Assembly: GCA_004138175.2 (NCBI GenBank)
Contig: RYFE02000017.1
Coordinates: 1 to 64,000 of the forward strand
Source of the DNA: Chloroflexales bacterium ZM16-3
Lineage (GTDB): Bacteria; Chloroflexota; Chloroflexia; Chloroflexales; Chloroflexaceae
Length of the DNA: 64,000 nucleotides
Reading direction: 5' to 3'
Below are positions 1-64,000 of the stretch, piece by piece. Numbering within the stretch: the first letter of the stretch is position 1; every line of letters starts with the position of its first letter. The translations under genes and the position numbers were made by a program. A model generated the notes under the pieces. The model made no database searches. It saw only the letters and a list, made by a program, of their open reading frames with translations, and was not told the origin of the DNA.

Positions 1-1
1 C

Positions 2-109
2 TTTGGCGACCTGCACGAGATGGACACACACATCGCGCTGATCACAGCGACCAGCGACGTGGTGACAGCCGATCTGACGGCGCTGCGCTCACGCTTCGTT
101 AGCGCGTGA
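2..109 (+). CDS. C-terminal fragment of an unidentified protein
   Basis: An open frame enters from the left edge and stops at TGA 107-109, giving 35 residues that end in LTALRSRFVSA. The gene starts outside the window. Codon composition matches the neighbourhood and the frame runs up to a perfect hairpin at 124-171, which supports a real gene end. No domain can be recognised from so short a tail, so no function is assigned. Confidence 0.5.
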   Translation, partial: FGDLHEMDTHIALITATSDVVTADLTALRSRFVSA

Positions 110-123
110 GGCAGGCGCGAATT

Positions 124-171
124 GACAGAGCCTGGGGCAGTGCGGCGCGCCGCACTGCCCCAGGCTCTGTC
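124..171. repeat. Perfect 48-bp palindrome (hairpin)
   Basis: Two 24-base arms (gacagagcctggggcagtgc... and its exact complement) meet without a spacer. It lies 15 bases after the stop of the left-edge gene, so it could end that transcript, but no T-tract follows. It may instead be one of the dispersed palindromic elements seen elsewhere in the window. Confidence 0.75.
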
Positions 172-187
172 AGAATCTCTCGCGAAT

Positions 188-442
188 CTAGGCTGCGCTG
201 GTGTGGTCGCTGCTGATAAGCATGCTCATAGAGACCCGGAGCAGGGCCAGATTCTCGTTGGAGACGCGGGCAAGGGCCGCATCATCGGGGGATACAGCGC
301 CGGTGATCAGCAGAAGCGCACGCAGCCCGGCGGGCCAAGACGAGTCCCCCGCTGGATCAGTGTGACGACCGTGCCAGTGCTCCGTGCCGGGAGGCGGAAG
401 TATTGGGGCGTAAGGTGTATGTCGCACAGGAGGCATGATCAC
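188..442 (-). CDS. Small hypothetical protein (84 aa)
   Basis: The frame starts at an ATG with a purine-rich ribosome site (aggagagga) about six bases upstream, which is the main reason to believe it. The protein is Pro- and His-rich at the N-terminus (residues 4-25), with no signal peptide, membrane span or known motif. It is convergent with the left-edge gene across the 124-171 palindrome. A non-coding spacer remains possible. Confidence 0.4.
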   Translation of the reverse strand: MIMPPVRHTPYAPILPPPGTEHWHGRHTDPAGDSSWPAGLRALLLITGAVSPDDAALARVSNENLALLRVSMSMLISSDHTSAA

Positions 443-566
443 TCCTCTCCTAGATACTTAAACGACAGTGTAGAGCCAAGCGCCGCCCTCGTCAAGGGGA
501 TTTCGTAGATTGGGTGAGATGTATTGCCTCAGACCAGCGAATCGCCGTGGGGCAGAAGCCCTCTGA

Positions 567-1346
567 TCACAGCAAGGCGGTGAGGTCGTTGAGGATGTAC
601 GTGGGCTGGTGCGGCGCGGCGGGCAGGTCGGCGCGGGTGCTGTCGCCGGTGAGCACCAGAGCCGTGTCCATACCGGCCTCGGCGCCCATGGCGATATCGG
701 TCATCAGCCGGTCGCCCACCATCAGGCAGCGCTCTGGGGGCAGCCCAAGCGCCGCGCTCACCGTGCGGGCCATGATCGGCGAGGGCTTACCAACATTCAC
801 CTCGCAGCGCGTGTTGGCGCATGCCTCGATCGCCGCGATGATCGCGGCCGCGTCGGGCTCGCCGCCGCCGGGCACTGGGCAGAAGCGGTCGGGGTTGGTG
901 GCCACCAGGCGCGCCCCGGCCCGGATGGCGTCGAAGGCGACCTGCAGCTTGTGGTACACAAAGGTGCGGTCGAACGATGCGATCACGAACTGCACCTCGC
1001 CGGCCCGCTCGCTGATCGGGAAGCCCGCCGCCGTCAGCTCATCGATCAGGGGCTGCTCGCTCACCGGGTAGACGGTAGCGCCTGGGGCGTTGGCCTTCAG
1101 CCACTCGACCATCACATAGGTGGTGTTGACGACCTCGGACAGGCTGGCCTGGATGCCGAATCTCATCAGCTTCGCCACGTACTGTTCGCGGTTCTTTGTC
1201 GGGTTGTTCGACAGAAAGGCCACCCGTCGGCCATCGCCGCGCAGCCGGGCGAAGAGCGCAACCGCCCCAGGTAGCAGGGTATCCCCCAGGTAGACCGTGC
1301 CATCTAGGTCGAAGATATAGCCCTCGTAGGCAGGAATCTGGCTCAT
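567..1346 (-). CDS. HAD-IIA family phosphatase (NagD/phosphoglycolate phosphatase type)
   Basis: A cytoplasmic haloacid-dehalogenase phosphohydrolase of 259 residues, the normal length for subfamily IIA. Motif I is FDLDGTVYLG (nucleophile Asp13, acid/base Asp15), motif II is LSNNPT near residue 46, the conserved Lys sits in GKPSP near 190, and motif III is MVGDRLMTDIAMG near 210. The region between motifs II and III is the IIA cap that selects substrate. Relatives hydrolyse 4-nitrophenyl phosphate, phosphoglycolate, ribonucleotide or sugar phosphates, and the sequence does not separate these. It is transcribed alone; a TGCTATAGC extended -10-like sequence lies just upstream of the start. Confidence 0.9.
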   Translation of the reverse strand: MSQIPAYEGYIFDLDGTVYLGDTLLPGAVALFARLRGDGRRVAFLSNNPTKNREQYVAKLMRFGIQASLSEVVNTTYVMVEWLKANAPGATVYPVSEQPLIDELTAAGFPISERAGEVQFVIASFDRTFVYHKLQVAFDAIRAGARLVATNPDRFCPVPGGGEPDAAAIIAAIEACANTRCEVNVGKPSPIMARTVSAALGLPPERCLMVGDRLMTDIAMGAEAGMDTALVLTGDSTRADLPAAPHQPTYILNDLTALL

Positions 1347-1409
1347 CGTGCCCTCATGCTATAGCACTGAGACAAGGTTCATAGCAGCTTGACCGTTTGC
1401 CGCCGGACG

Positions 1410-1482
1410 GCCCTCACCCCCCAGCCCCCTCTCCCGCGCGCGGGAGAGGGGGTGCCGAGCGCAGCGAGGCGGGGGTGAGGGC
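1410..1482. repeat. Dispersed palindromic element of the ccctcaccc...gggtgaggg type
   Basis: A long imperfect inverted repeat: the outer arms ccctcacccccc and gggggtgagggc enclose a strong inner hairpin ccctctcccgcg/cgcgggagaggg. A related copy with the same ctctcccgc/gcgggagagggg core sits at 43589-43634. The 203-base gap 1347-1549 otherwise holds no gene. Confidence 0.7.
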
Positions 1483-1549
1483 GCTGGAGAACTATCAAGC
1501 CAGAATGGCTAATTCTGAAACATGCCTAACGATGCCAACGCGGTTGGCA

Positions 1550-1933
1550 TCACTTCGCACAGGGCTCAGTATAGTCGATCAACGACACGAGCACGCTACG
1601 GATCGTCGCGCGCAGCTCGCTAAGTGTGAGCGGCTTAGCGAGGTATGCCGATGCGCCGGCCCGATGTGCCTGTCGCTCCGCCGAGGGCTCGGCCGAGACC
1701 ATGATGAAGGGCACGGTCGATTGCTCACGCAGGGCGCACAGCAGGTCGATCCCGCTCATGTTCGGCATGCGGTTATCGCTGATCACGAGGTCGGCTGGCG
1801 TGAGCAGGAATGCCGCTAGACCCAGACGACCATCGGCTGCAGCGACGACCTGAGCGCCGGGAAGGAGATGTTCGATGGCGCGAACAAGGAAGGTTCGAAC
1901 GCCCGCTTCATCTTCAACAATGAGAACCCGCAT
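1550..1933 (-). CDS. Single-domain response regulator (CheY-like)
   Basis: A 127-residue stand-alone receiver domain. The acidic pocket is Glu7-Asp8-Glu9, the phospho-acceptor is Asp53 in LVISDNRMPNMSG, the switch Ser is Ser80 in FIMVSAE, and the invariant Lys is Lys100 in YLAKP. There is no output domain, so it should signal through a partner protein. No histidine kinase is adjacent, so the partner is unknown. A gagagcgag purine stretch precedes the ATG, and an AT-rich tatatata box lies about 50 bases upstream. Confidence 0.9.
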   Translation of the reverse strand: MRVLIVEDEAGVRTFLVRAIEHLLPGAQVVAAADGRLGLAAFLLTPADLVISDNRMPNMSGIDLLCALREQSTVPFIMVSAEPSAERQAHRAGASAYLAKPLTLSELRATIRSVLVSLIDYTEPCAK

Positions 1934-2101
1934 GTGTGTACTCGCTCTCTAGGTTGCTGCGGCCTGGCGGCCTGTCGCAGCCAGGGTATATATAAACGCC
2001 CTCCCACCAACATTTGCGAGGGATTTCTAGAGCGTTAGATGTCTAATTCTTCATCTCTGAGCGAGGCGCGCATTGCCTGCAACGCACCCAAGAGCAGCCT
2101 A

Positions 2102-2110
2102 TGGTATATT
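2102..2110 (+). promoter_or_regulatory. Extended -10 promoter for the HerA-like gene
   Basis: TGG-TATATT fits the extended -10 pattern TGnTATAAT and is placed 35 bases before the ATG at 2145. No convincing -35 box is visible. An aggagc ribosome site follows near 2132. Confidence 0.45.
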
Positions 2111-2144
2111 TGTGCTATGGAGTTAGTTCATAGGAGCAGACAGT

Positions 2145-3755
2145 ATGCAGCAGCGCAACCGCCTCGGCGTGATCACCAGCGGCTCGCTTAGCGAGGGGCT
2201 CACCGCGCGCCTGGAGGCCCGCGAGAGCGTCGAGGATATGCGCGTCGGCAAGTTTGTGGTCGTCCAGGGCGAGAAGCACGAGTTCTTCTCGATGATCACC
2301 GATGTGGTGCTGGAGGCGACCAACCAGAAGGTGCTGATCGACCCGCCCCACGGCGACGCCTTCATCCACGAGGTGCTGGCCGGGACATCCACCTACGGCA
2401 CGCTCCAGATGAAGCCGCAGCTGATGCTGCCAAGCGACCGCGCCGAGAATATGCTGCCGGTGAAGACCATCCCCCACCACTTCTCGCCGGTCTTCGAGGC
2501 CCAGGAGGATGACTTCGGGCGGGTGTTTGGCGAGGCCGACGCCACGCACTTTGAGGTGGGCCAGCCGCTGGATATGGACGTGCCGGTCTGCATCAACCTG
2601 GAGCGCCTGGTGGAGCGATCCAACGGCATCTTCGGCAAGAGCGGCACCGGCAAGAGCTTCCTGACCCGCCTGCTGCTCTGCGGCACTATCCACGCCGGGG
2701 TGGCCTCCAACCTGATCTTCGACATGCACAACGAGTACGGCTGGGAGTCGCGCTCTGAGGGCGGCAGCTTTGTGAAGGGGCTGCGCCAGCTCTTCGGCAG
2801 CGATGTGCTGGTCTATACGCTCGACCCCGAGTCGTCGCGGCGGGGCCATTACGATGGCGATGTGGTGATCGGGCTCGACCAGATCGAGGTGGAGGACGTG
2901 ACGCCGCTGGAGCAGGAGCTGAACCTGAGCAGCACGGCCACCGAGTCCTCGTACCTGCTGTACGACAAGTTCAAGAAGCGCTGGATGCGCGAGCTGCTGG
3001 ACATGGACAGCGCGGCGGTGCAGGAGTTCGCCGAGAGCACCGGCGCGCACGCCGGGGCGATCGGCGCGCTGAAGCGCAAGCTCAGCCAGATCACGCGGCT
3101 GAACTTCATCCGCGACCAGGCCGACTTCTCGACGATAGATCGCCTGATCGAGGCGTTGGCCGCCGGGCGTCACGTGGTGCTAGAGTTCGGCCAGCACAGC
3201 AATAGCCTCGTCTACATGCTGGTCGCCAACATCATCACCCGGCGGATCTACCGGCGCTGGGTGGATCAGACAGAGAAGTTCATCCACTCGAAGAATAACG
3301 CCGACAAGCCGCACCCGCTGATGATCACCATTGAGGAGGCCCACAAGTTCCTCAACCCGGCCACGGCCAAGCAGACGATCTTCGGCACGATCGCCCGCGA
3401 GCTGCGCAAGTATAGCGTGACGCTGCTGGTTGTCGACCAGCGGCCGTCCTCGATCGACAACGAGGTGATGAGCCAGCTGGGCACGCGGATCACGGCCCTG
3501 CTGAACGACGACAAGGACATCGACGCGGTGTTCACCGGGGTGAGCGGGGGCAGCGGGCTGAAGGCGGTGCTGGCGACCCTGGACAGTAAGCAGCAGGCGC
3601 TGGTGCTCGGCCACGCGGTGCCGATGCCGGTGGTGATCCGCACCCGCCCCTACGACGAGGCGCTCTACGCGGCGGTGGAGCGGCGCGGCCCGCGTATCGT
3701 GTCGATGCCCGCCCGATCCGCCCAGGAAGAGGTGGATGAATTATTCCCCGATTGA
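2145..3755 (+). CDS. HerA-like ATPase (helicase HerA / DUF87 family)
   Basis: A 536-residue cytoplasmic P-loop ATPase. The N-terminal 150 residues look like the HAS-barrel. Walker A is GKSGTGKS at residues 164-171, Walker B is MITIEEAHKFL near 390, and the downstream VVDQRPSSI segment fits the FtsK/HerA core. Family members form hexameric DNA translocases. In archaea HerA works with NurA in end resection, and many bacterial homologues act in DNA repair or defence. No NurA-like nuclease, SIR2 or other effector lies next to it, so it appears to be a stand-alone housekeeping version. Confidence 0.85.
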   Translation: MQQRNRLGVITSGSLSEGLTARLEARESVEDMRVGKFVVVQGEKHEFFSMITDVVLEATNQKVLIDPPHGDAFIHEVLAGTSTYGTLQMKPQLMLPSDRAENMLPVKTIPHHFSPVFEAQEDDFGRVFGEADATHFEVGQPLDMDVPVCINLERLVERSNGIFGKSGTGKSFLTRLLLCGTIHAGVASNLIFDMHNEYGWESRSEGGSFVKGLRQLFGSDVLVYTLDPESSRRGHYDGDVVIGLDQIEVEDVTPLEQELNLSSTATESSYLLYDKFKKRWMRELLDMDSAAVQEFAESTGAHAGAIGALKRKLSQITRLNFIRDQADFSTIDRLIEALAAGRHVVLEFGQHSNSLVYMLVANIITRRIYRRWVDQTEKFIHSKNNADKPHPLMITIEEAHKFLNPATAKQTIFGTIARELRKYSVTLLVVDQRPSSIDNEVMSQLGTRITALLNDDKDIDAVFTGVSGGSGLKAVLATLDSKQQALVLGHAVPMPVVIRTRPYDEALYAAVERRGPRIVSMPARSAQEEVDELFPD

Positions 3756-3758
3756 CCC

Positions 3759-3786
3759 GTAGGGGCGCGTCGCGACGCGCCCCTAC
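3759..3786. repeat. GTAGGGGCGC palindrome, copy 1
   Basis: A perfect 28-bp palindrome, gtaggggcgcgtcg plus its complement. Relatives occur at 9255-9294, 17697-17724, 41384-41409 and inside a gene near 34418. The terminal CTA on the + strand is the TAG stop codon of the minus-strand gene that ends at 3783. It may also act as a terminator between the convergent genes. Confidence 0.8.
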
Positions 3787-4520
3787 AGATCCGCCGCCGC
3801 CGCCGCGTCCAACATCCAGACCACATGGCCCTCGGCGGGGCGGACGATCTGGGCCGGGGTTTGATGCGGGTCGTAGGGGCCGCGCAGGGCGGCGCGCACC
3901 TTCGCCGCCTTGTCGGCGCCCGCCACCAAGAAGATCGCCGTCGCGGCGCGGTTGAGCGCGGCCGGGGTCAGGCTGATCCGCGTGGGCGGGGGCTTGGGCG
4001 ATCCCTCCACAGCGACGACGAGCTGGTCGGCCGGCGCGTCAAGCTGCGGGAAGCCAGGGAAGAGCGAGGCGGTGTGGCCGTCTGGCCCCATGCCCAGCAC
4101 GGCGATGTCGATCTGGCCGCCGTGCGCAGCCAGCAGCGCCTGGAGCTGGCGATCATATACCGAGGCGGCCAGATCAGGCGTGTCATAGAAGGTCGGCACC
4201 GGGTAGACCTGGTCGGATGGGATGGGCGTGTGGTCGAGCAGGGTCTGCCGAACCATCAGGTAGTTGCTGTCGGGGCTATCGAATGGCACGTAGCGCTCGT
4301 CGGCCCAGATCAGGCTCAGGTGCTCCCAGGGCACCCGGTCACGCAGCGGCGGCACGACGAGCATCTGGTGGACGCGGGGCGGCAGCGACCCGCCGGAGAG
4401 GGCGATCAGGCAGTCGCCGCGCAGGCCGACGGTATGCTCGGCCAGATCGGCGATGCGCCCTGCGGCGGCCTCGGCCAGAGTCTCGACCGTGGGGAAGATC
4501 AGAACCTCGGGCTCGTACAT
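3783..4520 (-). CDS. pgl: 6-phosphogluconolactonase
   Basis: Hydrolyses 6-phosphogluconolactone to 6-phosphogluconate in the oxidative pentose phosphate pathway, in the cytoplasm. At 245 residues it has the usual DevB/Pgl length. Family motifs are LSGGSLP near residue 43, WADERYVPF near 73 with SNYLMVRQTLL following, and the signature GMGPDGHTASLFPG near 143. Glucose-6-phosphate dehydrogenase and 6-phosphogluconate dehydrogenase are not nearby. The stop codon is the first triplet of a GTAGGGGCGC palindrome. Confidence 0.93.
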   Translation of the reverse strand: MYEPEVLIFPTVETLAEAAAGRIADLAEHTVGLRGDCLIALSGGSLPPRVHQMLVVPPLRDRVPWEHLSLIWADERYVPFDSPDSNYLMVRQTLLDHTPIPSDQVYPVPTFYDTPDLAASVYDRQLQALLAAHGGQIDIAVLGMGPDGHTASLFPGFPQLDAPADQLVVAVEGSPKPPPTRISLTPAALNRAATAIFLVAGADKAAKVRAALRGPYDPHQTPAQIVRPAEGHVVWMLDAAAAADL

Positions 4521-4538
4521 AACTGCGCTCCTCCCTCA

Positions 4539-4587
4539 TTGTTTTGCGGAAATATGCCAGCTTCGCTGGCATATTTCCGCAAAACAA
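4539..4587. repeat. Perfect hairpin with TTCG loop
   Basis: Arms ttgttttgcggaaatatgcc... and their complement close on a ttcg tetraloop. The T-rich outer arms on both strands let it work as a terminator for the upstream minus-strand gene (4610-5611) and as a spacer before pgl. Confidence 0.75.
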
Positions 4588-4609
4588 TACCAGTTTTAGG
4601 GCGGCAGAC

Positions 4610-5611
4610 CTAAACTTGATCCGCATGAGGCACCGCCTGGGGCGGTTGCAGCTCGCCGATCAGGCGGATCGCCTCGGCGCGAGCCTCCTCGTGGGGCTCG
4701 GCGCGCATATAGCAGCGGCAGGCGCTCCAGTAGCTCGCCAACAGCCGCAGGGCCGGCAGGCGGCGCTGCTCCCCCTCGCTGAGCAGCCCAACCGACTGGT
4801 AGCCCTCCAGTAGACCCTCGCGCCAGGCCGCAGGGTGGGCCGCGCTCAGGCCGCATGCCAGGTCGTAGAGCCCGTCGCCGCCCACATAGAACCCCGGATC
4901 GATCAGCGCCTCCATGTGGACATTCTCGCCGGTGGTGCAGCGGACGGAGTGCGGGCCGAAGCTGCCGTGCATCAGGGTCGGCTGCTGACAGTCGAGCAGC
5001 GGATCGTTGAGCAGGGCGTCCACGGCGGCGCGCTCGGCCTCGCCGAAGACCAGGGCATCGGCGGGGGATGCGGCCATCCGGCGACCGATCTGGCGCAGCA
5101 CCGTGCGCCAGCTCTGCTGCGGCCAGCGCCCTACAGGCGTGGGCCGCCCCGCGCCGCCCGCCGTGATCCGGTGCATCCGGCGCAGCACCCGCCCGGCCTG
5201 CCGCCCCGCGCCGCGCAGCAGCGGCTCGTCCAGCAGCTGGTCGGCCGTACACCCCGGCACATAGGACTCCAGGGTGAAGGCGAAGGGCACCAGCCCGCGC
5301 GAGAGGTCGCGCTGGATGATCTTCGGGGACGGCAGGTTATGGCCGGACAGCGCCCGCATCACATAGACATAGCCCGCAAGGTCATCCTCGGGGGAGACAC
5401 GCAGGATCAGGTGCGAGCTAGGCAGGCTGATCCGCACCAGGATGTGATCAGCCGTCTGCCCGTGCAGGCGCACCTCCAGGGGCCGCAGGTTGAGCGAGCG
5501 CACCACAATCGTGGTGTAGTCGCCCAGGCGGCCCAGCGAGCGACGCCATGCCTCGCTCAGCCCCGCATCCGACGAGGGCGAGATATAGTGATTAAGGTGA
5601 GAGTATGGCAT
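4610..5611 (-). CDS. Aminoglycoside-phosphotransferase-fold protein, probably not an active kinase
   Basis: A 333-residue protein of the APH/choline-kinase fold. The N-lobe spans residues 1-115 with LILRVSPED in the ATP-Lys strand position; the C-lobe follows. The Brenner motif normally reads HGDxxxxN, but here it is LMHGSFGPHS, so the catalytic Asp is Ser217 and the metal-binding Asn is Ser222. The later metal Asp may survive in ALIDPGF (Asp238), and GLYDLA matches the family. The fold assignment is fairly secure, while lack of phosphotransfer is an inference from these changes. No strong ribosome site is seen, so the start is provisional. Confidence 0.65.
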   Translation of the reverse strand: MPYSHLNHYISPSSDAGLSEAWRRSLGRLGDYTTIVVRSLNLRPLEVRLHGQTADHILVRISLPSSHLILRVSPEDDLAGYVYVMRALSGHNLPSPKIIQRDLSRGLVPFAFTLESYVPGCTADQLLDEPLLRGAGRQAGRVLRRMHRITAGGAGRPTPVGRWPQQSWRTVLRQIGRRMAASPADALVFGEAERAAVDALLNDPLLDCQQPTLMHGSFGPHSVRCTTGENVHMEALIDPGFYVGGDGLYDLACGLSAAHPAAWREGLLEGYQSVGLLSEGEQRRLPALRLLASYWSACRCYMRAEPHEEARAEAIRLIGELQPPQAVPHADQV

Positions 5612-5621
5612 ACCTGATTGT

Positions 5622-5727
5622 GGAGCCCGGCCCCACCCTTGTTTTTATTGTGGCGGGCGGCTTCGCCGCCCGCCACAATAAAAGAGATTCTTGGGGTGGC
5701 TTCGCCACCCCAAGGCCCCACCGGGGC
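5622..5727. repeat. Multi-hairpin GGCTTCGCC element, copy 1
   Basis: Two adjacent hairpins, 5644-5682 (tttattgtggcggg... arms) and 5690-5714 (cttggggtgg... arms), both close on ggcttcgcc. A short GC hairpin follows at 5714-5727. The linker reads agattctt. Copies in the other orientation are at 41273-41373 and 51353-51452, with different stem bases but the same plan. Confidence 0.75.
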
Positions 5728-8700
5728 TACGGCGCAGCCTGCACCTGCGGCAGCACAAAGCGCAGGGCGCGGGCGCTGGATCGATCCACCACCCACAGGC
5801 TGCCGTCAGGTGCCACCGCCATACCACTCGGGTTGTTTAGCGAGGCCAGGTCGTCCCCCGCGCCGCCCCAGCGCAGCAGCACGTCGCCGCGCAGGTTGGC
5901 CGCGAGCACCTGCTGGCGGCTCGGCACGCTCACATATACCGTCCCGTCGGGGCTGGCCGCAATGCTGGGGTCGTCGTAGGTGTTGGCCTTCCAGCCGCTC
6001 ACCTGCCAGGTGATGATCGGGATGGGGCCGACATGGCCGCTGCCGTCGGGGGCGAAGACCTGCACCCGCCCGTTCCAGGTATCGGCCACATAGACGTTGC
6101 CCTGAGCATCCACAGCCACGCCGGTGGGCTCGTTGAAGGAGCCAAGCTCGGAGCCAGCGTAGCCCCACTGGTAGCGGTAGGTGCCCTGGTCGTCGGTGAC
6201 GACGATACGCTTGTTGCCAGTGTCAGCGATGTAGACATTGCCCGCCGAGTCCACCGCCACGCCGCGCGGGCCGAAGAAGCCGAGCGGGTTGGCCTCATTC
6301 TTCGCCTTGTCCCCGTCGGTGATCGTGGCCTTGCGCCCGTCGCCGAGATCCTGATCGCCGCCGCCCCAGCTGGTGATCGGCTTCCCATCGGGGCCATACT
6401 TCACAATCCGAGCATTCCAGGTATCGGCCACATACAGGTTGCCCTGGCCATCTACAGCCATGCCGCGCGGCTCGTAGAGCTTGCCAAGCTCGCCGCCGAG
6501 CCCGCCGAAGCTGCGGGTCAGCTCGCCACTCGCATTGAAGACATGGATCTGGTGGGTGCCCGTATCGGAGACGTACAGGTTGCCCTGGCCATCCACGGCG
6601 GCGCCGGTGGGGCCGCTGCTCCCGGCAGGCATGGTCGCCAATGTCTGGGCCACCAGGCGCAGGTCTGCCGTACCGCCCGATGCCGACGCCTCGCCCACGC
6701 CGCCGGCCAGATCCTTACGCAGCCAGACCTCCATCTCGCGGGCGCCGGGAGTCATCACCTGGGGCAGATCGCGGTAGATCAGGAACTTGTAGAGCGTGTC
6801 CCAGTTCTCGCGCTGGAAGGGCCAGATGATCGGTGCCAGCGGGCCGTACACCTCCGCGCTGATGTCGCGCCCGCAGCCACCGCGCCCACCGTCCTCGGTT
6901 GGCGCAGCCGTCAGGATAGCCTCAGATGTCCAGCTGCTGTAGTAGAAGCGCTTGTAGCCGGGATCGTTCGGCGAGCACTTCTGGCCCTCGGGGAACCACC
7001 AGTTGAAGACGCCGGTCTCGCCGTAGGGCTGGACATAGCCCTGCTCCAGCGCCTGGCGCACCTCGCTGGTGACGTGGGGCTTGTAGAGCAGCACCACAGG
7101 TGCCAGGGCGGTGCTGCCATCAGGCATCGTGACATCGAAGGTGCTGGGGCCGGGGCTCTTCTGGAAGGTATCCTTCTTTGTCCAGACGAGGTGCTGAAAG
7201 TCGCGCAGGTACCACTGGAGCGGCCAGGCCAGCGACCCGTCGCCATTCTCATCGCCGCTGTCGACAAAGACCGGCATGCTCAGGCCGCCCGTGGCATCCT
7301 GCGCCGTGCGGCTGTTACGGGTCAGGTTCACCGCCAGCTCGCGGATGTCGGCCACGTAGCGCGGCACGTCGGGGGCGGTCTGCGTGTAGACCAGCAGCTC
7401 GACAGGGGTGTCTGGGTGCTCGTAGACTGCCATCCAGGTGGCGCGCAAGGTATATGCGCCGATGAGGCCGGCCACGGTGAGCCCACAGAGCGCCAGCACC
7501 GCCCGCCCGCCTGCCCGCCCTGCCAGAGTGAGCAGGCCATAGATCAAGGAGCCAGCGATGATCAGCGGCACGAGGCCCTGGAGCAGGTTGCTCTGGGCAC
7601 CCTGGCCTGTGGCCGGCAGGCCGAGCCGCCAAAGGGCAACGCCGATGGCCACAAGCATCAGCAGCGTGCCGAGCGGAGCCAGGATAAGGGCTGAGGGCTG
7701 AGGGCTGAGGGCTGAGGGTTGCGCATCGACCGCTTGCCCCAATCGCTGATCTGCCATCTGCAATAGTTTGCCCAGCGCCCAGGCCGCCAGCAGGTTGCCC
7801 GGCAGGGCCATATGCACCAGCAGCCAGGGCATCTTCTCGCCGGCCCACGAGAAGAAGATCACCGCGCAGAAGAACCAGAAGGCTAGCAGCAGCGGGGCGA
7901 GCGGCCAGGGGGTCGGGAGTCGGGAGTCGGGAGTCGGGAGTCGGGAGTCGGGAGTCAGGAGACGGGAGTCAGGAGACGGTGTCTTGATCACCGACTCCTG
8001 ACTCCCGTCTCCCGACTCCTCTTCTGCCAGGTCTTCGTCGGCCGCCGTCCGTCGTCCGTCGTTCGTCGTCCGTCGCTGTACGATCAGCCGCCGCACCACC
8101 GACGCGATCATCGCCACCACCGCGCCGATCCCGCTCAGCACGGCGAGCGGCTCGTAGAGCGGCAGCTGCATCAGGTAGTAGAACCATGGCTGGTCGCCAC
8201 GAGCGTACTCCTGCTGGCTGCCGAGCCAGTAGGCCAGCCCGGCGTAGAGGCCGTCGATCGCGCCGCGCGGGTAGGCGAAGAAGGTGGTGTACTCTACCAG
8301 GTAGATCCCCGCCAGGATGCCGAGGGCGACCCAGATGCTATGGCGATCCTCGCGCCAGGTCGTCAGCAGGCGCTCGGTCAGGATGGGCCTCTGGTCCCAG
8401 AGGCCCTGGCAGAGCCAGGCCATGGCCAGGGCCGAGGCCACCAGGAATGCCTTCTCGCCCAGGTAGAGCCCCTTGCCGATCGGCAGCGGCGGGTTCAGCA
8501 CCATCAGCGTCAGGCAGAGGGCGAACACCCCGATCAGGCCCCAGTGCAGGTAGCGCGCGAAGCGGCTCTCGGCCAGCAGGCGCATGCCCAGAAACACGCC
8601 GAAGATGAAGAAGAGGATGTAGTAGAGTTCGTGGGTGCCCATGGCCAGGGCAACGGCAGCGGCGGTCAGGTAGAGCCAGCGTGAGCGCCCGCTGTCGAGC

Positions 8701-9254
8701 CAGCGCAGCGCCCCGATGAACATCCAGATCTCCCAGAGCACCATCAGGCCATCGTGGCGGGCGAAGCGGGTGAAGTAGAGCAGCGAGGGCGAGAAGGCCA
8801 GCAGGGCGGCGGCGATCAGCGCGCCGCGCCGCCCCAGGTAGGGCCGTAGCCACCATGTCGAGGCGACCATGCCGATCCCAGCCACGGCCATCGGCAGGCG
8901 GGCCTGAGCGTCGCCGTCACCGAAGAGGAAGTACGAGGCCAGGGTAAGCATGTACAGCATCGGCCCGTGGTACACCGGGTCATAGCAGTAGGTGGGCGCG
9001 GTGACGCCGCCCCAGCAGTTGAAGCTGCCGGCCCCGGTGTAGAATCTCCAGCTCGACCATGCGTGGATGCTCTCATCGTGGTGCATGGCCATCTGGCCGA
9101 GCCCCCACAGGTGGGCGAGTACGCTCAGGGCGACGATGGCCAGGTAGGCCGCAATCTCCCAGTTGACCTGCGAGAGGCTGACGGCGCGCTCGAAGGGCGA
9201 TGCTGCGGCCCGGCGCGGAAGGGTGTCTACTGCCATAGGTGTTGTGTCTAGCAT
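5727..9254 (-). CDS. GT39/Agl23-like membrane protein with C-terminal NHL propeller
   Basis: A 1175-residue inner-membrane protein. Residues 35-630 hold about a dozen membrane spans in the GT39/TIGR03663 pattern, with MHHDESIHAW near residue 57 as the first-loop acidic motif of GT-C glycosyltransferases and FTRFARHDG near 165. From about residue 870 to the end there are five or six NHL repeats (VDGQGNLYVSDTGTHQIHVF type), expected outside the membrane. The family is linked to lipid-linked sugar transfer or flipping, with the substrate unknown. Residues about 411-448 and 512-523 are translated heptamer repeats. The smaller paralogue lies directly upstream, so the pair was probably duplicated and this copy then gained the propeller. 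Confidence 0.85.
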   Translation of the reverse strand: MLDTTPMAVDTLPRRAAASPFERAVSLSQVNWEIAAYLAIVALSVLAHLWGLGQMAMHHDESIHAWSSWRFYTGAGSFNCWGGVTAPTYCYDPVYHGPMLYMLTLASYFLFGDGDAQARLPMAVAGIGMVASTWWLRPYLGRRGALIAAALLAFSPSLLYFTRFARHDGLMVLWEIWMFIGALRWLDSGRSRWLYLTAAAVALAMGTHELYYILFFIFGVFLGMRLLAESRFARYLHWGLIGVFALCLTLMVLNPPLPIGKGLYLGEKAFLVASALAMAWLCQGLWDQRPILTERLLTTWREDRHSIWVALGILAGIYLVEYTTFFAYPRGAIDGLYAGLAYWLGSQQEYARGDQPWFYYLMQLPLYEPLAVLSGIGAVVAMIASVVRRLIVQRRTTNDGRRTAADEDLAEEESGDGSQESVIKTPSPDSRLLTPDSRLPTPDSRLPTPWPLAPLLLAFWFFCAVIFFSWAGEKMPWLLVHMALPGNLLAAWALGKLLQMADQRLGQAVDAQPSALSPQPSALILAPLGTLLMLVAIGVALWRLGLPATGQGAQSNLLQGLVPLIIAGSLIYGLLTLAGRAGGRAVLALCGLTVAGLIGAYTLRATWMAVYEHPDTPVELLVYTQTAPDVPRYVADIRELAVNLTRNSRTAQDATGGLSMPVFVDSGDENGDGSLAWPLQWYLRDFQHLVWTKKDTFQKSPGPSTFDVTMPDGSTALAPVVLLYKPHVTSEVRQALEQGYVQPYGETGVFNWWFPEGQKCSPNDPGYKRFYYSSWTSEAILTAAPTEDGGRGGCGRDISAEVYGPLAPIIWPFQRENWDTLYKFLIYRDLPQVMTPGAREMEVWLRKDLAGGVGEASASGGTADLRLVAQTLATMPAGSSGPTGAAVDGQGNLYVSDTGTHQIHVFNASGELTRSFGGLGGELGKLYEPRGMAVDGQGNLYVADTWNARIVKYGPDGKPITSWGGGDQDLGDGRKATITDGDKAKNEANPLGFFGPRGVAVDSAGNVYIADTGNKRIVVTDDQGTYRYQWGYAGSELGSFNEPTGVAVDAQGNVYVADTWNGRVQVFAPDGSGHVGPIPIITWQVSGWKANTYDDPSIAASPDGTVYVSVPSRQQVLAANLRGDVLLRWGGAGDDLASLNNPSGMAVAPDGSLWVVDRSSARALRFVLPQVQAAP
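7686..7719. repeat. (GGGCTGA)n heptamer array inside a coding region
   Basis: Four to five tandem copies of ggctgag lie within the 5727-9254 gene. They are translated as the low-complexity stretch SALSPQPSA in a soluble loop between membrane spans. Confidence 0.85.
7909..8021. repeat. (GGGAGTC)n heptamer array with inverted array, inside a coding region
   Basis: About nine forward units of gggagtc/ggagtca (7911-7978) are followed by an inverted set (7991-8020). The whole array is translated in frame as repeats of PDSRLPT in the GT39 protein. A further degenerate (cgtccgt) run follows at 8047-8076. The same unit is found between genes at 36447, 49333 and 59072. Confidence 0.9.
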
Positions 9255-9294
9255 GGCGTTGTAGGGGCGCAGCGTGCTGCGCCCCTACAACGCC
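9255..9294. repeat. GTAGGGGCGC palindrome, copy 2
   Basis: Arms ggcgttgtaggggcgcagc and its complement lie between the two GT39 genes. It touches the start codon of the downstream gene (9254) and ends just before the TAG stop of the upstream gene (9295). Confidence 0.8.
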
Positions 9295-11739
9295 CTACGG
9301 TGTATTCCCATCAAGCTCGCCGCCCAGGCCAACGCTGATCTGGCTGGCGATCTCGGGGCGGACGGCCACAACAAAGTCGGACGAGCCAAGCGGGTAGCCG
9401 GTCTCACGGAACATCAAGAACTTCCAGACCCGCGCCTCAACGTTGGGGTCGAGGGGCGCGCGCATCAGCTGGCCGAGCAGGGAGATATTCTCCAGCGGAG
9501 CGCTCTGCCAGCCAGACGAGAGGCGATAGATCTGATCCTCGGGGAACCACCAGCGCAGCGGGTAGCGCTGGATAACGAAGCCGTCGAGCAGCTGGCGGTT
9601 CTGCGGGTAGCGGGCCATGTTCTCGTCGAGCATCAGCACAGCCATCACGCTATCGTCGGGCGGGCCTGCCAGCTGCTCGGGGGTGCGCTGGGCCTTGCTG
9701 AAGTCGCGCAGGTACCAGAGCCACACCGTCTCGTTATCGTACATCACCGGCATCGACAGGTCGTGGCCCCGCCGACGCGACGCCTCCTCCAGCCGACGGA
9801 CAACATGCATAACGTCGGGGGATGTCTGCGTGTAGACCAGCATCTCCACCGGAGTGTCGCCGTTCTGGTAGGCCAGGCGGTAGGCGCTGCGAGCGGTGTA
9901 GAGCGCCCCGACGGCGACGACGCAGACCGCCAGGGCCGCCAGCGCCCAACGGGCACCCCAGCGCAGCCCAGAGCCCACCGTCAGCAAGGTCAGCAGCATC
10001 ACGCAGAAGAGCGGCGCGACCCATGGCTGGAGCAGGGCGTTGTCGCCAAAGCCGACAATGGCTGTCATCAGCACATAGCACAGGCTCATAATCACGGCGA
10101 AGAGGGCCGAAAAAAGGCTGAAGGCTGAAGGCTGAAGGCTGAAGGCTGAAGGCTGAGAGGTAGGATCGTCTGTCTCAGGATCAATCGGCGCGGCGCCCTG
10201 GATGCTGCGCTGAACGGCCCAGGCGGCCAGCAGCACCAGCGGCAGGGCGACGTGGGTGGTCAGCCAGGGCATCTTCTCGCCAGCCCACGAGTAGATCGCA
10301 AGGGCGCCCACGGCCCACCAGGCGATGAGAAGAATGCTAAATGTTGAATGTTGAATGTTGAATGCTGGGCTGCGCCAGCGACGGATGAGATCCCATAGAA
10401 TCATGCCGAAGCCGATCAGCCCAAAGAGCAGCAGAAGCGGCTCGTAGATCACCAGCTGGACGAGGTAGTAGTAGGGCGGCTGACCGCCGCGCTCGACGTT
10501 GTGCTGGGCCAGCCAGTAGAGCAGCGAGCCGCTGGTGCCGGTGATCAGGCCGAGCAGGTTGGTGAAGAAGGCGGTGAAGAAGATCGCATAGACCGCGCCG
10601 AAGATCGCCAGGGCCACCAGCCAGCGGCGGCCCTCGCCCAGGCTGGCGAAGACGGCAGCTACCGGGTCGCCGCGCTCGCGGGAGGCATGCCAGGGGCCGT
10701 CGCCAGCGCGGCCCCGGCCCCAGATCGCCCACCAGAGAGCGCCGAGAGCGGCCAGGCTCAGGCCGATCGCCAGAAGCACAGCAGGGTGGCCGAGAAACTT
10801 CCAAAGATCCTGCATATAGAGCAGCAGGTTGGCCAGCAGGCTGCGCCCGCCATCATTATCGGCGCGGTTGCGGATGCGCAGCGCGTAAGCGTTATCGTCT
10901 GTCTCAAGCGGCCCCCAGCCGAAGAGCGGGCCAGGCGTGAACTGCATCACGCTGGTCTCCGGATCGCGGGTAGCGTTGTGCGCGCCATCGACCTGGGCCT
11001 TGCCGGGGAGCACAAAGATCAGGGCGGCCACGACAATCGCCAGGATACCCAGCACCGCCACGCCGGGCCGGTAGACCCGCCAGAGAAAGAGCAGAGCCAG
11101 AGGCGCGGCCATGATCAGCAAGAAGAGGTAGCTCGTCTCCTGGTTCACGTACATCAGGCCGTAGGCCAGGGCACCAGCGTAGAGCCAGAATGGGCGGCGG
11201 GTGCTGGCGTAGCGCACAATCGCCGCGAAGACCAGCATCTCGCAGAGCACCGAGTAAATATCGTGGCGGATGAAACGCCCGTAGTAGAGGAACACCGGCG
11301 AGATCAGCAGGTAGACGGCGGCCAGGAAGGCGGCCAGCCGACCGATCTCGCGCCGGATCAGGTAGGGCGTCAGGGTTAGCGCGGTACCGGCCAGGGCCGC
11401 GCCAAGCCGCGCGGTAAAGTCGTTATCGCCGAAGAGCCAGTAGCACAGCGCGCCGATGTGGTAGAGCAGCGGCCCGTGCAGCAGCGGGTCGTGCATATAG
11501 CCGCGCCCGACGTAGAGGAACCAGGAGTAGGCGGCGTGAAGCGACTCATCGTGGTGCAGGGCGCGGTCGCCCAGACCCCAGAGGTGGGCCAGCAGCGCCA
11601 GCAACCCCAGCCCGAGGTAGGCCAACTGCTCGACGCTGATCGACCATGTCTGCGCAGAAGGTGCGCTCTGTGCGGCGGCGTCGCCTGGGCTCTCCGCCGC
11701 ATCGGTGGCAGGCGGACGCGGGAGATCGAGGGTTGACAT
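9295..11739 (-). CDS. GT39/Agl23-like membrane protein
   Basis: An 814-residue membrane protein of the same family as its downstream neighbour (TIGR03663, Agl23-associated) but without the NHL tail. After a 35-residue cytoplasmic leader the first span is followed by LHHDESLHAAYSW, the GT-C first-loop Asp-Glu motif, and later YYGRFIRHD. About a dozen membrane segments run to residue 640, then a soluble domain. Two stretches, about 458-467 (NIQHSTFSI) and 527-541 (QPSAFSLQPSAFSL), are translations of heptamer DNA repeats. Co-transcription with the 5727-9254 gene is likely across the 40-base palindrome. Confidence 0.85.
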   Translation of the reverse strand: MSTLDLPRPPATDAAESPGDAAAQSAPSAQTWSISVEQLAYLGLGLLALLAHLWGLGDRALHHDESLHAAYSWFLYVGRGYMHDPLLHGPLLYHIGALCYWLFGDNDFTARLGAALAGTALTLTPYLIRREIGRLAAFLAAVYLLISPVFLYYGRFIRHDIYSVLCEMLVFAAIVRYASTRRPFWLYAGALAYGLMYVNQETSYLFLLIMAAPLALLFLWRVYRPGVAVLGILAIVVAALIFVLPGKAQVDGAHNATRDPETSVMQFTPGPLFGWGPLETDDNAYALRIRNRADNDGGRSLLANLLLYMQDLWKFLGHPAVLLAIGLSLAALGALWWAIWGRGRAGDGPWHASRERGDPVAAVFASLGEGRRWLVALAIFGAVYAIFFTAFFTNLLGLITGTSGSLLYWLAQHNVERGGQPPYYYLVQLVIYEPLLLLFGLIGFGMILWDLIRRWRSPAFNIQHSTFSILLIAWWAVGALAIYSWAGEKMPWLTTHVALPLVLLAAWAVQRSIQGAAPIDPETDDPTSQPSAFSLQPSAFSLFSALFAVIMSLCYVLMTAIVGFGDNALLQPWVAPLFCVMLLTLLTVGSGLRWGARWALAALAVCVVAVGALYTARSAYRLAYQNGDTPVEMLVYTQTSPDVMHVVRRLEEASRRRGHDLSMPVMYDNETVWLWYLRDFSKAQRTPEQLAGPPDDSVMAVLMLDENMARYPQNRQLLDGFVIQRYPLRWWFPEDQIYRLSSGWQSAPLENISLLGQLMRAPLDPNVEARVWKFLMFRETGYPLGSSDFVVAVRPEIASQISVGLGGELDGNTP
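10115..10157. repeat. (GGCTGAA)n heptamer array inside a coding region
   Basis: Six tandem ggctgaa units are translated as SAFSLQP repeats in the second GT39 protein, in a soluble loop. Confidence 0.85.
10338..10365. repeat. (TGAATGT)n heptamer array inside a coding region
   Basis: Three to four units of atgttga are translated as FNIQHSTF in the second GT39 protein. The same unit forms a perfect intergenic palindrome at 52915-52974. Confidence 0.85.
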
Positions 11740-11816
11740 CGCACCTCAGCGCAGGGAACAGGGTAGAGCGGACAGGGTACAGTTTCCCAGGCATTGTACA
11801 CGAACGAGAATAAGGG

Positions 11817-11875
11817 GGCAAGATAACACATGCGGCGCAACATTGTTGTTGTTGCGCCGCATGTGTCACCTTGCC
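11817..11875. repeat. Long hairpin upstream of the GT39 operon
   Basis: Arms taacacatgcggcgcaaca and ttgttgcgccgcatgtgt, extended by gggcaaga/cttgccc, flank a short ttg loop. It sits in the 233-base gap between the penicillin acylase end (11973) and the GT39 start (11739). Both genes are on the minus strand, so it may terminate the acylase transcript. Confidence 0.7.
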
Positions 11876-11972
11876 CTAGTGCAATTTGAAGCAGCCTTTT
11901 TGGTGAAGGCTCGCGTATTGATCGCATTGCAGCGAGCTGCGTACAATCTGCAATTGCCTTAGGTGGCACCAG

Positions 11973-14441
11973 CTACACCGGCTCCAGGATCAGCACCTCG
12001 GCGGTGTCGCGCTCGACGGCGGCGCGCGTCCAGAGCATGGGACAGTAGCCGCCGCCGCGCCAGGCATCGGCCATGTCGCTGTAGTGCTTGCTGGCCGGGT
12101 GGCCACTCTGGCCAGCGGGCAGGATCACCCGCGAGGCGTCCCAGCCACCCACGTCGATGATCTGGCGGTAGGATGGCGCGTTAAACACCGGCCCGGCGGG
12201 GCTGTTGCGCGGGGTGTATGCCTGGTTCACCGTGTCAATATCGCCGCCGGCCGGCCATGGGCCACGGTTGAAGAGCCGAGACAGGGCGGCCACGCCGCCG
12301 AGCGGGTGGCGCAAGGTCAGCCGATGAACTTGGCCGTAGCTCCAGCGCGCCGGGTCGCCGCCCCCCAGCCTGCGCAGCTCGGCCACAGCGCGGGCCAGCG
12401 CGGTGAGCAGCAGATCGTCCCAGGTGCGCCCCGGGCCGAGCCAGGGGTCGGGGCGACCAGGCGCGGGCGCGGCGGCGATCCGCTCCAACAGGCCGGGCAG
12501 CGCCCGCTCAAGGTAGTTGTTGGCCGGGATGCTGGCGAAGGCGCCCAGCCCCGCCGCCGATTCGATCAGGCCGCCCAGCTCGGCGTAGGCGATGCGCAGC
12601 AGGTGGTGGCGCAGCGAGTCGTAGATCGCACCCGCCGCGCTGTCGGGGCCAAGCTCGCCATCCCAGGCCGCCAGGATGTCGCGGGCCTTCCGCTCAGTCG
12701 GCTCATCCACCGGCAGGTCAGCCACCAGGCGAGCCAGGACAAGCCCAGGCAGCGAGCGCACATCATAGTGAATGCGGGCAAAGCTGCGCGGGTCGTGGCG
12801 CTCCTCGGCCACAATCAGCTCGGCGATGCGCTCGGCCCGGTAGTGGTTCAGCCACTCGCCCTTGATCACATTGTGGAAGGGGTAGTCGGCACCGGCCACC
12901 CAGTTATTAGCTGTCACCGCCATGCCACCCGGCGGGTTATAGGCGACGGGCATGGCCTCGGGCGGGATGAACCCGCGCCACTCGTGCGCGCCGTCCCAGC
13001 CGGGCACCGGCAGCTGGCCGTCGCCCCCGGCGCGCACCGGCAGCCGCCCGGCCAGGGCGTAGCCGATGTTGCCGTCCACATCAGCGTAGACAAAGTTCTG
13101 CGGCGGCACGTCCCAGTCGGCCAGGGCGGCGCGGAACTCGGCCCAGCTCCCGGCGCGGTTGAGGCCCAGCACCGCGCGGGTGATCCCCGGCGCGGGGTCG
13201 AGCGCCGTCCAGCGCAGGGCCAGCGCCTCGCTGTAGGACTCTGCCACGTCCACTGGCCGCGACAGCGGGCCGGCCTCGGGGCCGGCGATCTGGTCGATCA
13301 CCGGGCCGTGACGGGTGACACGCACCTCGACCACGCTGGGTGCGGCCTGGCCCTTGACGATAATCTCCTCGCGGGCGGTCTCAGCCCGCAGCCACTCGCC
13401 GCGCCACTGGTAGCGCAGCGGGTCGGCCGGGTCGAATCGCTCGATGTAGAGATCCTGGTTGTCGGTCATGCCGTTGGTGACGCCCCAGGCGACGCGGCGG
13501 TTATGGCCGATGATCACGCCGCAGGTGCCGGGGAAGGTGCCGCCGGTGGCGTGGTAGTCGCCGCCCTCCAGGTGGGCCAGGTACCAGACGCCGGGCAAGG
13601 CCAGGCCGAGGTGCGGGTCATCGGCGAGCAGAGGCCGCCCGCTGACGCTGCGCGACCCGCCCACCACCCAGGCGTTCGACCCCTGCGGGCCGCCAGGCTC
13701 GCCGGTGAAGGGGGCGGCGGCGGCCAGCATACGCAGGGCCGCCTCGCCGATGGCCGGGTCGTAGGCCACGCCGGGCGGCACGGCCATCGGCGCATCGTCG
13801 GGGTAGCGCGGGGCGATGGAGGCGGCCCGCTCGGCCCCCAGGGCGGCCACGATCCGCGCGTTCAGCAGCTCGCTCGTCCAGTTCGCCGAGAGGCTGAGCG
13901 ACATCATCTTCGGCCAGATGAGGATATCGGCCAGCTCCCAGGGCTGCGGCGTAAGGCCGAGGATGCCGAACTCAAGCGGCAGGCGGCGGCTGTTCGCCGC
14001 CACAAAGGCATTCACCCCGCGCACATAGGCCGTGAGGATGCCGCGCGTGTGCTCATCGAGCAGATCGACCTCGCGGCGGGCAACCCGCGAGAAGCCGAGG
14101 GTGCGGATGAAGGTGTCGGAGCTAAGGGCGACCGGGCCGAAGACCTCGGCCAGCCGGCCGTGGCCGGAGCGCCGGTTCAGCTCCATCTGCCAGAGCCGAT
14201 CCTGAGCGTGGACGTAGCCGAGGGCGGCGAACAGATCGGCGTTGCTCTCGGCATAAATATGCGGGACGCCCCAGCGGTCGCGGCGCACCTCGGCGCGGGC
14301 GGCCAGGCCAGAGAGGGCGAGCTTCCCGCTGGTGCGGGGCAGGGGTCGGCGCACAGCGGCGGCCAGGCCGACGCCAGTCAGCCCGGCCACCACCCCGGCA
14401 GCAATACCGACCGTGCGCCCGAGCCGGGTGAGGTTGATCAT
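11973..14441 (-). CDS. Penicillin acylase family protein (Ntn-hydrolase)
   Basis: An 822-residue N-terminal-nucleophile amidohydrolase precursor. Residues 11-30 form one hydrophobic segment, an export signal or anchor. The A-chain carries DRWGVPHIYAES and YVHAQDRLWQMEL. Maturation cleavage should occur before Ser255 in PQGSNAWVVGG, making Ser255 the nucleophile of the B-chain, and HDPRSF, AYTPRNSPAG and LPAGQSGHP follow as in the family. Relatives cleave penicillins, acyl-homoserine lactones or other N-acyl amides, so the natural substrate is open. The final product is expected outside the cytoplasmic membrane. Confidence 0.92.
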   Translation of the reverse strand: MINLTRLGRTVGIAAGVVAGLTGVGLAAAVRRPLPRTSGKLALSGLAARAEVRRDRWGVPHIYAESNADLFAALGYVHAQDRLWQMELNRRSGHGRLAEVFGPVALSSDTFIRTLGFSRVARREVDLLDEHTRGILTAYVRGVNAFVAANSRRLPLEFGILGLTPQPWELADILIWPKMMSLSLSANWTSELLNARIVAALGAERAASIAPRYPDDAPMAVPPGVAYDPAIGEAALRMLAAAAPFTGEPGGPQGSNAWVVGGSRSVSGRPLLADDPHLGLALPGVWYLAHLEGGDYHATGGTFPGTCGVIIGHNRRVAWGVTNGMTDNQDLYIERFDPADPLRYQWRGEWLRAETAREEIIVKGQAAPSVVEVRVTRHGPVIDQIAGPEAGPLSRPVDVAESYSEALALRWTALDPAPGITRAVLGLNRAGSWAEFRAALADWDVPPQNFVYADVDGNIGYALAGRLPVRAGGDGQLPVPGWDGAHEWRGFIPPEAMPVAYNPPGGMAVTANNWVAGADYPFHNVIKGEWLNHYRAERIAELIVAEERHDPRSFARIHYDVRSLPGLVLARLVADLPVDEPTERKARDILAAWDGELGPDSAAGAIYDSLRHHLLRIAYAELGGLIESAAGLGAFASIPANNYLERALPGLLERIAAAPAPGRPDPWLGPGRTWDDLLLTALARAVAELRRLGGGDPARWSYGQVHRLTLRHPLGGVAALSRLFNRGPWPAGGDIDTVNQAYTPRNSPAGPVFNAPSYRQIIDVGGWDASRVILPAGQSGHPASKHYSDMADAWRGGGYCPMLWTRAAVERDTAEVLILEPV

Positions 14442-14550
14442 GAGATTCCTCTGCTACACAGGCGCGCCAGGCGGCACGCGGATGATCTATTGTGTTCCTC
14501 TGCGAGCGCAATGTCAAACTAAAAGAGTACAGCGCAATTGTTGACAGGCG

Positions 14551-14559
14551 TGGTATACT
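14551..14559 (+). promoter_or_regulatory. Extended -10 promoter for the RRM gene
   Basis: TGG-TATACT matches the TGnTATAAT pattern. TTGACA at 14541 is only 7 bases upstream of the -10 hexamer and so cannot be its -35 partner. The predicted start near 14566 leaves a leader of about 220 bases. Confidence 0.5.
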
Positions 14560-14565
14560 TAGTAG

Positions 14566-14788
14566 GTTCGCCAACATCATCTGCTGTGAGATCTCGGACA
14601 CTATCCCCCATCTTATCCCACGGCCACACTTCGTCGCTCGAAGCTGTATGTTGTTGTATCCGCCGGAGCGAGCGCGCCAGGCGTCTGCCTAGCCACCGGC
14701 CATTCGAGTTTCGATGTATGTGTTCCGTGGGTTGCGGCGTGGCCGCTTCCCCCAAGTGCCGCGCAGAAGCGCGTGAGGAGTGTTAGAG
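14566..14788 (+). promoter_or_regulatory. Long untranslated leader of the RRM gene
   Basis: The 14442-14788 gap has no credible gene. Within the predicted leader, tcccacggccac near 14617 can pair with ccgtggg near 14731 and gtggcc near 14743, suggesting a closing long-range stem. Long structured leaders are known on cold-inducible RNA-binding protein and cold-shock mRNAs. That this one is a thermosensor or autoregulatory site is inference. Confidence 0.4.
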
Positions 14789-15100
14789 ATGCAGGTCAAG
14801 CTTTTTGTTGGTAACCTTCCCTGGAGCGTCGGCGACGCCGAGCTCACCCAGATCTTCGCCAACCACGGCGATGTGCAGAGCGCGCGCGTGATCAGCGACC
14901 GTGACACCGGTCGCTCGCGCGGGTTCGGCTTCGTCGAGATGGAGACCCAGGATATCACCGCCCTGATCCAGGCCACCGATGGCCACGAGGTGGACGGTCG
15001 GAACCTGCGGGTCAACCAGGCTGAGGATAAGGAGCCCGGGCGGCGCGGCTCGAGCTCGGGCGGCCGTGGCGGGTTTGGCGGGCACCGCGACCGCTACTGA
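14789..15100 (+). CDS. RRM-type RNA-binding protein (glycine-rich tail)
   Basis: A 103-residue protein with one RNA-recognition motif. RNP2 is LFVGNLPW (residues 5-12) and RNP1 is RGFGFVEM near 45-52, with the aromatic residues needed to stack on RNA. The tail after residue 80 is Gly/Arg/Ser-rich (RRGSSSGGRGGFGG), as in bacterial Rbp proteins that act as cold-shock RNA chaperones. The ATG at 14789 was preferred over an upstream GTG because ggag ends 8 bases before it. It is transcribed alone from a promoter near 14551 and ended by the hairpin at 15135. Confidence 0.92.
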   Translation: MQVKLFVGNLPWSVGDAELTQIFANHGDVQSARVISDRDTGRSRGFGFVEMETQDITALIQATDGHEVDGRNLRVNQAEDKEPGRRGSSSGGRGGFGGHRDRY

Positions 15101-15134
15101 TATCGTCGGCGCTGGTGTGTTGCGCTTGCGCAGT

Positions 15135-15171
15135 GCGGAGGTGGGGGCTCGCCCCCGCCTCCGCATTTTTT
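15135..15171 (+). terminator. Rho-independent terminator after the RRM gene
   Basis: Stem gcggaggtgggggc/gcccccgcctccgc (one G-U pair) is followed by a run of six T. It is the clearest intrinsic terminator in the window. Confidence 0.9.
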
Positions 15172-15205
15172 CTCGTATCGCCGCGCCCCACCGAAAGGCA
15201 TCCCG

Positions 15206-15520
15206 ATGACCACCCTTGATCTGAGCATCCCCGGCGAGCTGCGGCTCACCCTACGCGGGGCGGCGGAGGACACCATCCTCACAACGCTGCGCCGCTGGCC
15301 GCACTGGCTGCGCGCCGATGTCGAGCACGACCCGGTGAACGCCGCGCAGTGCCTGTCCGTCACGCTGATCACAGATCGCGACCAGGAGGCGACCCTGCGC
15401 GAGATCCTGCGGCGCAGCTTTGGGATGACCTTCCCACCTGAAGGTGGCGACTTTACCATGCCGCCGGCACCGCCGCCGAAGCCGCAGCGGCGGGGGCTCA
15501 GCGTGCGCCGCAGGCCCTAG
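15206..15520 (+). CDS. Hypothetical protein (104 aa)
   Basis: A small soluble protein with no recognised domain. The first 80 residues have a mixed alpha/beta pattern (LDLSIPGELRLTL, then ILTTLRRWPHWL). The tail from residue 83 is Pro- and Arg-rich (PPAPPPKPQRRG). A gaaagg purine stretch lies about 8 bases before the ATG. It follows the RRM terminator by 35 bases, so it needs its own promoter, and none is obvious. Confidence 0.65.
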   Translation: MTTLDLSIPGELRLTLRGAAEDTILTTLRRWPHWLRADVEHDPVNAAQCLSVTLITDRDQEATLREILRRSFGMTFPPEGGDFTMPPAPPPKPQRRGLSVRRRP

Positions 15521-15612
15521 TGCGATTGCAGATTGGGCGCAGCGCACCACGTAGACACAATCCGTTATCTGGCGCACTCCCCAAAGGATGCCTGACTCTG
15601 CCCGAGGGGCGG

Positions 15613-16542
15613 CTACACCGCAGCGACGTGGGCGGCGATCTGCTCAAGGGCGACGCGGGCTGGCCCGGCGGGCACACCCACGAGGGCTGCGCGGGCTGCA
15701 TCAGCGTGCCGAGATCTCTCCGCACGGGCCGGGGCGACACCGTAACGGCGCACCTCTTCCACTGCCCAATCTAAATCAGCTCCGCCCGACTCGAGGGCCA
15801 ACTCCAGGCGTGCGCCGTCGCCAGCGTCTGCCGCAAAGATCAGTGGCAGGCTGGCAAGGCCAAGCCGCAGGCTCGTGCCATTCGCCGGGCCGAGGGCAAA
15901 GTCACGCAGCTCCTCACCAATACGCAGGGCCAGACCAAGCCGGTGGCCGAACTCCCCAAGGGACTCGATCTGATCGGCGGGCAGCCCCCCGCAAGCCGCG
16001 CCGGCCCGACACGCCGCCGCGAAGAGCGCGGTCGCCGCGCCGCCAGTGTGGGCGAGATATTGCTCACGGGCACGCTCGAAGGGGCGCAGGGACGGCACCG
16101 GGGTAAGCTCGCTCTCACAGATCCGCATCACCGCCTGCGAGAAGTAGCTGATAACCCGTGGGTCGGGGCTGAGCGCCATCTCGCCGGCGGCCAGAGCAAA
16201 CAGGTAGTCGCCCACCATCAGCGAGAGCCCGTGGTTCCAGTCGCCCTGACGGGCATGACCGCGACGGCGCTCCGCCTCATCGACCAGATCATTGTGGGTG
16301 CGCGTAGCGGCGTGAATAAGCTCAATGGCGGCGGCGGCGTGGATGACCTGCTCAAGCCGGTATGTGCCAACCTGAGCTGACAGCAGCACCAGGGCGGCCC
16401 GCAGGCGATCCTCGCCGGGGCGCAGCAGGTGCGGGTCGGCCGCGCGGATCACCGCACCGCGCGAGAGAGTGCGCTCGCGCACGATCAGATCGACCTGCTG
16501 AAGGTCGACGGCAAGCGCAGGAGGGAGAGGCGGCTGTATCAT
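15613..16542 (-). CDS. Polyprenyl synthetase family protein with altered Asp-rich motifs
   Basis: A 309-residue all-alpha trans-isoprenyl diphosphate synthase homologue. The first Asp-rich motif, normally DDxxD, reads Asn84-Asp85-Leu-Val-Asp88 in HNDLVDEAERRRG. The second reads Glu210-Glu211-Leu-Arg-Asp214 in GEELRDF. The Asp residues bind the magnesium-diphosphate complex in active enzymes, so this protein may be a weak enzyme, a specialised synthase or a regulatory partner subunit. The overall fold call is firm (GLALRIG, SLPLIFA). In photosynthetic or carotenoid-making relatives such enzymes feed quinones, carotenoids and bacteriochlorophyll tails. Confidence 0.85.
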   Translation of the reverse strand: MIQPPLPPALAVDLQQVDLIVRERTLSRGAVIRAADPHLLRPGEDRLRAALVLLSAQVGTYRLEQVIHAAAAIELIHAATRTHNDLVDEAERRRGHARQGDWNHGLSLMVGDYLFALAAGEMALSPDPRVISYFSQAVMRICESELTPVPSLRPFERAREQYLAHTGGAATALFAAACRAGAACGGLPADQIESLGEFGHRLGLALRIGEELRDFALGPANGTSLRLGLASLPLIFAADAGDGARLELALESGGADLDWAVEEVRRYGVAPARAERSRHADAARAALVGVPAGPARVALEQIAAHVAAV

Positions 16543-16738
16543 TGCTCGTGGGCGGGCGGCCGAGTTCCGGGCACCCCGCGATGAGTTTCTATCGGTGCGG
16601 TACGATACCCTATCCGCTGTGGGGTGTCAACTTTTCAGCGTTTGCTGGGCGCGGCCCCGATTCGCTGGCGCTGGGCCGCAGGCCCTTCACGCGGATCTTT
16701 GGGGCTACGACACCAACGTAGCGCTATACGAGGTTCTA

Positions 16739-17212
16739 ATGCAGAAACGAATCATTCAGCCAGGCCAGGCCGCCGGGCCTGTTGACGCCGACGGGTGGCT
16801 TGACCTGGAGCCAATCGCGCAGGTTGAGATCACCTCGGAGGACCCCGAGCACCCGATCGAGGCAGCTCTCGGCGCTGCGCCAGAGTCCGGCTGGCGCGCA
16901 TCCACCCCCGGCCCCCAGATCATCCGCCTGATCTTCACGCAGCCCCAGCAGATCCGGCGCATCCGCCTGATCTTTGAGGAGATGTCTGCCCCGCGCACCC
17001 AGGAGTTTGCCCTGCGCTGGTCGCCCGATAACGGACGATCATACCAGGACGTTGTGCGCCAGCAGTATACCTTCAGCCCCTCCGGTGCCACCCGCGAGGT
17101 TGAGGACTACCGGGTGGAGCTTTCTGGCGTGACGCTGCTGGCTCTGCTGATCACCCCGGACATCGGCGGGGGGGCGGCCCGCGCATCGCTGCTGTCGCTT
17201 CGTCTGGCCTGA
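16739..17212 (+). CDS. Hypothetical protein, discoidin-like beta-sandwich (157 aa)
   Basis: A soluble protein whose centre reads like a discoidin/F5-8C-type sandwich: IIRLIFTQPQQIRRIRLIFEE and EFALRWSPDNGRSYQDVVRQQYTFS resemble the strand pattern of galactose-binding folds. It has no signal peptide. The frame stays open back to 16595, but the upstream part looks non-coding, and the ATG at 16739 with a nearby gagg was chosen. A role in sugar or ligand binding is inference only. Confidence 0.65.
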   Translation: MQKRIIQPGQAAGPVDADGWLDLEPIAQVEITSEDPEHPIEAALGAAPESGWRASTPGPQIIRLIFTQPQQIRRIRLIFEEMSAPRTQEFALRWSPDNGRSYQDVVRQQYTFSPSGATREVEDYRVELSGVTLLALLITPDIGGGAARASLLSLRLA

Positions 17213-17362
17213 AGGGGATGGCAGATCTCTGCAATCTCATAGAGGTGACGGATCTCTCACCTAGATCTCACCTGGATGTGCAACTATATGTAAGGTCGCG
17301 CACGTACAATGTGTGTGACGACAGGGACGATGAATGACCAGCCATCACACAGGGGTACAAGG

Positions 17363-17689
17363 ATGCAGAGTATAGCCAGCAGCACCATCCGCCCGGCCCG
17401 CCTGATCCGCCGGGGCTTGGGGTTTCTCTTTCTCGGCGTCGGCATCGCCGGGGCGCTCCTCCCGATCATCCCCGGCTGGCCGGGGCTGTTCGTCGCCATC
17501 CTGCTCCTCGGACGACGCGACCCGGCGCTGCGCAGGCTGCATCTTATCGGCCGGCGCGGGCTGCGCAGGCTGCGCACCGCCCGCGCCCCCCACATGCGCC
17601 GCCTCGGCCGCTGGCTCTCCGGGCAGTATGTTGGCATGCGCCGCTCGATGACGCCGCACCTCATCCGGGCCGAGAAGATGTTCAAGTAG
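17363..17689 (+). CDS. PGPGW-domain membrane protein (108 aa)
   Basis: Contains the signature LLPIIPGWPGLFVAILLL of the PGPGW putative transmembrane family, between two hydrophobic segments (residues 15-32 and about 38-52). An Arg-rich cytoplasmic tail follows (RRLHLIGRRGLRRLR). The ATG at 17363 has aggggt six bases upstream, preferred over in-frame starts at 17309 and 17330. The function of this family is unknown. Confidence 0.8.
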   Translation: MQSIASSTIRPARLIRRGLGFLFLGVGIAGALLPIIPGWPGLFVAILLLGRRDPALRRLHLIGRRGLRRLRTARAPHMRRLGRWLSGQYVGMRRSMTPHLIRAEKMFK

Positions 17690-17696
17690 AGGCGAA

Positions 17697-17724
17697 GTAG
17701 GGGCGCATCGCGATGCGCCCCTAC
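17697..17724. repeat. GTAGGGGCGC palindrome, copy 3
   Basis: A perfect 28-bp palindrome gtaggggcgcatcg plus its complement between two convergent small membrane-protein genes. Its last triplet on the minus strand is the TAG stop of the 17721-17930 gene. Confidence 0.8.
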
Positions 17725-17930
17725 TTGCGCATCTTCCCAATCGCCCTGCCAAAGATCAGCCCGAGGATCAGCAGCAGAGCCGCGCCCCCCAGCACCCCCG
17801 CCAGCAGCTGCGGCCAGCCGAACAGCCCGCTCGTCACCCACCAAGCCAGCAGGGCCGGCACGCCGATCAATGCCAGCCCTACGAGCAGCAGCGGCACCGC
17901 CCCGCGTAGGAATAGGATGAATCGGCGCAT
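17721..17930 (-). CDS. Small membrane protein (69 aa)
   Basis: Two hydrophobic segments (about residues 8-30 and 38-60) joined by SGLFGWPQ, with a basic C-terminus GRAIGKMRK. The open frame extends further upstream, but that part is the translated heptamer array at 17942-17993. The ATG at 17930 with ggagac upstream is preferred. No family is recognised. The stop codon comes from the adjacent palindrome. Confidence 0.65.
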   Translation of the reverse strand: MRRFILFLRGAVPLLLVGLALIGVPALLAWWVTSGLFGWPQLLAGVLGGAALLLILGLIFGRAIGKMRK

Positions 17931-17941
17931 AAGCCTGTCTC

Positions 17942-17993
17942 CAATGCAAAATGCAAAATGCAAATATATATTTGCATTTTGCATTTTGCATTT
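17942..17993. repeat. (AATGCAA)n inverted heptamer arrays
   Basis: Three aatgcaa units, a short tata centre and three complementary units form an AT-rich hairpin in the gap between the lipase end (17998) and the small membrane gene. Confidence 0.85.
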
Positions 17994-17997
17994 GATC

Positions 17998-19755
17998 CTA
18001 TCGCAGCGCCTGGATCTGGGCCAGGATCGCGGCGGCCTGGGCCTGATTCTGGCTGCCGATGACCCGCTCGGCCACGGCGGTCAGCAGATCGGCCATGTCC
18101 GCGCCGGCCCCGGCACCGCCGAGCATAGCGGCGACCCGGTCGAGCGCGTCGTCGTCATCGCCAAGGGCGGCCTGGGCCGTGCCGCGCAGCTCGTCGCTCG
18201 CAGATGACCCGCCAAGCACCGCGCCCACCGGGTCGGCCCCGGCGCCGCCGAGAACGCCGCCCTGGGCGGCCTGCACGCCCGCGCGCAGCTTGCGTAGGGC
18301 GCTGTAGGCCGTGGCCATGGCGTTAAGGCGGATCTCCGGCGGGCTGTCGCTGCTTGAGCAGATCACCTCGTAGTGCAGCTCGCTCTCGCGGGCGGTCTGC
18401 CCAGTCATTGTCGTGATCGGCGTGGGTGCCGGGCGCGACTCGCCCGCCCCGTCGCCGCCGAGTACCTGCACTCCACCCGCGCTCACTAGCATTGCGCCGA
18501 GGGCAAACCCGCCAGTGGAGGTGCCGTCGAGCTGGACCTTGTACGAGCCCGCCGCCGGGCTAGGCACCACCACGATGTTCAGGTGCTTGCCGCTGTGGCC
18601 GTGGTCGCGCGCGCGGATGCGCCGCGAGCGCCGACTGGGAGCTGTATCCTCGACAAAAGCCCCCAGCACGCCGGGCTGCGCCATCGGCGGGCCGGCCGGC
18701 GTCTGCACCTGCATCCGCACCGGCGAGGCCGTCATAATCACCAGCTGCGGCTCCTGGACAGGTGCCGCGCCTAGGGACGGCGAGCTCACGCCAAGCTCAC
18801 CAAACAGCTGGGTTAAAATGGCGGGATGATCCGGCAGCGCGCCGTGGCTCACGTTCACCGGCGGCAGATTCTTCGCCCGTGGGTGGTTGAGCCGGGCGTT
18901 GGCCTGTAGCACAGTGTCGTCGCCATCGCCCGCGACCTGGTCGCTGATCGGCGCGCCGTCCGGGTAGAGCGCCGGGGTCTCGGGCGATGGCGGCGGTGCG
19001 CCCACCACGATCTGGCGGATAGTGCTGAACCCCGTCCCGCTCATCGTGGTGACGGCGGACACTTTGCGCATCAGCGACTCCACATTCACGGGCAGGTTTA
19101 GGATATCGCCCCAGAGGTTGCGCTCAACCAGGGAGTCCTCGTCCTTAGGCGTCGGCACGGCCCCTTGGCTGATCAGGTAGTTATCGATCGGCAGCAGGTC
19201 GCGCACCGCCGGGATCTGGGTGCGCATGGTGCGCAGCGGATCCAGATCGGTCTGGAAGGGGTGGACGTGGCGCAGGTACCAGAGGTAGACGCCAAAGACC
19301 GTCTGCGTCGTCTGGTCGGCGCGGGTCACGCCGCTGCCCCAGCTGTAGTATGCCTGGGCCGAGCCGCGGTGGGGTGTGCCGACGGTGATCAGCCGCTCAA
19401 CATCGCCAGCGTAGCTCTGGCCCTGGATGTAGCTGCGGGCCACCAGGCCGCCCATGCTGTGGCAGATCAGGATAACCTTCGGCTTGCCAGAGCGCTGCTT
19501 GGCCCGGTCGATCCAAGGTTTGAGGTAGGTGAGGGCGCTATCCTTCACCGCCTTGCGCCAGTCGTAGAAGGCCACGAACAGGTCGCTGTCACGCACATAG
19601 CCAGCCTTCTGGAAGCTCTCGACGAACTGCTTACCGTAGCCGACGAAGGGCGGGAAGTCCCAGCCACTCAGGGTGGGGCCACGCCAGTCGAGCAGCACCG
19701 GCAGGTTGAACGAGCCGGTGATCCCCGGTACGAACAGGACGGGTGTCTTGACCAT
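17998..19755 (-). CDS. Lipase/acyltransferase, LCAT/PGAP1-like alpha/beta hydrolase
   Basis: A 585-residue protein. Residues 1-300 are an alpha/beta hydrolase starting with VLFVPGITGS (oxyanion loop). The nucleophile is Ser100 in LICHSMGGLVARSY, and VGTPHRGSAQAYY follows, as in LCAT-type lipases. The later part (residues 330-585) is Ala/Gly-rich with a beta-rich segment and no clear domain. There is no signal peptide, so it is probably cytoplasmic or exported by an unrecognised route. A likely substrate is a phospholipid or acyl glycerol (inference). The gene is monocistronic. Confidence 0.85.
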   Translation of the reverse strand: MVKTPVLFVPGITGSFNLPVLLDWRGPTLSGWDFPPFVGYGKQFVESFQKAGYVRDSDLFVAFYDWRKAVKDSALTYLKPWIDRAKQRSGKPKVILICHSMGGLVARSYIQGQSYAGDVERLITVGTPHRGSAQAYYSWGSGVTRADQTTQTVFGVYLWYLRHVHPFQTDLDPLRTMRTQIPAVRDLLPIDNYLISQGAVPTPKDEDSLVERNLWGDILNLPVNVESLMRKVSAVTTMSGTGFSTIRQIVVGAPPPSPETPALYPDGAPISDQVAGDGDDTVLQANARLNHPRAKNLPPVNVSHGALPDHPAILTQLFGELGVSSPSLGAAPVQEPQLVIMTASPVRMQVQTPAGPPMAQPGVLGAFVEDTAPSRRSRRIRARDHGHSGKHLNIVVVPSPAAGSYKVQLDGTSTGGFALGAMLVSAGGVQVLGGDGAGESRPAPTPITTMTGQTARESELHYEVICSSSDSPPEIRLNAMATAYSALRKLRAGVQAAQGGVLGGAGADPVGAVLGGSSASDELRGTAQAALGDDDDALDRVAAMLGGAGAGADMADLLTAVAERVIGSQNQAQAAAILAQIQALR

Positions 19756-19768
19756 TGTGCCTCCTTAT

Positions 19769-19800
19769 GCTTAGGGGTTGGGGGTTGGAGGTTGGGGATT
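19769..19800. repeat. (GGGGTTG)n heptamer array, G-rich
   Basis: Four to five units of ggggttg/ggaggttg lie just upstream of the lipase start. A complementary array is at 20029-20067. G-runs spaced by two or three bases could form a G-quadruplex. Confidence 0.75.
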
Positions 19801-19851
19801 GGTACGGCGCATAGATCATCATACCCCTCAGTGTCAAGAAAAACGCTGAGC

Positions 19852-19995
19852 GCAATACCGCAAAACTCGCCCGGTGCGGCATCGCCCGGCGGCTGAAGCC
19901 GCGGGCTATGGTCTGCAAAGGCCGCCTGTGCGGCCTCGGCCAGCCCGCGCAGGCGGGTTTCGCAGACCATAGCCCGCCCGTTTACGGGCCGAGCA
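19852..19995. repeat. Structured repeat element, copy A
   Basis: Layout on the + strand: left flank 19852-19903 with a ggcggctgaagccgc hairpin; 13-bp arm ggctatggtctgc at 19904-19916; 45-base core 19917-19961 with two hairpins (ggccgcctgtgcggcc and cccgcgcaggcggg); inverted arm gcagaccatagcc at 19962-19974; right flank with gcccgtttacgggc. Copy B at 22284-22427 is inverted overall, but its core is not. The 327-base gap 19756-20082 holds this element and two heptamer arrays. Confidence 0.85.
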
Positions 19996-20067
19996 CACAA
20001 ACATGTAGCGCCAGGAGTCAGACAGTCACCCCCAACCCTCACCCCCCAACCCCCAACCCCCAACCCC

Positions 20068-20076
20068 TGATATAAT
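20068..20076 (+). promoter_or_regulatory. Extended -10 promoter implying a leaderless transcript
   Basis: TGA-TATAAT is a consensus extended -10 whose last base is six bases before the ATG at 20083. Transcription should begin at or next to the start codon, and no ribosome site is present. The -35 region lies inside a (ccccaac)n array. Confidence 0.55.
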
Positions 20077-20082
20077 GCCCGA

Positions 20083-22248
20083 ATGCCCCGTAGACACACA
20101 TACCTGGCCCTTCTGGCCGCCATCCTGCTCGCGGGCTGCGCTCCGGCAGATCTTTCTGCCCCCGCCGCGCCCGGCCCCCACGGGATCATCGAGCCCTTCC
20201 TGCGGGCATGGCGCGACGCCGGGGGCGACTCGGCGCTGGGCGCGCCCCTCGGCGGGCCGCGCTGGGTAGACGACTACCAGATGCAGTTCTTTCCGTCCGC
20301 CAGCGTCACCGCCGTGGACTCGGCCCGCGCCGTAGTCGAGCAGCTTGACGCTGGCTGGCAGTCCCGCTACCCCGCCGACCTGCTTAATCTGCCGGTCGCG
20401 CCTCTGCGCGCCACCATCGCCCTGGCCGACGGACACGACGCCGTGGCCCAGCCCCTCGCCCCGCTCACCGCCACCCTGCGGCTGGAGGGCTACAGCGGCC
20501 CAGTCGAGCTGCGCCTCTACGACGCCCAACTCCAGCCCGCCGGCTTGGTCGCCCTGGAGGTGGCAGACGGGCGCGGCGCGGCGGTCATCCTTCCCAGGGG
20601 ACGGCTCGGCCCGCAGTGGGCGCTGGCCCTGGTGAATGGCCAGCTGGCCGGTGCGCGCAGCCAGCTCTTTACCCTCGACGCGACCACCGCCATAGAGACC
20701 GGCGACGCTGAGCTTGACGCGCTCTACCCGCGCATCCTCGGCTTCATGCAGCAAGACGTGGTCAGCTATGAGCTGAACGGGCGCACCGTGCGCGGCTACC
20801 GCTCGCCCGACAACCCGCTGCTCTGGCTGCGCGACCATGTCTATCAGGGGCGGGCCTTCCGCTACTTTGAGCCGGATATGACTAGCCTGCTAGATGCCTT
20901 CCGCGACGCCCAGCGCCCCGACGGCAGCTTCCCCGATGTGATCGACTACCCCGAGCGGTTCGTCACAGCCACCCGTAAGGAGGTCGAGTCCGACCTAGAG
21001 TTCCTGTTTGTCCAGGGCGTCTACGAGGCGTGGCAGGCCACCGGCGACGATACCTGGCTGGCGCAGAACATGGGCGCGATGCGCAGGGCGATCGGCTACA
21101 TCACCAGCGACCCGCTGCGCTGGGATGCCAAGCGCGGCCTGGTGCGCCGCCCATACACGATTGACATGTGGGACTTTGCCTACGGCCCAACGACGACCAG
21201 CCCCGACGGCAAGCCCGCCCCGCGCCACTGGATCGCGCCCGACACGATCTGGGGCACCTTCCACGGCGACAATACCGGCCTGGCCCAGGCGCTGCACCTG
21301 ATGGCCGACATGGAGCGCCGGGTCGGCGACCCGGCCCTGGCCGACAGCGACGACCAGCAGGCCGATGGGATCATGGAGCGGCTGAACGAGCTTAGCTGGA
21401 ACGGACGCTTCTTCATCCACTTTGTGCCCGAGGACCCAAGCTTCCAGCCAGTCGGTGTGGACGCGGGCAACCAGGTCAGCCTCTCGAACGCCTACGCGCT
21501 CAACCGGGGCGTGCTAAATAAGCAGCAGGGCGAGCAGATCGTCAAGCGCTACTTCAAACGGCGCGACTTCAGCAAAGCCTTCGCCGAGTGGTACAGCATC
21601 GACCCGCCCTTCCCGGCGGGCAGCTACGGCATGGCGGGAGGCAAAGGCGAGAACCCCGGCGAGTATGTCAACGGCGGGATCATGCCCCTGGTGGGCGGCG
21701 AGCTGGCCCGCGGGGCCTTCCGCTATGGCTCGGAGGCATATGGCTTCGACATCCTGCGCCGCTACGCCAACCTGACCCAGCTCACCGGGGCCAGCTACCT
21801 CTGGTACTACCCCGATGGCCGCCCCGGCATCTCTGGCCCCGACACCATCGGCACCGACGGCTGGGGGGCGGGGGCTATGCTGGCAGCCCTCATCGAGGGT
21901 GCCGCCGGGGTGAGCGACAAAGCCCACGGATTCCGCGACCTCGTCCTCAGCCCGCGCTGGGCCGCCGACCCGGCCTTCACCCAGGTGCGCGCCGTGGCCC
22001 GCTACGCCGCCTCCGACGGGTACATGGCCTACACCTGGCGGCGCGAGGATCGCGCCATCCGGCTCAGCCTGAGCAGCAGCGCCGACAGCGCCTTCATCCG
22101 CGTGATGCTGCCCGCCGACGCGCCCCAGGACGTGCGCGTCACGCTCGACAGCGTCGAGATGCCGCTGTCGATCAGCCAGAGCGTCGAGAGCCGCTACGCG
22201 ACGGTGCCCATCTCCGGCGGCAGCGCCGAGGTTGTGGTGAGCTGGTGA
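20083..22248 (+). CDS. Lipoprotein with (alpha/alpha)6 glycosidase domain
   Basis: A 721-residue exported lipoprotein. The signal peptide ends in the lipobox LLAGC, with Cys19 to be lipidated. Residues 20-210 look beta-rich. Residues 215-620 form a six-hairpin glycosidase-like barrel (LLWLRDHVYQGRAFRYFEPDM, RPDGSFPDV, ESDLEFLFVQGVYEAWQATGD, NAYALNRGVLN). Residues 630-721 are a beta-sandwich. Such folds occur in GH63/GH78/GH116-like enzymes acting on outer glycans; the exact family is not clear. The DNA between the two copies of a structured inverted repeat is exactly this gene. Confidence 0.8.
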   Translation: MPRRHTYLALLAAILLAGCAPADLSAPAAPGPHGIIEPFLRAWRDAGGDSALGAPLGGPRWVDDYQMQFFPSASVTAVDSARAVVEQLDAGWQSRYPADLLNLPVAPLRATIALADGHDAVAQPLAPLTATLRLEGYSGPVELRLYDAQLQPAGLVALEVADGRGAAVILPRGRLGPQWALALVNGQLAGARSQLFTLDATTAIETGDAELDALYPRILGFMQQDVVSYELNGRTVRGYRSPDNPLLWLRDHVYQGRAFRYFEPDMTSLLDAFRDAQRPDGSFPDVIDYPERFVTATRKEVESDLEFLFVQGVYEAWQATGDDTWLAQNMGAMRRAIGYITSDPLRWDAKRGLVRRPYTIDMWDFAYGPTTTSPDGKPAPRHWIAPDTIWGTFHGDNTGLAQALHLMADMERRVGDPALADSDDQQADGIMERLNELSWNGRFFIHFVPEDPSFQPVGVDAGNQVSLSNAYALNRGVLNKQQGEQIVKRYFKRRDFSKAFAEWYSIDPPFPAGSYGMAGGKGENPGEYVNGGIMPLVGGELARGAFRYGSEAYGFDILRRYANLTQLTGASYLWYYPDGRPGISGPDTIGTDGWGAGAMLAALIEGAAGVSDKAHGFRDLVLSPRWAADPAFTQVRAVARYAASDGYMAYTWRREDRAIRLSLSSSADSAFIRVMLPADAPQDVRVTLDSVEMPLSISQSVESRYATVPISGGSAEVVVSW

Positions 22249-22283
22249 GGTCTGGGGCTATCGCCCGAAAGGCAGTACCCGCG

Positions 22284-22427
22284 TGCCCGGCCCGTAAACG
22301 GGCGGGCTAGCGTCTGCGAAGGCCGCCTGCGCGGCCTCGGCCAGCCCGCGTAGGCGGGCTTCGTAGACCATAGCCCGCGGCTTCAGCCGCCGGGCGACGC
22401 CGCACCGGGTGAGTTTTGTGGCATTGC
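22284..22427. repeat. Structured repeat element, copy B (core inverted relative to A)
   Basis: Flanks match the reverse complement of copy A (gcccgtaaacgggc at left; cggcttcagccg and gagttttg at right). Between the arms 22305-22317 and 22363-22375, the 45-base core 22318-22362 reads in the same direction as in copy A. The 249-base gap 22249-22497 holds this element and a promoter. Confidence 0.85.
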
Positions 22428-22458
22428 AGATGATCACTCCAGCCCGCCGTAGGCATCG

Positions 22459-22467
22459 TGCTATACT
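22459..22467 (+). promoter_or_regulatory. Extended -10 promoter for the 22498 operon
   Basis: TGC-TATACT, with aaaggag at 22484-22490 and the ATG at 22498. The predicted start is near 22474. No -35 box is evident. Confidence 0.5.
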
Positions 22468-22497
22468 TGAGCGAACAAGTGGGAAAGGAGAGCCGCG

Positions 22498-23277
22498 ATG
22501 TCCCGCACCGGATTTACGCCAGAGATGAACGGGTTCGCCTTCGTCAACTCGTGGCAGCTCGACAAGGGCGAGAGCGACCATATGCGCCAGACGCTCACCG
22601 GCTCGGCGGGCGAGGCCAGCCACGCGGCGGTCGGCGGGCTGGGCGGGTTTCTGAGCAACAGCATCGCCCCACAGCTGGAGCAGTGGATCGAGGGTGCCTT
22701 GCCCGACTACTATGGCATGTGTGGCGGGATGGCCTTCGCCGCCGCCGACCACTACGCAGCCGGCCAGCCGCTGCCGCGCGGGCGCAGCTACGACGACATC
22801 CCGCAGGACAGCACGCCGCGCGGGCGCGCCCTGCGCGACTACCTCTGGGATCGGCAGATCCACAGCCTCCAGGCGAACGCGGCCCAGCTGCTGCACTGGA
22901 TGATCATGCTCCACCTGCCCCTGCCCTTCGCCGGGCCAGACTGGCTGCTCAACCGGGTTCGCGAGGAGTGGCTGAAGCTGAAGTCCCACATCGACGGGGG
23001 CCAGCCATGGCCGCTCTGTCTGATCGGCAGCTCGATCTCGCCCTTCAATAACCACCAGGTGCTCGCCACCGGCTACGACGACCACGGCGATGGCACGGGG
23101 GTGATCTATGTCTATGACATGAACGCCCCCGGCAAAGAGCAGACGATCGCCATCGATATGCGCGGCGATCTGCTCGCCGCCGTCGAGAGCGTGCCCAACG
23201 CAGAGCGCGGCCCCCTGCGGGCCTTCTTCTGCGAGCGCTACGCGCCCGCCCCGCCGCCTACGCTCCCAGAGATGTAA
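22498..23277 (+). CDS. Papain-like cysteine-protein fold, uncharacterised (259 aa)
   Basis: A cytoplasmic protein with the layout of a papain-like domain: a buried Cys in DYYGMCGGMAFAAADHY (Cys74), a later His in NNHQVLATGYDDHGDG, and an Asp/Asn region IYVYDMNAPGKEQTI. These fit a Cys-His-Asp/Asn triad as in C39-like or amidase folds, but no named family is recognised. A good aaaggag site precedes the ATG. It is the first gene of a run with a PD-(D/E)XK nuclease, a hydrolase and an EamA transporter. The peptidase role is inferred from motif order only. Confidence 0.7.
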   Translation: MSRTGFTPEMNGFAFVNSWQLDKGESDHMRQTLTGSAGEASHAAVGGLGGFLSNSIAPQLEQWIEGALPDYYGMCGGMAFAAADHYAAGQPLPRGRSYDDIPQDSTPRGRALRDYLWDRQIHSLQANAAQLLHWMIMLHLPLPFAGPDWLLNRVREEWLKLKSHIDGGQPWPLCLIGSSISPFNNHQVLATGYDDHGDGTGVIYVYDMNAPGKEQTIAIDMRGDLLAAVESVPNAERGPLRAFFCERYAPAPPPTLPEM

Positions 23278-23307
23278 GGGTTGCGCCCTTACGCTACGCT
23301 ATTAGAG

Positions 23308-23802
23308 ATGAGTTACCCCGTGACCCTGACGAGCAGCGCATATGCGACCCTGATCGCCCGCTACCTCCTCCAGACCTACCAGAGCCGCGGCATCGCGATC
23401 TACCGCGAGGTCTTCGCCGGCAAGTCAATCATCGGCAAGAATCGCCGCATCGACATCCTGGTGGTCTGCGAGGGGGCCAAACAGGCATACGCCGTCGAGT
23501 GTAAGTTCCAGGCCACCCAGGGCACCGCCGACGAGAAGATACCCTATGCCCTAGACGACATCCAGGCCATGCGCATGCCTGGCTGCCTCGTCTACGCCGG
23601 CGAGGGCTGGTCGGAGGGGGTGCTGCACATGCTGCGCGCATCGGCCTTCGCCGCCTACTGCCTGCCCGGCGAAAACCTGCGGCCCTCTGAGGCCACCCGC
23701 GAGCTCGACCACCTGCTGGCCATGAACTTTGGCTGGTGGGACGTGCTCGTGGGCGGCAAGCAGCCCTTTGTGGACGCCACCCCTAATAAGCTCTCCTGGT
23801 GA
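23308..23802 (+). CDS. PD-(D/E)XK nuclease-superfamily protein (164 aa)
   Basis: Contains the core motif Asp in RRIDILVVCEG followed by AVECKFQ, i.e. D-x(n)-ExK on adjacent strands, with GTADEKIPYALDDIQAM downstream. This is a restriction-endonuclease fold, so DNA cleavage is possible, but no methylase or specificity subunit is present. The ATG at 23308 is preferred over the open TTG region before it. It lies 30 bases after the papain-like gene, and 4 bases separate its stop from the next start, so the genes are probably co-transcribed. Confidence 0.75.
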   Translation: MSYPVTLTSSAYATLIARYLLQTYQSRGIAIYREVFAGKSIIGKNRRIDILVVCEGAKQAYAVECKFQATQGTADEKIPYALDDIQAMRMPGCLVYAGEGWSEGVLHMLRASAFAAYCLPGENLRPSEATRELDHLLAMNFGWWDVLVGGKQPFVDATPNKLSW

Positions 23803-23806
23803 TGCG

Positions 23807-24778
23807 ATGACAGTGACGACTCGCACCTCTCCCACGGCGACGTGGGTGCCCGACACGCTCCTGCCCGGCTTTGAGTCGATGACCATGGCCTTCCCCGATG
23901 ACTACGACGGCCCGGTGACGGCCACCCTGGTGCGGCGGCCCGCCCCCGCGCCCGCCGGGCGGGCCGTGCTCTACATCCACGGCTTCATCGACTACTTCTT
24001 CCAGGCCCACATGGCCGACGCCTACAACGCCCACGGCTTCAGCTTCTACGCCCTGGACCTGCGCAAGTCTGGGCGCTCGATGCTGCCCCACCAGCGCCCT
24101 TACTTCTCCCGCGACCTGCGCGAGCACTTCGCCGAGATCGACGCCGCGATCGAGATCATCCGCGCCGCCGAGGGCCACTCGCGGCTGCTGCTGAACGGCC
24201 ACTCGGCCGGCGGGCTGCTGGCGGCGATCTATGCCGTCGAGGGCGCGCGGCGCGGCCAGATCGACGCGATCTTCCTGAACAGCCCCTTCTTCGGCTTCAA
24301 CGTCGACCCGCTCACTCAGGCGATCAGCCCGCTGCTGGCCGCCCTCGGCAAGCCCTTGCCCAACCTCAACGTGGGCGGGCTCTCGCCGCTCTACGGCCAG
24401 AGCATCCACCGCTCCGGGCGCGGCGCGTGGGACTTCGACCTGCGCCTAAAGCCGCTCATGGGGCCACGGCCGCGCCTGGGATGGGTGCGCGCCATCTACC
24501 AGGCCCAGCGCCAGGTGCAGGCCGGCCTGCGCATCCCGCAGCCCACCCTGCTGATACATTCAGCCCGCTCGGGCGGCGGCAAGCAGTGGAACGATAGCTT
24601 CACAAACACCGACTGTGTGCTGGACGTGGCGCATATGCGGCGCTATGGCCCCGGCCTGGGCGACAAAGTGACGCTGATCAGCGTCGAGGGTGCCATGCAC
24701 GACCTGGTGCTCTCGGCGGCCCCGGTGCGCACACGGGTCTTCGACCAGCTCTTCACCTGGACAGAGGGCAATCTATGA
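23807..24778 (+). CDS. Alpha/beta hydrolase, monoglyceride-lipase/S33-like
   Basis: A 323-residue cytoplasmic hydrolase. It has YIHGFIDYFFQ (oxyanion loop, near residue 50) and the nucleophile elbow LNGHSAGGLLAAIY with Ser near residue 129. The likely acid is in the HSARSGGGKQWN region, and the catalytic His is in EGAMHDLVLS. The Ser-aminopeptidase/lysophospholipase family cleaves monoacylglycerols or similar esters. The preceding gene ends 4 bases upstream and the following gene overlaps by 4 bases (ATGA), pointing to one operon. Confidence 0.85.
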   Translation: MTVTTRTSPTATWVPDTLLPGFESMTMAFPDDYDGPVTATLVRRPAPAPAGRAVLYIHGFIDYFFQAHMADAYNAHGFSFYALDLRKSGRSMLPHQRPYFSRDLREHFAEIDAAIEIIRAAEGHSRLLLNGHSAGGLLAAIYAVEGARRGQIDAIFLNSPFFGFNVDPLTQAISPLLAALGKPLPNLNVGGLSPLYGQSIHRSGRGAWDFDLRLKPLMGPRPRLGWVRAIYQAQRQVQAGLRIPQPTLLIHSARSGGGKQWNDSFTNTDCVLDVAHMRRYGPGLGDKVTLISVEGAMHDLVLSAAPVRTRVFDQLFTWTEGNL

Positions 24779-25692
24779 TCGGCGAGCATGCCCAGCCAGC
24801 CGCTCGGCATATCTACGACCGGCCCTACGTCCTGCTGACGATCGCGGTGCTCTGCTGGGCGGGCAACTTCGTGCTGGGGCGAGCGGTGAGCGGCGCGGTG
24901 CCGCCGGTGGGCCTAGCCTTCTGGCGCTGGCTAGGCGGTGCCCTGGTGATCGCAGGATTCGCCCTGCCCCACCTGCGCCGCGACTGGCCCGTGGTACGCG
25001 CACAGATCGGCATCGTCCTGCTGCTCTCGCTACTGGGCATCGCCATCTTCAACACCCTGATCTACACCGGGCTGCATTTCACCACCGCGATCAACGCCCT
25101 GCTGATGCAGTCGGCCCAGCCGGTGGTGATCATCATCTTCTCGTTCCTGCTCTTCCGCGACACGGTGAAGCCCCGCCAGATGGTGGCAGTGGCGATCTCG
25201 CTCTGCGGCGTGGTGACGATCATCGCCCGGGGCGACATGGCGGTGCTGCGGGCGCTCTCGCTGAACGTGGGCGACATGATCGTGCTGGCGGCGGTGTTTT
25301 CCTACGCGGCATACACCACCCTGCTGCGCCGCCGACCGCGCATCCACCCGCTGAGCTTCCTCTTCGTCACCTTCAGCATCGGCGCGGCCATGCTGCTGCC
25401 GCTCTACCTCTGGGAGGGGCTCTCGGGCCAGCCGATGCAGCTGAATATGGTGACGCTGGGCGCGGTGGGCTACGTGGTACTCTTCCCGGCCATCCTGGCC
25501 TACCTCTGCTACAACCGGGGCGTGGAGCTACTCGGGGCCAACCGGGCCGGCCACTTCTTCCACCTCCAGCCAGTCTTCGGCACCGCCCTGGCCATGGCCT
25601 TCCTCGGCGAGCAGTTCCAGCTCTTCCACGCCGTCGGCATCGCGCTCATCCTGGGCGGGATCGCCCTGGCGACAATTGCTAGGAGTCAGTGA
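24775..25692 (+). CDS. EamA/DMT-family transporter
   Basis: A 305-residue integral membrane protein with ten hydrophobic segments in two EamA repeats: LLTIAVLCWAGNFVLGR begins the first, and LAAVFSYAAYTTLLRRR near residue 180 the second. AINALLMQSAQPVVIIIFSFLLFRD is typical of drug/metabolite exporters. The substrate cannot be read from sequence. It overlaps the hydrolase by ATGA. The extreme C-terminus (IARSQ) runs into a ggagtca heptamer array. Confidence 0.9.
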   Translation: MIGEHAQPAARHIYDRPYVLLTIAVLCWAGNFVLGRAVSGAVPPVGLAFWRWLGGALVIAGFALPHLRRDWPVVRAQIGIVLLLSLLGIAIFNTLIYTGLHFTTAINALLMQSAQPVVIIIFSFLLFRDTVKPRQMVAVAISLCGVVTIIARGDMAVLRALSLNVGDMIVLAAVFSYAAYTTLLRRRPRIHPLSFLFVTFSIGAAMLLPLYLWEGLSGQPMQLNMVTLGAVGYVVLFPAILAYLCYNRGVELLGANRAGHFFHLQPVFGTALAMAFLGEQFQLFHAVGIALILGGIALATIARSQ

Positions 25693-25777
25693 TCAGGAGT
25701 CAGGAGTCGGTGCGGGCGCCCGTCGAAAGCTACGTCTCGCTGGCGCGCTTGGGCGTCCCCGACTCCCGACTCCTGAG
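25683..25777. repeat. Short (AGGAGTC) arrays at convergent gene ends
   Basis: Forward units (25683-25713) and inverted units (25757-25777) cover the last codons of the EamA gene and of the ribokinase gene. Confidence 0.7.
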
Positions 25778-26692
25778 GCCCGAACCCTGCAGCAAGGCCA
25801 GCACCTCATCCCGGCGCGGCAGCGATGACTGGGCGCCGGGTCGGGTGGCGGCCAGGGCACCGGCGGCGCAGCCCCAGCGCAGCGCCTCTTCTGGCGACAG
25901 CCCCTCCGAGAGGGCCACAGCAAACCCGCCGACAAAGGCGTCCCCGGCGGCCGTCGAGTCCACGGCGCTCACCCGGAAGGCCGGATGGTAGAGAGAGCCC
26001 GCGACGCCGAACATGACGGCCCCAAACTCACCGAGGGTGATGATCACATTCGGCACACCAGTTACGACCGACAGGGCGCGGGCCAGGATCTTCGGCGGGG
26101 CGCCGCTCGGCTCTTCGAGGAAGGCGACCGCCTCGCTCTCATTGGGCACCAGGTAGTCCACGTTCGTTAGCAGGTCAGCAGAGAGGCGGGAGGTGGCGGC
26201 GGGTGCCGGGTTCAGGATAACGATAGCACCGGCGGCGCGGGCGATGGCGGCGGCGCGGGTCACAACGGGGAGAGGCACCTCTAGCTGGAGCAGCAGGACG
26301 CGGGCGGATGCGATCAGCGCTGCAGCATCCTCCACATCCTCAGACGTCAGCGCCGCATTAGCGCCAGCGGCGATCACAATCGTATTCTGTCCGCCGTCCT
26401 CCACGGTGATCAGGGCCACCCCGGTAGAGAGGCCGGGCGTATCGACCACATGGTCGATATTGACCCCATCGACCTCGGCGGCGATCCGCAGCATCTGGCC
26501 AAAGCCGTCCACTCCCACCCGCCCGACCATCGCCGTGGGCGCGCCGAGGCGAGATGCGGCCACGGCCTGGTTCGCCCCCTTGCCGCCGGGGTAGGTGGCG
26601 AACGGCCCGCCGCTCAGCGTCTCCCCCGGCATGGGCAGCCTCGGCGAGCGGACGACTAGATCCATGTTTAGCGAGCCGACTACGACGATCAT
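25730..26692 (-). CDS. rbsK: Ribokinase (PfkB family)
   Basis: Phosphorylates ribose at O5 with ATP. At 320 residues it has the normal length. It has the ribokinase start MIVVVGSLNMDLVV, the substrate-binding signature YPGGKGANQAVAASRLG near residue 40, NPAPA near 180, NESEA, and the anion-hole/base motif DSTAAGDAFVGGFAVAL near 250, whose Asp is the base. The ATG at 26692 was chosen because it matches known N-termini; in-frame ATGs at 26698 and 26746 are possible. The last 15 residues (RSRESGTPKRASET) are mostly translated heptamer repeat, not part of the family. No rbs transporter adjoins it. Confidence 0.88.
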   Translation of the reverse strand: MIVVVGSLNMDLVVRSPRLPMPGETLSGGPFATYPGGKGANQAVAASRLGAPTAMVGRVGVDGFGQMLRIAAEVDGVNIDHVVDTPGLSTGVALITVEDGGQNTIVIAAGANAALTSEDVEDAAALIASARVLLLQLEVPLPVVTRAAAIARAAGAIVILNPAPAATSRLSADLLTNVDYLVPNESEAVAFLEEPSGAPPKILARALSVVTGVPNVIITLGEFGAVMFGVAGSLYHPAFRVSAVDSTAAGDAFVGGFAVALSEGLSPEEALRWGCAAGALAATRPGAQSSLPRRDEVLALLQGSGLRSRESGTPKRASET

Positions 26693-26718
26693 ATACATCT
26701 CATGAGGCATGAGACGTA

Positions 26719-26754
26719 AGGTGCATCTGGACACCTCACGCCTCACGCCTCGCT
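26719..26754. repeat. Short (CACGCCT) repeat with hairpin
   Basis: The gap between ribokinase and the PAP2-like gene holds gaggcatgagacgtaaggtg and a complementary cacctcacgcctcacgcctc, giving a small hairpin made of 7-base units. Confidence 0.55.
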
Positions 26755-27394
26755 AGATCAGGCCGAAGGCCATATACGACCCAACCACGCAGGCGCAGGC
26801 GAGGGCGAGGCCGGCCACCACCTGCATCGGCGTATGGTTACGGGTTCGCACCCGCGCCCAACCCAAGCTAAGAGCGCCAAGCCAGAAGAGCAGGCCGAGC
26901 GGCTCGGAGTAGAGCGCGGCGACGGTGGCGCAGGAGCCGATCCCAGCCGAGTGAATGCTGATCTTCCAGAACAGGTTGATGAACCAGGAGAGGCCGTTGA
27001 GCAGGGCCGCGCTGGTGAGCAGGGCTACAAACGGCTGCGGCGCGCCCATCAGGGTCAGCACGCCCACCCCGATCAGCACCGTGGCCATGCCGAACAGGTA
27101 GAGCTCGTTGCGCTGCGAGCGCACCGAGACATCGTCGTCGGTGTAGGCGCCCTGGCGCAGCCGAATGGTGAAGAAGATCGTCGGCGGGAGCACCTGGATC
27201 AGCGTGCAGAGCGCGGCCCACCCCATGCCGCGCAACACCGGCTCGACGCCCATGACGCCGACAATGAAAATGCTAGTAACGCTCAGGATTACGGGGTGGA
27301 AGATCTGCGAGATCGTGCGGGCGACGGCGTAGCCCCGGCCGGGGACGGCACCGCGCCGCAGCGCCTCGGCGGTCAGGTCATTCTGCTGTGTCAT
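26753..27394 (-). CDS. PAP2-like membrane phosphatase family protein
   Basis: A 213-residue protein with about six membrane spans. Remnants of PAP2 motifs are visible: KISIHSAGIGS in the C2 position (usually PSGH) and WARVRTRNHTPMQVVAGL in the C3 position (SRxxxxxHxxxD), where the Arg and His remain. Relatives dephosphorylate lipid phosphates or undecaprenyl diphosphate, but the altered C2 motif leaves activity uncertain. It lies 13 bases after the glycosyltransferase gene on the same strand, so the two are probably co-transcribed. Confidence 0.75.
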   Translation of the reverse strand: MTQQNDLTAEALRRGAVPGRGYAVARTISQIFHPVILSVTSIFIVGVMGVEPVLRGMGWAALCTLIQVLPPTIFFTIRLRQGAYTDDDVSVRSQRNELYLFGMATVLIGVGVLTLMGAPQPFVALLTSAALLNGLSWFINLFWKISIHSAGIGSCATVAALYSEPLGLLFWLGALSLGWARVRTRNHTPMQVVAGLALACACVVGSYMAFGLI

Positions 27395-27407
27395 ATCGTG
27401 TCCGTCA

Positions 27408-28583
27408 TTAGCGCGGGCCGGCCAGCGCGCGGTAGGTGTCGATCAGGCCATCGGCGGCGGTCTCCCAGCTGAAGCGCCGGGCCTGGATGGGGCCGGCGGC
27501 GCGCAGCCGACCGGCGTCGTCGAGGGCGCGCAAGATACCGTCCGCGATCACATCTGGGTTGAGCGGGTCCACCAGCACGGCCGCGTCGCCGACCACCTCC
27601 GGCAGGCTCGACAGATTGGCCGTCACCACCGGGGTGCCGCAGGCCATCGCCTCCAGGGCCGGCAGGCCAAAGCCCTCGTAGAGCGAGGGGTAGACAAATG
27701 CCCTGGCCAGATTATACACCCCCGGCAGATGGGAATCGTCGATAAAATCGAGGAAGTACACGCGCTCTGCCAGGCCCAGGCGATCCACGGCGGCGAAGAT
27801 CTCCTCGTAGAGCCAGCCGCGCCGCCCGGCGATCACCAGGCTCAGGCCGGGGTGCGCGCCCATGTCGCTTAGGCGACCGAATGCCTCAATCAGGCGCACC
27901 AGGTTCTTGCGCGGCTCCAGGGTGCCCACGAAGAGCAGGAAGGACTCGGGCAGGCCGAGCTGCGCGCGCAGCGGCTCGCACGCGGCGGCGGGCAGCGGGC
28001 GGAAGCGCGGGCTGACGCCGGGGTAGAGCACGCGCACGCGGCCCACATCCACTCCCAGCAGCCGGCCCAGGTCGGCGCGGGTGGCCTGCGAGTCGGCCAG
28101 CACCATATCGGCCCGGCGCAGCGAGCGCGGCACAGCGGCCATCAGGTAGCGGCGCAGGCCGGCGTCGGCCGTCTCCGGGCGAGCCATAAAGGTCAGGTCG
28201 TGGACGGTGAGCAGGGCGCGGGCGCGGGTGGGCGGCAGCACGAAGTCGGGCGCGTGGAGGATATCGATCTTGCCGATCAGGGATTCGACAGGGATGGGCA
28301 GGCGCAGGCGCTGCCAGAGGATGGTCAGCAGGCGCGGGCTGATCGGGATGGGCCGAGCGCGCACGTTGGGGTTGGCCGCGCAGAGGTCAGCCAGATCACG
28401 CAGGTAGGGGCTATTCGGCGGCAGGCCGCCCGCCGCGTAGAAGAGCACATAGCGCAGCGCGCGGTCGCGCGGGATAGCCGCTGCCAGCAGCTCGCGGGTG
28501 TAGCGACCGATCCCGGCGCCCTGCCAGGCCGCCGCCGTGTAGTCGACTCCGATGATCATGCGGTCGTTGAGTGCAGCAGCCAT
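27408..28583 (-). CDS. GT4 family glycosyltransferase
   Basis: A 391-residue GT-B enzyme. The acceptor side carries GIGRYTRELL (residue 24 onward). The donor domain has LFVGTLEPRKNLVRLIEAF near 215, and the retaining-GT4 EX7E motif is in SLYEGFGLPALEAMACGTPVV near 300. Mannosyl- or glucosyl-transfer to a lipid or polysaccharide acceptor is expected. An internal ATG at 28559 (MIIGVDYTAAAWQG) is an equally plausible start, as no strong ribosome site precedes either. Confidence 0.9.
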   Translation of the reverse strand: MAAALNDRMIIGVDYTAAAWQGAGIGRYTRELLAAAIPRDRALRYVLFYAAGGLPPNSPYLRDLADLCAANPNVRARPIPISPRLLTILWQRLRLPIPVESLIGKIDILHAPDFVLPPTRARALLTVHDLTFMARPETADAGLRRYLMAAVPRSLRRADMVLADSQATRADLGRLLGVDVGRVRVLYPGVSPRFRPLPAAACEPLRAQLGLPESFLLFVGTLEPRKNLVRLIEAFGRLSDMGAHPGLSLVIAGRRGWLYEEIFAAVDRLGLAERVYFLDFIDDSHLPGVYNLARAFVYPSLYEGFGLPALEAMACGTPVVTANLSSLPEVVGDAAVLVDPLNPDVIADGILRALDDAGRLRAAGPIQARRFSWETAADGLIDTYRALAGPR

Positions 28584-28640
28584 GCTTGAGACGCCGCGCC
28601 ATCCTACAGGCTTGCGGGCGGGGCGTCAAACAGAAGCAAG

Positions 28641-28940
28641 CTACTCCGCAGAAGAAATGGCTTCAGCATCACGCTCCCGGCGATGTTCCGCGATCAGCGT
28701 ATCAAGTTCATCGGCAAAGCGATCGTCGCGAAACATCCCGGCCGTCTGGAGCCATGGCTGTTCACCGCTTACCTCAAGCGGCACGATCTTTGCGTCTTGT
28801 AGGTGGGCCGCGAGAGCATGGCGAAGGGCGTGAACAGCTTCATCTTCCGTCGTCCCTTCGGCGGTGATGTCTGGCCAGCCAAGCAGCGAGGCGGTTACCT
28901 TGCCCTCTGGCTTCTGCTCGATCAGGACGTGCATCATCAT
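28641..28940 (-). CDS. HicB-like small protein (99 aa), orphan
   Basis: The first 55 residues follow the HicB antitoxin-like fold: VLIEQKPEGKVTASLLGWPDITAEGTTEDEAVHALRHAL. The C-terminal half is acidic and helical with no recognised DNA-binding domain. No HicA toxin is adjacent. ggaagg lies 8 bases before the first of three tandem ATGs. Its promoter is inside the end of the upstream gene. It may be an orphan antitoxin or a general HicB-fold protein. Confidence 0.75.
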   Translation of the reverse strand: MMMHVLIEQKPEGKVTASLLGWPDITAEGTTEDEAVHALRHALAAHLQDAKIVPLEVSGEQPWLQTAGMFRDDRFADELDTLIAEHRRERDAEAISSAE

Positions 28941-28958
28941 TGCAGCTTCCTTCCATAT

Positions 28959-29369
28959 TTATGCGCCCATTATAGCATCGTGCCCCGAAATATCAGGATT
29001 GCGCCCCGGCCTTTCGTCGTAGAGCCCCGGTACCACAACCCAGAACCACATGCGACACTTGAACAGGCGCAGCGGCAGCAGATCGGCAGGAAACTGCGTG
29101 CCGCCGTGGCTCTGCCAGTGGCCCAGGCTGCCTAGTTGCTGCTTGGCGCAGGGCGGGCACAGGTCGCCGAGTTTGCCTTTGTCAATGCTGTAGCCAGGCT
29201 TGCTTGGATCGAGAGGCTCGGGGATGGGGAATTGTCCGCTATCAGAGAAGGGGCAAGGATTGCCGCCAAGTTCGGCGGGGAGAACGCCAGAGCAGATCAG
29301 CGCATCGGGGTAGATACTGCCGTCTGGTAAGGGGAAGAGCGCACGTGGCTCGCCGCTGTGGTTGTTCAT
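28959..29369 (-). CDS. Hypothetical protein with CPPC motif (136 aa)
   Basis: No family is recognised. Cysteines appear as NPCPF and LCPPCAKQQLG, which might bind a metal, and a hydrophobic stretch RMWFWVVVPGLY lies near the C-terminus. The ATG at 29369 has gcgagg about six bases upstream. A near-consensus promoter and an operator-like palindrome stand directly upstream, which strongly supports expression. The last codons overlap the promoter of the HicB-like gene. Confidence 0.5.
   Translation of the reverse strand: MNNHSGEPRALFPLPDGSIYPDALICSGVLPAELGGNPCPFSDSGQFPIPEPLDPSKPGYSIDKGKLGDLCPPCAKQQLGSLGHWQSHGGTQFPADLLPLRLFKCRMWFWVVVPGLYDERPGRNPDISGHDAIMGA
28967..28976 (-). promoter_or_regulatory. 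Extended -10 promoter for the HicB-like gene
   Basis: On the minus strand ATGC-TATAAT (hexamer at 28969-28974) is the same string as the promoter of the MazF operon (30692-30697). It lies about 30 bases before the ATG. Confidence 0.55.
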
Positions 29370-29401
29370 TAGTGCCTCGCAAGACATACCCGGCCACCGT
29401 T

Positions 29402-29449
29402 CAGAACTTAGGTTCTGACATTTTACACGGTAGCAATGATAATGTCAAG
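29402..29449 (-). promoter_or_regulatory. Consensus promoter with overlapping palindromic operator
   Basis: Minus strand: -35 TTGACA (29444-29449), a 17-base spacer, and -10 TAAAAT (29421-29426). Immediately downstream, covering the start site, is the perfect inverted repeat TCAGAAC-ctaa-GTTCTGA (29402-29419). This is a typical repressor position for the gene starting at 29369. The XRE protein encoded just upstream is the obvious candidate binder (inference). Confidence 0.75.
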
Positions 29450-29454
29450 CAAGA

Positions 29455-29952
29455 CTAGCTTGATTGTTCGTCGCTCGTAGAGGTATAGGTAAAACCTGCT
29501 TCTTCCGCCACGTGGGCAAGATATTTGGCGGTAGCGCGGGTTGGTGTATAGACGCCCTTCTCCCACTCGCTGATAGTCTGCTGGCGCACGCCAAGCACGT
29601 CCGCAAAGGCAGTCTGGTTCAGGCCCATGTGCGCCCGCAGCGCCTTGATCGCCTCGCCATCCCATAGGATCGCGTCGCCAACACGCTGGACACGGTACTC
29701 AGCCTGGTGTTTACGGAATGTAACCTGTTCACCCGCCAGATCGACCGTCGCCCGATAGCCGGCATGCATCCATGCCGCCGCCTGCGCCCCGCTGTCGCGG
29801 TTGCTCCACCAGGCCCGCGCAGCGCGCGCCGAGGCGGGCAAGGCACCGCCGATCAGCGCCTCGACCTCTGTAAAGCTGAGGACAACCTCGTTCGCGCCGC
29901 TACCTCTGAGGCGGACAAGCAGCGGGAAGTAGCGGCTACCTTCGCTCATCAT
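29455..29952 (-). CDS. XRE-type regulator fused to a DUF7662-like domain
   Basis: A 165-residue protein. Residues 8-85 (LSFTEVEALIGGALPASARAARAWW and later WMHAGYRATVDLAGEQVTF) resemble the DUF7662 domain. Residues 100-155 are a Cro/C1 helix-turn-helix (IKALRAHMGLNQTAFADVLGV followed by RQQTISEWEKG). It overlaps the MazF gene by 17 bases and lacks its own ribosome site, so translation is coupled. An autoregulator or third component of the toxin-antitoxin operon is likely. Its possible target is the palindrome at 29402-29419. The ATG at 29949 is an alternative start. Confidence 0.8.
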   Translation of the reverse strand: MMSEGSRYFPLLVRLRGSGANEVVLSFTEVEALIGGALPASARAARAWWSNRDSGAQAAAWMHAGYRATVDLAGEQVTFRKHQAEYRVQRVGDAILWDGEAIKALRAHMGLNQTAFADVLGVRQQTISEWEKGVYTPTRATAKYLAHVAEEAGFTYTSTSDEQSS

Positions 29953-30301
29953 TAAGATGCAGTGTCGTCAGGTCATCGAGCAACTGCCGGATGCGGTTGA
30001 GTACATCGAGGTTCACCCTGCCGAATGTACTCACGATGAGCGACTGCGCCAGCGTGTAGATCTTGTCGGCGCGTACCGTGCCAGGGCGGTTGAGCTTACC
30101 GCGATCCAGATTCGCATCTGTGATGGTGAAGCGGTATGCCGCCGCTGAGCCTGCCGGATTGGAGGTCATTGCCACCACAACCATGTCACTTGTCGCTTGA
30201 TGGTAGGCATCGTTCGAGACGATGATTACCGGGCGGCGCTTCTGTGCGGAGAGGTCGGTGAAAGGAACCGGGATCAGCACAATATCGCCTTGCTCAGGCA
30301 T
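29936..30301 (-). CDS. MazF/PemK-family toxin (mRNA interferase)
   Basis: A 121-residue protein with the PemK/MazF fold: MPEQGDIVLIPVPFTDLSAQKRRPVIIVSND at the N-terminus, where the GDIV start and the RRPVIIVSN Arg belong to the active site, then VVVAMTSNP and the C-terminal VRADKIYTL. MazF enzymes cut single-stranded mRNA at short motifs to arrest growth. It overlaps the antitoxin gene by 8 bases and the XRE gene by 17. The start at 30301 matches the family; upstream in-frame ATGs lie inside the antitoxin gene. Confidence 0.9.
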   Translation of the reverse strand: MPEQGDIVLIPVPFTDLSAQKRRPVIIVSNDAYHQATSDMVVVAMTSNPAGSAAAYRFTITDANLDRGKLNRPGTVRADKIYTLAQSLIVSTFGRVNLDVLNRIRQLLDDLTTLHLNDERR

Positions 30302-30509
30302 TGTTCCAGTCCTCATCATCAAGCGGGTTGTCCCAGAATGCCAGGCTGCTCTGCGCTGCCGCCGTAAGATCGGCCAAACTCTCGGCTGGCTCCTCTAGCA
30401 CAAAGACGACCAGCCGCGCCCCTGGCTTGAATGGCACTCGCAGATCCACATGCCCATCCGCGCCGACCTCAACCTCGTACTTTAGCGCCGTCTGTGGCTC
30501 TGCACTCAT
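30294..30509 (-). CDS. Probable antitoxin partner of the MazF-like toxin (71 aa)
   Basis: A short acidic protein. The N-terminal half is beta-rich (ALKYEVEVGADGHVDLRVPF, then KPGARLVVFVLEE), consistent with a small dimerisation domain. The C-terminal half is acidic and probably disordered (SSLAFWDNPLDDEDWNNA), as expected of a segment that plugs a MazF groove. It lies directly before the toxin gene with overlapping ends. No exact family is named; position, size and charge support the call. Confidence 0.75.
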   Translation of the reverse strand: MSAEPQTALKYEVEVGADGHVDLRVPFKPGARLVVFVLEEPAESLADLTAAAQSSLAFWDNPLDDEDWNNA

Positions 30510-30657
30510 ACAGCCTCCTCCTCCCCCAAGATCATCCGCTCTACCCGCGCCTTCGCCTCCGCGACCACGCTGTCAGCCTCGGCGCGCAGGCGGCGGGCCT
30601 CAGTGCGGCGACGGCATACCTCATTTGAAACGGGTTCGTGAAAGTATCGAAGGGCAT
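30506..30657 (-). pseudogene. Short first gene of the TA operon, apparently frameshifted
   Basis: An agaggtgatc ribosome site precedes ATG at 30657, which reads MPFDTFTNPFQMRYAVA before drifting into a Pro/Arg-rich frame that stops about 20 residues later. The neighbouring frame gives RRTEARRLRAEADSVVAEAK and ends at a TGA that overlaps the antitoxin ATG (ATGA). Joined by a single-base shift around 30605, the two make a coherent 50-residue helical protein. A sequencing error, programmed frameshift or true mutation are all possible. Confidence 0.45.
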
Positions 30658-30691
30658 GATCACCTCTAACTGTAGACGCTCGTTTGTGCGT

Positions 30692-30700
30692 ATTATAGCA
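30692..30700 (-). promoter_or_regulatory. Extended -10 promoter of the MazF operon
   Basis: Minus strand TGC-TATAAT (hexamer 30692-30697), about 35 bases before the ATG at 30657. It is identical in its core to the promoter of the HicB-like gene. Confidence 0.55.
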
Positions 30701-30720
30701 TCCCATTGCTGAAAATGCAC

Positions 30721-30747
30721 AGCGCCCTGCTAATGGCCAGGGCGCTG
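30721..30747 (-). terminator. Hairpin after the flippase-like gene
   Basis: Stem agcgccctg/cagggcgct with an 8-9 base loop, followed on the minus strand by gtgcattttc. A weakly T-rich intrinsic terminator for the gene ending at 30775. Confidence 0.6.
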
Positions 30748-30774
30748 ATAGGATAGGTTAAGGTAGTCTCGGAT

Positions 30775-31842
30775 CTATTTCCGGCGGCTCACCAAATAAA
30801 CGATAAACCCACCCACCACGATGCTCCAGAAGTTGATCAGCCTATCCAGCAATGTGACGGCGACGCCGAGGCCCGTACCGACGCCGAAGAAGGTGAGCAC
30901 AACGGTGATCGTGCTCTCCACGACGCCCAGACCGCCGGGCGTGATCGGCAGGGCGGTGAGCAGCGACGAGGCCAGGGCCACGAAGATCACCGCCGGCAGG
31001 CCGATGTGAAGCCCCTCGTGGCCCAGGGCCAGGATCACAAAGTAGAGCCGGGTGCCCTCCAGCATCCAGACAGCGCCGGTGAGCAGGATGAGGCGCGGCA
31101 GGATGGCCGGGCTGAACGAGCGCAGGGCGGCGTACTCAAAGCGGGCGTAGAAGTCGTGCAGGCGCGCGGGCATGAAGCGACGGATGAGCGGGCTGAGCCA
31201 GCGCATGCCGGCCAGCCCGGCCAGGATGGCCACCACGAGCAGCGCCCCGAAGCCGAAGACGATCTGGGTGCCATCGGGCATATGCGCGCCGAAGGTGATC
31301 CAGCCCGAGATCAACAGCATCGCGAACAGGCCGATCATGTCCAGCAGCCGCTCGGCGAAGATCGTGCCGAAGGCCGATGAGAACGACACCTTACCGTTGT
31401 GCTTGAGCAGGTAGGCCCGGTAGGCATCACCCAGCTTGGCCGGCACGATGCAGTTGGCGAACCAGGAGAGGTAGAGGTACTCCATCAGGGCGGGCAGCGA
31501 GGCCCAGCTCTGGCGGCCCTCGTGGATCGGCACATCAGCGTTGCGCAGCAGCATGCGCCAGCGCAGCGCGCGCAGCGGGAAGGTGGAGTAGAACACCGCC
31601 ATGCCCATCAGCATGAGCCAGGGGTTGGCCCCGCGCATGTACTGCCAGGTCTGGGCCACGTCGATATTCAGCCCGCGGAAGGCGAAGACCACGATGGCGA
31701 AGGCCAGCCCAAACGAGATCAGGGTGCGCGGGCTGCGCAGCCGCTGCCAGAGCGAGAAGCCCCCGCGCTCAACCTCGACAGCGTCCGCCGACCCCACCGG
31801 GGCATCTACATCGCCCGTCAGCTGGCCCTCGGTCTCGTCCAT
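30775..31842 (-). CDS. Lysylphosphatidylglycerol-synthase-TM/UPF0104 flippase-like protein
   Basis: A 355-residue membrane protein with eight or so spans, related to the N-terminal flippase half of MprF and to AglD. FPLRALRWRMLL near residue 90, NCIVPAKLGDAYRAYLL near 130 and LLTALPITPGGLGVVESTI near 300 are family hallmarks. It may move or modify lipid-linked sugars. The ATG at 31842 is preferred because aagga lies five bases upstream; an earlier ATG at 31848 is possible. It is the last gene of a minus-strand polysaccharide cluster. Confidence 0.85.
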   Translation of the reverse strand: MDETEGQLTGDVDAPVGSADAVEVERGGFSLWQRLRSPRTLISFGLAFAIVVFAFRGLNIDVAQTWQYMRGANPWLMLMGMAVFYSTFPLRALRWRMLLRNADVPIHEGRQSWASLPALMEYLYLSWFANCIVPAKLGDAYRAYLLKHNGKVSFSSAFGTIFAERLLDMIGLFAMLLISGWITFGAHMPDGTQIVFGFGALLVVAILAGLAGMRWLSPLIRRFMPARLHDFYARFEYAALRSFSPAILPRLILLTGAVWMLEGTRLYFVILALGHEGLHIGLPAVIFVALASSLLTALPITPGGLGVVESTITVVLTFFGVGTGLGVAVTLLDRLINFWSIVVGGFIVYLVSRRK

Positions 31843-31866
31843 GAACATCCTTGTGGTTTCCTCTCC

Positions 31867-31888
31867 TGTTCCCTGTTCCCTGTCCCCT
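31867..31888. repeat. Short (TGTTCCC) heptamer repeat
   Basis: Two to three units of ctgttcc lie between the flippase-like gene and the epimerase gene, close to the stop at 31887. Confidence 0.6.
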
Positions 31889-32846
31889 ACGAAGACATCA
31901 CCTCGGCGCGATACCAGGCCCAGAAGCGCTCAAGCCCCACCTCGACAGCGGTCGCCGGGGCGAAGCCGAGCAGGCGCTGGGCCTTCTCGGTGCTGGCGAA
32001 GGTGATCGGCGGCTCGGTGGCGGGTAGCGGTCGGCTCTCGATGATAGCCGCGTGACCGGTGATCTGCTCAAGCAGCCCCACAAAGCACCGCATCTCCACC
32101 GGGTGTGCGTTGCCCAGGTTGAAGATCTCATAGCCCAGCGGCCGATCCACGGCGGTCACCACCCCGGCGACAATATCGTCCACATAGGTGTAGTCGCGGA
32201 AGAGATCTACGCCGCCGTTGAACAGAGTGAAGGGCTCGCCGCGCACCATTTTATCAACAAAGAGGTATGGTGTCATATCGGGGCGGCCGCGCGGCCCATA
32301 CACCGTGAAGAAGCGTACCACATTCACTGGCATCTCGTACAGGCTATGGAAGGTGTAGGCCAGCACCTCGGCGGCCTTCTTGGTGGCGGCGTAGGGCGAG
32401 AGCGGTCGGTCGGTACGATCTACCTCCTCAAACGGCAGCTTCTCGGTTTTTCCGTATACCGATGAGGTCGAGGCCAGGGCGAAGCTCTTCACCTCATAGC
32501 GCCGGGCCAGATCGAGCATGCGCACGGTGCCGCCCACATTCACCGCCTCGTAGAGCGCCGGGTCGGCGATCGACGGGCGCGGCCCCGGCATGGCCGCCAA
32601 GTGGATCACCTGCTGCGGACGGTGCGCCGCAAAGATATGCTCAAGCGCCTCGGCGTCGCGCAGGTCGGCCTCGGCCAGTGTGTAGCCCGGCTGCGCTGTG
32701 GCCCAGACGATGTTGCGCCGCTTGCGCGCCGGGTCGTAGTAGGGGGTGAAGTTATCTAGGCAGACGACCCGCTCGCCTCGGCGGAGCAGGGCGTCGACGA
32801 CATGACTTCCGATAAAGCCAGCGCCGCCGGTGACAAGGTATGTCAT
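31887..32846 (-). CDS. NAD-dependent epimerase, UDP-glucuronate 4-epimerase-like
   Basis: A 319-residue extended short-chain dehydrogenase. The NAD-binding motif TGGAGFIGSHV is at residues 6-16 and LDNFTPYYDPARKRRN near 30 is characteristic of UDP-glucuronate epimerases. Ser in ASTSSVYG and the YAATKKAAE Tyr/Lys pair near 149-153 give the catalytic site. RDYTYVDDIV and FNLGNAHPVEM complete the signature. Product: UDP-galacturonate or a related sugar nucleotide for surface polysaccharide. Co-linear with ligase and transferase genes upstream. Confidence 0.9.
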   Translation of the reverse strand: MTYLVTGGAGFIGSHVVDALLRRGERVVCLDNFTPYYDPARKRRNIVWATAQPGYTLAEADLRDAEALEHIFAAHRPQQVIHLAAMPGPRPSIADPALYEAVNVGGTVRMLDLARRYEVKSFALASTSSVYGKTEKLPFEEVDRTDRPLSPYAATKKAAEVLAYTFHSLYEMPVNVVRFFTVYGPRGRPDMTPYLFVDKMVRGEPFTLFNGGVDLFRDYTYVDDIVAGVVTAVDRPLGYEIFNLGNAHPVEMRCFVGLLEQITGHAAIIESRPLPATEPPITFASTEKAQRLLGFAPATAVEVGLERFWAWYRAEVMSS

Positions 32847-32872
32847 AGGAGATCTCTCCTTTCTTTATGGAT

Positions 32873-32906
32873 CATGGAGTTGGCCCGCGAGGCCGACCAA
32901 CTCCAT
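32873..32906. repeat. Hairpin between epimerase and O-antigen ligase
   Basis: Arms atggagttggcc and ggccgaccaactccat with a short loop. It sits between the ligase stop and the epimerase start, and may attenuate transcription or stabilise mRNA ends. Confidence 0.65.
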
Positions 32907-32908
32907 CG

Positions 32909-34474
32909 CTACAATGCGGAGTCTTCAGCCGCGACCAGCAGGGCCCAGGTTGTGCCAAGCTGTAGCCCCATGTTCAGCACATGCAGGTTCTCGAAGAGGT
33001 TGTGGACGGCCAGCGCCGCCGTGATCCCGGCACAGCCGACGGCCACCCCGCGCCAGAGCAGGCCGCGCGCGCGGACGATGGCGCGCGCGGCATGGATGCC
33101 GACGGCACCCAGCAGCAGCAGGTAGGCCACCGCGCCCAGGCCGCCCGCCTCGGCGGCCATGTTCAGGTAGTAGTTATGGGCGTGCCCGCGTGAGGCGTAC
33201 CAGGGCCGCACCGTGATCGGCAGCTCACCTGAGCGAGGAGTCTGCTCGAAGGCGGCGGTAAAGTTACCCGGCCCCACCCCGGTGATCGGGTGGCGCAGAA
33301 ACATGTTCCAGCCGGCCTGGATATGCGCCATCCGCTCGACAACGGCGAAGTTCTCAGGGGTGATCATCACCCCGCGCACGTCGAAGATGCGCAGGCTAGT
33401 GGTGATGCTCCCCAGCCGTCCGGCCAGGGATGCGGGCAGCAGCCCGCCGCCGCCAAGCGCCAGGACGAGGGCCAGCCCGCCCGCCGCCAGGGCGACGCTC
33501 TGCCATGCGGCCCGACGCAGCCGGGGGGCGAGCTGCGGGATGCTGCCTAGCGCCATGGCCGCCGCGCCGCCCAGCGCGCCCACCCAGCCGCCCCGCGAGA
33601 AGCTGGCGAGCAGTCCGGCCAGCAGCAGGCCAGATAGGACGCCGAGCCCCGCCAGGGCCAGCAGGCCCAGCCGCCGCCGCGCGCCGCGCCATAGCCAGAT
33701 CAGCGCACAGGCCGCCAGGCTCACCGCCAGGGGCCAGGACTGATTCATATAGCCGGCGAACGAGTTCGGCTGCCCGATCGTCCCGTAGGCCCGCACGTGC
33801 CCGCCGCCGACCCCGAAGCTCGCCGGGCCGATGCCGTACCAGAACTGCACAATCCCCGCCGCCGCGTCGATTGCCGGGGCCAGCAGCAGGCATGCCAGCA
33901 GGCCGATGATCTTCCAGGGAGTCGGGAGTCGGGAGTCGGGAGTCGGTGATTCGCTCTCCCCGATTACCTTCCTGGAAGTCCATGAGCCTGTCTGGCCCCC
34001 GACTCCCGACTCCTGACCCCCGACTCCCTGGAGAGTCAGCAGGTAGATCAGCGGCACCGTGGCCCAGCGCATCGTCTCGCGCAGGGCGTCGGCGCGGCTG
34101 TAGGGGGTGAAGGCCATGGCCGCGAAGAGGGCCAGCAGCAGCAGGGCCATGGGCGGGAAGAGGCGACCGAGGGGCAGAGGGCGCTCCGGGTTGGCCAGCG
34201 TGTGCATGGCCAGTGCGGCCACGGCCAGCACCAGCGCCGCCTGAGTCACGCTGAGCCCGCCCGGCAGCTCAATCAGTTCCTGCACCGGCACCGATAGGAC
34301 AGCCGCGTACACCGCCCAGATCGGGTCGATCAGGGCGAGAAGGGCGACAGCCGCAGCCAGCGCGATCCCGACCGCGTAGGGCAGCGGAAGCAGCGCCAGC
34401 GGGATCGCCAGCAGTAGGGGCGCAGCGCGCTGCGCCCACACCTGCGCACCCAGATCAGTACGCCCCATGTCCAC
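32909..34474 (-). CDS. O-antigen ligase/polymerase family membrane protein
   Basis: A 521-residue protein with about twelve membrane spans. The large periplasmic loop contains HPITGVGPGNFTAAF and the conserved RGHAHNYYLNMAAEAG motif near residue 430, whose His is essential in WaaL/Wzy-type enzymes. It would transfer or polymerise lipid-linked glycans. Residues about 148-186 (ESGVGGQTG...TPDSRLPTP) are a translated heptamer array. The N-terminal VWAQRAAPLLL is encoded by a GTAGGGGCGC-type palindrome. It overlaps the upstream gene by about 14-20 bases. ATG 34468 or GTG 34474 may start it. Confidence 0.85.
   Translation of the reverse strand: MDMGRTDLGAQVWAQRAAPLLLAIPLALLPLPYAVGIALAAAVALLALIDPIWAVYAAVLSVPVQELIELPGGLSVTQAALVLAVAALAMHTLANPERPLPLGRLFPPMALLLLALFAAMAFTPYSRADALRETMRWATVPLIYLLTLQGVGGQESGVGGQTGSWTSRKVIGESESPTPDSRLPTPWKIIGLLACLLLAPAIDAAAGIVQFWYGIGPASFGVGGGHVRAYGTIGQPNSFAGYMNQSWPLAVSLAACALIWLWRGARRRLGLLALAGLGVLSGLLLAGLLASFSRGGWVGALGGAAAMALGSIPQLAPRLRRAAWQSVALAAGGLALVLALGGGGLLPASLAGRLGSITTSLRIFDVRGVMITPENFAVVERMAHIQAGWNMFLRHPITGVGPGNFTAAFEQTPRSGELPITVRPWYASRGHAHNYYLNMAAEAGGLGAVAYLLLLGAVGIHAARAIVRARGLLWRGVAVGCAGITAALAVHNLFENLHVLNMGLQLGTTWALLVAAEDSAL
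33917..34029. repeat. (GGGAGTC)n forward and inverted arrays inside a coding region
   Basis: Forward units at 33917-33946 and inverted units at 33997-34029 lie within the O-antigen ligase gene, 50 bases apart, and both are translated in frame. Confidence 0.85.
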
Positions 34475-35966
34475 CGATGATCGCCGGGACGATCATGATC
34501 AGGATGCGCAGATCCATCCCCACCGACCAGTTCTCGGCGTAGTAGAGGTCAAGGCGCACCTGCTCATCGAAGGAGACATCGCTGCGGCCGAGAGCCTGGC
34601 TGAGGCCGGCGCAGCCGGGGATAACCTCAAGGCGGCGATGCTGCCAGTGCTCGTAGCGCTCCACCTCCTCGGGCAGGGCCGGGCGCGGCCCGATCAGGCT
34701 CATCTCGCCACGCAGCACATTCCAGAGCTGCGGCAGCTCGTCAAGGCTACGGCGGCGCAGGAATCCGCCGATCCGCGTGACCCGTGGGTCGTCGCGCATC
34801 TTAAACAGCGGGCCGTCGGCCTCGTTCAGCGCGTGCAGGTCGGCCTTGCGCGACTCGGCGTCAGGTACCATCGTGCGGAACTTATAGCAGGCGAAGAGCT
34901 GCCCGTCCTTGCCCACCCTGGTTTGGCGAAAGAGGGCCGGCCCGCGCGAGTCGAGCTTGATCGCGATGGCGATCAGCAGGGCGACGGGCAGGATGAACGG
35001 CGCGCTGAGAAGGACCAGCCCCACATCGATCAGCCGCTTGATCGCCAGGTTCGCGCCCTTCAGCGAGATCTCCTTGGGGCGCAGCAGGGGCACGCCGCTT
35101 AGCTGGAGCATATCGACGCGGTCGAAGCTCAGCTGGTAGAAGTCGGGGGCCACCTGATAGCCCACCCCCAGGTCGCGGCAGGTCTGAACAAGGTCGGGCA
35201 TACGCCCCTGCTCCCAGAAGGGCAGCGCGATGATCACCTGCTGCACCTGGTGCTTGGCGATGGCGATCTCCAGATCCTCAACCTGGCCGATATGGCGGTA
35301 GATGCGCGGGGCGCGCCCGTTCGACATGATCGGTCGGTCGTTCAGGTAGCCCACCAGGGCGTAGCCGAGGCCGGGCGAGGCGGCCAGGCCGTTCATCACC
35401 TGCTGGCCGAGCCCGGTGCCGCCAACCACCAGCACCCGCTCCTGGGCCACCCCGCGCGACCAGCGCCAGTGGCGGTAGCCGGAGAGCGAGATACGCCAGA
35501 CGCTCAGCAGCAGAGTGATCGTCGCCCCGGCGAAGACAAAGATCAGGCGCGAGTAGTAGAACGGCTTGTAGAGGAAGACGAAGACGATCAGCAGGGCAAT
35601 CCCGGTGAGAGTGCTACTCACAATGCTGCTGATCTGGTCGATCAGGCTGATCCGCCGGGCGCTGCGGTAGAGGCCGCGAGCGGCGAAGCGCAACCCAAGC
35701 AGCAGCATCAGAGGGAGGATGATCGGCAGGAAGGCCGGGAAGGCGACCGAGTTTTCGGTTGCGACCTCGAAGACGATCCGGTTGAGCGGCTCAGGCCAGA
35801 CGGCCATGTAGCGCATCCAGTAGGCGATAGCGAAGCCGATGAGGATCAGCACCTGATCTGCGAGCATCAGGCCGATGACGGCCATCCGCCGGGATCGTCG
35901 GCTGATCCAGCGCGGGGGCTCTACGGCGATCACCGGCCCGACTGGCGGGCGCAGGCTGCTGTCCAT
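34455..35966 (-). CDS. Polyprenyl glycosylphosphotransferase (WbaP/WcaJ-like initiating transferase)
   Basis: A 503-residue inner-membrane enzyme that attaches the first sugar phosphate to undecaprenyl phosphate. Four N-terminal spans are followed by a CoA-binding-like nucleotide domain (VLVVGGTGLGQQVM near 165). The catalytic bacterial-sugar-transferase domain includes LIKRLIDVGLVLLSAPF, KDGQLFACYKFRTMVPDAE, RRRSLDELPQLWNVLRGEMSLIGPRP and GCAGLSQALGRSD. The ATG at 35966 was chosen over a longer open frame because ggaga stands 4 bases before it and the upstream residues are not family-like. It heads the polysaccharide operon. Confidence 0.92.
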   Translation of the reverse strand: MDSSLRPPVGPVIAVEPPRWISRRSRRMAVIGLMLADQVLILIGFAIAYWMRYMAVWPEPLNRIVFEVATENSVAFPAFLPIILPLMLLLGLRFAARGLYRSARRISLIDQISSIVSSTLTGIALLIVFVFLYKPFYYSRLIFVFAGATITLLLSVWRISLSGYRHWRWSRGVAQERVLVVGGTGLGQQVMNGLAASPGLGYALVGYLNDRPIMSNGRAPRIYRHIGQVEDLEIAIAKHQVQQVIIALPFWEQGRMPDLVQTCRDLGVGYQVAPDFYQLSFDRVDMLQLSGVPLLRPKEISLKGANLAIKRLIDVGLVLLSAPFILPVALLIAIAIKLDSRGPALFRQTRVGKDGQLFACYKFRTMVPDAESRKADLHALNEADGPLFKMRDDPRVTRIGGFLRRRSLDELPQLWNVLRGEMSLIGPRPALPEEVERYEHWQHRRLEVIPGCAGLSQALGRSDVSFDEQVRLDLYYAENWSVGMDLRILIMIVPAIIGGHGAY

Positions 35967-36042
35967 GGCTTCTCCATGTGCCCGATAGGATGATAGGCGT
36001 GTGACAGTAGCGTCTACACGCCCGCATGGGCCATCGGCGTGG

Positions 36043-36051
36043 ATTGTACCA
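36043..36051 (-). promoter_or_regulatory. Extended -10 promoter for the polysaccharide operon
   Basis: Minus strand TGG-TACAAT (hexamer at 36043-36048), about 80 bases before the ATG at 35966. No -35 box is apparent. Confidence 0.45.
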
Positions 36052-36093
36052 CACTGCACAGGGTCGGCCGCCATACGCCCTGAGGCGTCCGGT

Positions 36094-36240
36094 TTAGCGC
36101 TTGGGGAGGGGGTCGGCGCCGGTTGAGGAGCTCGCATTGGCCGGGTGCCTGGCCGTGTCGCTGCGGTGCTCGACGTACATCGATATCCCGGGCGCGGCGG
36201 CAATGAGCAGCATGAGAACAAGTAGGCTGAGCCAGAGCAT
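36094..36240 (-). CDS. Small single-span membrane protein (48 aa)
   Basis: A short frame with a strong ribosome site: ggag six bases before ATG 36240. It encodes MLWLSLLVLMLLIAAAPGIS, a hydrophobic N-terminal segment, followed by a polar tail that ends in ADPLPKR. It reads as a one-span membrane or secreted peptide. It lies upstream of the initiating glycosyltransferase on the same strand, with a promoter between. The function is unknown. The ribosome site and membrane-like composition are the support for a gene. Confidence 0.6.
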   Translation of the reverse strand: MLWLSLLVLMLLIAAAPGISMYVEHRSDTARHPANASSSTGADPLPKR

Positions 36241-36446
36241 GAGACTCTCCAATAATCCGTATGAGGGTACACGCTACCCACGGCTACGGTACGCAGCGGA
36301 TTAAGCTACTGTGTCTGTAGCAACTCGTGGGCCACGCCGTGATCTGCTCGCATCGTTGGGATGCGTGATATCCTACCATATGTTACCCCCCGCTGCGCTG
36401 AAGGTCATCGCTGGCGGGGTGATATGTAGCTGATACGGGTCTGATG

Positions 36447-36598
<152 letters not shown>

Positions 36599-36604
36599 AT
36601 CTTG

Positions 36605-36613
36605 TGCTATTAT
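36605..36613 (+). promoter_or_regulatory. Extended -10 promoter for the DUF1992 gene
   Basis: TGC-TATTAT, about 40 bases before the ATG at 36654, immediately after the inverted heptamer array. Confidence 0.45.
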
Positions 36614-36653
36614 TCACACACTATGTATTGCAGATCGCGTGAGGAGGTGCCCG

Positions 36654-37142
36654 ATGAGCGAGCCGCCCCGTGACGAGCGCAACCGTGAGGAGGAGCACAA
36701 CAGCCACCCGCTGCGCCGGGTGACGCAGCGCACCTTCGAGAGCCTGATCGACCAGCACGTCCGCGCGGCCGAGGAGGCCGGCGAGTTCCGCGACCTGCCC
36801 GGCGCCGGCAAGCCGCTCAGCCTTGACAGCGACGACCAGGTGCCCGAAGATCTGCGCACCGGATTCCGCATGCTCAAGAACGCCGGCTACGCCCCGCCAT
36901 GGATCGAGCTCCAGAAGAGCATCCGTGAGGAGCAGGAGCGCCTGGCCGCATGGCTCGCCCAGTCGAATCGCCGCTGGCCCGCGCTCGGCCCGACTGAGCG
37001 CGACCAGCTGCGCGCCGAGTATGAGCAGCGCCTGCGCGACCTCAACAAGCAGATCTCCAGCTATAATCTGACCGCGCCGCCCGTCGCCGGTCAGCTCCCG
37101 CTGCTCCAGCCCTGGCGGGAATTGCGGAAGCTCGGTGAGTGA
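36654..37142 (+). CDS. DUF1992 / DnaJ-homologue C28 conserved-domain protein
   Basis: A 162-residue cytoplasmic protein. The DnaJ-C28-type domain is seen as FESLIDQHVRAAEEAGEFRDLPGAGKPLSLD near residue 23, followed by FRMLKNAGYAPPWIELQKSI. The second half is a long coiled helix rich in Arg/Glu. The molecular role of the family is unknown. The ATG at 36654 has gaggaggtg directly upstream; the longer open frame before it is a translated heptamer array. Followed 54 bases later by nadE. Confidence 0.88.
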   Translation: MSEPPRDERNREEEHNSHPLRRVTQRTFESLIDQHVRAAEEAGEFRDLPGAGKPLSLDSDDQVPEDLRTGFRMLKNAGYAPPWIELQKSIREEQERLAAWLAQSNRRWPALGPTERDQLRAEYEQRLRDLNKQISSYNLTAPPVAGQLPLLQPWRELRKLGE

Positions 37143-37196
37143 GGGAGGGTTTCAGGGAGGGCACAGCCCTCCCTGGCCCTCACCTTCGAGGACAGG

Positions 37197-39241
<2,045 letters not shown>

Positions 39242-39248
<7 letters not shown>

Positions 39249-39304
39249 ATTGCAGATTGCAGATTGATACCGGCAATCTGCAATCTGCAATCTGCAATCT
39301 GCAA
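39242..39304. repeat. (GATTGCA)n forward and inverted arrays
   Basis: Three forward units, a taccgg centre and five inverted units form a hairpin between the nadE stop and the cytochrome gene start. Further units occur at 42566-42629 and 45053-45080. Confidence 0.9.
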
Positions 39305-39309
39305 CTCAC

Positions 39310-39663
39310 ATGCAAAAGATTATCTTCATCCTGATGCTACTCACCCTCGCCGCCTGCGGGGCCGCCGCCGCGCCGCCCGACCCGGTGGCCGCAGGCGGAC
39401 GCGTGTTCACCATCCAGTGCGGCGGCTGCCACGCCATCTCGGATATCGGCTCCGCCGCCCTCGGCCCGCGACTCGACGCGATGGTCGCCCGCGCCAACGC
39501 CACCACAGACCCGGCGGCATGGCTGCGCCTATCGATCACCCAGCCGGCCGCCGAGATCTCGCCCGGCTACCGGCCCGGCCTGATGCCGATCAGCTATGGC
39601 CAGGGACTGCGGCCCGATGAGATCGACGCACTGGTGGCGTATATGTTGAAGGTGGGCGGCTAA
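39310..39663 (+). CDS. Lipoprotein c-type cytochrome (117 aa)
   Basis: A signal peptide with lipobox LTLAAC places lipidated Cys16 at the membrane surface. The haem-binding motif is CGGCH near residue 37, and the axial Met is probably that in GLMPISYGQGL near 97. A mono-haem electron carrier outside the membrane is expected. No ribosome site lies before the ATG; the inverted heptamer array ends five bases upstream, so it may rely on read-through from nadE or a leaderless start. Confidence 0.85.
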   Translation: MQKIIFILMLLTLAACGAAAAPPDPVAAGGRVFTIQCGGCHAISDIGSAALGPRLDAMVARANATTDPAAWLRLSITQPAAEISPGYRPGLMPISYGQGLRPDEIDALVAYMLKVGG

Positions 39664-39664
39664 A

Positions 39665-41221
39665 TCAGTGACTCAGTGACTCAGTGCTCGCCCCAGCCAT
39701 GAGCAGTCCGATTCGCTCGGGGTCAGCCTCGGCGCGGGGCATGATCGCCGCGATCTCGCCGTCGTGGATAACCGCGATCCGGTCGGCCAGGGCTAGGATC
39801 TCGTCCAGGTCCTCGGAGATCAGCAGGACGGCCCCGCCGCGCGCGCGCATGTCGAGCAGCAGCCGGTGGATGTAGGCGGTCGCGCCGATATCCACGCCTC
39901 GGGTGGGCTGGGCGGCGATCAGCACCCTCGGCTCGCGGGCCAGCTCGCGGGCCATGATCACCTTCTGGATGTTGCCGCCAGAGAGGCTCTTGATCGGCGT
40001 CTGCGGGCCGGGCGTCTTCACCGCGAAGCGGGTGATCAGCTCGCGGCAGACCGTGCTGACCCGCGCGGTGTCCAGAAACGGGCCGCGCGCGTAGGGCGGC
40101 CGGGTGTGGTCGCGCAGGATCAGGTTCTCCTCGACGCTGAAGTCCATGATCGCCCCGTCGCGCATGCGCTCCTCGGGGATGTAGCTTAGCCCGGCCGCCA
40201 TGCGCTCGCCCGGCCCGCCGACAAGCGGCGCGCCGCCGAGGCTGATCTCGCCCGCGCTGGACGGGCGCAGCCCGGCGATCACATCGGCCAGCTCGCGCTG
40301 CCCGTTGCCCGAGACACCGGCCAACCCGAGGATCTCGCCGGGGCTCAGCTCGAAGCTCACCTCGCGCAGGGCCGGGCCGCCCGCGCCGGCGGAGGAGCTC
40401 AGGCCGCGCACCTGGAGCAGCGGCGGGCCGACGGGCACGGGGGCGCGGTCCTCGGCGTGGGGCGCGGCGATCTCGCGGCCCACCATGAGGCGGGCCAGCT
40501 CGCCCCGGCTCATCCCCGCCGTGGGGAAGGTGCCGACCTGACGGCCATCGCGCAGCACCGTCACCCGGTCACACAGCGCCAGCACCTCGCGCAGCTTATG
40601 CGAGATAAAGATCAGGGCGCGGCCCTCCTCGCGCATCTGGCGCAGCATGCGGAAGAGGTCGTCGGCCTCCTGGGGCGTCAGCACGGCGGTGGGCTCATCG
40701 AGCACCAGCAGGTCGGCCCCCCGGTAGAGCGCCTTGATGATCTCGACGCGCTGCTGCTCGCCCACCGAGAGCCGCGACACCTCGGCGCGCGGGTCGACGC
40801 GCAGGCCGTAGCTGGCGGCCAGCCTCTCAACCTTCGCGGCCACCACGTCCAGGTCGAGGCGCATCCCGCGCGAGGACTTCAGGCCCAGGGCGACATTCTC
40901 GGCCACCGTCAGGCTAGGCACCAGCATAAAGTGCTGGTGGATCATGCCGATCCCGCGCGCGATCGCGTCCTGCGGCGAGCTGATCGTCACCGGCTGGCCG
41001 TTGAGCAGGATCTGGCCATCGTCGGGCTGGTAGAGCCCGTAGATAATCTTCATCAGGGTGCTCTTGCCGGCCCCGTTCTCGCCCAGCAGGGCGTGAACCT
41101 CACCGGCGCGCACCTCAAAGCTGACCCGGTTGTTGGCCACCACGCCGGGGAAGCGCTTGGTGATGTTGAACAGCTCCAGCGAGCTGATCGTCGGCGCGGC
41201 CTGTTGCGCGGCAGCGACCAT
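39665..41221 (-). CDS. ABC transporter ATPase of BMP/nucleoside type (two ATPase domains)
   Basis: A 518-residue double ATPase that powers nucleoside or simple-sugar uptake. Domain 1 has Walker A GENGAGKST near 45, signature LSVGEQQRVEI and Walker B LLVLDEPTAVL. Domain 2 has a degenerate P-loop GVSGNGQRELAD near 300, typical of this family, with signature LSGGNIQKVIMAREL. The ATG at 41221 follows ggaggggag; the longer frame is a repeat. The C-terminal ESLSH and TGA stop are encoded by an octamer (ctcagtga) array. Last gene of a four-gene minus-strand operon. Confidence 0.93.
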   Translation of the reverse strand: MVAAAQQAAPTISSLELFNITKRFPGVVANNRVSFEVRAGEVHALLGENGAGKSTLMKIIYGLYQPDDGQILLNGQPVTISSPQDAIARGIGMIHQHFMLVPSLTVAENVALGLKSSRGMRLDLDVVAAKVERLAASYGLRVDPRAEVSRLSVGEQQRVEIIKALYRGADLLVLDEPTAVLTPQEADDLFRMLRQMREEGRALIFISHKLREVLALCDRVTVLRDGRQVGTFPTAGMSRGELARLMVGREIAAPHAEDRAPVPVGPPLLQVRGLSSSAGAGGPALREVSFELSPGEILGLAGVSGNGQRELADVIAGLRPSSAGEISLGGAPLVGGPGERMAAGLSYIPEERMRDGAIMDFSVEENLILRDHTRPPYARGPFLDTARVSTVCRELITRFAVKTPGPQTPIKSLSGGNIQKVIMARELAREPRVLIAAQPTRGVDIGATAYIHRLLLDMRARGGAVLLISEDLDEILALADRIAVIHDGEIAAIMPRAEADPERIGLLMAGASTESLSH

Positions 41222-41272
41222 ACTCCCCTCCAAGATATGCTTTTGTCTCGCTGTGGCACCCGCAGCGGGGGT

Positions 41273-41409
41273 TTGGGGGTGGCTTCGCCACCCCCAAGAA
41301 TCTTTTTTTGGTGGTATGTGGCGGCTTCGCCGCCACATACCACCAAAAAGCCAGGTCTGGGGCGCAGCCCCAGGGCCTGCCGTTAGGGACGCAGCGCGCT
41401 GCATCCCTA
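41273..41409. repeat. Multi-hairpin GGCTTCGCC element, copy 2, plus GTAGGGGCGC palindrome
   Basis: Hairpin a at 41273-41297 (ttgggggtgg arms), a T7 run, hairpin b at 41303-41348 (tttttggtggtatgtgg arms, closing on ggcttcgcc), A5, then hairpin c at 41357-41373 (ctggggcgcagccccag). An imperfect tagggacgcagcg palindrome follows at 41384-41409, whose end is the TAG stop of the BMP gene. Confidence 0.8.
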
Positions 41410-42507
41410 CGGCAGGGCTTTGATCGTCCCGTCGCTGATGCCCTTGATCGCGGCCTCGGCGGCCGCCTTGATCTCGGGCGAGACCCCGGTGTAGCCCGGG
41501 TTGAAGGCGATCTTCAGCCCGCCGTTGGCCAGGGTCAGGTTGTAGGCGGTGCCGCCGTAGGTGCCGGCGTTGATCTTGGCGAACATGTCCTTCAGGGTGC
41601 TGTCCCAGTCGTAGACCTGGGTGGCCACCACCAGCTCAGGGGCCAGCGAGCTCTGGTCGGACTGGGTGCCGAGCCAGGGGATGCCCTTATCCTTGGCGAT
41701 GCCGATCGCGCCCACCACCTGCTGGGCCGAGCCGGTCAGCACATCGGCGCCGGCGGCGATCTCGGTGCTGGCGGCCTCGGCGGCCTTGGCGGTGTCGCCG
41801 AAGGAGCCGGTGTAGATCTTGTTCACGCTGGCGGCGGGGTTGGTGGCCATAGCCCCGGCCGTAAAGCCGTCGATGTAGGTCTTGGCGTCGCCGGCCTCGA
41901 CCGGCCCAATCACACCGATTGTGCCCGACTTCGAGAGCATCGCCGCGATCACACCGTTAATGTAGCCGCCCTCCTCCGCCTTCGCGTTGTAGGCGAAGAT
42001 GTTCTTCAGGCCAGCGCTCTCGCCAGCGTCGGTGGCCGTGCCCCAGGCGAAGGCCGTCTCGGGGAAGTCTGCGGCCACCTCAAAGAGCGAGGTGCCGTAC
42101 TGCGTGCCGTGGGCGATCACCAGCTTATTCCCGCTGCTGGCGTAGTCGCGGATGGCCGCCGCCGCATCGGTCACGTTGAACATGTTCTCCGAGTAGGAGA
42201 TCGTCATCGCCGACTCGCCGCCCATCTCGGTCTGGATGGCCTTCAGGGCATCGTACATCGACTGGCTCCAGGCCAGGTCGGTAATGCCGCTGGGCATAAC
42301 GATCGCCACCTTAAACGGCTCGGTGGCGGCGGCCGCAGTCGGGGCCTCGGCGGCGGCGGCCGTCGGCTCGGCGGTGGGGGCATCTGCAGCCGCAGTCGCG
42401 GCCTCGGTGGCGGCGGCAGTGGGCGCGGCCGGCGCGGCCGGCGCGCCGCCGCAGGCAGTCAGCAGCAGCGAAAGGGACAGGGCGATCAGGGCCAGGGTGC
42501 GTCGCAT
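41407..42507 (-). CDS. BMP-family ABC substrate-binding lipoprotein
   Basis: A 366-residue exported lipoprotein. Signal peptide with lipobox LLTAC, then an Ala/Pro/Thr-rich linker (residues 20-60) that tethers the binding domain. VAIVMPSGITDLAWSQSMYDAL starts the PnrA/BMP type-1 periplasmic-binding fold. AHGTQYGTSLFEVAADFPETAFAW and GVIGPVEAGDAKTYIDGF are family hallmarks. Ligands in relatives are purine nucleosides or sugars. The ATG at 42507 follows gaggag; the upstream frame is repeat DNA. Confidence 0.92.
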   Translation of the reverse strand: MRRTLALIALSLSLLLTACGGAPAAPAAPTAAATEAATAAADAPTAEPTAAAAEAPTAAAATEPFKVAIVMPSGITDLAWSQSMYDALKAIQTEMGGESAMTISYSENMFNVTDAAAAIRDYASSGNKLVIAHGTQYGTSLFEVAADFPETAFAWGTATDAGESAGLKNIFAYNAKAEEGGYINGVIAAMLSKSGTIGVIGPVEAGDAKTYIDGFTAGAMATNPAASVNKIYTGSFGDTAKAAEAASTEIAAGADVLTGSAQQVVGAIGIAKDKGIPWLGTQSDQSSLAPELVVATQVYDWDSTLKDMFAKINAGTYGGTAYNLTLANGGLKIAFNPGYTGVSPEIKAAAEAAIKGISDGTIKALP

Positions 42508-42565
42508 GATAACTCCTCTATACGCTATAACCAGGTGCGCCGGCGACGCTGACGGACGCGCTATT

Positions 42566-42629
42566 GATTGCAGATTGTCGATGGCAGATTGCAGATCGAT
42601 CTGCAATCTGCCATCGACAATCTGCAATC
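42566..42629. repeat. Perfect 64-bp palindrome of heptamer origin
   Basis: Arms gattgcagattgtcgatggc... meet at gatcgatc and are perfectly complementary over 32 bases each. It sits between the BMP gene and its upstream permease gene and shares units with the (GATTGCA) arrays. Confidence 0.9.
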
Positions 42630-42630
42630 C

Positions 42631-43560
42631 TCACGCCCCTCGGGTGAAGGGCTTGGTGAGGGCAGAGGGCTGACCGGCCCGGCGGTTGGAGACAGCCAGG
42701 GCCAGGATGGTCAGCAGGTAGGGCAGCATCACCGCCAGGTCCGAGGGCAGGCCGACGCCGGTGACCTGGAGCCAGAGCTGGAGCGCGCTGACGAAGCTGA
42801 AGAGCAGCACGCCGAGCAGCACGCCCACCGGACGCCAGCCGCCGAAGTAGACCAGGGCCACGGCGATGAAGCCGATCCCGCCGGTGAGGTTCTCCTGAAA
42901 GATGTTCAGGGCCGAGATCGAGAGCGAGGCCCCGCCGACGCCAGCCAGCAGCCCGCCGATGGTGGCGGTGGCGTAGCGCACGGCGGCCACCGGCACGCCT
43001 AGCGCGTCGGCGGCCTGCGGGTTGTCGCCCACGGCGCGGATGTTCAGCCCCCAGGTGGTACGGTTGAGCACATAGGCCGCCAGGGGCACCAGGGCGAAGG
43101 CCGCGTAGACCATAACCGAGTGCGTGAACAGGGACGGCCCGATGCCGGGGATGCTGCCGAGTAGCGGTAGCGGCACCTCGGGGAAGCCGCTCACGCTCTG
43201 CACCGTGCCCAGGGTGAGCTTAAACAGCAGGCTGGAGAGCCCCAGCCCAAACAGGTACATGCCGATCCCGCTGATCCCCTGCTCGGCCCGGAAGGTCACG
43301 CTGACCAGTGCCATCATCAGGCCGAGCAGCGCCCCTGCCAGGGCGGCGGCCAGCACCCCGCCGAGCAGGCTGCCGGTGGTGAAGACCACATAGAAGCCGA
43401 CGTAGGCGCCCATCAGCATCATGCCCTCGACGCCCAGGTTCAGCAGCCCCGAGCGCTGCCCGAGGGTCTCGCCGATCGCGGCGTAGAGGTAGGGCGTCGC
43501 CAGGCGGATCATCGAGTGCAGGACGCCGAGCAGGGTTCCGATTGTGAGAAGTTGTTCCAT
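42631..43560 (-). CDS. BMP-type ABC transporter permease 2
   Basis: A 309-residue permease with about eight to nine spans. PYLYAAIGETLGQRSGLLNLGVEGMMLMGAYVGF near residue 23 is the hallmark of YufQ/RnsD-type permeases, and TWGLNIRAVGDNPQAADALG near 170 is the cytoplasmic coupling loop that contacts the ATPase. It works with the second permease, the ATPase and the BMP lipoprotein. Confidence 0.92.
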   Translation of the reverse strand: MEQLLTIGTLLGVLHSMIRLATPYLYAAIGETLGQRSGLLNLGVEGMMLMGAYVGFYVVFTTGSLLGGVLAAALAGALLGLMMALVSVTFRAEQGISGIGMYLFGLGLSSLLFKLTLGTVQSVSGFPEVPLPLLGSIPGIGPSLFTHSVMVYAAFALVPLAAYVLNRTTWGLNIRAVGDNPQAADALGVPVAAVRYATATIGGLLAGVGGASLSISALNIFQENLTGGIGFIAVALVYFGGWRPVGVLLGVLLFSFVSALQLWLQVTGVGLPSDLAVMLPYLLTILALAVSNRRAGQPSALTKPFTRGA

Positions 43561-43588
43561 GTGTTGATAGCCGATAGCCGATGTGGCG

Positions 43589-43634
43589 ACTCCCCTCTCC
43601 CGCCGCAGCGGGAGAGGGGCCGGGGGTGAGGGCC
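43589..43634. repeat. ctctcccgc/gcgggagaggg hairpin, second copy
   Basis: Related to the element at 1410-1482. A (gatagcc)2 heptamer run precedes it at 43565-43580. It lies between the two permease genes. Confidence 0.7.
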
Positions 43635-43635
43635 T

Positions 43636-44796
43636 TCAGAGATCCGGCGTGAGCTGCGGGTCGAGCGGGCCGCCCTCGGCCTCGCGGGCTGTCGGGCGCG
43701 CGGCCTCGCTCTGGCGACGGGCGGCGCGGCGCTGGGTGGCGTAGGTGCTGCTCACCACCATCAGCACGACCAGCCCGTTGAGCGCCGTGATCAGGGCGGC
43801 GGGCACCTGCACCGTGCGCTGCATCTGGTCGGCCCCCACCAGCAGGCCGCCGAAGAGCACGGCCGCCGGGATGGCCCCGATCGGATGCAGGCCGCCGAAC
43901 AGGGCCACCACGATCCCGCTGAAGCCGTAGCCGCCGGAGATGCCCTCGACCACCCGGTGGTGGACGCCCATCACCTCGACGGCGCCGGCCAGCCCGCAGA
44001 GGCAGCCGCTGAGCACCATGCTCGTGGCAGTGATCGTGGCCACCGGGATACCGGCGTAGCGCGCCGCCGAGGGGCTAAGGCCCACGGCGCGGATGCGGTA
44101 GCCCAGGGTGGTGCGCCAGAGCAGCAGGGCCACCACGACAGCCAGCACAAGCGCCAGGATAAAGCCAGCGTGGAAGAGCGTGCGCGGCACCAGCCGCACG
44201 ATCCATGCCGCCTCGGGCAGCGCCGCCGACTGCGGGATGTTCGTGCCCGCCGCGACCTGGGCCGGGTCGAGCATGGGGCCGCGCAGCAGGTAGTTCATCA
44301 GCTGCACGGCGATCGCGTTCATCATCACCGTGCTGAGGATCTCGTTCACGTCGAGGCGGGCCTTGAGCAGGCCGGGCACCAGGCCCCACAGCCCGCCGGC
44401 CAGCGCCCCGGCCAGCGCGGTGATCGGCAGCAGCAGCCAGCCCGGCAGCTCGCGCAGGGCCAGCGAGCAGGCCGTGGCCGCCAGCGCCCCCACCACCAGC
44501 TGGCCCTCGCCGCCGATGTTGATCACCTGCGCCCGGAAGGCGATGATCACCCCCAGGCCGACCAGCAGCAGCGGCGTGGCCTTCGCCAGGGTCTGCGTGA
44601 TCCCGGAGAGGCTGCCGAACGCGCCGCGAAACATGGCCCCGTAGGCCAGAGCGGGGTTCTTCCCGAGCAGGAGCAGCACCAGGGCGCCCACAAGCAGGGC
44701 GGCCACCACAGCGCCAAGGGGCAGGAGCGCGTCGACAACGACGGCGCCTGTACGGCGGATTGTGCCTCGGTTCGGGGAGGCGGGGGTTCGTGTCAT
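43636..44796 (-). CDS. BMP-type ABC transporter permease 1
   Basis: A 386-residue permease with about ten spans. LLVGLGVIIAFRAQVINIGGEGQLVVGALAA near 95 and ARLDVNEILSTVMMNAIAVQLMNYLL near 150 are typical of the larger YufP-type subunit, and TTLGYRIRAVGLSPSAARYAGI is the coupling loop. The tail is polar and Ala/Arg-rich. The ATG at 44796 has agaaga upstream. First gene of the transporter operon (permease 1, permease 2, BMP, ATPase). Confidence 0.92.
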   Translation of the reverse strand: MTRTPASPNRGTIRRTGAVVVDALLPLGAVVAALLVGALVLLLLGKNPALAYGAMFRGAFGSLSGITQTLAKATPLLLVGLGVIIAFRAQVINIGGEGQLVVGALAATACSLALRELPGWLLLPITALAGALAGGLWGLVPGLLKARLDVNEILSTVMMNAIAVQLMNYLLRGPMLDPAQVAAGTNIPQSAALPEAAWIVRLVPRTLFHAGFILALVLAVVVALLLWRTTLGYRIRAVGLSPSAARYAGIPVATITATSMVLSGCLCGLAGAVEVMGVHHRVVEGISGGYGFSGIVVALFGGLHPIGAIPAAVLFGGLLVGADQMQRTVQVPAALITALNGLVVLMVVSSTYATQRRAARRQSEAARPTAREAEGGPLDPQLTPDL

Positions 44797-44914
44797 GTGT
44801 CTTCTATCACAATCCTGAGATCTCACCCCATTCTAGGGCCAGTCTGTCCGTTGTCCATCGGAAGACATGTCTAAAAAGACGGATGGGATTTCTGGTGGTT
44901 TGTGCTAACTTGGC

Positions 44915-45080
44915 TGACCAACGACCAACGACCAACGGCGGGATCTATTCGTCGTTGGTCGTTGGTTGTTGGTCGTTCGTCGTTCGTCGTTCGCCGTATC
45001 CTCCCTCCCCTCCTCAGCGGTACATATGCGAGGCATTGGCGCATAGCCTGCGCCCAATCTGCAATCTGCAATCTGCAATC
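44915..45080. repeat. (CGTTGGT)n, (CGTTCGT)n and (ATCTGCA)n arrays
   Basis: Forward accaacg units (44915-44937), inverted cgttggt and cgttcgt units (44950-44995), and aatctgc units (45053-45080) fill the 294-base gap between divergent genes. The comM ribosome site ggag touches the last unit. Confidence 0.8.
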
Positions 45081-45090
45081 GGAGTGTCAC

Positions 45091-46611
45091 ATGCTCGCAA
45101 AAGTGTACAGCTGCGCCATCGTCGGCCTGGAGGGTGTGCTCGTCGAGGTGGAGGTGGATATCGCCGGCGGTCTGCCCGCCTTCACCGTGGTCGGCCTGGG
45201 CGACGCGGCGGTGCAGGAGAGCCGCGAGCGGGTGCGCTCGGCCATCCGCAACTCGGGGCTGAACTTCCCGCTCAAGCGACTGACCGTCAACCTGGCCCCG
45301 GCCGACCTGCGCAAGGTCGGGCCGGCCTACGACCTGCCGATCGCCGTGGGCCTCCTGCTGGCCGGCCAGCAGGTCGAGGGCGACGCTGGCGGCGCGGTCT
45401 TCATCGGCGAGCTGGGCCTCGACGGCGGGCTGCGCCACACCGACGGCGTGATCTCGATGGCCGCCGTGGCCCGATCCCGCCAGATCAAGACGATCTACCT
45501 GCCCGCCGAGGACGCCGCCGAGGCCGCCCTGATCGAGGGGCCGCAGATCGTGCCCGTGCGCACCCTGGCCGAGCTGGTCGACCACCTGACCGGCGCGCAG
45601 CCGATCGCCCCCCATCTGGTCAGCGCCCGCTTTGAGGACGCCGAGCTGAGCTACCCGGTCGACTTTCAGGACGTTCGGGGGCAAGAGCACGTGAAACGCT
45701 CGCTGGAGGTGGCCGCCGCTGGAGGTCACAACCTACTCATGGGCGGAACGCCCGGCTCCGGCAAGACCATGATGGCCCGCGCGCTGCTCTCCATCCTGCC
45801 GCCCCTAGCCCTGGAGGAGGCCCTGGAGGTGACGAAGATCTACAGCGTGAGCGGCCAGCTCCCGCGCGACACGCCGCTGATCCGGCGGCGGCCCTTCTGC
45901 TCGCCGCACCACACCACCTCGCAGCCGGGGCTGGTCGGCGGCGGCGCAGGCCGCGTCAAGCCCGGCATGGTCTCGATGGCCCACCGGGGCGTGCTCTTCC
46001 TCGATGAGCTGCCCGAGTTCGGCCAGAAGCTTGAGGTGCTGCGCCAGCCGATGGAGGACCGCGTGGTGACGCTGAGCCGGGCGATCGGCAGCGTAACCTT
46101 CCCGGCCAACTTTATGCTGGTCGCGGCGATGAACCCATGCCCATGCGGCTGGCACGGCGATGCCGAGCGCCAGTGTACATGCTCGCCATCGCTGGTGAGC
46201 CGCTACCAGAAGAAGATTAGTGGGCCGCTGCTCGACCGGATCGACATCCACGTCGATGTGCCGAGGGTGCAGTACGAGAAGCTGAGCGGCGACCGCCTGG
46301 GCGAGCCGAGCGCCGCCATCCGGGCGCGGGTGGTGGCCGCCCGCGAGCGGCAGTCCCAGCGCTTCCGGGGGCACCCGCGCTGCCTAAGCAACGCCGACAT
46401 GGGCGCAGGCGAGATCCGCGAGCACTGTCGGCTCGACGGCGCCGGCCAGAGCCTGATGAAGGCCGCCGTGCGCCAGCTCAACCTCTCGGCGCGCGGCTAC
46501 CACCGCGTACTCAAACTCTCGCGCTCGATCGCCGACCTGGCTGGCAGCGACAGTATCGGCGCGGCCCACCTGGCCGAGGCGATCCAGTACCGGCCCCGGC
46601 GGGCGGAATGA
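45091..46611 (+). CDS. comM: YifB/ComM-family Mg-chelatase-like AAA+ ATPase
   Basis: A 506-residue cytoplasmic protein. The N-terminal ComM domain (MLAKVYSCAIVGLEGVLVEV... and GLPAFTVVGLGDAAVQESRERVRSA) is followed by an AAA+ module with Walker A GGTPGSGKTMMAR near residue 218, Walker B GVLFLDELPEF near 307 and the Cys-rich loop NPCPCGWHGDAERQCTC near 350. ComM is a hexameric helicase that promotes branch migration during natural transformation. A competence-related TfoX-domain gene occurs at 62549. The ATG at 45091 has ggag six bases upstream. Confidence 0.95.
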   Translation: MLAKVYSCAIVGLEGVLVEVEVDIAGGLPAFTVVGLGDAAVQESRERVRSAIRNSGLNFPLKRLTVNLAPADLRKVGPAYDLPIAVGLLLAGQQVEGDAGGAVFIGELGLDGGLRHTDGVISMAAVARSRQIKTIYLPAEDAAEAALIEGPQIVPVRTLAELVDHLTGAQPIAPHLVSARFEDAELSYPVDFQDVRGQEHVKRSLEVAAAGGHNLLMGGTPGSGKTMMARALLSILPPLALEEALEVTKIYSVSGQLPRDTPLIRRRPFCSPHHTTSQPGLVGGGAGRVKPGMVSMAHRGVLFLDELPEFGQKLEVLRQPMEDRVVTLSRAIGSVTFPANFMLVAAMNPCPCGWHGDAERQCTCSPSLVSRYQKKISGPLLDRIDIHVDVPRVQYEKLSGDRLGEPSAAIRARVVAARERQSQRFRGHPRCLSNADMGAGEIREHCRLDGAGQSLMKAAVRQLNLSARGYHRVLKLSRSIADLAGSDSIGAAHLAEAIQYRPRRAE

Positions 46612-46628
46612 GGCGACCCGGAGAGCCC

Positions 46629-47747
46629 CTAGCCGGCATCCTCAAGCTGCCCCATGATCGCCGCGATCAGGCCCGTGGCCGACTCGCTCAGATGCGGATT
46701 GGCCCGGCGGTTTCCGGCTACAACCCTACGCGCATCATCACTATACAGGGTTAGCGATCGCATCCCCCGGCGGCGCAGCGGCTCATCCAGCGGGCCGCAC
46801 ATCGCAGCTGAGACATCTCCCATGCTGAGCGCGAGCGTGTCCGCCGCCGCGTGGACAAGCCCAGCGACCTCCTGGCGGGCAGCGCGCGCGCACACGCGGC
46901 AGCGCAGCTGGTCGCCGGAAAGTTCCTCCAGCACAATCAGTAGGGTGTGGTCGGGCTCGAATGGGTAGATGTTGAGCAGATCCTCGACGCCAACGCTATC
47001 GAGCGAGGTTGCGCCGACGGCCACGGCCCAGATCTCGACATGTTCCAGGCCGCGCAGGCGCTGCGCGGCGAGCAGCAGCGTCGTCAGGGCGCCTACACCA
47101 CCATCGTGCGCGGCGGGGCGGGGGCCGCGCAGGGCGGCCACGATCTGGAGGGCGAGCAGGATGGAGGCGGGGACGGCCAGCAGCACCCAGCCACGATACG
47201 GGAAGAGCAGATCGACCAGCGCCGCGAGGGCGACGAGTGCGAGGGCGATGATGCGAGCGTAGGCAGCCGCAGGCGTATGGCCGGCGAGGGCAGCGATCCC
47301 CTCCGCGACAACCGGCGAGTCGAGCGGAGCCAGGAGCACAACGCGCCAGCGCGGCACACGCGGGCCAGCGTCAGCATCGCTGGAGATCGCCTGCGTGCCG
47401 ATGATCGTCTGGCTTGATCTCGACGGGCCAAGACGTGCCAGCGGGATTCCCACCGCATCGAGGGCCAAGATGATGACTGCGGCAAATGAGAGGGCGATGG
47501 CGGGGAGAGGCAGGATGATCGCGGTGAGCGCAGCGAAGATGCCACAAGCGGCAGCAATCCCATAGAGCTGTCGGCGTCGCGGGGTAACGAGAAGCGGATG
47601 GGTGGTGACGCCCATCCCCGCGCGGCGCAGCCCAACATTCACAAAGGCCGCAACCGTCGCCTCTTGAGGCGAGCCTGCGCGACGAGGGCCGATCTCGGCC
47701 AGGTGGCTGATGATCGTCTGGGCATCATCGCGCGGGCTACTGCTCAA
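46629..47747 (-). CDS. M28-like membrane protein, probably without peptidase activity
   Basis: A 372-residue protein. The first 45 residues (ISHLAEIGPRRAGSPQEATVAAFVNVGLRRAG) match the start of M28 aminopeptidases, and GGVGALTTLLLAAQRL near 205 resembles the helix after the first zinc ligands. Two pairs of hydrophobic segments (62-98, 165-203) are inserted. The usual zinc His/Asp/Glu ligands are not evident, so hydrolysis is doubtful. It lies 9 bases downstream of the PPC-domain gene, so the two are co-transcribed. Confidence 0.65.
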   Translation of the reverse strand: MSSSPRDDAQTIISHLAEIGPRRAGSPQEATVAAFVNVGLRRAGMGVTTHPLLVTPRRRQLYGIAAACGIFAALTAIILPLPAIALSFAAVIILALDAVGIPLARLGPSRSSQTIIGTQAISSDADAGPRVPRWRVVLLAPLDSPVVAEGIAALAGHTPAAAYARIIALALVALAALVDLLFPYRGWVLLAVPASILLALQIVAALRGPRPAAHDGGVGALTTLLLAAQRLRGLEHVEIWAVAVGATSLDSVGVEDLLNIYPFEPDHTLLIVLEELSGDQLRCRVCARAARQEVAGLVHAAADTLALSMGDVSAAMCGPLDEPLRRRGMRSLTLYSDDARRVVAGNRRANPHLSESATGLIAAIMGQLEDAG

Positions 47748-47756
47748 GCTATGTCC

Positions 47757-49250
47757 CTACGGTGTGGGCGTCGCCGTCGGCCGCGGCGTGTTCGTCGGGT
47801 CAAGAACAAACTCGTTGGCAGGCGTGCCCGTCGGCTGCGGCGTGATCGGCTGCACCGGCGCGGTTGTGTTCACCGCGCCACGACCGCAGTCCGTCTGGCC
47901 AGGAAGGCACAGCAGGAGCGTCAGATCGTAGCGGATAAACTGGTTGCCGATATCGCCAACATTCTTGATCTGCACAAAGTAGAATCCGTCGACCTCGGGG
48001 GTGAACTCGATCTGCGAGTCGAGCGAGCTAGCGCCAGGGATATCGTCGTTCACATCGAGCAGGCTCACGCCATCGCGGTCAGTAAGCACAATCACCGTGT
48101 CGGCACCGGCCTGGGCCTCACCATTCACCGTGTTGGAACCGACATAGCGCCGGGTATCGGTGAAGATGATATAGCGCTTACCCGTCTTGCCGAAGAACAT
48201 CACCCAGTCAGCATCGCCGGTGGGGCAGAGCCGGTGCTCCTCTTGGATCTCGTTCGAGGTAATCAGGCGGGCCTGCTCAGGCAGACCGTCCGGCTCAAAG
48301 CGATCCTCACAGATCTCGCGCACTAGGGACGGCGTCGGGCCATAGCTCTCATCAAGCAGGGCGATATCGTAAATATAGTTCACCCCGCCACGGCCTGCCG
48401 CATCGCGCACCTTAACGAAGTACGGCCCATCGAAGGGGATGCGGATGGTGATCCGCGGCTTCGTGTCGCCCGGGTTCGGGTTGGCCGGGTCACGGTTATA
48501 GAAGTCGTCGTTGAAGGCGATACTGTTCAGATCCTTGTCGAAGATCTCCAAGGTCAGGTCGATCCCCGGATCCTGTCGCGAGACATCGACCGTGTAGACC
48601 TTGCCAGCCACGCCGCCGAAGACCAGCCAGTCCTCATCGTTGGCGGGGCAGATCGCGTGCTGCTGGGCGGTGTTCACATCCAGGTTGCGAGAGGAGGCGG
48701 GGTTATTGTCCGGCTCGAAGCCATCACTACAGACCGGGCCAGGCGTCGGGGTGATGGTAGCCGGGCCCGTGGTAGCAGTCAGGGACGGGGTCGGCGTGAA
48801 GGTCGCCCCTGTTACGATGATCGTCAGCGGGACGCTCGTGGAGATATCATTCTCGCTGGTGGCTCTCCCAGTGACGGTGACACTGCCCCCCGTGTACTCG
48901 CCGGGAGCCTGACTCGTAGACGTGGATGCGATAGTGATCTGAATCGCCTGGCTATTGCCCACCGCGATGAATGTTGTCCCCGAGCTGGTGGTCGTAAAGC
49001 CTGAAGGGGTGTTGGAGAAACCGAGGGTGAAGTTGCGGTCAGCCGCGCCGGTGATATTGCTGTTGGTGATGGTCAACGTCGCCGTGTTGCTCGATCCCGG
49101 CGCGACACTGACCGAGATACTGCTAGGGCTCACCCCAATCGCCTGCTGCGCATTCACCGAGGAGGTGGGAAGCTGCAGGCTCATGAGCGTAATAGAGAAT
49201 ATGATCAGGATAGCGAAGCCAGCATTACGCAGCTGAGAAGATCTATTCAT
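47757..49250 (-). CDS. Exported protein with PPC-like domains
   Basis: A 497-residue secreted protein. Signal peptide NAGFAILIIFSITLMSLQL near the N-terminus, then a beta-rich Ser/Thr domain (residues 40-140), a TPTP linker, and two pre-peptidase C-terminal-like domains. The first has DGFEPDNNPASSRNLDV and later EDWLVFGGVAGKVYTVDV; the second has EDRFEPDGLPEQARLI and later ADWVMFFGKTGKRYIIF. The tail is Pro/Thr-rich (NTPRPTATPTP). PPC domains usually accompany secreted enzymes, but none is fused here. The ATG at 49250 is preferred because the promoter -10 is at 49300. Confidence 0.8.
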   Translation of the reverse strand: MNRSSQLRNAGFAILIIFSITLMSLQLPTSSVNAQQAIGVSPSSISVSVAPGSSNTATLTITNSNITGAADRNFTLGFSNTPSGFTTTSSGTTFIAVGNSQAIQITIASTSTSQAPGEYTGGSVTVTGRATSENDISTSVPLTIIVTGATFTPTPSLTATTGPATITPTPGPVCSDGFEPDNNPASSRNLDVNTAQQHAICPANDEDWLVFGGVAGKVYTVDVSRQDPGIDLTLEIFDKDLNSIAFNDDFYNRDPANPNPGDTKPRITIRIPFDGPYFVKVRDAAGRGGVNYIYDIALLDESYGPTPSLVREICEDRFEPDGLPEQARLITSNEIQEEHRLCPTGDADWVMFFGKTGKRYIIFTDTRRYVGSNTVNGEAQAGADTVIVLTDRDGVSLLDVNDDIPGASSLDSQIEFTPEVDGFYFVQIKNVGDIGNQFIRYDLTLLLCLPGQTDCGRGAVNTTAPVQPITPQPTGTPANEFVLDPTNTPRPTATPTP

Positions 49251-49299
49251 CGAGGCGCAGTGCTCCCGGACATACATGTTTGGGGGCGGAACCTGCCGC

Positions 49300-49305
49300 A
49301 TTATA
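49300..49305 (-). promoter_or_regulatory. TATAAT -10 box for the PPC/M28-like operon
   Basis: The minus-strand hexamer TATAAT, about 50 bases before the chosen ATG at 49250. It rules out translation starting at 49301. No clear -35. Confidence 0.45.
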
Positions 49306-49332
49306 GCTTTCTAACGCGGTGAGTGTCAAGGC

Positions 49333-49486
49333 TGGGAGTCGGGGGTCAGGAGTCAGGAGTCGGGGGTCAGGAGTCAGGAGTCGGGGGTCAGGAGTCAGGA
49401 GTCGGGGGTCAGGAGTCAGGAGTCGGGGGGCGGGAGTCGGGAGTCGGGCCGACTCCCGACTCCTGACTCCTGACCCCTGACCCCTG
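49333..49486. repeat. Large (GGGGTCAGGAGTCA)n array with inverted array
   Basis: Alternating gggggtc and aggagtc heptamers (49333-49448), then an inverted array (49450-49486). It ends 5 bases from the DAHP synthase stop, making a large hairpin between that gene and the PPC-domain gene. Confidence 0.9.
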
Positions 49487-49490
49487 ATGA

Positions 49491-50507
49491 TTAGCGGCCC
49501 CGCCCCACCGCATCGGCCACGGCGGCGATCCTCGGCATCAGGGCGGCGAAGTTCTCGGGGTTGAGCGACTGGCCGCCGTCGGACTTGGCGCGATCCGGGT
49601 CGGGGTGTACCTCAAGGATGAGCCCATCGGCGCCGGCGGCGATGCTGGCGAGCGCCAGGGGGGCCACCAGGTACCACTTGCCGGTGCCATGGCTGGGGTC
49701 GGCGATCACAGGGAGGTGGGTGCGCCGCTTGGCCACCGCCACCGCGTTCAGGTCCATCGTGTTGCGGGTGGCCGTCTCGAAGGTGCGGATGCCGCGCTCG
49801 CAGAGGATGACATTCGGGTTGCCCTGAGCGATCACATACTCGGCGCTGAGCAGCCACTCCTCGATTGTGGCCGAGAGGCCACGCTTGAGCAGGACGGGCA
49901 GACCGGTGCGGCCGACCTCCTCCAGGAGCTGGTAGTTCTGCATGTTGCGCGCGCCGATCTGGAGCATATCGGCGTAGCGCGCAACCAGATCCACGTCGCC
50001 GGGGGTCATCACCTCGGTGACAACCGGCAGGCCCGTCTCCTCGCGGGCCTGGGCCAGGAGCTTGAGCCCCAGCTCGCCGAGGCCGCGGAAGGTGTAGGGC
50101 GAGGAGCGCGGCTTGAAGGCGCCGCCACGCAATATTGTGGCACCAGCCTCGCGCACGACCCGCGCCGCCTCCATGATCTGCTCCTCGCTCTCGACCGAGC
50201 AGGGTCCGGCCATCACCACCACACTGCCGCCGCCCACCTTCACCCCGCGAACATCGACGATCGTATCGTCGGGGCGCACCTCGCGAGAGACAAGCTTGTA
50301 GGGGTGGGTGATCCGCACCGTCTCCTTGACGCCGCGAAAGTGCTCCATCTCCTCGCGCAGGGTGGGCGGGATCGTGGCGCCAACCACAGCCACCACCGTG
50401 CGCTCCACGCCAATGGTCAGGTGGCCCTGCAGGTCGTACTCCTTCAGGCGCTCAAGCACAGCGTCAATATCGGTTCTATCCGATCCGGTCTGCATCACGA
50501 CGATCAT
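49491..50507 (-). CDS. aroF: 3-deoxy-7-phosphoheptulonate (DAHP) synthase, AroF-type with N-terminal regulatory domain
   Basis: Condenses phosphoenolpyruvate and erythrose-4-phosphate, the first step of the shikimate pathway. The 338-residue protein has a ferredoxin-like N-terminal domain (residues 1-75) and a TIM barrel with [43 protein letters not shown] and [12 protein letters not shown]. This is the type I-beta/KDO8P-synthase-like group. The ATG at 50507 has gaggagga seven bases upstream. An in-frame ATG at 50609, with its own ggag, would add 34 residues. It is second in an operon with chorismate mutase under a predicted attenuator. Confidence 0.95.
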
Positions 50508-50640
50508 AGAGCGGTCCTCCTCTTTCTCAGGCTGATCACTGGCAACGGCGGGCGCGGGCATGAGCAGCAGGGTGCTTCCAGATCCGGCCTCGTGGACAAT
50601 TGGGCGCATCTCCGTTCTCCCAGAAAAGAGCGCCGGTGGA

Positions 50641-51054
50641 CTACTCGGCACTGGCGGATTCGGGCGGCGTATGGAAGGCCGCCAGCCTGGCAGCGTGCTC
50701 GGGGCGCAGGTTCCCGGCGCCACGCAGATAGACGTGGACGATCTCGCTCGACTGGCGCTCGGTGTTCCAGTGGACGAGCACGCGGACGCAGCGCGGCAGG
50801 CTGCCGGACACGGTCATCTCGTGGCCACACATCAGGGCGGTGTCAAGCCAGCCTAGCTCGCGGGCGGCGACGGCGGGGAACTCGGCGTTCAGGTCGGGCG
50901 TGGTGGTAAAGAACGCGCTGGCGATATCATCAGGCCGCAGGCCGTTGGCCGTGATCATGGTCTGGAGCATCTCGCGGGTGGCGGCGAGGATGGCCTCACG
51001 GCTGTTCTCGTCGCAGGTTGTTGCGCCGCGCACGCCTCGGCACCAGATGGTCAT
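50641..51054 (-). CDS. aroH: Chorismate mutase, AroH type
   Basis: A 137-residue monofunctional mutase converting chorismate to prephenate for Phe and Tyr. AroH-fold residues are visible: [15 protein letters not shown] at the N-terminus (substrate Arg near residue 7), [19 protein letters not shown] near 75 (active-site Glu and Arg), and [13 protein letters not shown] near 108 (Tyr and Arg). The ATG at 51054 follows agaggg. First structural gene of the operon, 212 bases after the predicted transcription start, with aroF following. Confidence 0.95.
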
Positions 51055-51092
51055 AGATCCCTCTCTCTGCGTATATATGGCCGGAAACACAG

Positions 51093-51126
51093 AGAGGGCG
51101 TGAGGCTCAGTCGCCTCACGCCCTCT
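51093..51126 (-). terminator. Predicted attenuator hairpin upstream of aroH
   Basis: A perfect 14-bp stem AGAGGGCGTGAGGC/GCCTCACGCCCTCT with a 6-base loop, followed on the minus strand by ctgtgtttcc. It lies between the stop of the Phe/Tyr leader peptide and the aroH ribosome site. The U-rich tail is short, so termination efficiency is uncertain. Confidence 0.7.
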
Positions 51127-51154
51127 GAACAAAGTTGTCTATCGACAGGGGTTC

Positions 51155-51232
51155 CTAGACAGTGCGAAGCGACCGGACCATATGTGGGCCGGTAAAGTAA
51201 TAGAAGGAGAAGCTGTTGGCCAGATTTGGCAT
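51155..51232 (-). CDS. Phe/Tyr-rich leader peptide (25 aa) of the aroH-aroF operon
   Basis: A short frame ATG 51232 to TAG 51155 encodes MPNLANSFSFYYFTGPHMVR plus five residues. Codons 8-13 are Phe-Ser-Phe-Tyr-Tyr-Phe, i.e. five aromatic control codons in six. An inverted repeat ACCGG...CCGGT (51172-51193) begins right after the last Phe codon, and the terminator-like hairpin follows at 51093-51126. This is the layout of ribosome-mediated attenuation in pheA-like leaders. The ribosome site is weak (gagtagagc). Assignment is by pattern; there is no homologue to compare. Confidence 0.7.
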   Translation of the reverse strand: MPNLANSFSFYYFTGPHMVRSLRTV

Positions 51233-51272
51233 TGGTTAGCTCTACTCAATTACCATTCGTCGCTATGGGCTG

Positions 51273-51301
51273 ACTATAGCATAGGGAGCGCGGGGCGTCA
51301 A
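51273..51301 (-). promoter_or_regulatory. Sigma-70-type promoter of the aroH-aroF operon
   Basis: -35 TTGACG (51296-51301), a 17-base spacer, and extended -10 TGC-TATAGT (51273-51278). Predicted start near 51266, 34 bases before the leader-peptide ATG. One of the two best-spaced promoters in the window. Confidence 0.8.
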
Positions 51302-51352
51302 GGAAGTTACAGATTGGAGCAGGGCATGAGCAAAGTCACCTCCCGGTGGGGG

Positions 51353-51452
51353 TGCGGGGGCGGCTTCGCCGCCCCCGCAGTATTTTTTGTTGGGTTTGGG
51401 CGGCTTCGCCGCCCAAACCCAACAAAAAGCCGGATCTGGGGCGAAGCCCCAG
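51353..51452. repeat. Multi-hairpin GGCTTCGCC element, copy 3
   Basis: Hairpin a 51353-51379 (tgcgggggcgg arms), T6, hairpin b 51383-51428 (ttttgttgggtttgggcgg arms), A5, hairpin c 51436-51452 (ctggggcgaagccccag). Same order as copy 2. It ends 8 bases from the stop of the ANTAR regulator, where the T-flanked stem could terminate in both directions. The 405-base gap 51055-51459 holds this element and the aro leader. Confidence 0.8.
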
Positions 51453-51459
51453 GACTTTT

Positions 51460-52044
51460 CTAGGAGCCGAGCAACTCCTCAGCCTCGATAATCGCCTGGG
51501 CGATATCCTTCATCTTCGCGCGCTTATCGCGGGCGCGCTGGCGCAGACGCTCGTAGGCGTCACGCTCATTCAGCCCGAGGCGCTGCATAAGGATACCCTT
51601 GGCGCGCTCGATCAGCTTGCGGGCCTCCAGCGAGTCCTCAAGCTCGTCGACGTGGGCGCGCAGGCCCTGGATCTCTTTGAAGCGGGCCAGGGCGATATTG
51701 ATCGCGGGAGGAAGCTCATTCTCATTCACCGGCTTGACAAGGTAGGCCAGAGCACCGGCCGCCTCGGCCTTGCGCACCGTCTCTTTGTCAGCATAGGCCG
51801 TCAGCATAATGATCGGCACAGCCATCTGGTCGCGGATGCGGGCCGCCGCCTCGGTGCCCTCCATCTCGGGCATCCGAATGTCCATCATAATCAGATCCGG
51901 CTTGAGACGGTTGGCCAGCGTGATCGCCTCCGCGCCGTTGCGGGCGATCCCGATCACATCGTAGCCGAGGCCCTTCAGCTGCTCCTCAAGCGTGAGTGAG
52001 ACAAGGTCGTTATCCTCGGCGATCAGGATCCTGGTTGCAGCCAC
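51460..52044 (-). CDS. Response regulator with ANTAR RNA-binding output domain
   Basis: A 194-residue regulator. Receiver: acidic pocket AEDND near residue 10, phospho-acceptor Asp55 in LIMMDIRMPEMEG, Thr in IIMLTAY and Lys in YLVKP. A linker helix (residues 120-140) leads to the ANTAR domain (LEARKLIERAKGILMQRLGL, then NERDAYERLRQRARDKRAKM and DIAQAIIEAEELL), which binds paired hairpins in mRNA leaders and prevents termination. No histidine kinase is adjacent. The start is GTG 52044 with gagg upstream. It stands directly upstream of the aro leader. Confidence 0.93.
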   Translation of the reverse strand: MAATRILIAEDNDLVSLTLEEQLKGLGYDVIGIARNGAEAITLANRLKPDLIMMDIRMPEMEGTEAAARIRDQMAVPIIMLTAYADKETVRKAEAAGALAYLVKPVNENELPPAINIALARFKEIQGLRAHVDELEDSLEARKLIERAKGILMQRLGLNERDAYERLRQRARDKRAKMKDIAQAIIEAEELLGS

Positions 52045-52147
52045 GGTTCAATCCTCGAACTAAGACTAGGGAATATAATGATGGATGATACCATATTTCA
52101 CAGGGGCTGACTAGGCCAACAGGGCGGGTGAAATGCCCCAGTGCATG

Positions 52148-52156
52148 TGATACAAT
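52148..52156 (+). promoter_or_regulatory. Extended -10 promoter for the O-methyltransferase gene
   Basis: TGA-TACAAT, giving a predicted start near 52163 and a leader of about 100 bases that is GC-rich with possible ggcagg/cctgcc-type pairing. Confidence 0.45.
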
Positions 52157-52261
52157 CAGCTTGGATAATGCGGCAGGCCGGGGCTAGGCCGGGGGTAAGC
52201 CGATGGGCCTACCCGCCGGCCTCTGGCTGCCAGGCTCTCGGATATATTTGAGGAGGCAGCT

Positions 52262-52912
52262 GTGCGCTACGACATTACGAACATTGAGATCGAAGATTAC
52301 CTGACTGCGCTGATGCCGCCCCGCGAGCCGGTGCTGGCCCAGCTTGAGGAGCGGGCACTTCAGCAGGGGCTCTCGCTGGTCGGCCCTGTCCAGGGCCAGT
52401 TCCTCTACCTCCAGGCGCTATCGATGGGCGCGCGCAAAATTTTGGAGGTGGGCATCACGACGGGCTACGCGGCCCTGTACCTGCTGCGCGCCCTTGAGCA
52501 GACGCACGGGCACCTGACGGGGATCGAGCGTCATGCGGACCGGATCGAGATCGCCCTGGGGATCATCGAACAGACCGGCATGAGCAATCGGGTCACGCTG
52601 CTGCACGGCGAGTGGGCGCAGCTGCTGCCGACGCTGGAGCACAACTACGACCTAATCTTCCTCGACGTGCTGCGCAGCGCCGCCAACTCGGGCCAGGCCA
52701 CCGAGGCGCTGGAGCTGTGCGTGCCGCTGCTGCGCTCGGGCGGCGTGCTGATCGCCGACAATGTGCTCTGTAGCGCCCAGGTGCTTGAGGATGACGCACC
52801 GCCAGTGGTTCGCGGCATCCAGGAGTTTAACAAGGCGCTGATGAGCCACGCGCAGCTGGAGTCGGTGATCATCCCAATCCGCGACGGCGTGGCGGTCTGC
52901 CGGAAGAAGTAA
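52262..52912 (+). CDS. SAM-dependent O-methyltransferase (caffeoyl-CoA/catechol type)
   Basis: A 216-residue class I methyltransferase. The SAM motif I is KILEVGITTGYAALYLL near residue 58, HLTGIERHADRIEIAL carries the ribose-binding acid, YDLIFLDV near 130 the catalytic metal ligand region, and GGVLIADNVL the DN pair typical of metal-dependent O-methyltransferases. The substrate is unknown. The start is GTG 52262 with aggagg eight bases upstream. Confidence 0.9.
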   Translation: MRYDITNIEIEDYLTALMPPREPVLAQLEERALQQGLSLVGPVQGQFLYLQALSMGARKILEVGITTGYAALYLLRALEQTHGHLTGIERHADRIEIALGIIEQTGMSNRVTLLHGEWAQLLPTLEHNYDLIFLDVLRSAANSGQATEALELCVPLLRSGGVLIADNVLCSAQVLEDDAPPVVRGIQEFNKALMSHAQLESVIIPIRDGVAVCRKK

Positions 52913-52914
52913 TA

Positions 52915-52974
52915 AATGTTGAATGTTGAATGTTGAATGTTGAATTCAACATTCAACATTCAACATTCAACATT
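52915..52974. repeat. Perfect (TGAATGT)n inverted array
   Basis: Four aatgttg units meet their exact complement at an EcoRI-like gaattc centre, a perfect 60-bp palindrome. It fills the gap between the methyltransferase stop and the phosphatase start. Confidence 0.95.
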
Positions 52975-52978
52975 ACCT

Positions 52979-54844
52979 ATGCCCCAGCCCGACTCACAGC
53001 AGCGCATCGCCGAGCTGACGACGCTGAACGCCCTGGCCCAGACGCTCAACCGGGCGCTGGATCTGCGTGACGCGCTGGATAGCGCTCTGCCGCATATTGT
53101 CGAGCTGATGGGCCTGAGCACGGGCTGGATCTTCTTGCGCGGCGAGGGCGGCAGCTTCGCCCTCGCCGCACGTCACAATCTGCCCCCGGCGCTGACCTAC
53201 CCCGGCCCGACCTGGGACGAGGAGTGCGACTGCCAGGAGCTGTGCTACAGCGACCGTCTGGACAAGGCGGTGAATATGATCCGCTGCTCGCGCCTGCGCG
53301 GTGCCGTCGGCGATAAGCGCGGCCTGGCCCAGCACGCCTCGGTGCCCCTGCGCAGCGGCGATGAGGTGCTGGGGATCCTGAATGTGGCCACCACCCAGTG
53401 GGGCAGGATCTCGGCACCGGAGCTACAGCTGCTCTCGGCGGCGGGCTTCCTGCTCGGCACGGCTATCGCCCGCGCCCAGCTCTACGAGCACGTGAAGGTG
53501 CGCCGCGTGCAGGAGCAGCGCGCCCTGCTCTCGCTTTCTCAGGAGCTGCTGGTGAGCGAGGAGCTTGAGCCGGCCCTCCAGCGGCTGGCCCGCGTCGGCG
53601 CGCGCCTGCTTGAGGCCGACGCCTGTGCCTTCGTCGAGGCCGATGAGCTGGGCGGGCGGGCAGTGCTGCGCGCCGCCTTCGGCTGGAGTCTCCCCGGCGA
53701 TATGGCCTGGCCCGTGCCGCTCGACCCGGCGAGCCCGCACCTCTGGTACCTGCCCGAGCGAAGCAGCAGCCTGGCCGACGAGGCGCTCAGCGACCTGCCG
53801 CCGCTCCTGGCCCGCCAGGGCTTCCTCGGCCACCTCGGCATCCCGGTGGAGCTGGGCGGCGCGCCGGTGGGCATCCTGATGGTGAATAGCCGGACGCCGC
53901 GCCAGTTTCTCGACGATGAGGCCCAGCTCCTCGGGCTGCTCGCCAACCAGCTGGCCCAGACCCTGGAGCGCGAGCGGCTGCACCAGGAAGCGCTGGCCCG
54001 CCAGCGCCTTGAGCAGGAGCTTGACCTGGCCCGCGAGATCCAGGCCAGCTTCTTGCCCAACTGCTGCCCGAACCTCCCCGGCTACCAGATCGAGGCGTAC
54101 TACCGCGCCGCCCGCCAGGTGGGAGGGGACTTCTACGACTTTATCGAGCTGCCGCCGCCGCCCGGCGCGCCCCCGGCAGAGCCTGGGTCGCCGCCCCGCC
54201 GAGGCGAGATGGTCTTCCGGGGCGGGCGCCTGGTGGCCCCTGAGCCGCGCGACCTCTCGGACGCCCAGCGCCTCGGGATCGTGATCGCGGATGTGACCGA
54301 TAAGGGCGTGCCGGCCGCGCTGTTTATGGCGCTCTCGCGCACGCTGCTGCGTGCCACCGCCATCGACGGCCGCCAGCCCGCCGAGGTGCTCCTGCGGGCC
54401 AACCGGCTCATCCTGGCCGACTCGCGCTCGGGCCTGTTCGTCACCTGCTTCTACCTTATCCTGGAGACGCAGAGCGGGCAGCTGACCTACGCCAACGGCG
54501 GGCATAACTACCCGCTGCTCTACGAGGTCTCCACCGGCCAGGTGCGCCCCCTGCGCGCCCAGGGGATCGTGCTCGGGATCATCCCCGACCCACGCTTTGA
54601 GCAGCTGGAGACGACGATGCGGCCGGGCGATGTGCTGCTGCTCTACACCGATGGCGTGACGGAGGCGATGACGCCGCAGCGCGAGTTGTTCGGCGATGAC
54701 CGCCTGGCGGCGGTGCTGCGGGCTAACCACCACCGCGGCCCCCAGGAGATTATCAACGCGGTGCTGGCGGCGCTGAGCGAGTTTGCGGCGGGGCAGCCGC
54801 AGTCTGACGATATTACGATGGTGGTGGTAAAGCGGAGCGGGTAG
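52979..54844 (+). CDS. GAF-domain PP2C/SpoIIE-type phosphatase
   Basis: A 621-residue cytoplasmic signalling protein. Two GAF domains cover residues about 20-175 and 195-345, joined by helices. The PP2C-like SpoIIE domain starts at LAREIQASFLPNCCPNLPGYQIEAYYRAARQVGGDFYDF near 355; GIVIADVTDKGVPAALFMALSRTLLRA and LLLYTDGVTEAMTPQRELFGDDRL give the metal-binding Asp residues. Such enzymes dephosphorylate anti-anti-sigma factors. No STAS or RsbW partner is nearby. ATG 52979 lacks a ribosome site; the frame upstream is repeat DNA. Confidence 0.92.
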   Translation: MPQPDSQQRIAELTTLNALAQTLNRALDLRDALDSALPHIVELMGLSTGWIFLRGEGGSFALAARHNLPPALTYPGPTWDEECDCQELCYSDRLDKAVNMIRCSRLRGAVGDKRGLAQHASVPLRSGDEVLGILNVATTQWGRISAPELQLLSAAGFLLGTAIARAQLYEHVKVRRVQEQRALLSLSQELLVSEELEPALQRLARVGARLLEADACAFVEADELGGRAVLRAAFGWSLPGDMAWPVPLDPASPHLWYLPERSSSLADEALSDLPPLLARQGFLGHLGIPVELGGAPVGILMVNSRTPRQFLDDEAQLLGLLANQLAQTLERERLHQEALARQRLEQELDLAREIQASFLPNCCPNLPGYQIEAYYRAARQVGGDFYDFIELPPPPGAPPAEPGSPPRRGEMVFRGGRLVAPEPRDLSDAQRLGIVIADVTDKGVPAALFMALSRTLLRATAIDGRQPAEVLLRANRLILADSRSGLFVTCFYLILETQSGQLTYANGGHNYPLLYEVSTGQVRPLRAQGIVLGIIPDPRFEQLETTMRPGDVLLLYTDGVTEAMTPQRELFGDDRLAAVLRANHHRGPQEIINAVLAALSEFAAGQPQSDDITMVVVKRSG

Positions 54845-54866
54845 AGACGCCTCGGTGAGCGTCTCT
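54843..54866 (+). terminator. Hairpin after the PP2C gene
   Basis: Stem agagacgc/gcgtctct with an 8-base loop, followed by ctttct. It starts at the stop codon of the phosphatase gene. Confidence 0.65.
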
Positions 54867-54916
54867 CTTTCTGCTTATACCTTCAGCATTAGAGGCAGCG
54901 CGCCTGAAGGCCGACG

Positions 54917-56083
54917 TTAGCCGCCGACGATGAGCGCCAGCGCCCGCCGCCCCGCCACGTCAAGGGTGGAGGCCATGAAGGCCGGCAGGTTGACGGTGGA
55001 CATCAGGGCGAGGTCCTCAAGCAGCGAGCTATCCTCGTCGAGAAAGCGCAGCACGCGCTGCGGGCTGTTGCGGCCAAACAGCCGCTGGAAGAAGACCTTG
55101 CCGCCCTCGCGGCCGGTGTCGAGGACGTTCAGCAGCACGCTGTCCATCAGGGCGTGTCGGCTCAGGCCAGGGTCCGTGTAGAAGGGCTGCCCGCTGTCCC
55201 GCAGCTGCCCGGCGATGCGCACCGACTGGCGCTGGATGCGCTGGAAGGTGTAGCCCGTCGATGCCTTGGTCATCCCGCCAGCGGTGCCGATGTTCATCAC
55301 GTGCGGACTGGGGCGCATGGGGAAGGGCGCGTCGGTCATCGGGATGACCCCGTACTCAACATGCTGGATGGCGTAGCTCGTCAGGCCCAGCTGCTCGGCG
55401 ATGTAGCGGCGCAGCCCGGCGTCGTAGACCTCCTGGGGCAGCACGGCGGGCGAGAAGTAGGTATCCTCGACCAGGGCGGTGTGCGCGTCGAAGGGCAGCA
55501 CGTAGACGAAGCGCACCTGGCCCTGCTGGGCCACCCGGAAGTCCATAAAGGTGGCCGCGCCGGGGTCGAACACAGGAGCGGGCGCGGTGATCACCCAGCC
55601 CTTGAAGTGCTGGAGCCATATGGTGTGACCCGGCGGGGACTGCGACAGCGCGGGGATGCTGTTGAAGGCCCAGCGCCCGGTGAAGACTCGCCCGTCAACC
55701 GTGACCGCCGCACCGTCGGGGCGCTCGTCAATCGCCTCAACCCGCCCCTGGAGGCGGGTGACGGAGGGCCGCCCAGCCAGCTCCGTGTCCATAAAGCGGT
55801 AGAAGTCGCCGCCCTGGATCAGCTTGTAGCGGTAGGGCGCGATGGAGAGCCGGCGCGAGCCGTGGTCGCCGTGGAACCAGAGCTGCTCCCAGCTGTGGGC
55901 GATGATCGGCTCGAAGGGGCCTTCGCCGACCTCCCAAAAGCACCAGGTGCGGTCATTCTGCGCCTTACGAACCTGGTCGATCAGGAGCACGCGCCGGTCG
56001 CCGAGCCCGGCCAGCCCGAGGTGGTGGACGAGGCTGAGGCCGGCGGCCCCCCCGCCCGCGATGATATAGTCGAAGTCGCTCAT
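54917..56083 (-). CDS. Lycopene cyclase (CrtY/CrtL type)
   Basis: A 388-residue FAD-dependent cyclase that forms ionone rings on lycopene. The dinucleotide-binding motif IIAGGGAAGLSLVHHL is at residues 7-22. NDRTWCFWEVGEGPFEP near 43 is a lycopene cyclase signature, as are LQHFKGW, FMDFRV, FVYVLPFDAHTALVEDTYF and GTAGGMTKASTGYTFQRI. The ATG at 56083 is chosen because MSDFDYIIAGG matches family N-termini. Other carotenoid genes are not in the window. Confidence 0.93.
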   Translation of the reverse strand: MSDFDYIIAGGGAAGLSLVHHLGLAGLGDRRVLLIDQVRKAQNDRTWCFWEVGEGPFEPIIAHSWEQLWFHGDHGSRRLSIAPYRYKLIQGGDFYRFMDTELAGRPSVTRLQGRVEAIDERPDGAAVTVDGRVFTGRWAFNSIPALSQSPPGHTIWLQHFKGWVITAPAPVFDPGAATFMDFRVAQQGQVRFVYVLPFDAHTALVEDTYFSPAVLPQEVYDAGLRRYIAEQLGLTSYAIQHVEYGVIPMTDAPFPMRPSPHVMNIGTAGGMTKASTGYTFQRIQRQSVRIAGQLRDSGQPFYTDPGLSRHALMDSVLLNVLDTGREGGKVFFQRLFGRNSPQRVLRFLDEDSSLLEDLALMSTVNLPAFMASTLDVAGRRALALIVGG

Positions 56084-56119
56084 GGCCCTATGATACCCGA
56101 TCTGGCAACGAACAGGGAA

Positions 56120-56294
56120 CGAATGAACGAATAGCCCATTGGAATGGGCTATTCGCAATACCGCAGAAGGAACCCTGTCACCCATGTCACGCTGAGCGCA
56201 GCGAAGCGTCCCGGCCGGGATTCTTCGCTGCGCTCAGAATGACAGAACACTTCACAGGGTTCCTTCTGCGGTATTGCGGCTATTCGTTCATTCG
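56120..56294. repeat. 175-bp composite inverted repeat
   Basis: Outer arms cgaatgaacgaatag/ctattcgttcattcg; second arms 56154-56178 and 56254-56278 (cgcaataccgcagaaggaac and complement); inner arms ctgagcgcagcgaag/cttcgctgcgctcag. A small gcccattggaatgggc hairpin is added on one side only. It looks like nested non-autonomous repeats, with no transposase. Confidence 0.8.
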
Positions 56295-56306
56295 CCGCCT
56301 ATTGGT

Positions 56307-58268
56307 TCAGCCCAGGTTAATGAACGACGCAGCCAGAAACAAGATCAGGATCAGCAGCAGGATCAGCAGCAGGACCCCGCCGACGATCGTCAGCGGGGCG
56401 ACGGGCCGCACGAGGCGGATCGGATCGCCGCCGAGCACCTGGCGCACCGCGACGACAATCTGATTGATCGCATCCTCGCCGCTCCACAGCTCAACCCCGG
56501 CCCAGTCCCAGCCCTCGGCGGGCGCGGGCAGCAGCAGCTTGCGGGCCGGGCTATCCCCGACAGACTGGGCCACCTCGGCGCCTGCGGCCTGCGGCACCGC
56601 AATCTGCCATGGGCCAATGATCAGGCTGGACTCAGCGAGCTGGGCGGCCAGGCCGCGCGGGTCGGCCGCCGCGCCCATCGCGGCGGCGGCGGCCGGGGTC
56701 AGCCCGATCGGGCTGATGGCGAGGCCGGGCAGCTCGTGGCGCAGCCGCTCAACCAGCGCCCGGCCAAAGGTGCCTTCATCTAGGTCGAGCACGGCCACGC
56801 GCAGCTCGGCGGCCCGTGTCGCCTCGGCGGCCTGCCGCCGCCGCCCCTCGCCGCGCAGGATGCCGCCGTGGTAGGCCAGCACCCCGGCGGCGATACCGCT
56901 GAAGGCGATGGCCTGGGCCAGGTCGGCCAGCAGGCCGCCCTCGGGCGAGGTGCCGAGGGCCACGCGCAGCAGGCGGAAGACGATATACACAAGGCCGCTG
57001 AGGATGGTCAGGGTGGCGGCAAAGAGAAACCCGTAGAGGTAGATCCGGCGCACCAGCGAGCCGCGCTCATCGTCGCCAGCCGGGCCGTCGGCCTCGGCCG
57101 CGCCCTGCGCCCGCCGCCAGATCAGCACCCACACCGGCAGGCCGGAGATCAGGGCCGCGAGCGACCATGCCAGCTGCTCGCGCAGGTCGTTGCCAAAGGT
57201 GGACGAGCCGAGCGCCCGGATCAGGGCGCTGAGGACGCCGCCGAGGCCGATCAGGACAGCGGCCAAACCAATGCTCGCCACCAGGTACCACGAGAGCCTG
57301 CGCACCCCGGCCTGGCGTGGCACCTCGCGGATCAGGGCGGCGTCGGCGCGCAGGGCCAGGCTGTGGTAGACCCAGATCACGGCGGCGATCAGCACGGTCG
57401 ATAGCGGGTCGCGGACATCGCCCTGCGGGGTGAGACCGAGCGCCTGGCGCAGCAGACCGGCCAGCATCAGGGTGGTTCCGCTGACGGCGATCAGTGCGCT
57501 GAGAAACACCACGGCGTGCAGGTAGAACTTGCGCAGGGCCGACTCGCGCTCGCCGATGTCTGGGCTGTGGAAGAGCGCCTGGGCCAGGTGCCATGACAGC
57601 ACCCAGAGCGGCATGCCCACCAGCAGGCCGGCGACCGGGTCGATCAGGGCGGCCCTCCCGCCGATAACACCTGCGCCTCCCATCTGGTAGAGCACCCAGC
57701 GCAGCAGCGCGATCGCCGCCTGCCCCGTGATGAGCAGCCCGGTGCCGCTGAAGACCAGCAGGTAGAGCCGGCGAACCAGGGCGCTGTTATCGACAAGCGG
57801 CACCGCCACCGCGTCGGCACGCGCCACCTGGCGGTGGTAGAGCCAGAGCAGCCCCAGCACCAGCACCGGCATCAGATCGCCCAGCAGCCCCTGGGCGGCG
57901 CTGCGGCCCGTGAGGTTCCAGCGGCCGCTCGGGTCGAGCAGCAGCCCTAGCAGCCCCTGAGCCAGGTTATAGGCGCTGCTGAGCGCGGGCGCCAGCAGCA
58001 CAGCCATAGTGCCGTAGAGATAGAGGCGGCGCAGCGCCGCCCCGCGCTCCTCCAGGTCGCCGGCGGCCAGCCGCTGCGCCCAGATCCAGTGGATGAGAAA
58101 GACCGGCAGGCCGATGATGATCACCGCGATCTGGAAGGCCACCGCCTCGCGCGCGAGGCTTCCCCAGACCCCCAGGACATTGCGCAGCAGCGCGATCACC
58201 GCCCAGGCCACCGCCTGTAGGCTGATCAGCGCCACCAGCAAGATATACCAGCGCCGTATATTGCTCAT
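56307..58268 (-). CDS. Multi-span membrane protein with DUF5671-like repeats
   Basis: A 653-residue integral membrane protein. A unit of several spans recurs about four times, seen as IIIGLPVFLIHWIWAQRLA, LVGMPLWVLSWHLAQALF, LISGLPVWVLIWRRAQGA and a shorter fourth, each followed (first three) by an acidic loop and RRLYLY/RKFYLH/RRIYLY. This is the DUF5671 pattern. Residues 485-620 form a soluble domain starting LRVAVLDLDEGTFGRALVERL, and the final span is LLLILLLILILFLAAS. ATG 58268 is preferred over GTG 58277 by distance to ggaag. Function unknown. Confidence 0.8.
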   Translation of the reverse strand: MSNIRRWYILLVALISLQAVAWAVIALLRNVLGVWGSLAREAVAFQIAVIIIGLPVFLIHWIWAQRLAAGDLEERGAALRRLYLYGTMAVLLAPALSSAYNLAQGLLGLLLDPSGRWNLTGRSAAQGLLGDLMPVLVLGLLWLYHRQVARADAVAVPLVDNSALVRRLYLLVFSGTGLLITGQAAIALLRWVLYQMGGAGVIGGRAALIDPVAGLLVGMPLWVLSWHLAQALFHSPDIGERESALRKFYLHAVVFLSALIAVSGTTLMLAGLLRQALGLTPQGDVRDPLSTVLIAAVIWVYHSLALRADAALIREVPRQAGVRRLSWYLVASIGLAAVLIGLGGVLSALIRALGSSTFGNDLREQLAWSLAALISGLPVWVLIWRRAQGAAEADGPAGDDERGSLVRRIYLYGFLFAATLTILSGLVYIVFRLLRVALGTSPEGGLLADLAQAIAFSGIAAGVLAYHGGILRGEGRRRQAAEATRAAELRVAVLDLDEGTFGRALVERLRHELPGLAISPIGLTPAAAAAMGAAADPRGLAAQLAESSLIIGPWQIAVPQAAGAEVAQSVGDSPARKLLLPAPAEGWDWAGVELWSGEDAINQIVVAVRQVLGGDPIRLVRPVAPLTIVGGVLLLILLLILILFLAASFINLG

Positions 58269-58304
58269 CGTTATCACGCTTCCGAGGGCGGCAGCCCTCT
58301 AAAC

Positions 58305-58363
58305 CAGGATTGTGGTAACGAGGGCTTTCAGCTTCGCTGAAAGCCCTCATTACCACAATCCTG
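58305..58363. repeat. Long hairpin between membrane-protein genes
   Basis: Arms aggattgtggtaa-gagggctttcagc and complement with a ttcg loop. It lies 6 bases after the 58370-58870 gene (minus strand) and before the 56307-58268 gene. Confidence 0.75.
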
Positions 58364-58369
58364 TGTCAC

Positions 58370-58870
58370 TCACAGGAACGGTTCACAGGGGCGGCTCACA
58401 GTCCAGCAGGAGGCCCAGTATGAATCGGCGCTGATCAGCTTCCAGGCATCGCCCTGGCGGCGCAGGGTCATGCTGAAGGAGTTCGTGTACTGGCCGCTGC
58501 TAAACAGCCCGCCCTGGGAGAAGTGGGTCTCGCTTACCGTGACGACCGCCCGGTCGCCGGTGACGCGCTCATCGCCGATATTGATCGTCGATGATTCGCG
58601 GTTAAATGACCAGCTGTAGCGCGAGTCGATATCGCTGACAAACTCATCGACGGTGGGCGGGTAGCCCTTCAGGTCGGGCGACAGGTAGCCGTAGGCGCGC
58701 TCGTCGTCGCGGCCCTTGATCGCGAGCAGGTAGTTATGGGCCACCCCGCCGGGCGTCGTGTCGGGCAGGTAGCCCGGCGCGCTGCGGGTCAGGGCCAGGC
58801 CCAGGGCGACCGCCACCAGGGCCACGACCCCGGCGATGATCGCGAGCAGAAACCGATCAACCTGTTTCAT
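58370..58870 (-). CDS. Membrane-anchored NTF2-like protein (166 aa)
   Basis: One N-terminal hydrophobic anchor (FLLAIIAGVVALVAVALGLAL) is followed by an outside domain: GGVAHNYLLAIKGRDDERAYGYLSPDLKGYPPTVDEF, then RAVVTVSETHFSQGG and SFSMTLRRQGDAWKLISAD. This sequence of helix and strands resembles NTF2-like/DUF4878 lipoprotein domains. Two Cys near the end (ASCWTVSRPCEPFL) may form a disulphide. The ATG at 58870 has aaggtgg five bases upstream. Role unknown; likely co-transcribed with the downstream DUF5671-like gene. Confidence 0.7.
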   Translation of the reverse strand: MKQVDRFLLAIIAGVVALVAVALGLALTRSAPGYLPDTTPGGVAHNYLLAIKGRDDERAYGYLSPDLKGYPPTVDEFVSDIDSRYSWSFNRESSTINIGDERVTGDRAVVTVSETHFSQGGLFSSGQYTNSFSMTLRRQGDAWKLISADSYWASCWTVSRPCEPFL

Positions 58871-58886
58871 TGTTTCCACCTTAGAT

Positions 58887-58922
58887 CACTGAGGCGCTGA
58901 GGCGCTGAGGCACTGAGGCACA
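58887..58922. repeat. (CTGAGGCG)n octamer array
   Basis: Four octamer units of gctgaggc/actgaggc. The 369-base gap 58871-59239 also has an atcgaagc...gcttcgat inverted repeat (58934-58972), a heptamer array and a promoter; no gene is seen. Confidence 0.8.
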
Positions 58923-59026
58923 AGAGTGAGCTAATCGAAGCGGGGGAATGGACGGGAGGGGGAAGCTTCGATGTCCTATACGCATACGATATCTACAGTA
59001 TACATACAAGGACAAGGTTTCAGAGC

Positions 59027-59126
59027 ACGTTACCGCTTGGTGGCGCGCATGGCTTGCTGATGCGGCGGCACCGACTCCCGACTCCCGACTCCCGACTCCC
59101 GACTCCCGACTCCCGACTCCTGATCC
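59027..59126. repeat. Repeat flank plus (CCCGACT)n array
   Basis: About 45 bases of flank (ttaccgcttggtggcgcgca...) run into eight cccgact units at 59072-59126. A diverged copy of the flank with two units lies at 62479-62540. Confidence 0.85.
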
Positions 59127-59183
59127 CAAAATCCGTGCGCCCTACACAGCAAGATCTGAGCCGCCGCCGCATGCCTCAGGGGC

Positions 59184-59192
59184 TGGTATAGT
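59184..59192 (+). promoter_or_regulatory. Extended -10 promoter for the YaiI gene
   Basis: TGG-TATAGT, about 48 bases before the ATG at 59240. Confidence 0.5.
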
Positions 59193-59239
59193 GGGGCGAG
59201 CCGCCAGATGGTCGGCGCGCACAGCGAGGGGGGATGCCG

Positions 59240-59689
59240 ATGAAGATCTGGGTTGACGCCGACGCCTGCCCGAGGGCCGTGAAGGACCTGCTCTTCCGCG
59301 CCTCGTCCCGGCTAAGCCTGCCGGTCTGCCTCGTGGCCAACCGCCCGCTCGCCGTGCCAGACTCGCCGCTGATCACGCTGACCCAGGTGCCAAAGGGCAG
59401 CGATGTCGCCGATGGGCATATCGCCCAGCACGTGGCCCCGGGCGACCTGGTGATCACCGCCGACATCCCGCTGGCGGCGCAGGTGGTGGCGCGCGGGGCC
59501 GTCGCCCTCGACCCGCGCGGCGAGATCCACACCGCCGAGACGGTGGGCGAGCGGCTGGCGATGCGCGACCTGATGGAGGAGCTGCGCTGGGCCGGGGTGG
59601 CGACGGGCGGCCCGGCCGCCTATAGCGAGGCCGACCGCCAGCGCTTCGCCCAGTCCCTCGACCGGCTGCTGCCGCGCCGACACCCCTAG
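59240..59689 (+). CDS. YaiI/YqxD family protein (UPF0178, DUF188)
   Basis: A 149-residue cytoplasmic protein with the PIN-like DUF188 fold: [21 protein letters not shown] at the N-terminus, [32 protein letters not shown] and [20 protein letters not shown]. The conserved Asp residues suggest a metal site, but activity is unknown in the family. ATG 59240 is chosen over 59234 because the gagggggg ribosome site then lies at the right distance. Confidence 0.92.
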
Positions 59690-59805
59690 AGCACTGAGCA
59701 GCATGCTTGAGTCACTGAGGCACTGAATCTGGTGGCTCGCTACGCTCGCGCCTTCCTCATGACAGGCTCACTTCCTCTGCCCACCGCTATAGTAAGGACA
59801 CACCG

Positions 59806-61845
59806 ATGAGCGACACGTTCGACATTCTGTTCGAGCCGGTGCGGATCGGCCCAGTCACGGCGCCCAACCGCTTCTACCAGGTGCCGCACTGTAACGGCAT
59901 GGGCCACCGTATGCCGCAGAGCCTCGCCGCCATGCGCGGCGTGAAGGCCGAGGGCGGCTGGGGCGTGGTCTGCACCGAGGAGGTGGAGATCCACCACAGC
60001 AGCGACCTGGCCCCCTACATCGAGGGGCGGCTCTGGGACGACCGCGATATCCCGGCCCTGGCGATGATGGCCGAGTCTGTCCACCGCCACGGCGCACTGG
60101 CCGGGATCGAGCTGACCCACAATGGCCACGACGCGCCCAACTACTACTCGCGGGCGACGCCCCTGGGGCCACGCGACATCGGCCTGATGGGCGGGACGGG
60201 CTACGAGCCAGGGCAGGCCCGGCGTATGGATCGCGAGGACATCCGCAGCCTGCGGCGCTGGCACCGCGCCGCCGCCCTGCGCGCGAAGCAGGCTGGATTC
60301 GACCTCGTCTACTGCTACGCCGGGCACGGCCTGAGCCTGCCAATGCACTTCCTGCTGCGCCGCTATAACGACCGCAGCGACGAGTACGGCGGCAGCCTGA
60401 GCAACCGCGTGCGCCTGCTGCGCGAGCTGATCGAGGACACCAAAGATGCGGTCGGCGACAGCTGCGCGGTGGCGGTGCGGCTGGCCGTCGACGAGCTGCT
60501 GGGCGACGAGGGACTGACCAGCCAGGGCGAGGCCCACGAGATCGTGGCAATGCTCGCCGAGCTGCCCGACCTGTGGGATGTGAACATCTCCGGCTGGAGC
60601 AACGACTCGGCCACGGCGCGCTTCGCCCAGGAGGGCTACCAGGAGCCCTACATCGCCTTCGTCAAAAAGCTCACCAGCAAGCCGGTGGTGGGCGTCGGCC
60701 GCTACACCTCGCCCGAGTCAATGGCCTCGGCGGTGCGGCGCGGCGTGATGGACATGATCGGCGCGGCCCGGCCCTCAATCGCCGACCCCTTCCTTCCAGC
60801 GAAGATCCGCGCCGGGCGGGTCGAGGATATCCGCGAGTGCATCGGCTGCAACATCTGCGTGAGCAGCGACACAAAGTGTGTGCCCATCCGCTGCACCCAG
60901 AACCCGACCATGGGCGAGGAGTGGCGGCGCGGCTGGCACCCCGAGCAGGTCGCGCCGAGGCAGAGCGAGGCCGAGGTGCTGGTGATCGGCGCCGGGCCAG
61001 CCGGCCTAGAGTGCGCCCGCGCCCTCGGCCAGCGCGGCTACAAGGTGGCCCTGGCCGAGCGCGAGCGCGAGCCCGGCGGGCGGGTGGACCGCGAGGCTCG
61101 CCTGCCGGGGCTGGCCGTCTGGCGAAGGGTGATCGACTGGCGGCTGAGCCAGATCGAGAAGCTGCCCAACGTCACGATCTACCCCGGCAGCGCCATGAGC
61201 GCGGCCGACGTGATCGAGGCCGGCTACGCCCACGTGATCATCGCCAGCGGGGCCGACTGGCGCCGCGACGGGGTGGGCCGCACGCTCCAGCGGGCCATCC
61301 CCGGCAGCGAGCTGCCCTCCGTCCTCACGCCCGACGACCTGATGGCGGGGCGGCTGCCCTCGGGGCGGGTGCTGATCTACGACGACGACCACTACTACAT
61401 GGGCGGGGTGCTGGCTGAGCTGCTGGCCTCTACGGGCTGCGCGGTGACGCTGGCCACGGCCGCGCCCATGGCCTCGTACTGGACGCAGTTCACGCTTGAG
61501 CAGGAGCGCATCGAGCGCCGGCTGGGCCAGCTCGGCGTCGCCATCCTGACCCGCACGACCCTGACGGCGATCAGCCCAGGCGGTGCCACGCTGACATCAA
61601 CGATCTCCGGCGCGGCGCGCGAACTGCCCTGCGACGCGGTGGTGCTGACGACCGACCGGCTGCCCCGTGGCGCGCTGGCGGCCGAGCTGGCCCCGGCCCT
61701 GGCGGAGGGCCAGCTGCGCACGCTGCGGGTAATCGGCGACGCCGACGCGCCCAACATCATCGCCCAGGCCATCTTCGCCGGGCACCTGGCCGCCCGCGAG
61801 TTCGACGCGCCGCCCGGCGACGGGACGCCCTTCCGGGTCGAGTAG
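59806..61845 (+). CDS. Trimethylamine-dehydrogenase-like flavoprotein with altered substrate pocket
   Basis: A 679-residue iron-sulphur flavoprotein of the TMADH/dienoyl-CoA reductase group. The TIM barrel begins FEPVRIGPVTAPNRFYQVPHC; Cys29 aligns with the Cys that holds 6-S-cysteinyl FMN. The catalytic triad seems kept (Tyr171, His174, Asp267). The 4Fe-4S ligands are Cys345, Cys348, Cys351 and Cys363. An NAD(P)-binding-like domain follows (VLVIGAGPAGLECARALG). Of the TMADH aromatic bowl, Trp264 remains, but Tyr60 is Glu59 and Trp355 is Asp355. The substrate is therefore probably another amine. No ETF gene is adjacent. Confidence 0.88.
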   Translation: MSDTFDILFEPVRIGPVTAPNRFYQVPHCNGMGHRMPQSLAAMRGVKAEGGWGVVCTEEVEIHHSSDLAPYIEGRLWDDRDIPALAMMAESVHRHGALAGIELTHNGHDAPNYYSRATPLGPRDIGLMGGTGYEPGQARRMDREDIRSLRRWHRAAALRAKQAGFDLVYCYAGHGLSLPMHFLLRRYNDRSDEYGGSLSNRVRLLRELIEDTKDAVGDSCAVAVRLAVDELLGDEGLTSQGEAHEIVAMLAELPDLWDVNISGWSNDSATARFAQEGYQEPYIAFVKKLTSKPVVGVGRYTSPESMASAVRRGVMDMIGAARPSIADPFLPAKIRAGRVEDIRECIGCNICVSSDTKCVPIRCTQNPTMGEEWRRGWHPEQVAPRQSEAEVLVIGAGPAGLECARALGQRGYKVALAEREREPGGRVDREARLPGLAVWRRVIDWRLSQIEKLPNVTIYPGSAMSAADVIEAGYAHVIIASGADWRRDGVGRTLQRAIPGSELPSVLTPDDLMAGRLPSGRVLIYDDDHYYMGGVLAELLASTGCAVTLATAAPMASYWTQFTLEQERIERRLGQLGVAILTRTTLTAISPGGATLTSTISGAARELPCDAVVLTTDRLPRGALAAELAPALAEGQLRTLRVIGDADAPNIIAQAIFAGHLAAREFDAPPGDGTPFRVE

Positions 61846-61876
61846 GCGCGCAACGACAGACAGTGCCACCAGCAGG

Positions 61877-62371
61877 CTATGTTGGCAGCCCGCCGGTGGC
61901 ACCCATCATCCAGCGCATGCAGCGGTGGCCGAAGTCCACCGGCGCGCAGTACATCATCGGGCAGGCGCCTGCGATCAGCGTGACCCCGTGCTCCTTGCAG
62001 AGGGCGACCGCCTCAGGCGAGACACTGGTTCCCGTGCGCATCATGGACTCGTGCATCCAGACCCGTGGGACGCCGGCAGCCACCGCCTGCCGCACCAGCT
62101 CAAGGGTCACAGTCGGGCGGGTAACGATCACAACCCCGCCGACCCCGCCGGGAATCGCGGCCAGCTCAGGGTAACAGGGGTCGCCCTCAAAGGTCTCGGC
62201 ACCGGGAAGAATCGCCACCACCTGATGTCCGGTCTCCTTCAGCTTGCGGTAGATCAGCGTGCCAGAGAGTTGCCGGGTAGCCGACACCCCAGCCACAGCG
62301 ATGCGTGGCTGAGCCAGAAAGTCGGCGACCTTCTCGGCGAGGGTCACTGGTTGGGTTGGTGAATACGCCAT
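61877..62371 (-). CDS. CoA-binding domain protein (YccU-like)
   Basis: A 164-residue cytoplasmic protein with one succinyl-CoA-ligase-like CoA-binding domain. The phosphate loop is VAGVSATRQLSGTLIYRKL near residue 26, VVAILPGAETFEGDPCYPEL follows, and VWMHESMMRTG and GVTLIAGACPMMY match the family. Related stand-alone proteins are of unknown role. A strong aaggagg site precedes the ATG, and a TACAAT box lies about 90 bases upstream. Confidence 0.9.
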   Translation of the reverse strand: MAYSPTQPVTLAEKVADFLAQPRIAVAGVSATRQLSGTLIYRKLKETGHQVVAILPGAETFEGDPCYPELAAIPGGVGGVVIVTRPTVTLELVRQAVAAGVPRVWMHESMMRTGTSVSPEAVALCKEHGVTLIAGACPMMYCAPVDFGHRCMRWMMGATGGLPT

Positions 62372-62478
62372 CGATCAATCCTCCTTATCTTGGTATTGGC
62401 CCAGATCTCGCCGAAGCATCGCTGCCACCGCGAGGACATACCCATAACAGGCTCGCCTGACTATTGTACTACCTCAAT

Positions 62479-62540
62479 CCCTTACCGTTTGGTGGCGTGT
62501 ATGGCTTGCTGATGTGGCGGCACCTACTCCCGACTCCCGA
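62479..62540. repeat. Diverged copy of the 59027 repeat flank
   Basis: Aligns without gaps to 59027-59085. Several differences are C-to-T on this strand (gcgcgcatgg becomes gcgtgtatgg; gatgcggc becomes gatgtggc). Only two cccgact units remain. Confidence 0.8.
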
Positions 62541-62548
62541 AGCCTTGT

Positions 62549-62875
62549 CTACTTCCTTTTCTTCTTTGGCTTGGGCACAGGAAGTTCGTTCGCGGTCACT
62601 CGTATCAGATGACTCATCCACTCTTTGTCTTCGAGATTATCTTCAATAAGAAAGCTTAATTTGGCACCTGGGTACGGCGGCGCCTCGACGACATCGCCAA
62701 TAAAAGCACGTCCACCATCAGTTCGTTTCACGAAGAGTTGGTTGTCACATACCAAGGCGACGACTTTGCCGTCGCTGTAGATCGCATACTCACCAAACAT
62801 CTTCCTGTAGGATATGGCGCCTGCGCTCTCGATCTGGTCGACGATGAACGTCACAAAGTGCTCGTCAGATGACAT
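62549..62875 (-). CDS. TfoX N-terminal domain protein (108 aa)
   Basis: Matches the TfoX/Sxy N-terminal domain: FIVDQIESAGAISYRKMFGEYAIYSDGKVVALVCDNQLFVKRTDGG, then PPYPGAKLSFLIEDNLED. In gammaproteobacteria full-length Sxy/TfoX induces competence; stand-alone N-terminal domains are widespread and uncharacterised. The C-terminus is Lys-rich (KPKKKRK). comM at 45091 is another competence-related gene, but not in the same operon. Confidence 0.9.
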   Translation of the reverse strand: MSSDEHFVTFIVDQIESAGAISYRKMFGEYAIYSDGKVVALVCDNQLFVKRTDGGRAFIGDVVEAPPYPGAKLSFLIEDNLEDKEWMSHLIRVTANELPVPKPKKKRK

Positions 62876-62939
62876 TGTCTCTCCTTGCCTTCTTTGGCAG
62901 TACCGCAGCTCTACGAACCTTGTCTACTGCCAAATAACA

Positions 62940-62988
62940 AACCGGCGTCTGAGTTAGCTGGCCTTGCAGCCTAACTCAGACGCCGGTT
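62940..62988 (-). terminator. Hairpin after the tRNA-Ser(GCT) gene
   Basis: A 19-bp stem aaccggcgtctgagttagc.../complement with a 10-12 base loop, followed on the minus strand by ttgttatttgg. It lies about 95 bases after the tRNA 3' end and is a probable terminator. Confidence 0.7.
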
Positions 62989-63081
62989 CGGCGGCTAGGA
63001 TAGCACCCTTAACAATTCGCCTATGTTGAACGTGTGTCCGCCCTGCTGGGCGGCGCTCCTTGTTCTTGAGAATTTAGTGGC

Positions 63082-63167
63082 GGGGAGGGAGAGATTCGAA
63101 CTCTCGATAGGATTGCTCCTATAGCGGTTTAGCAAACCGCCGCACTAGGCCACTATGCGACCTCCCC
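63082..63167 (-). tRNA. tRNA-Ser (anticodon GCT)
   Basis: On the minus strand the acceptor stem GGGGAGG pairs with CCTCCCC, the anticodon loop TTGCTAA is closed by GCGGT/ACCGC, a long variable arm (atagg...cctat) is of class II type, and the T arm contains GTTCGAAT. Discriminator G. No encoded CCA. Confidence 0.95.
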
Positions 63168-63231
63168 GTGAAACTTACTGGCGAGATTGTACCATAGCCT
63201 CGCGAACTTGCCAACTGACAGGATTGAGTGG

Positions 63232-63319
63232 AGGGGGCGGTGGGATTCGAACCCACGGGCCCGGTTAAGGGCCTTTCGTTTTCAAGACGAACGCATTACG
63301 ACCACTCTGCCACGCCCCC
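63232..63319 (-). tRNA. tRNA-Ser (anticodon TGA)
   Basis: On the minus strand the acceptor GGGGGCG pairs with CGCCCCC, anticodon loop CTTGAAA is closed by TTCGT/ACGAA, and a long variable arm (ggccc...gggcc) marks class II. GTTCGAAT T loop. It reads UCA-type serine codons. Confidence 0.95.
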
Positions 63320-63455
63320 GTTATGTCAATCCTACCAAAGACTCTTATAGAGATAAATCTCCGCGTGGCAGTTAGGTGTACGAATCATACAGGCGTCTCC
63401 ACGAAAGCGGATACGCCTGTATTGTACAACACAAGAACGTCTGTGTCGAAGGTGG

Positions 63456-63529
63456 CAGGCGGGACAGGAATCGAACCTGCAACCTGCGGATTTGGAGGCC
63501 GCTGCTCTGCCTAATTGAGCTACCCGCCT
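63456..63529 (-). tRNA. tRNA-Trp (anticodon CCA)
   Basis: On the minus strand the acceptor AGGCGGG pairs with CCCGCCT, anticodon CCA lies in loop CTCCAAA closed by CGGC.../complement, and the T loop is TTCGATT. Discriminator G. The three tRNAs are on the same strand and probably form one cluster. Confidence 0.95.
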
Positions 63530-63570
63530 TCACACCGCGAAATAATACCATACCCCCGCTGCCTTTGCAA

Positions 63571-63640
63571 CACTGAGACGCTGAGACACTGAGGCACTGA
63601 GCGTGTGTCTCAGTGCCTCAGTGTCTCAGCGCCTCAGTGA
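63571..63640. repeat. (CACTGAGA/G)n octamer array with inverted array
   Basis: Four octamers (63571-63600) and their inverted set (63607-63640) form a hairpin directly after the glpX stop (63642), in terminator position for that gene. Confidence 0.85.
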
Positions 63641-63641
63641 T

Positions 63642-64000
63642 CTACACTGCCGTGATCAGGTGCTCGGCCTGAATGCGGCGGCGGGTGCGCGTCTCGCCGC
63701 GCAGGATGAGCGAGTTTGTGCCGGCCCGGTCATGCACGAAGCTGACCCCCTCAAGCAGCAGGCCAGAGGTGATCCCGGTGGCCACGAAGAAGATCTGGTC
63801 GCCGGTGACCATATCCCCGCAGCGGAGGATGCGCCGTGTCTCGACGCCAACGTCGGCAAGGGATGTGCGCTCCTCAGGGCTCTGCGGGGCCAGGCGGGCC
63901 AGCATCTCGCCGCCCAGAGCCTTCACCGCGCAGGCCGCGATCACCCCCTCCGCCGCGCCGCCCACCCCGATCAGCAGATCCACAGGGCCGTCTGGCTCGG
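63642..64000 (-). CDS. glpX: Fructose-1,6-bisphosphatase class II (GlpX), C-terminal part
   Basis: The frame runs off the right edge and ends at TAG 63642. The visible part has DLLIGVGGAAEGVIAACAVKALGGEMLARL, VETRRILRCGDMVTGDQIFFVATGITSG, and VHDRAGTNSLILRGETRTRRRI, diagnostic of GlpX. It dephosphorylates fructose-1,6-bisphosphate in gluconeogenesis and, in autotrophs, also in carbon fixation. The start and N-terminal metal site are outside the window. Confidence 0.95.
   Translation of the reverse strand, partial: EPDGPVDLLIGVGGAAEGVIAACAVKALGGEMLARLAPQSPEERTSLADVGVETRRILRCGDMVTGDQIFFVATGITSGLLLEGVSFVHDRAGTNSLILRGETRTRRRIQAEHLITAV

Follow-up and report, generated by a model that had tools for sequence, protein, structure and literature searches.

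A predicted Phe/Tyr leader-peptide attenuator ahead of the aroH-aroF operon in Oscillochloris and other Chloroflexota

Is the aroH-aroF operon of this bacterium governed by a ribosome that reads Phe and Tyr codons in a short frame ahead of it? A sequence-only reading of the locus had proposed such a Phe/Tyr attenuator, and we examined the proposal by folding and by comparison with related genomes. The window, that is, the whole 64,000-nucleotide stretch of DNA analyzed here, comes from a bacterium of the genus Oscillochloris (order Chloroflexales, phylum Chloroflexota), in agreement with the phylum guessed in that reading. On its minus strand, an ANTAR response-regulator gene (51460-52044) is followed by a promoter, a leader ORF, an inverted repeat, a 14-bp hairpin, the aroH ribosome site, and aroH. 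The first operon gene, aroH (50641-51054), encodes a type I chorismate mutase (PF07736/TIGR01796), and the second (49491-50609; PF00793/TIGR01361) encodes an aroF-type DAHP synthase of the B. subtilis type, the start codon of which is uncertain (50609 or 50507). The products of both genes serve the synthesis of chorismate-derived aromatics, and wherever a Chloroflexales locus extended far enough, aroF was located 3′ of aroH. Two kinds of palindrome also occur in the window. The GC-rich palindrome GGCGGCGAAGCCGCC, found at 51353-51413, 41320-41334, and 5656-5670, has four exact copies in the window versus 0.08 expected and resembles a palindromic element dispersed between genes, while a long near-perfect palindrome of repeated GAATGTT/AACATTC units lies between two genes at 52918-52968.

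The promoter (51273-51301, minus strand) is of the sigma-70 type, TTGACG-17-TGCTATAGT, with TTGACG starting at 51301, a 17-nt spacer, and an extended -10 element, TGC-TATAGT, reaching 51273. The consensus scan gave 10/12 matches plus the TG, and transcription is predicted from the sequence to start near 51266. Downstream, a 25-codon leader ORF (51155-51232, minus strand) encodes MPNLANSFSFYYFTGPHMVRSLRTV followed by a stop, and carries the control codons Phe8-Ser-Phe-Tyr-Tyr-Phe13 at 51194-51211. An inverted repeat, ACCGGCC-cacata-tGGTCCGGT (51193-51172), begins immediately 3′ of codon 13 and forms the hairpin of segments 1 and 2 (ACCGGCC/GGTCCGGT; 51172-51193). A perfect 14-bp hairpin at 51126-51093 constitutes the terminator, which with its T-containing tail, CTGTGTTTCC, spans 51083-51126. 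The promoter, the 25-codon frame, the inverted repeat, and the 14-bp hairpin were all confirmed by direct reading at the coordinates first assigned to them.

An attenuator also needs an alternative fold, and it was here that the sequence-only reading fell short: its Phe/Tyr attenuator controlling aroH-aroF is supported by fold and comparison, but the key part, the antiterminator, had been missed. The antiterminator strand, segment 2 (CGGTCGCTTCGCACTGTCTAG; 51155-51175, minus strand), lies within the end of the leader ORF, and its partner, segment 3 (51108-51126), is the 5′ arm plus loop of the terminator. The last leader codons, CGGTCGCTTCGC (51175-51164), pair over 12 contiguous bases with 51119-51108. 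Because segment 2 thus engages the terminator 5′ arm and loop, antiterminator and terminator are mutually exclusive. In the window, the antiterminator fold reached -33.5 kcal/mol (z -3.45) and the terminator region -32.2 kcal/mol (z -4.2), so that the two are about equally stable as modelled. The 213-nt leader as a whole folded with a z of -3.7, and none of 200 shuffles was equally stable.

Next to the fold, comparison within the order showed the short frame to be conserved. An AroH was identified in 59 of 61 genomes sampled from the genus, family, and order to which the window belongs, and all 59 carried an aromatic-rich leader ORF upstream of aroH (at least 4 aromatics in 7 codons). These ORFs start approximately 140 to 330 bases before aroH and hold 4 to 7 aromatic codons per 7-codon window, the densest reaching 8 aromatics in 8 codons; at the named Chloroflexales loci tested, only 0-3 of 100 base shuffles matched the observed run. 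Aromatic residues occupied the last three control codons in 53/59, 54/59, and 59/59 leaders, respectively, the last codon being the anchor of the count. The aromatic codons adjoining segment 1 are the most conserved, as the geometry of the proposed stalling would require. Phe, Tyr, and Trp interchange freely within the run of the relatives; the window's control codons are Phe and Tyr, and Trp codons were found in 13/59 leaders, among them those taken as Roseiflexaceae, indicating that some relatives may pool Phe, Tyr, and Trp. Furthermore, a promoter of the form TTGACR-17/18-TGNTATAGT was present at a similar distance upstream of the leader in 56/59 relatives (0.17% in shuffles), which speaks against a transcription start downstream of 51155. 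In one relative (L023, genome G034), the region from the leader stop to aroH showed leader and 3′ arm present and the terminator 5′ arm absent, which reflects a true deletion or else a hairpin collapsed in the assembly.

Compensatory changes were then counted in an alignment of 38 leaders. In the terminator, 96.8% of cells were paired and 8/14 pairs had changed on both sides; in the 1:2 hairpin, the values were 89% and 3/6. Jointly, 11/20 pairs had changed on both sides, a count reached by 0/500 shuffles. The antiterminator was 85% paired, versus 38-49% when its partner was slid by 1-3 columns. Within the order, 6/18 of its pairs had changed on both sides, a number that 132/500 shuffles also reached; we attribute this modest covariation to the same bases also serving the terminator and the code. 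The segment-2 codons are near-fixed (CTT in 33/36, CGC in 34/36), and in L035, L036, L043, and L047 the block lies in another reading frame, e.g., giving S-G-C-F for W-L-L-R. Since its nucleotides are kept across reading frames, segment 2 is conserved as RNA and not as peptide. Terminator loops vary in length from about 4 to 8 bases, and the tails of the relatives contain a mean of 5.7 T of 10 versus 2.2 in background. A U tract after the terminator and before the structural genes is thus present in relatives and marginal in the window, where CTGTGTTTCC is poor and interrupted (5 T in 10) and is surpassed by that of several sister species.

Sequence and comparison together established the promoter, the ORF, the control codons, three alternative helices, and the operon. 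Judged from these parts, aroH-aroF expression is very probably tied to charged tRNA-Phe and tRNA-Tyr by a ribosome-mediated transcription attenuator. Transcription would start near 51266, and the 25-codon leader would be translated behind RNA polymerase. Under a shortage of Phe or Tyr, the ribosome would stall on the final aromatic codons (11-13), masking segment 1 and leaving segment 2 free to pair with segment 3 once the latter is transcribed; segment 4 could then not form the terminator, and polymerase would read into aroH and aroF. With ample Phe and Tyr, the ribosome would reach the stop codon and mask segment 2, so that segments 3 and 4 would make the hairpin and transcription would end before aroH. 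Translation, stalling, and termination, as well as how strongly and in which direction the operon responds, are what we infer here.

Folding with a masking ribosome agreed with this scheme. With the ribosome stalled at the last control codons, segment 3 of the unfinished RNA was paired upstream in 42/42 leaders, and with the ribosome moved to the stop codon it was so in 0/42. Without a ribosome, segment 3 was still paired upstream in 39/42; the 1:2 hairpin is short. In full-length equilibrium folding the terminator usually won, also when a stalled ribosome was modelled, indicating that the decision must occur while transcription is under way, as it does in known attenuators.

The same structures could also act on translation, a stalled ribosome freeing or blocking the aroH ribosome-binding site. 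Base pairs can form between the Shine-Dalgarno region, CGCAGAGAGAGGG, and the 3′ portion of the hairpin, CCCTCTCTGTG; this pairing is present in the minimum-energy fold of the window, and the duplex beats shuffles in L001, L003, L004, and L005 (z -3.2 to -4.7). Nevertheless, it was strong (z < -2) in only 14/51 relatives and absent in L002, L008, L009, and L012, the T-rich tails of most relatives suit termination rather than translational attenuation, and the antiterminated state would free the anti-Shine-Dalgarno strand, which gives the wrong sign. We consider translational attenuation improbable and rejected Shine-Dalgarno sequestration as the main mechanism, because it is not general among relatives; in Oscillochloris it might add a further layer of control.

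Two further explanations would take the decision away from the stalled ribosome. ANTAR domains bind RNA and prevent termination, and the neighboring regulator (51460-52044, minus strand), which lies directly upstream of the attenuator, has such a domain (PF03861) and keeps this position and strand in roughly half of the relatives; it might therefore be the antiterminator protein of this leader. Leader, hairpins, and promoter are kept, however, in L005, L020, L022, L025, L030, L053, and others, in which no ANTAR gene is near. The variable terminator loops are unlike ANTAR targets, which have conserved hexaloops, and a protein antiterminator would leave the tandem aromatic codons and the in-ORF antiterminator unexplained. 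Retention of the leader without the gene led us to reject this role, which we regard as highly improbable. A functional leader peptide (an arrest peptide or small protein) combined with a constitutive terminator has the apparent conservation of the C-terminal part (S/L-L-R-T/V) in its favor. That conservation is at the nucleotide level, as shown by the frame-shifted leaders and the fixed synonymous CTT and CGC described above; moreover, Phe, Tyr, and Trp replace one another freely in the aromatic run, and other families combine unrelated leader C-termini with matching antiterminators. We therefore give the functional peptide next to no credence.

Beyond the order, a phylum-wide draw of 161 genomes yielded AroH in 81, and 15 of 60 further upstream regions had 5 or more aromatics within 8 codons. 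Most of these 15 belong to the well-sampled family f11, with a peptide like MLKSARWFAYFYFYGFR..VGGA and a terminator, GAGCGAGACC/GGTCTCGCTC followed by T, that is accompanied by a new antiterminator strand. In one of the 15, L214, our scan gave no convincing terminator. Records from Ardenticatenia, Caldilineae, and Anaerolineae contained leader, terminator, and antiterminator, the sequences of which differ yet match one another. Segments 2 and 3 have changed in concert in other families, as in L087 (GTCCCACGCC/GGAGCGTGGGAC), and in L206 the antiterminator joins the strand CCGTTGG...GGCGCTT with AAAGAGCGAGACC-acaaCGG. Families f19, f22, f23, f36, f46, and f47 and the Dehalococcoidia were without an aromatic leader upstream of aroH. 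A short Trp-containing ORF of the latter, MWRWLLA(D/N)G, was rejected as a leader, since it is an out-of-frame reading of the apparent trpA 3′ end; this would place the Dehalococcoidia aroH behind trpA. In the Dehalococcoidia-type loci L089, L095, L101, L102, L130, and L140, aroH-aroF appears to come after trpA, and the Dehalococcoidia-type aroH is probably part of the trp operon. One Chloroflexi record, L107, carries a T-box leader (RF00230, 117 bits; 255-517, plus strand) approximately 2.5 kb upstream of aroH besides its aromatic leader. Taken together, the aromatic leader-peptide switch appears to be conserved across much of Chloroflexota. We lean toward an ancient attenuator that guards the entry to the shikimate pathway over much of the phylum and pools Phe and Tyr, joined by Trp in some lineages, in a single run of codons, its function being kept while the RNA segments were replaced in concert.

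The element is specific to this operon: a covariance model found a single full-length copy in each genome, ahead of aroH, and its weaker matches were rejected as further copies, being partial and limited to the GC-rich hairpin. In eight Chloroflexota genomes, no aromatic leader was found before trpE, the prephenate dehydratase (PDT) gene, pheS, or tyrA, which showed at most 4 aromatics in 8 codons. At Rfam gathering thresholds, the window gave three tRNAs only, and no amino-acid leader family, T-box, or riboswitch. The initial remark that no aromatic leader-peptide attenuator was known from Chloroflexota held up in a literature search on leader-peptide attenuation in Chloroflexi, Chloroflexus, and Chloroflexota, which did not find this element, though an earlier description may exist, most likely in the comparative survey of attenuation across bacteria by Lopatovskaya et al. 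in 2010. If our reading is true, this would be, so far as we found, the first such attenuator described in the phylum. It would concern photosynthetic and thermophilic lineages (Oscillochloris, Chloroflexus, and Roseiflexus-type genomes) and also Anaerolineae, with codon control set on the pathway entry enzyme and not on pheA or trp. If the attenuator is also ancient, ribosome-mediated attenuation of aromatic synthesis would extend past Proteobacteria and Actinobacteria. The leaders collected here could serve directly to build a new Rfam family and to date the origin of ribosome-mediated attenuation.

By analogy, the logic proposed for the aroH-aroF leader is the textbook one of the trp, pheA, and pheST leaders. 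The proteobacterial Trp operon leader (RF00513) has a four-segment logic in which segment 2 overlaps the end of the leader ORF, and the Oscillochloris element shares both features; unlike that leader, it is predicted to sense Phe/Tyr, and Trp codons are confined to the leaders of some relatives. The E. coli pheA and pheST leaders form alternative antiterminator/terminator folds. Both the Oscillochloris element and its E. coli counterparts thus combine a Phe-codon leader peptide with an alternative antiterminator/terminator, whereas the targets are pheA and pheST in E. coli and a DAHP synthase operon in Oscillochloris. As summarized in PMC11802643, the E. coli pheA leader (pheL) and pheST leader are Phe-codon leader peptides with a biosynthetic or a synthetase target. 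Proteobacterial pheA had been named among the precedents, but a nearer one is aroR of Corynebacterium glutamicum, where a Phe-Tyr-Phe leader precedes the aroF operon, which encodes a DAHP synthase (Neshat et al. 2014, via PMC11802643). According to that account, ribosome stalling raises transcription, and the response is to Phe and not to Tyr (PMC11802643). Compared through this published description, aroR-aroF is the nearest described system, having in common with the Oscillochloris leader Phe/Tyr codons ahead of a DAHP synthase operon. It differs, as far as the description goes, in belonging to another phylum, in having three control residues (Phe-Tyr-Phe) versus five to eight aromatics in Chloroflexota, and in its controlled genes, the first of which in Oscillochloris is the aroH chorismate mutase.
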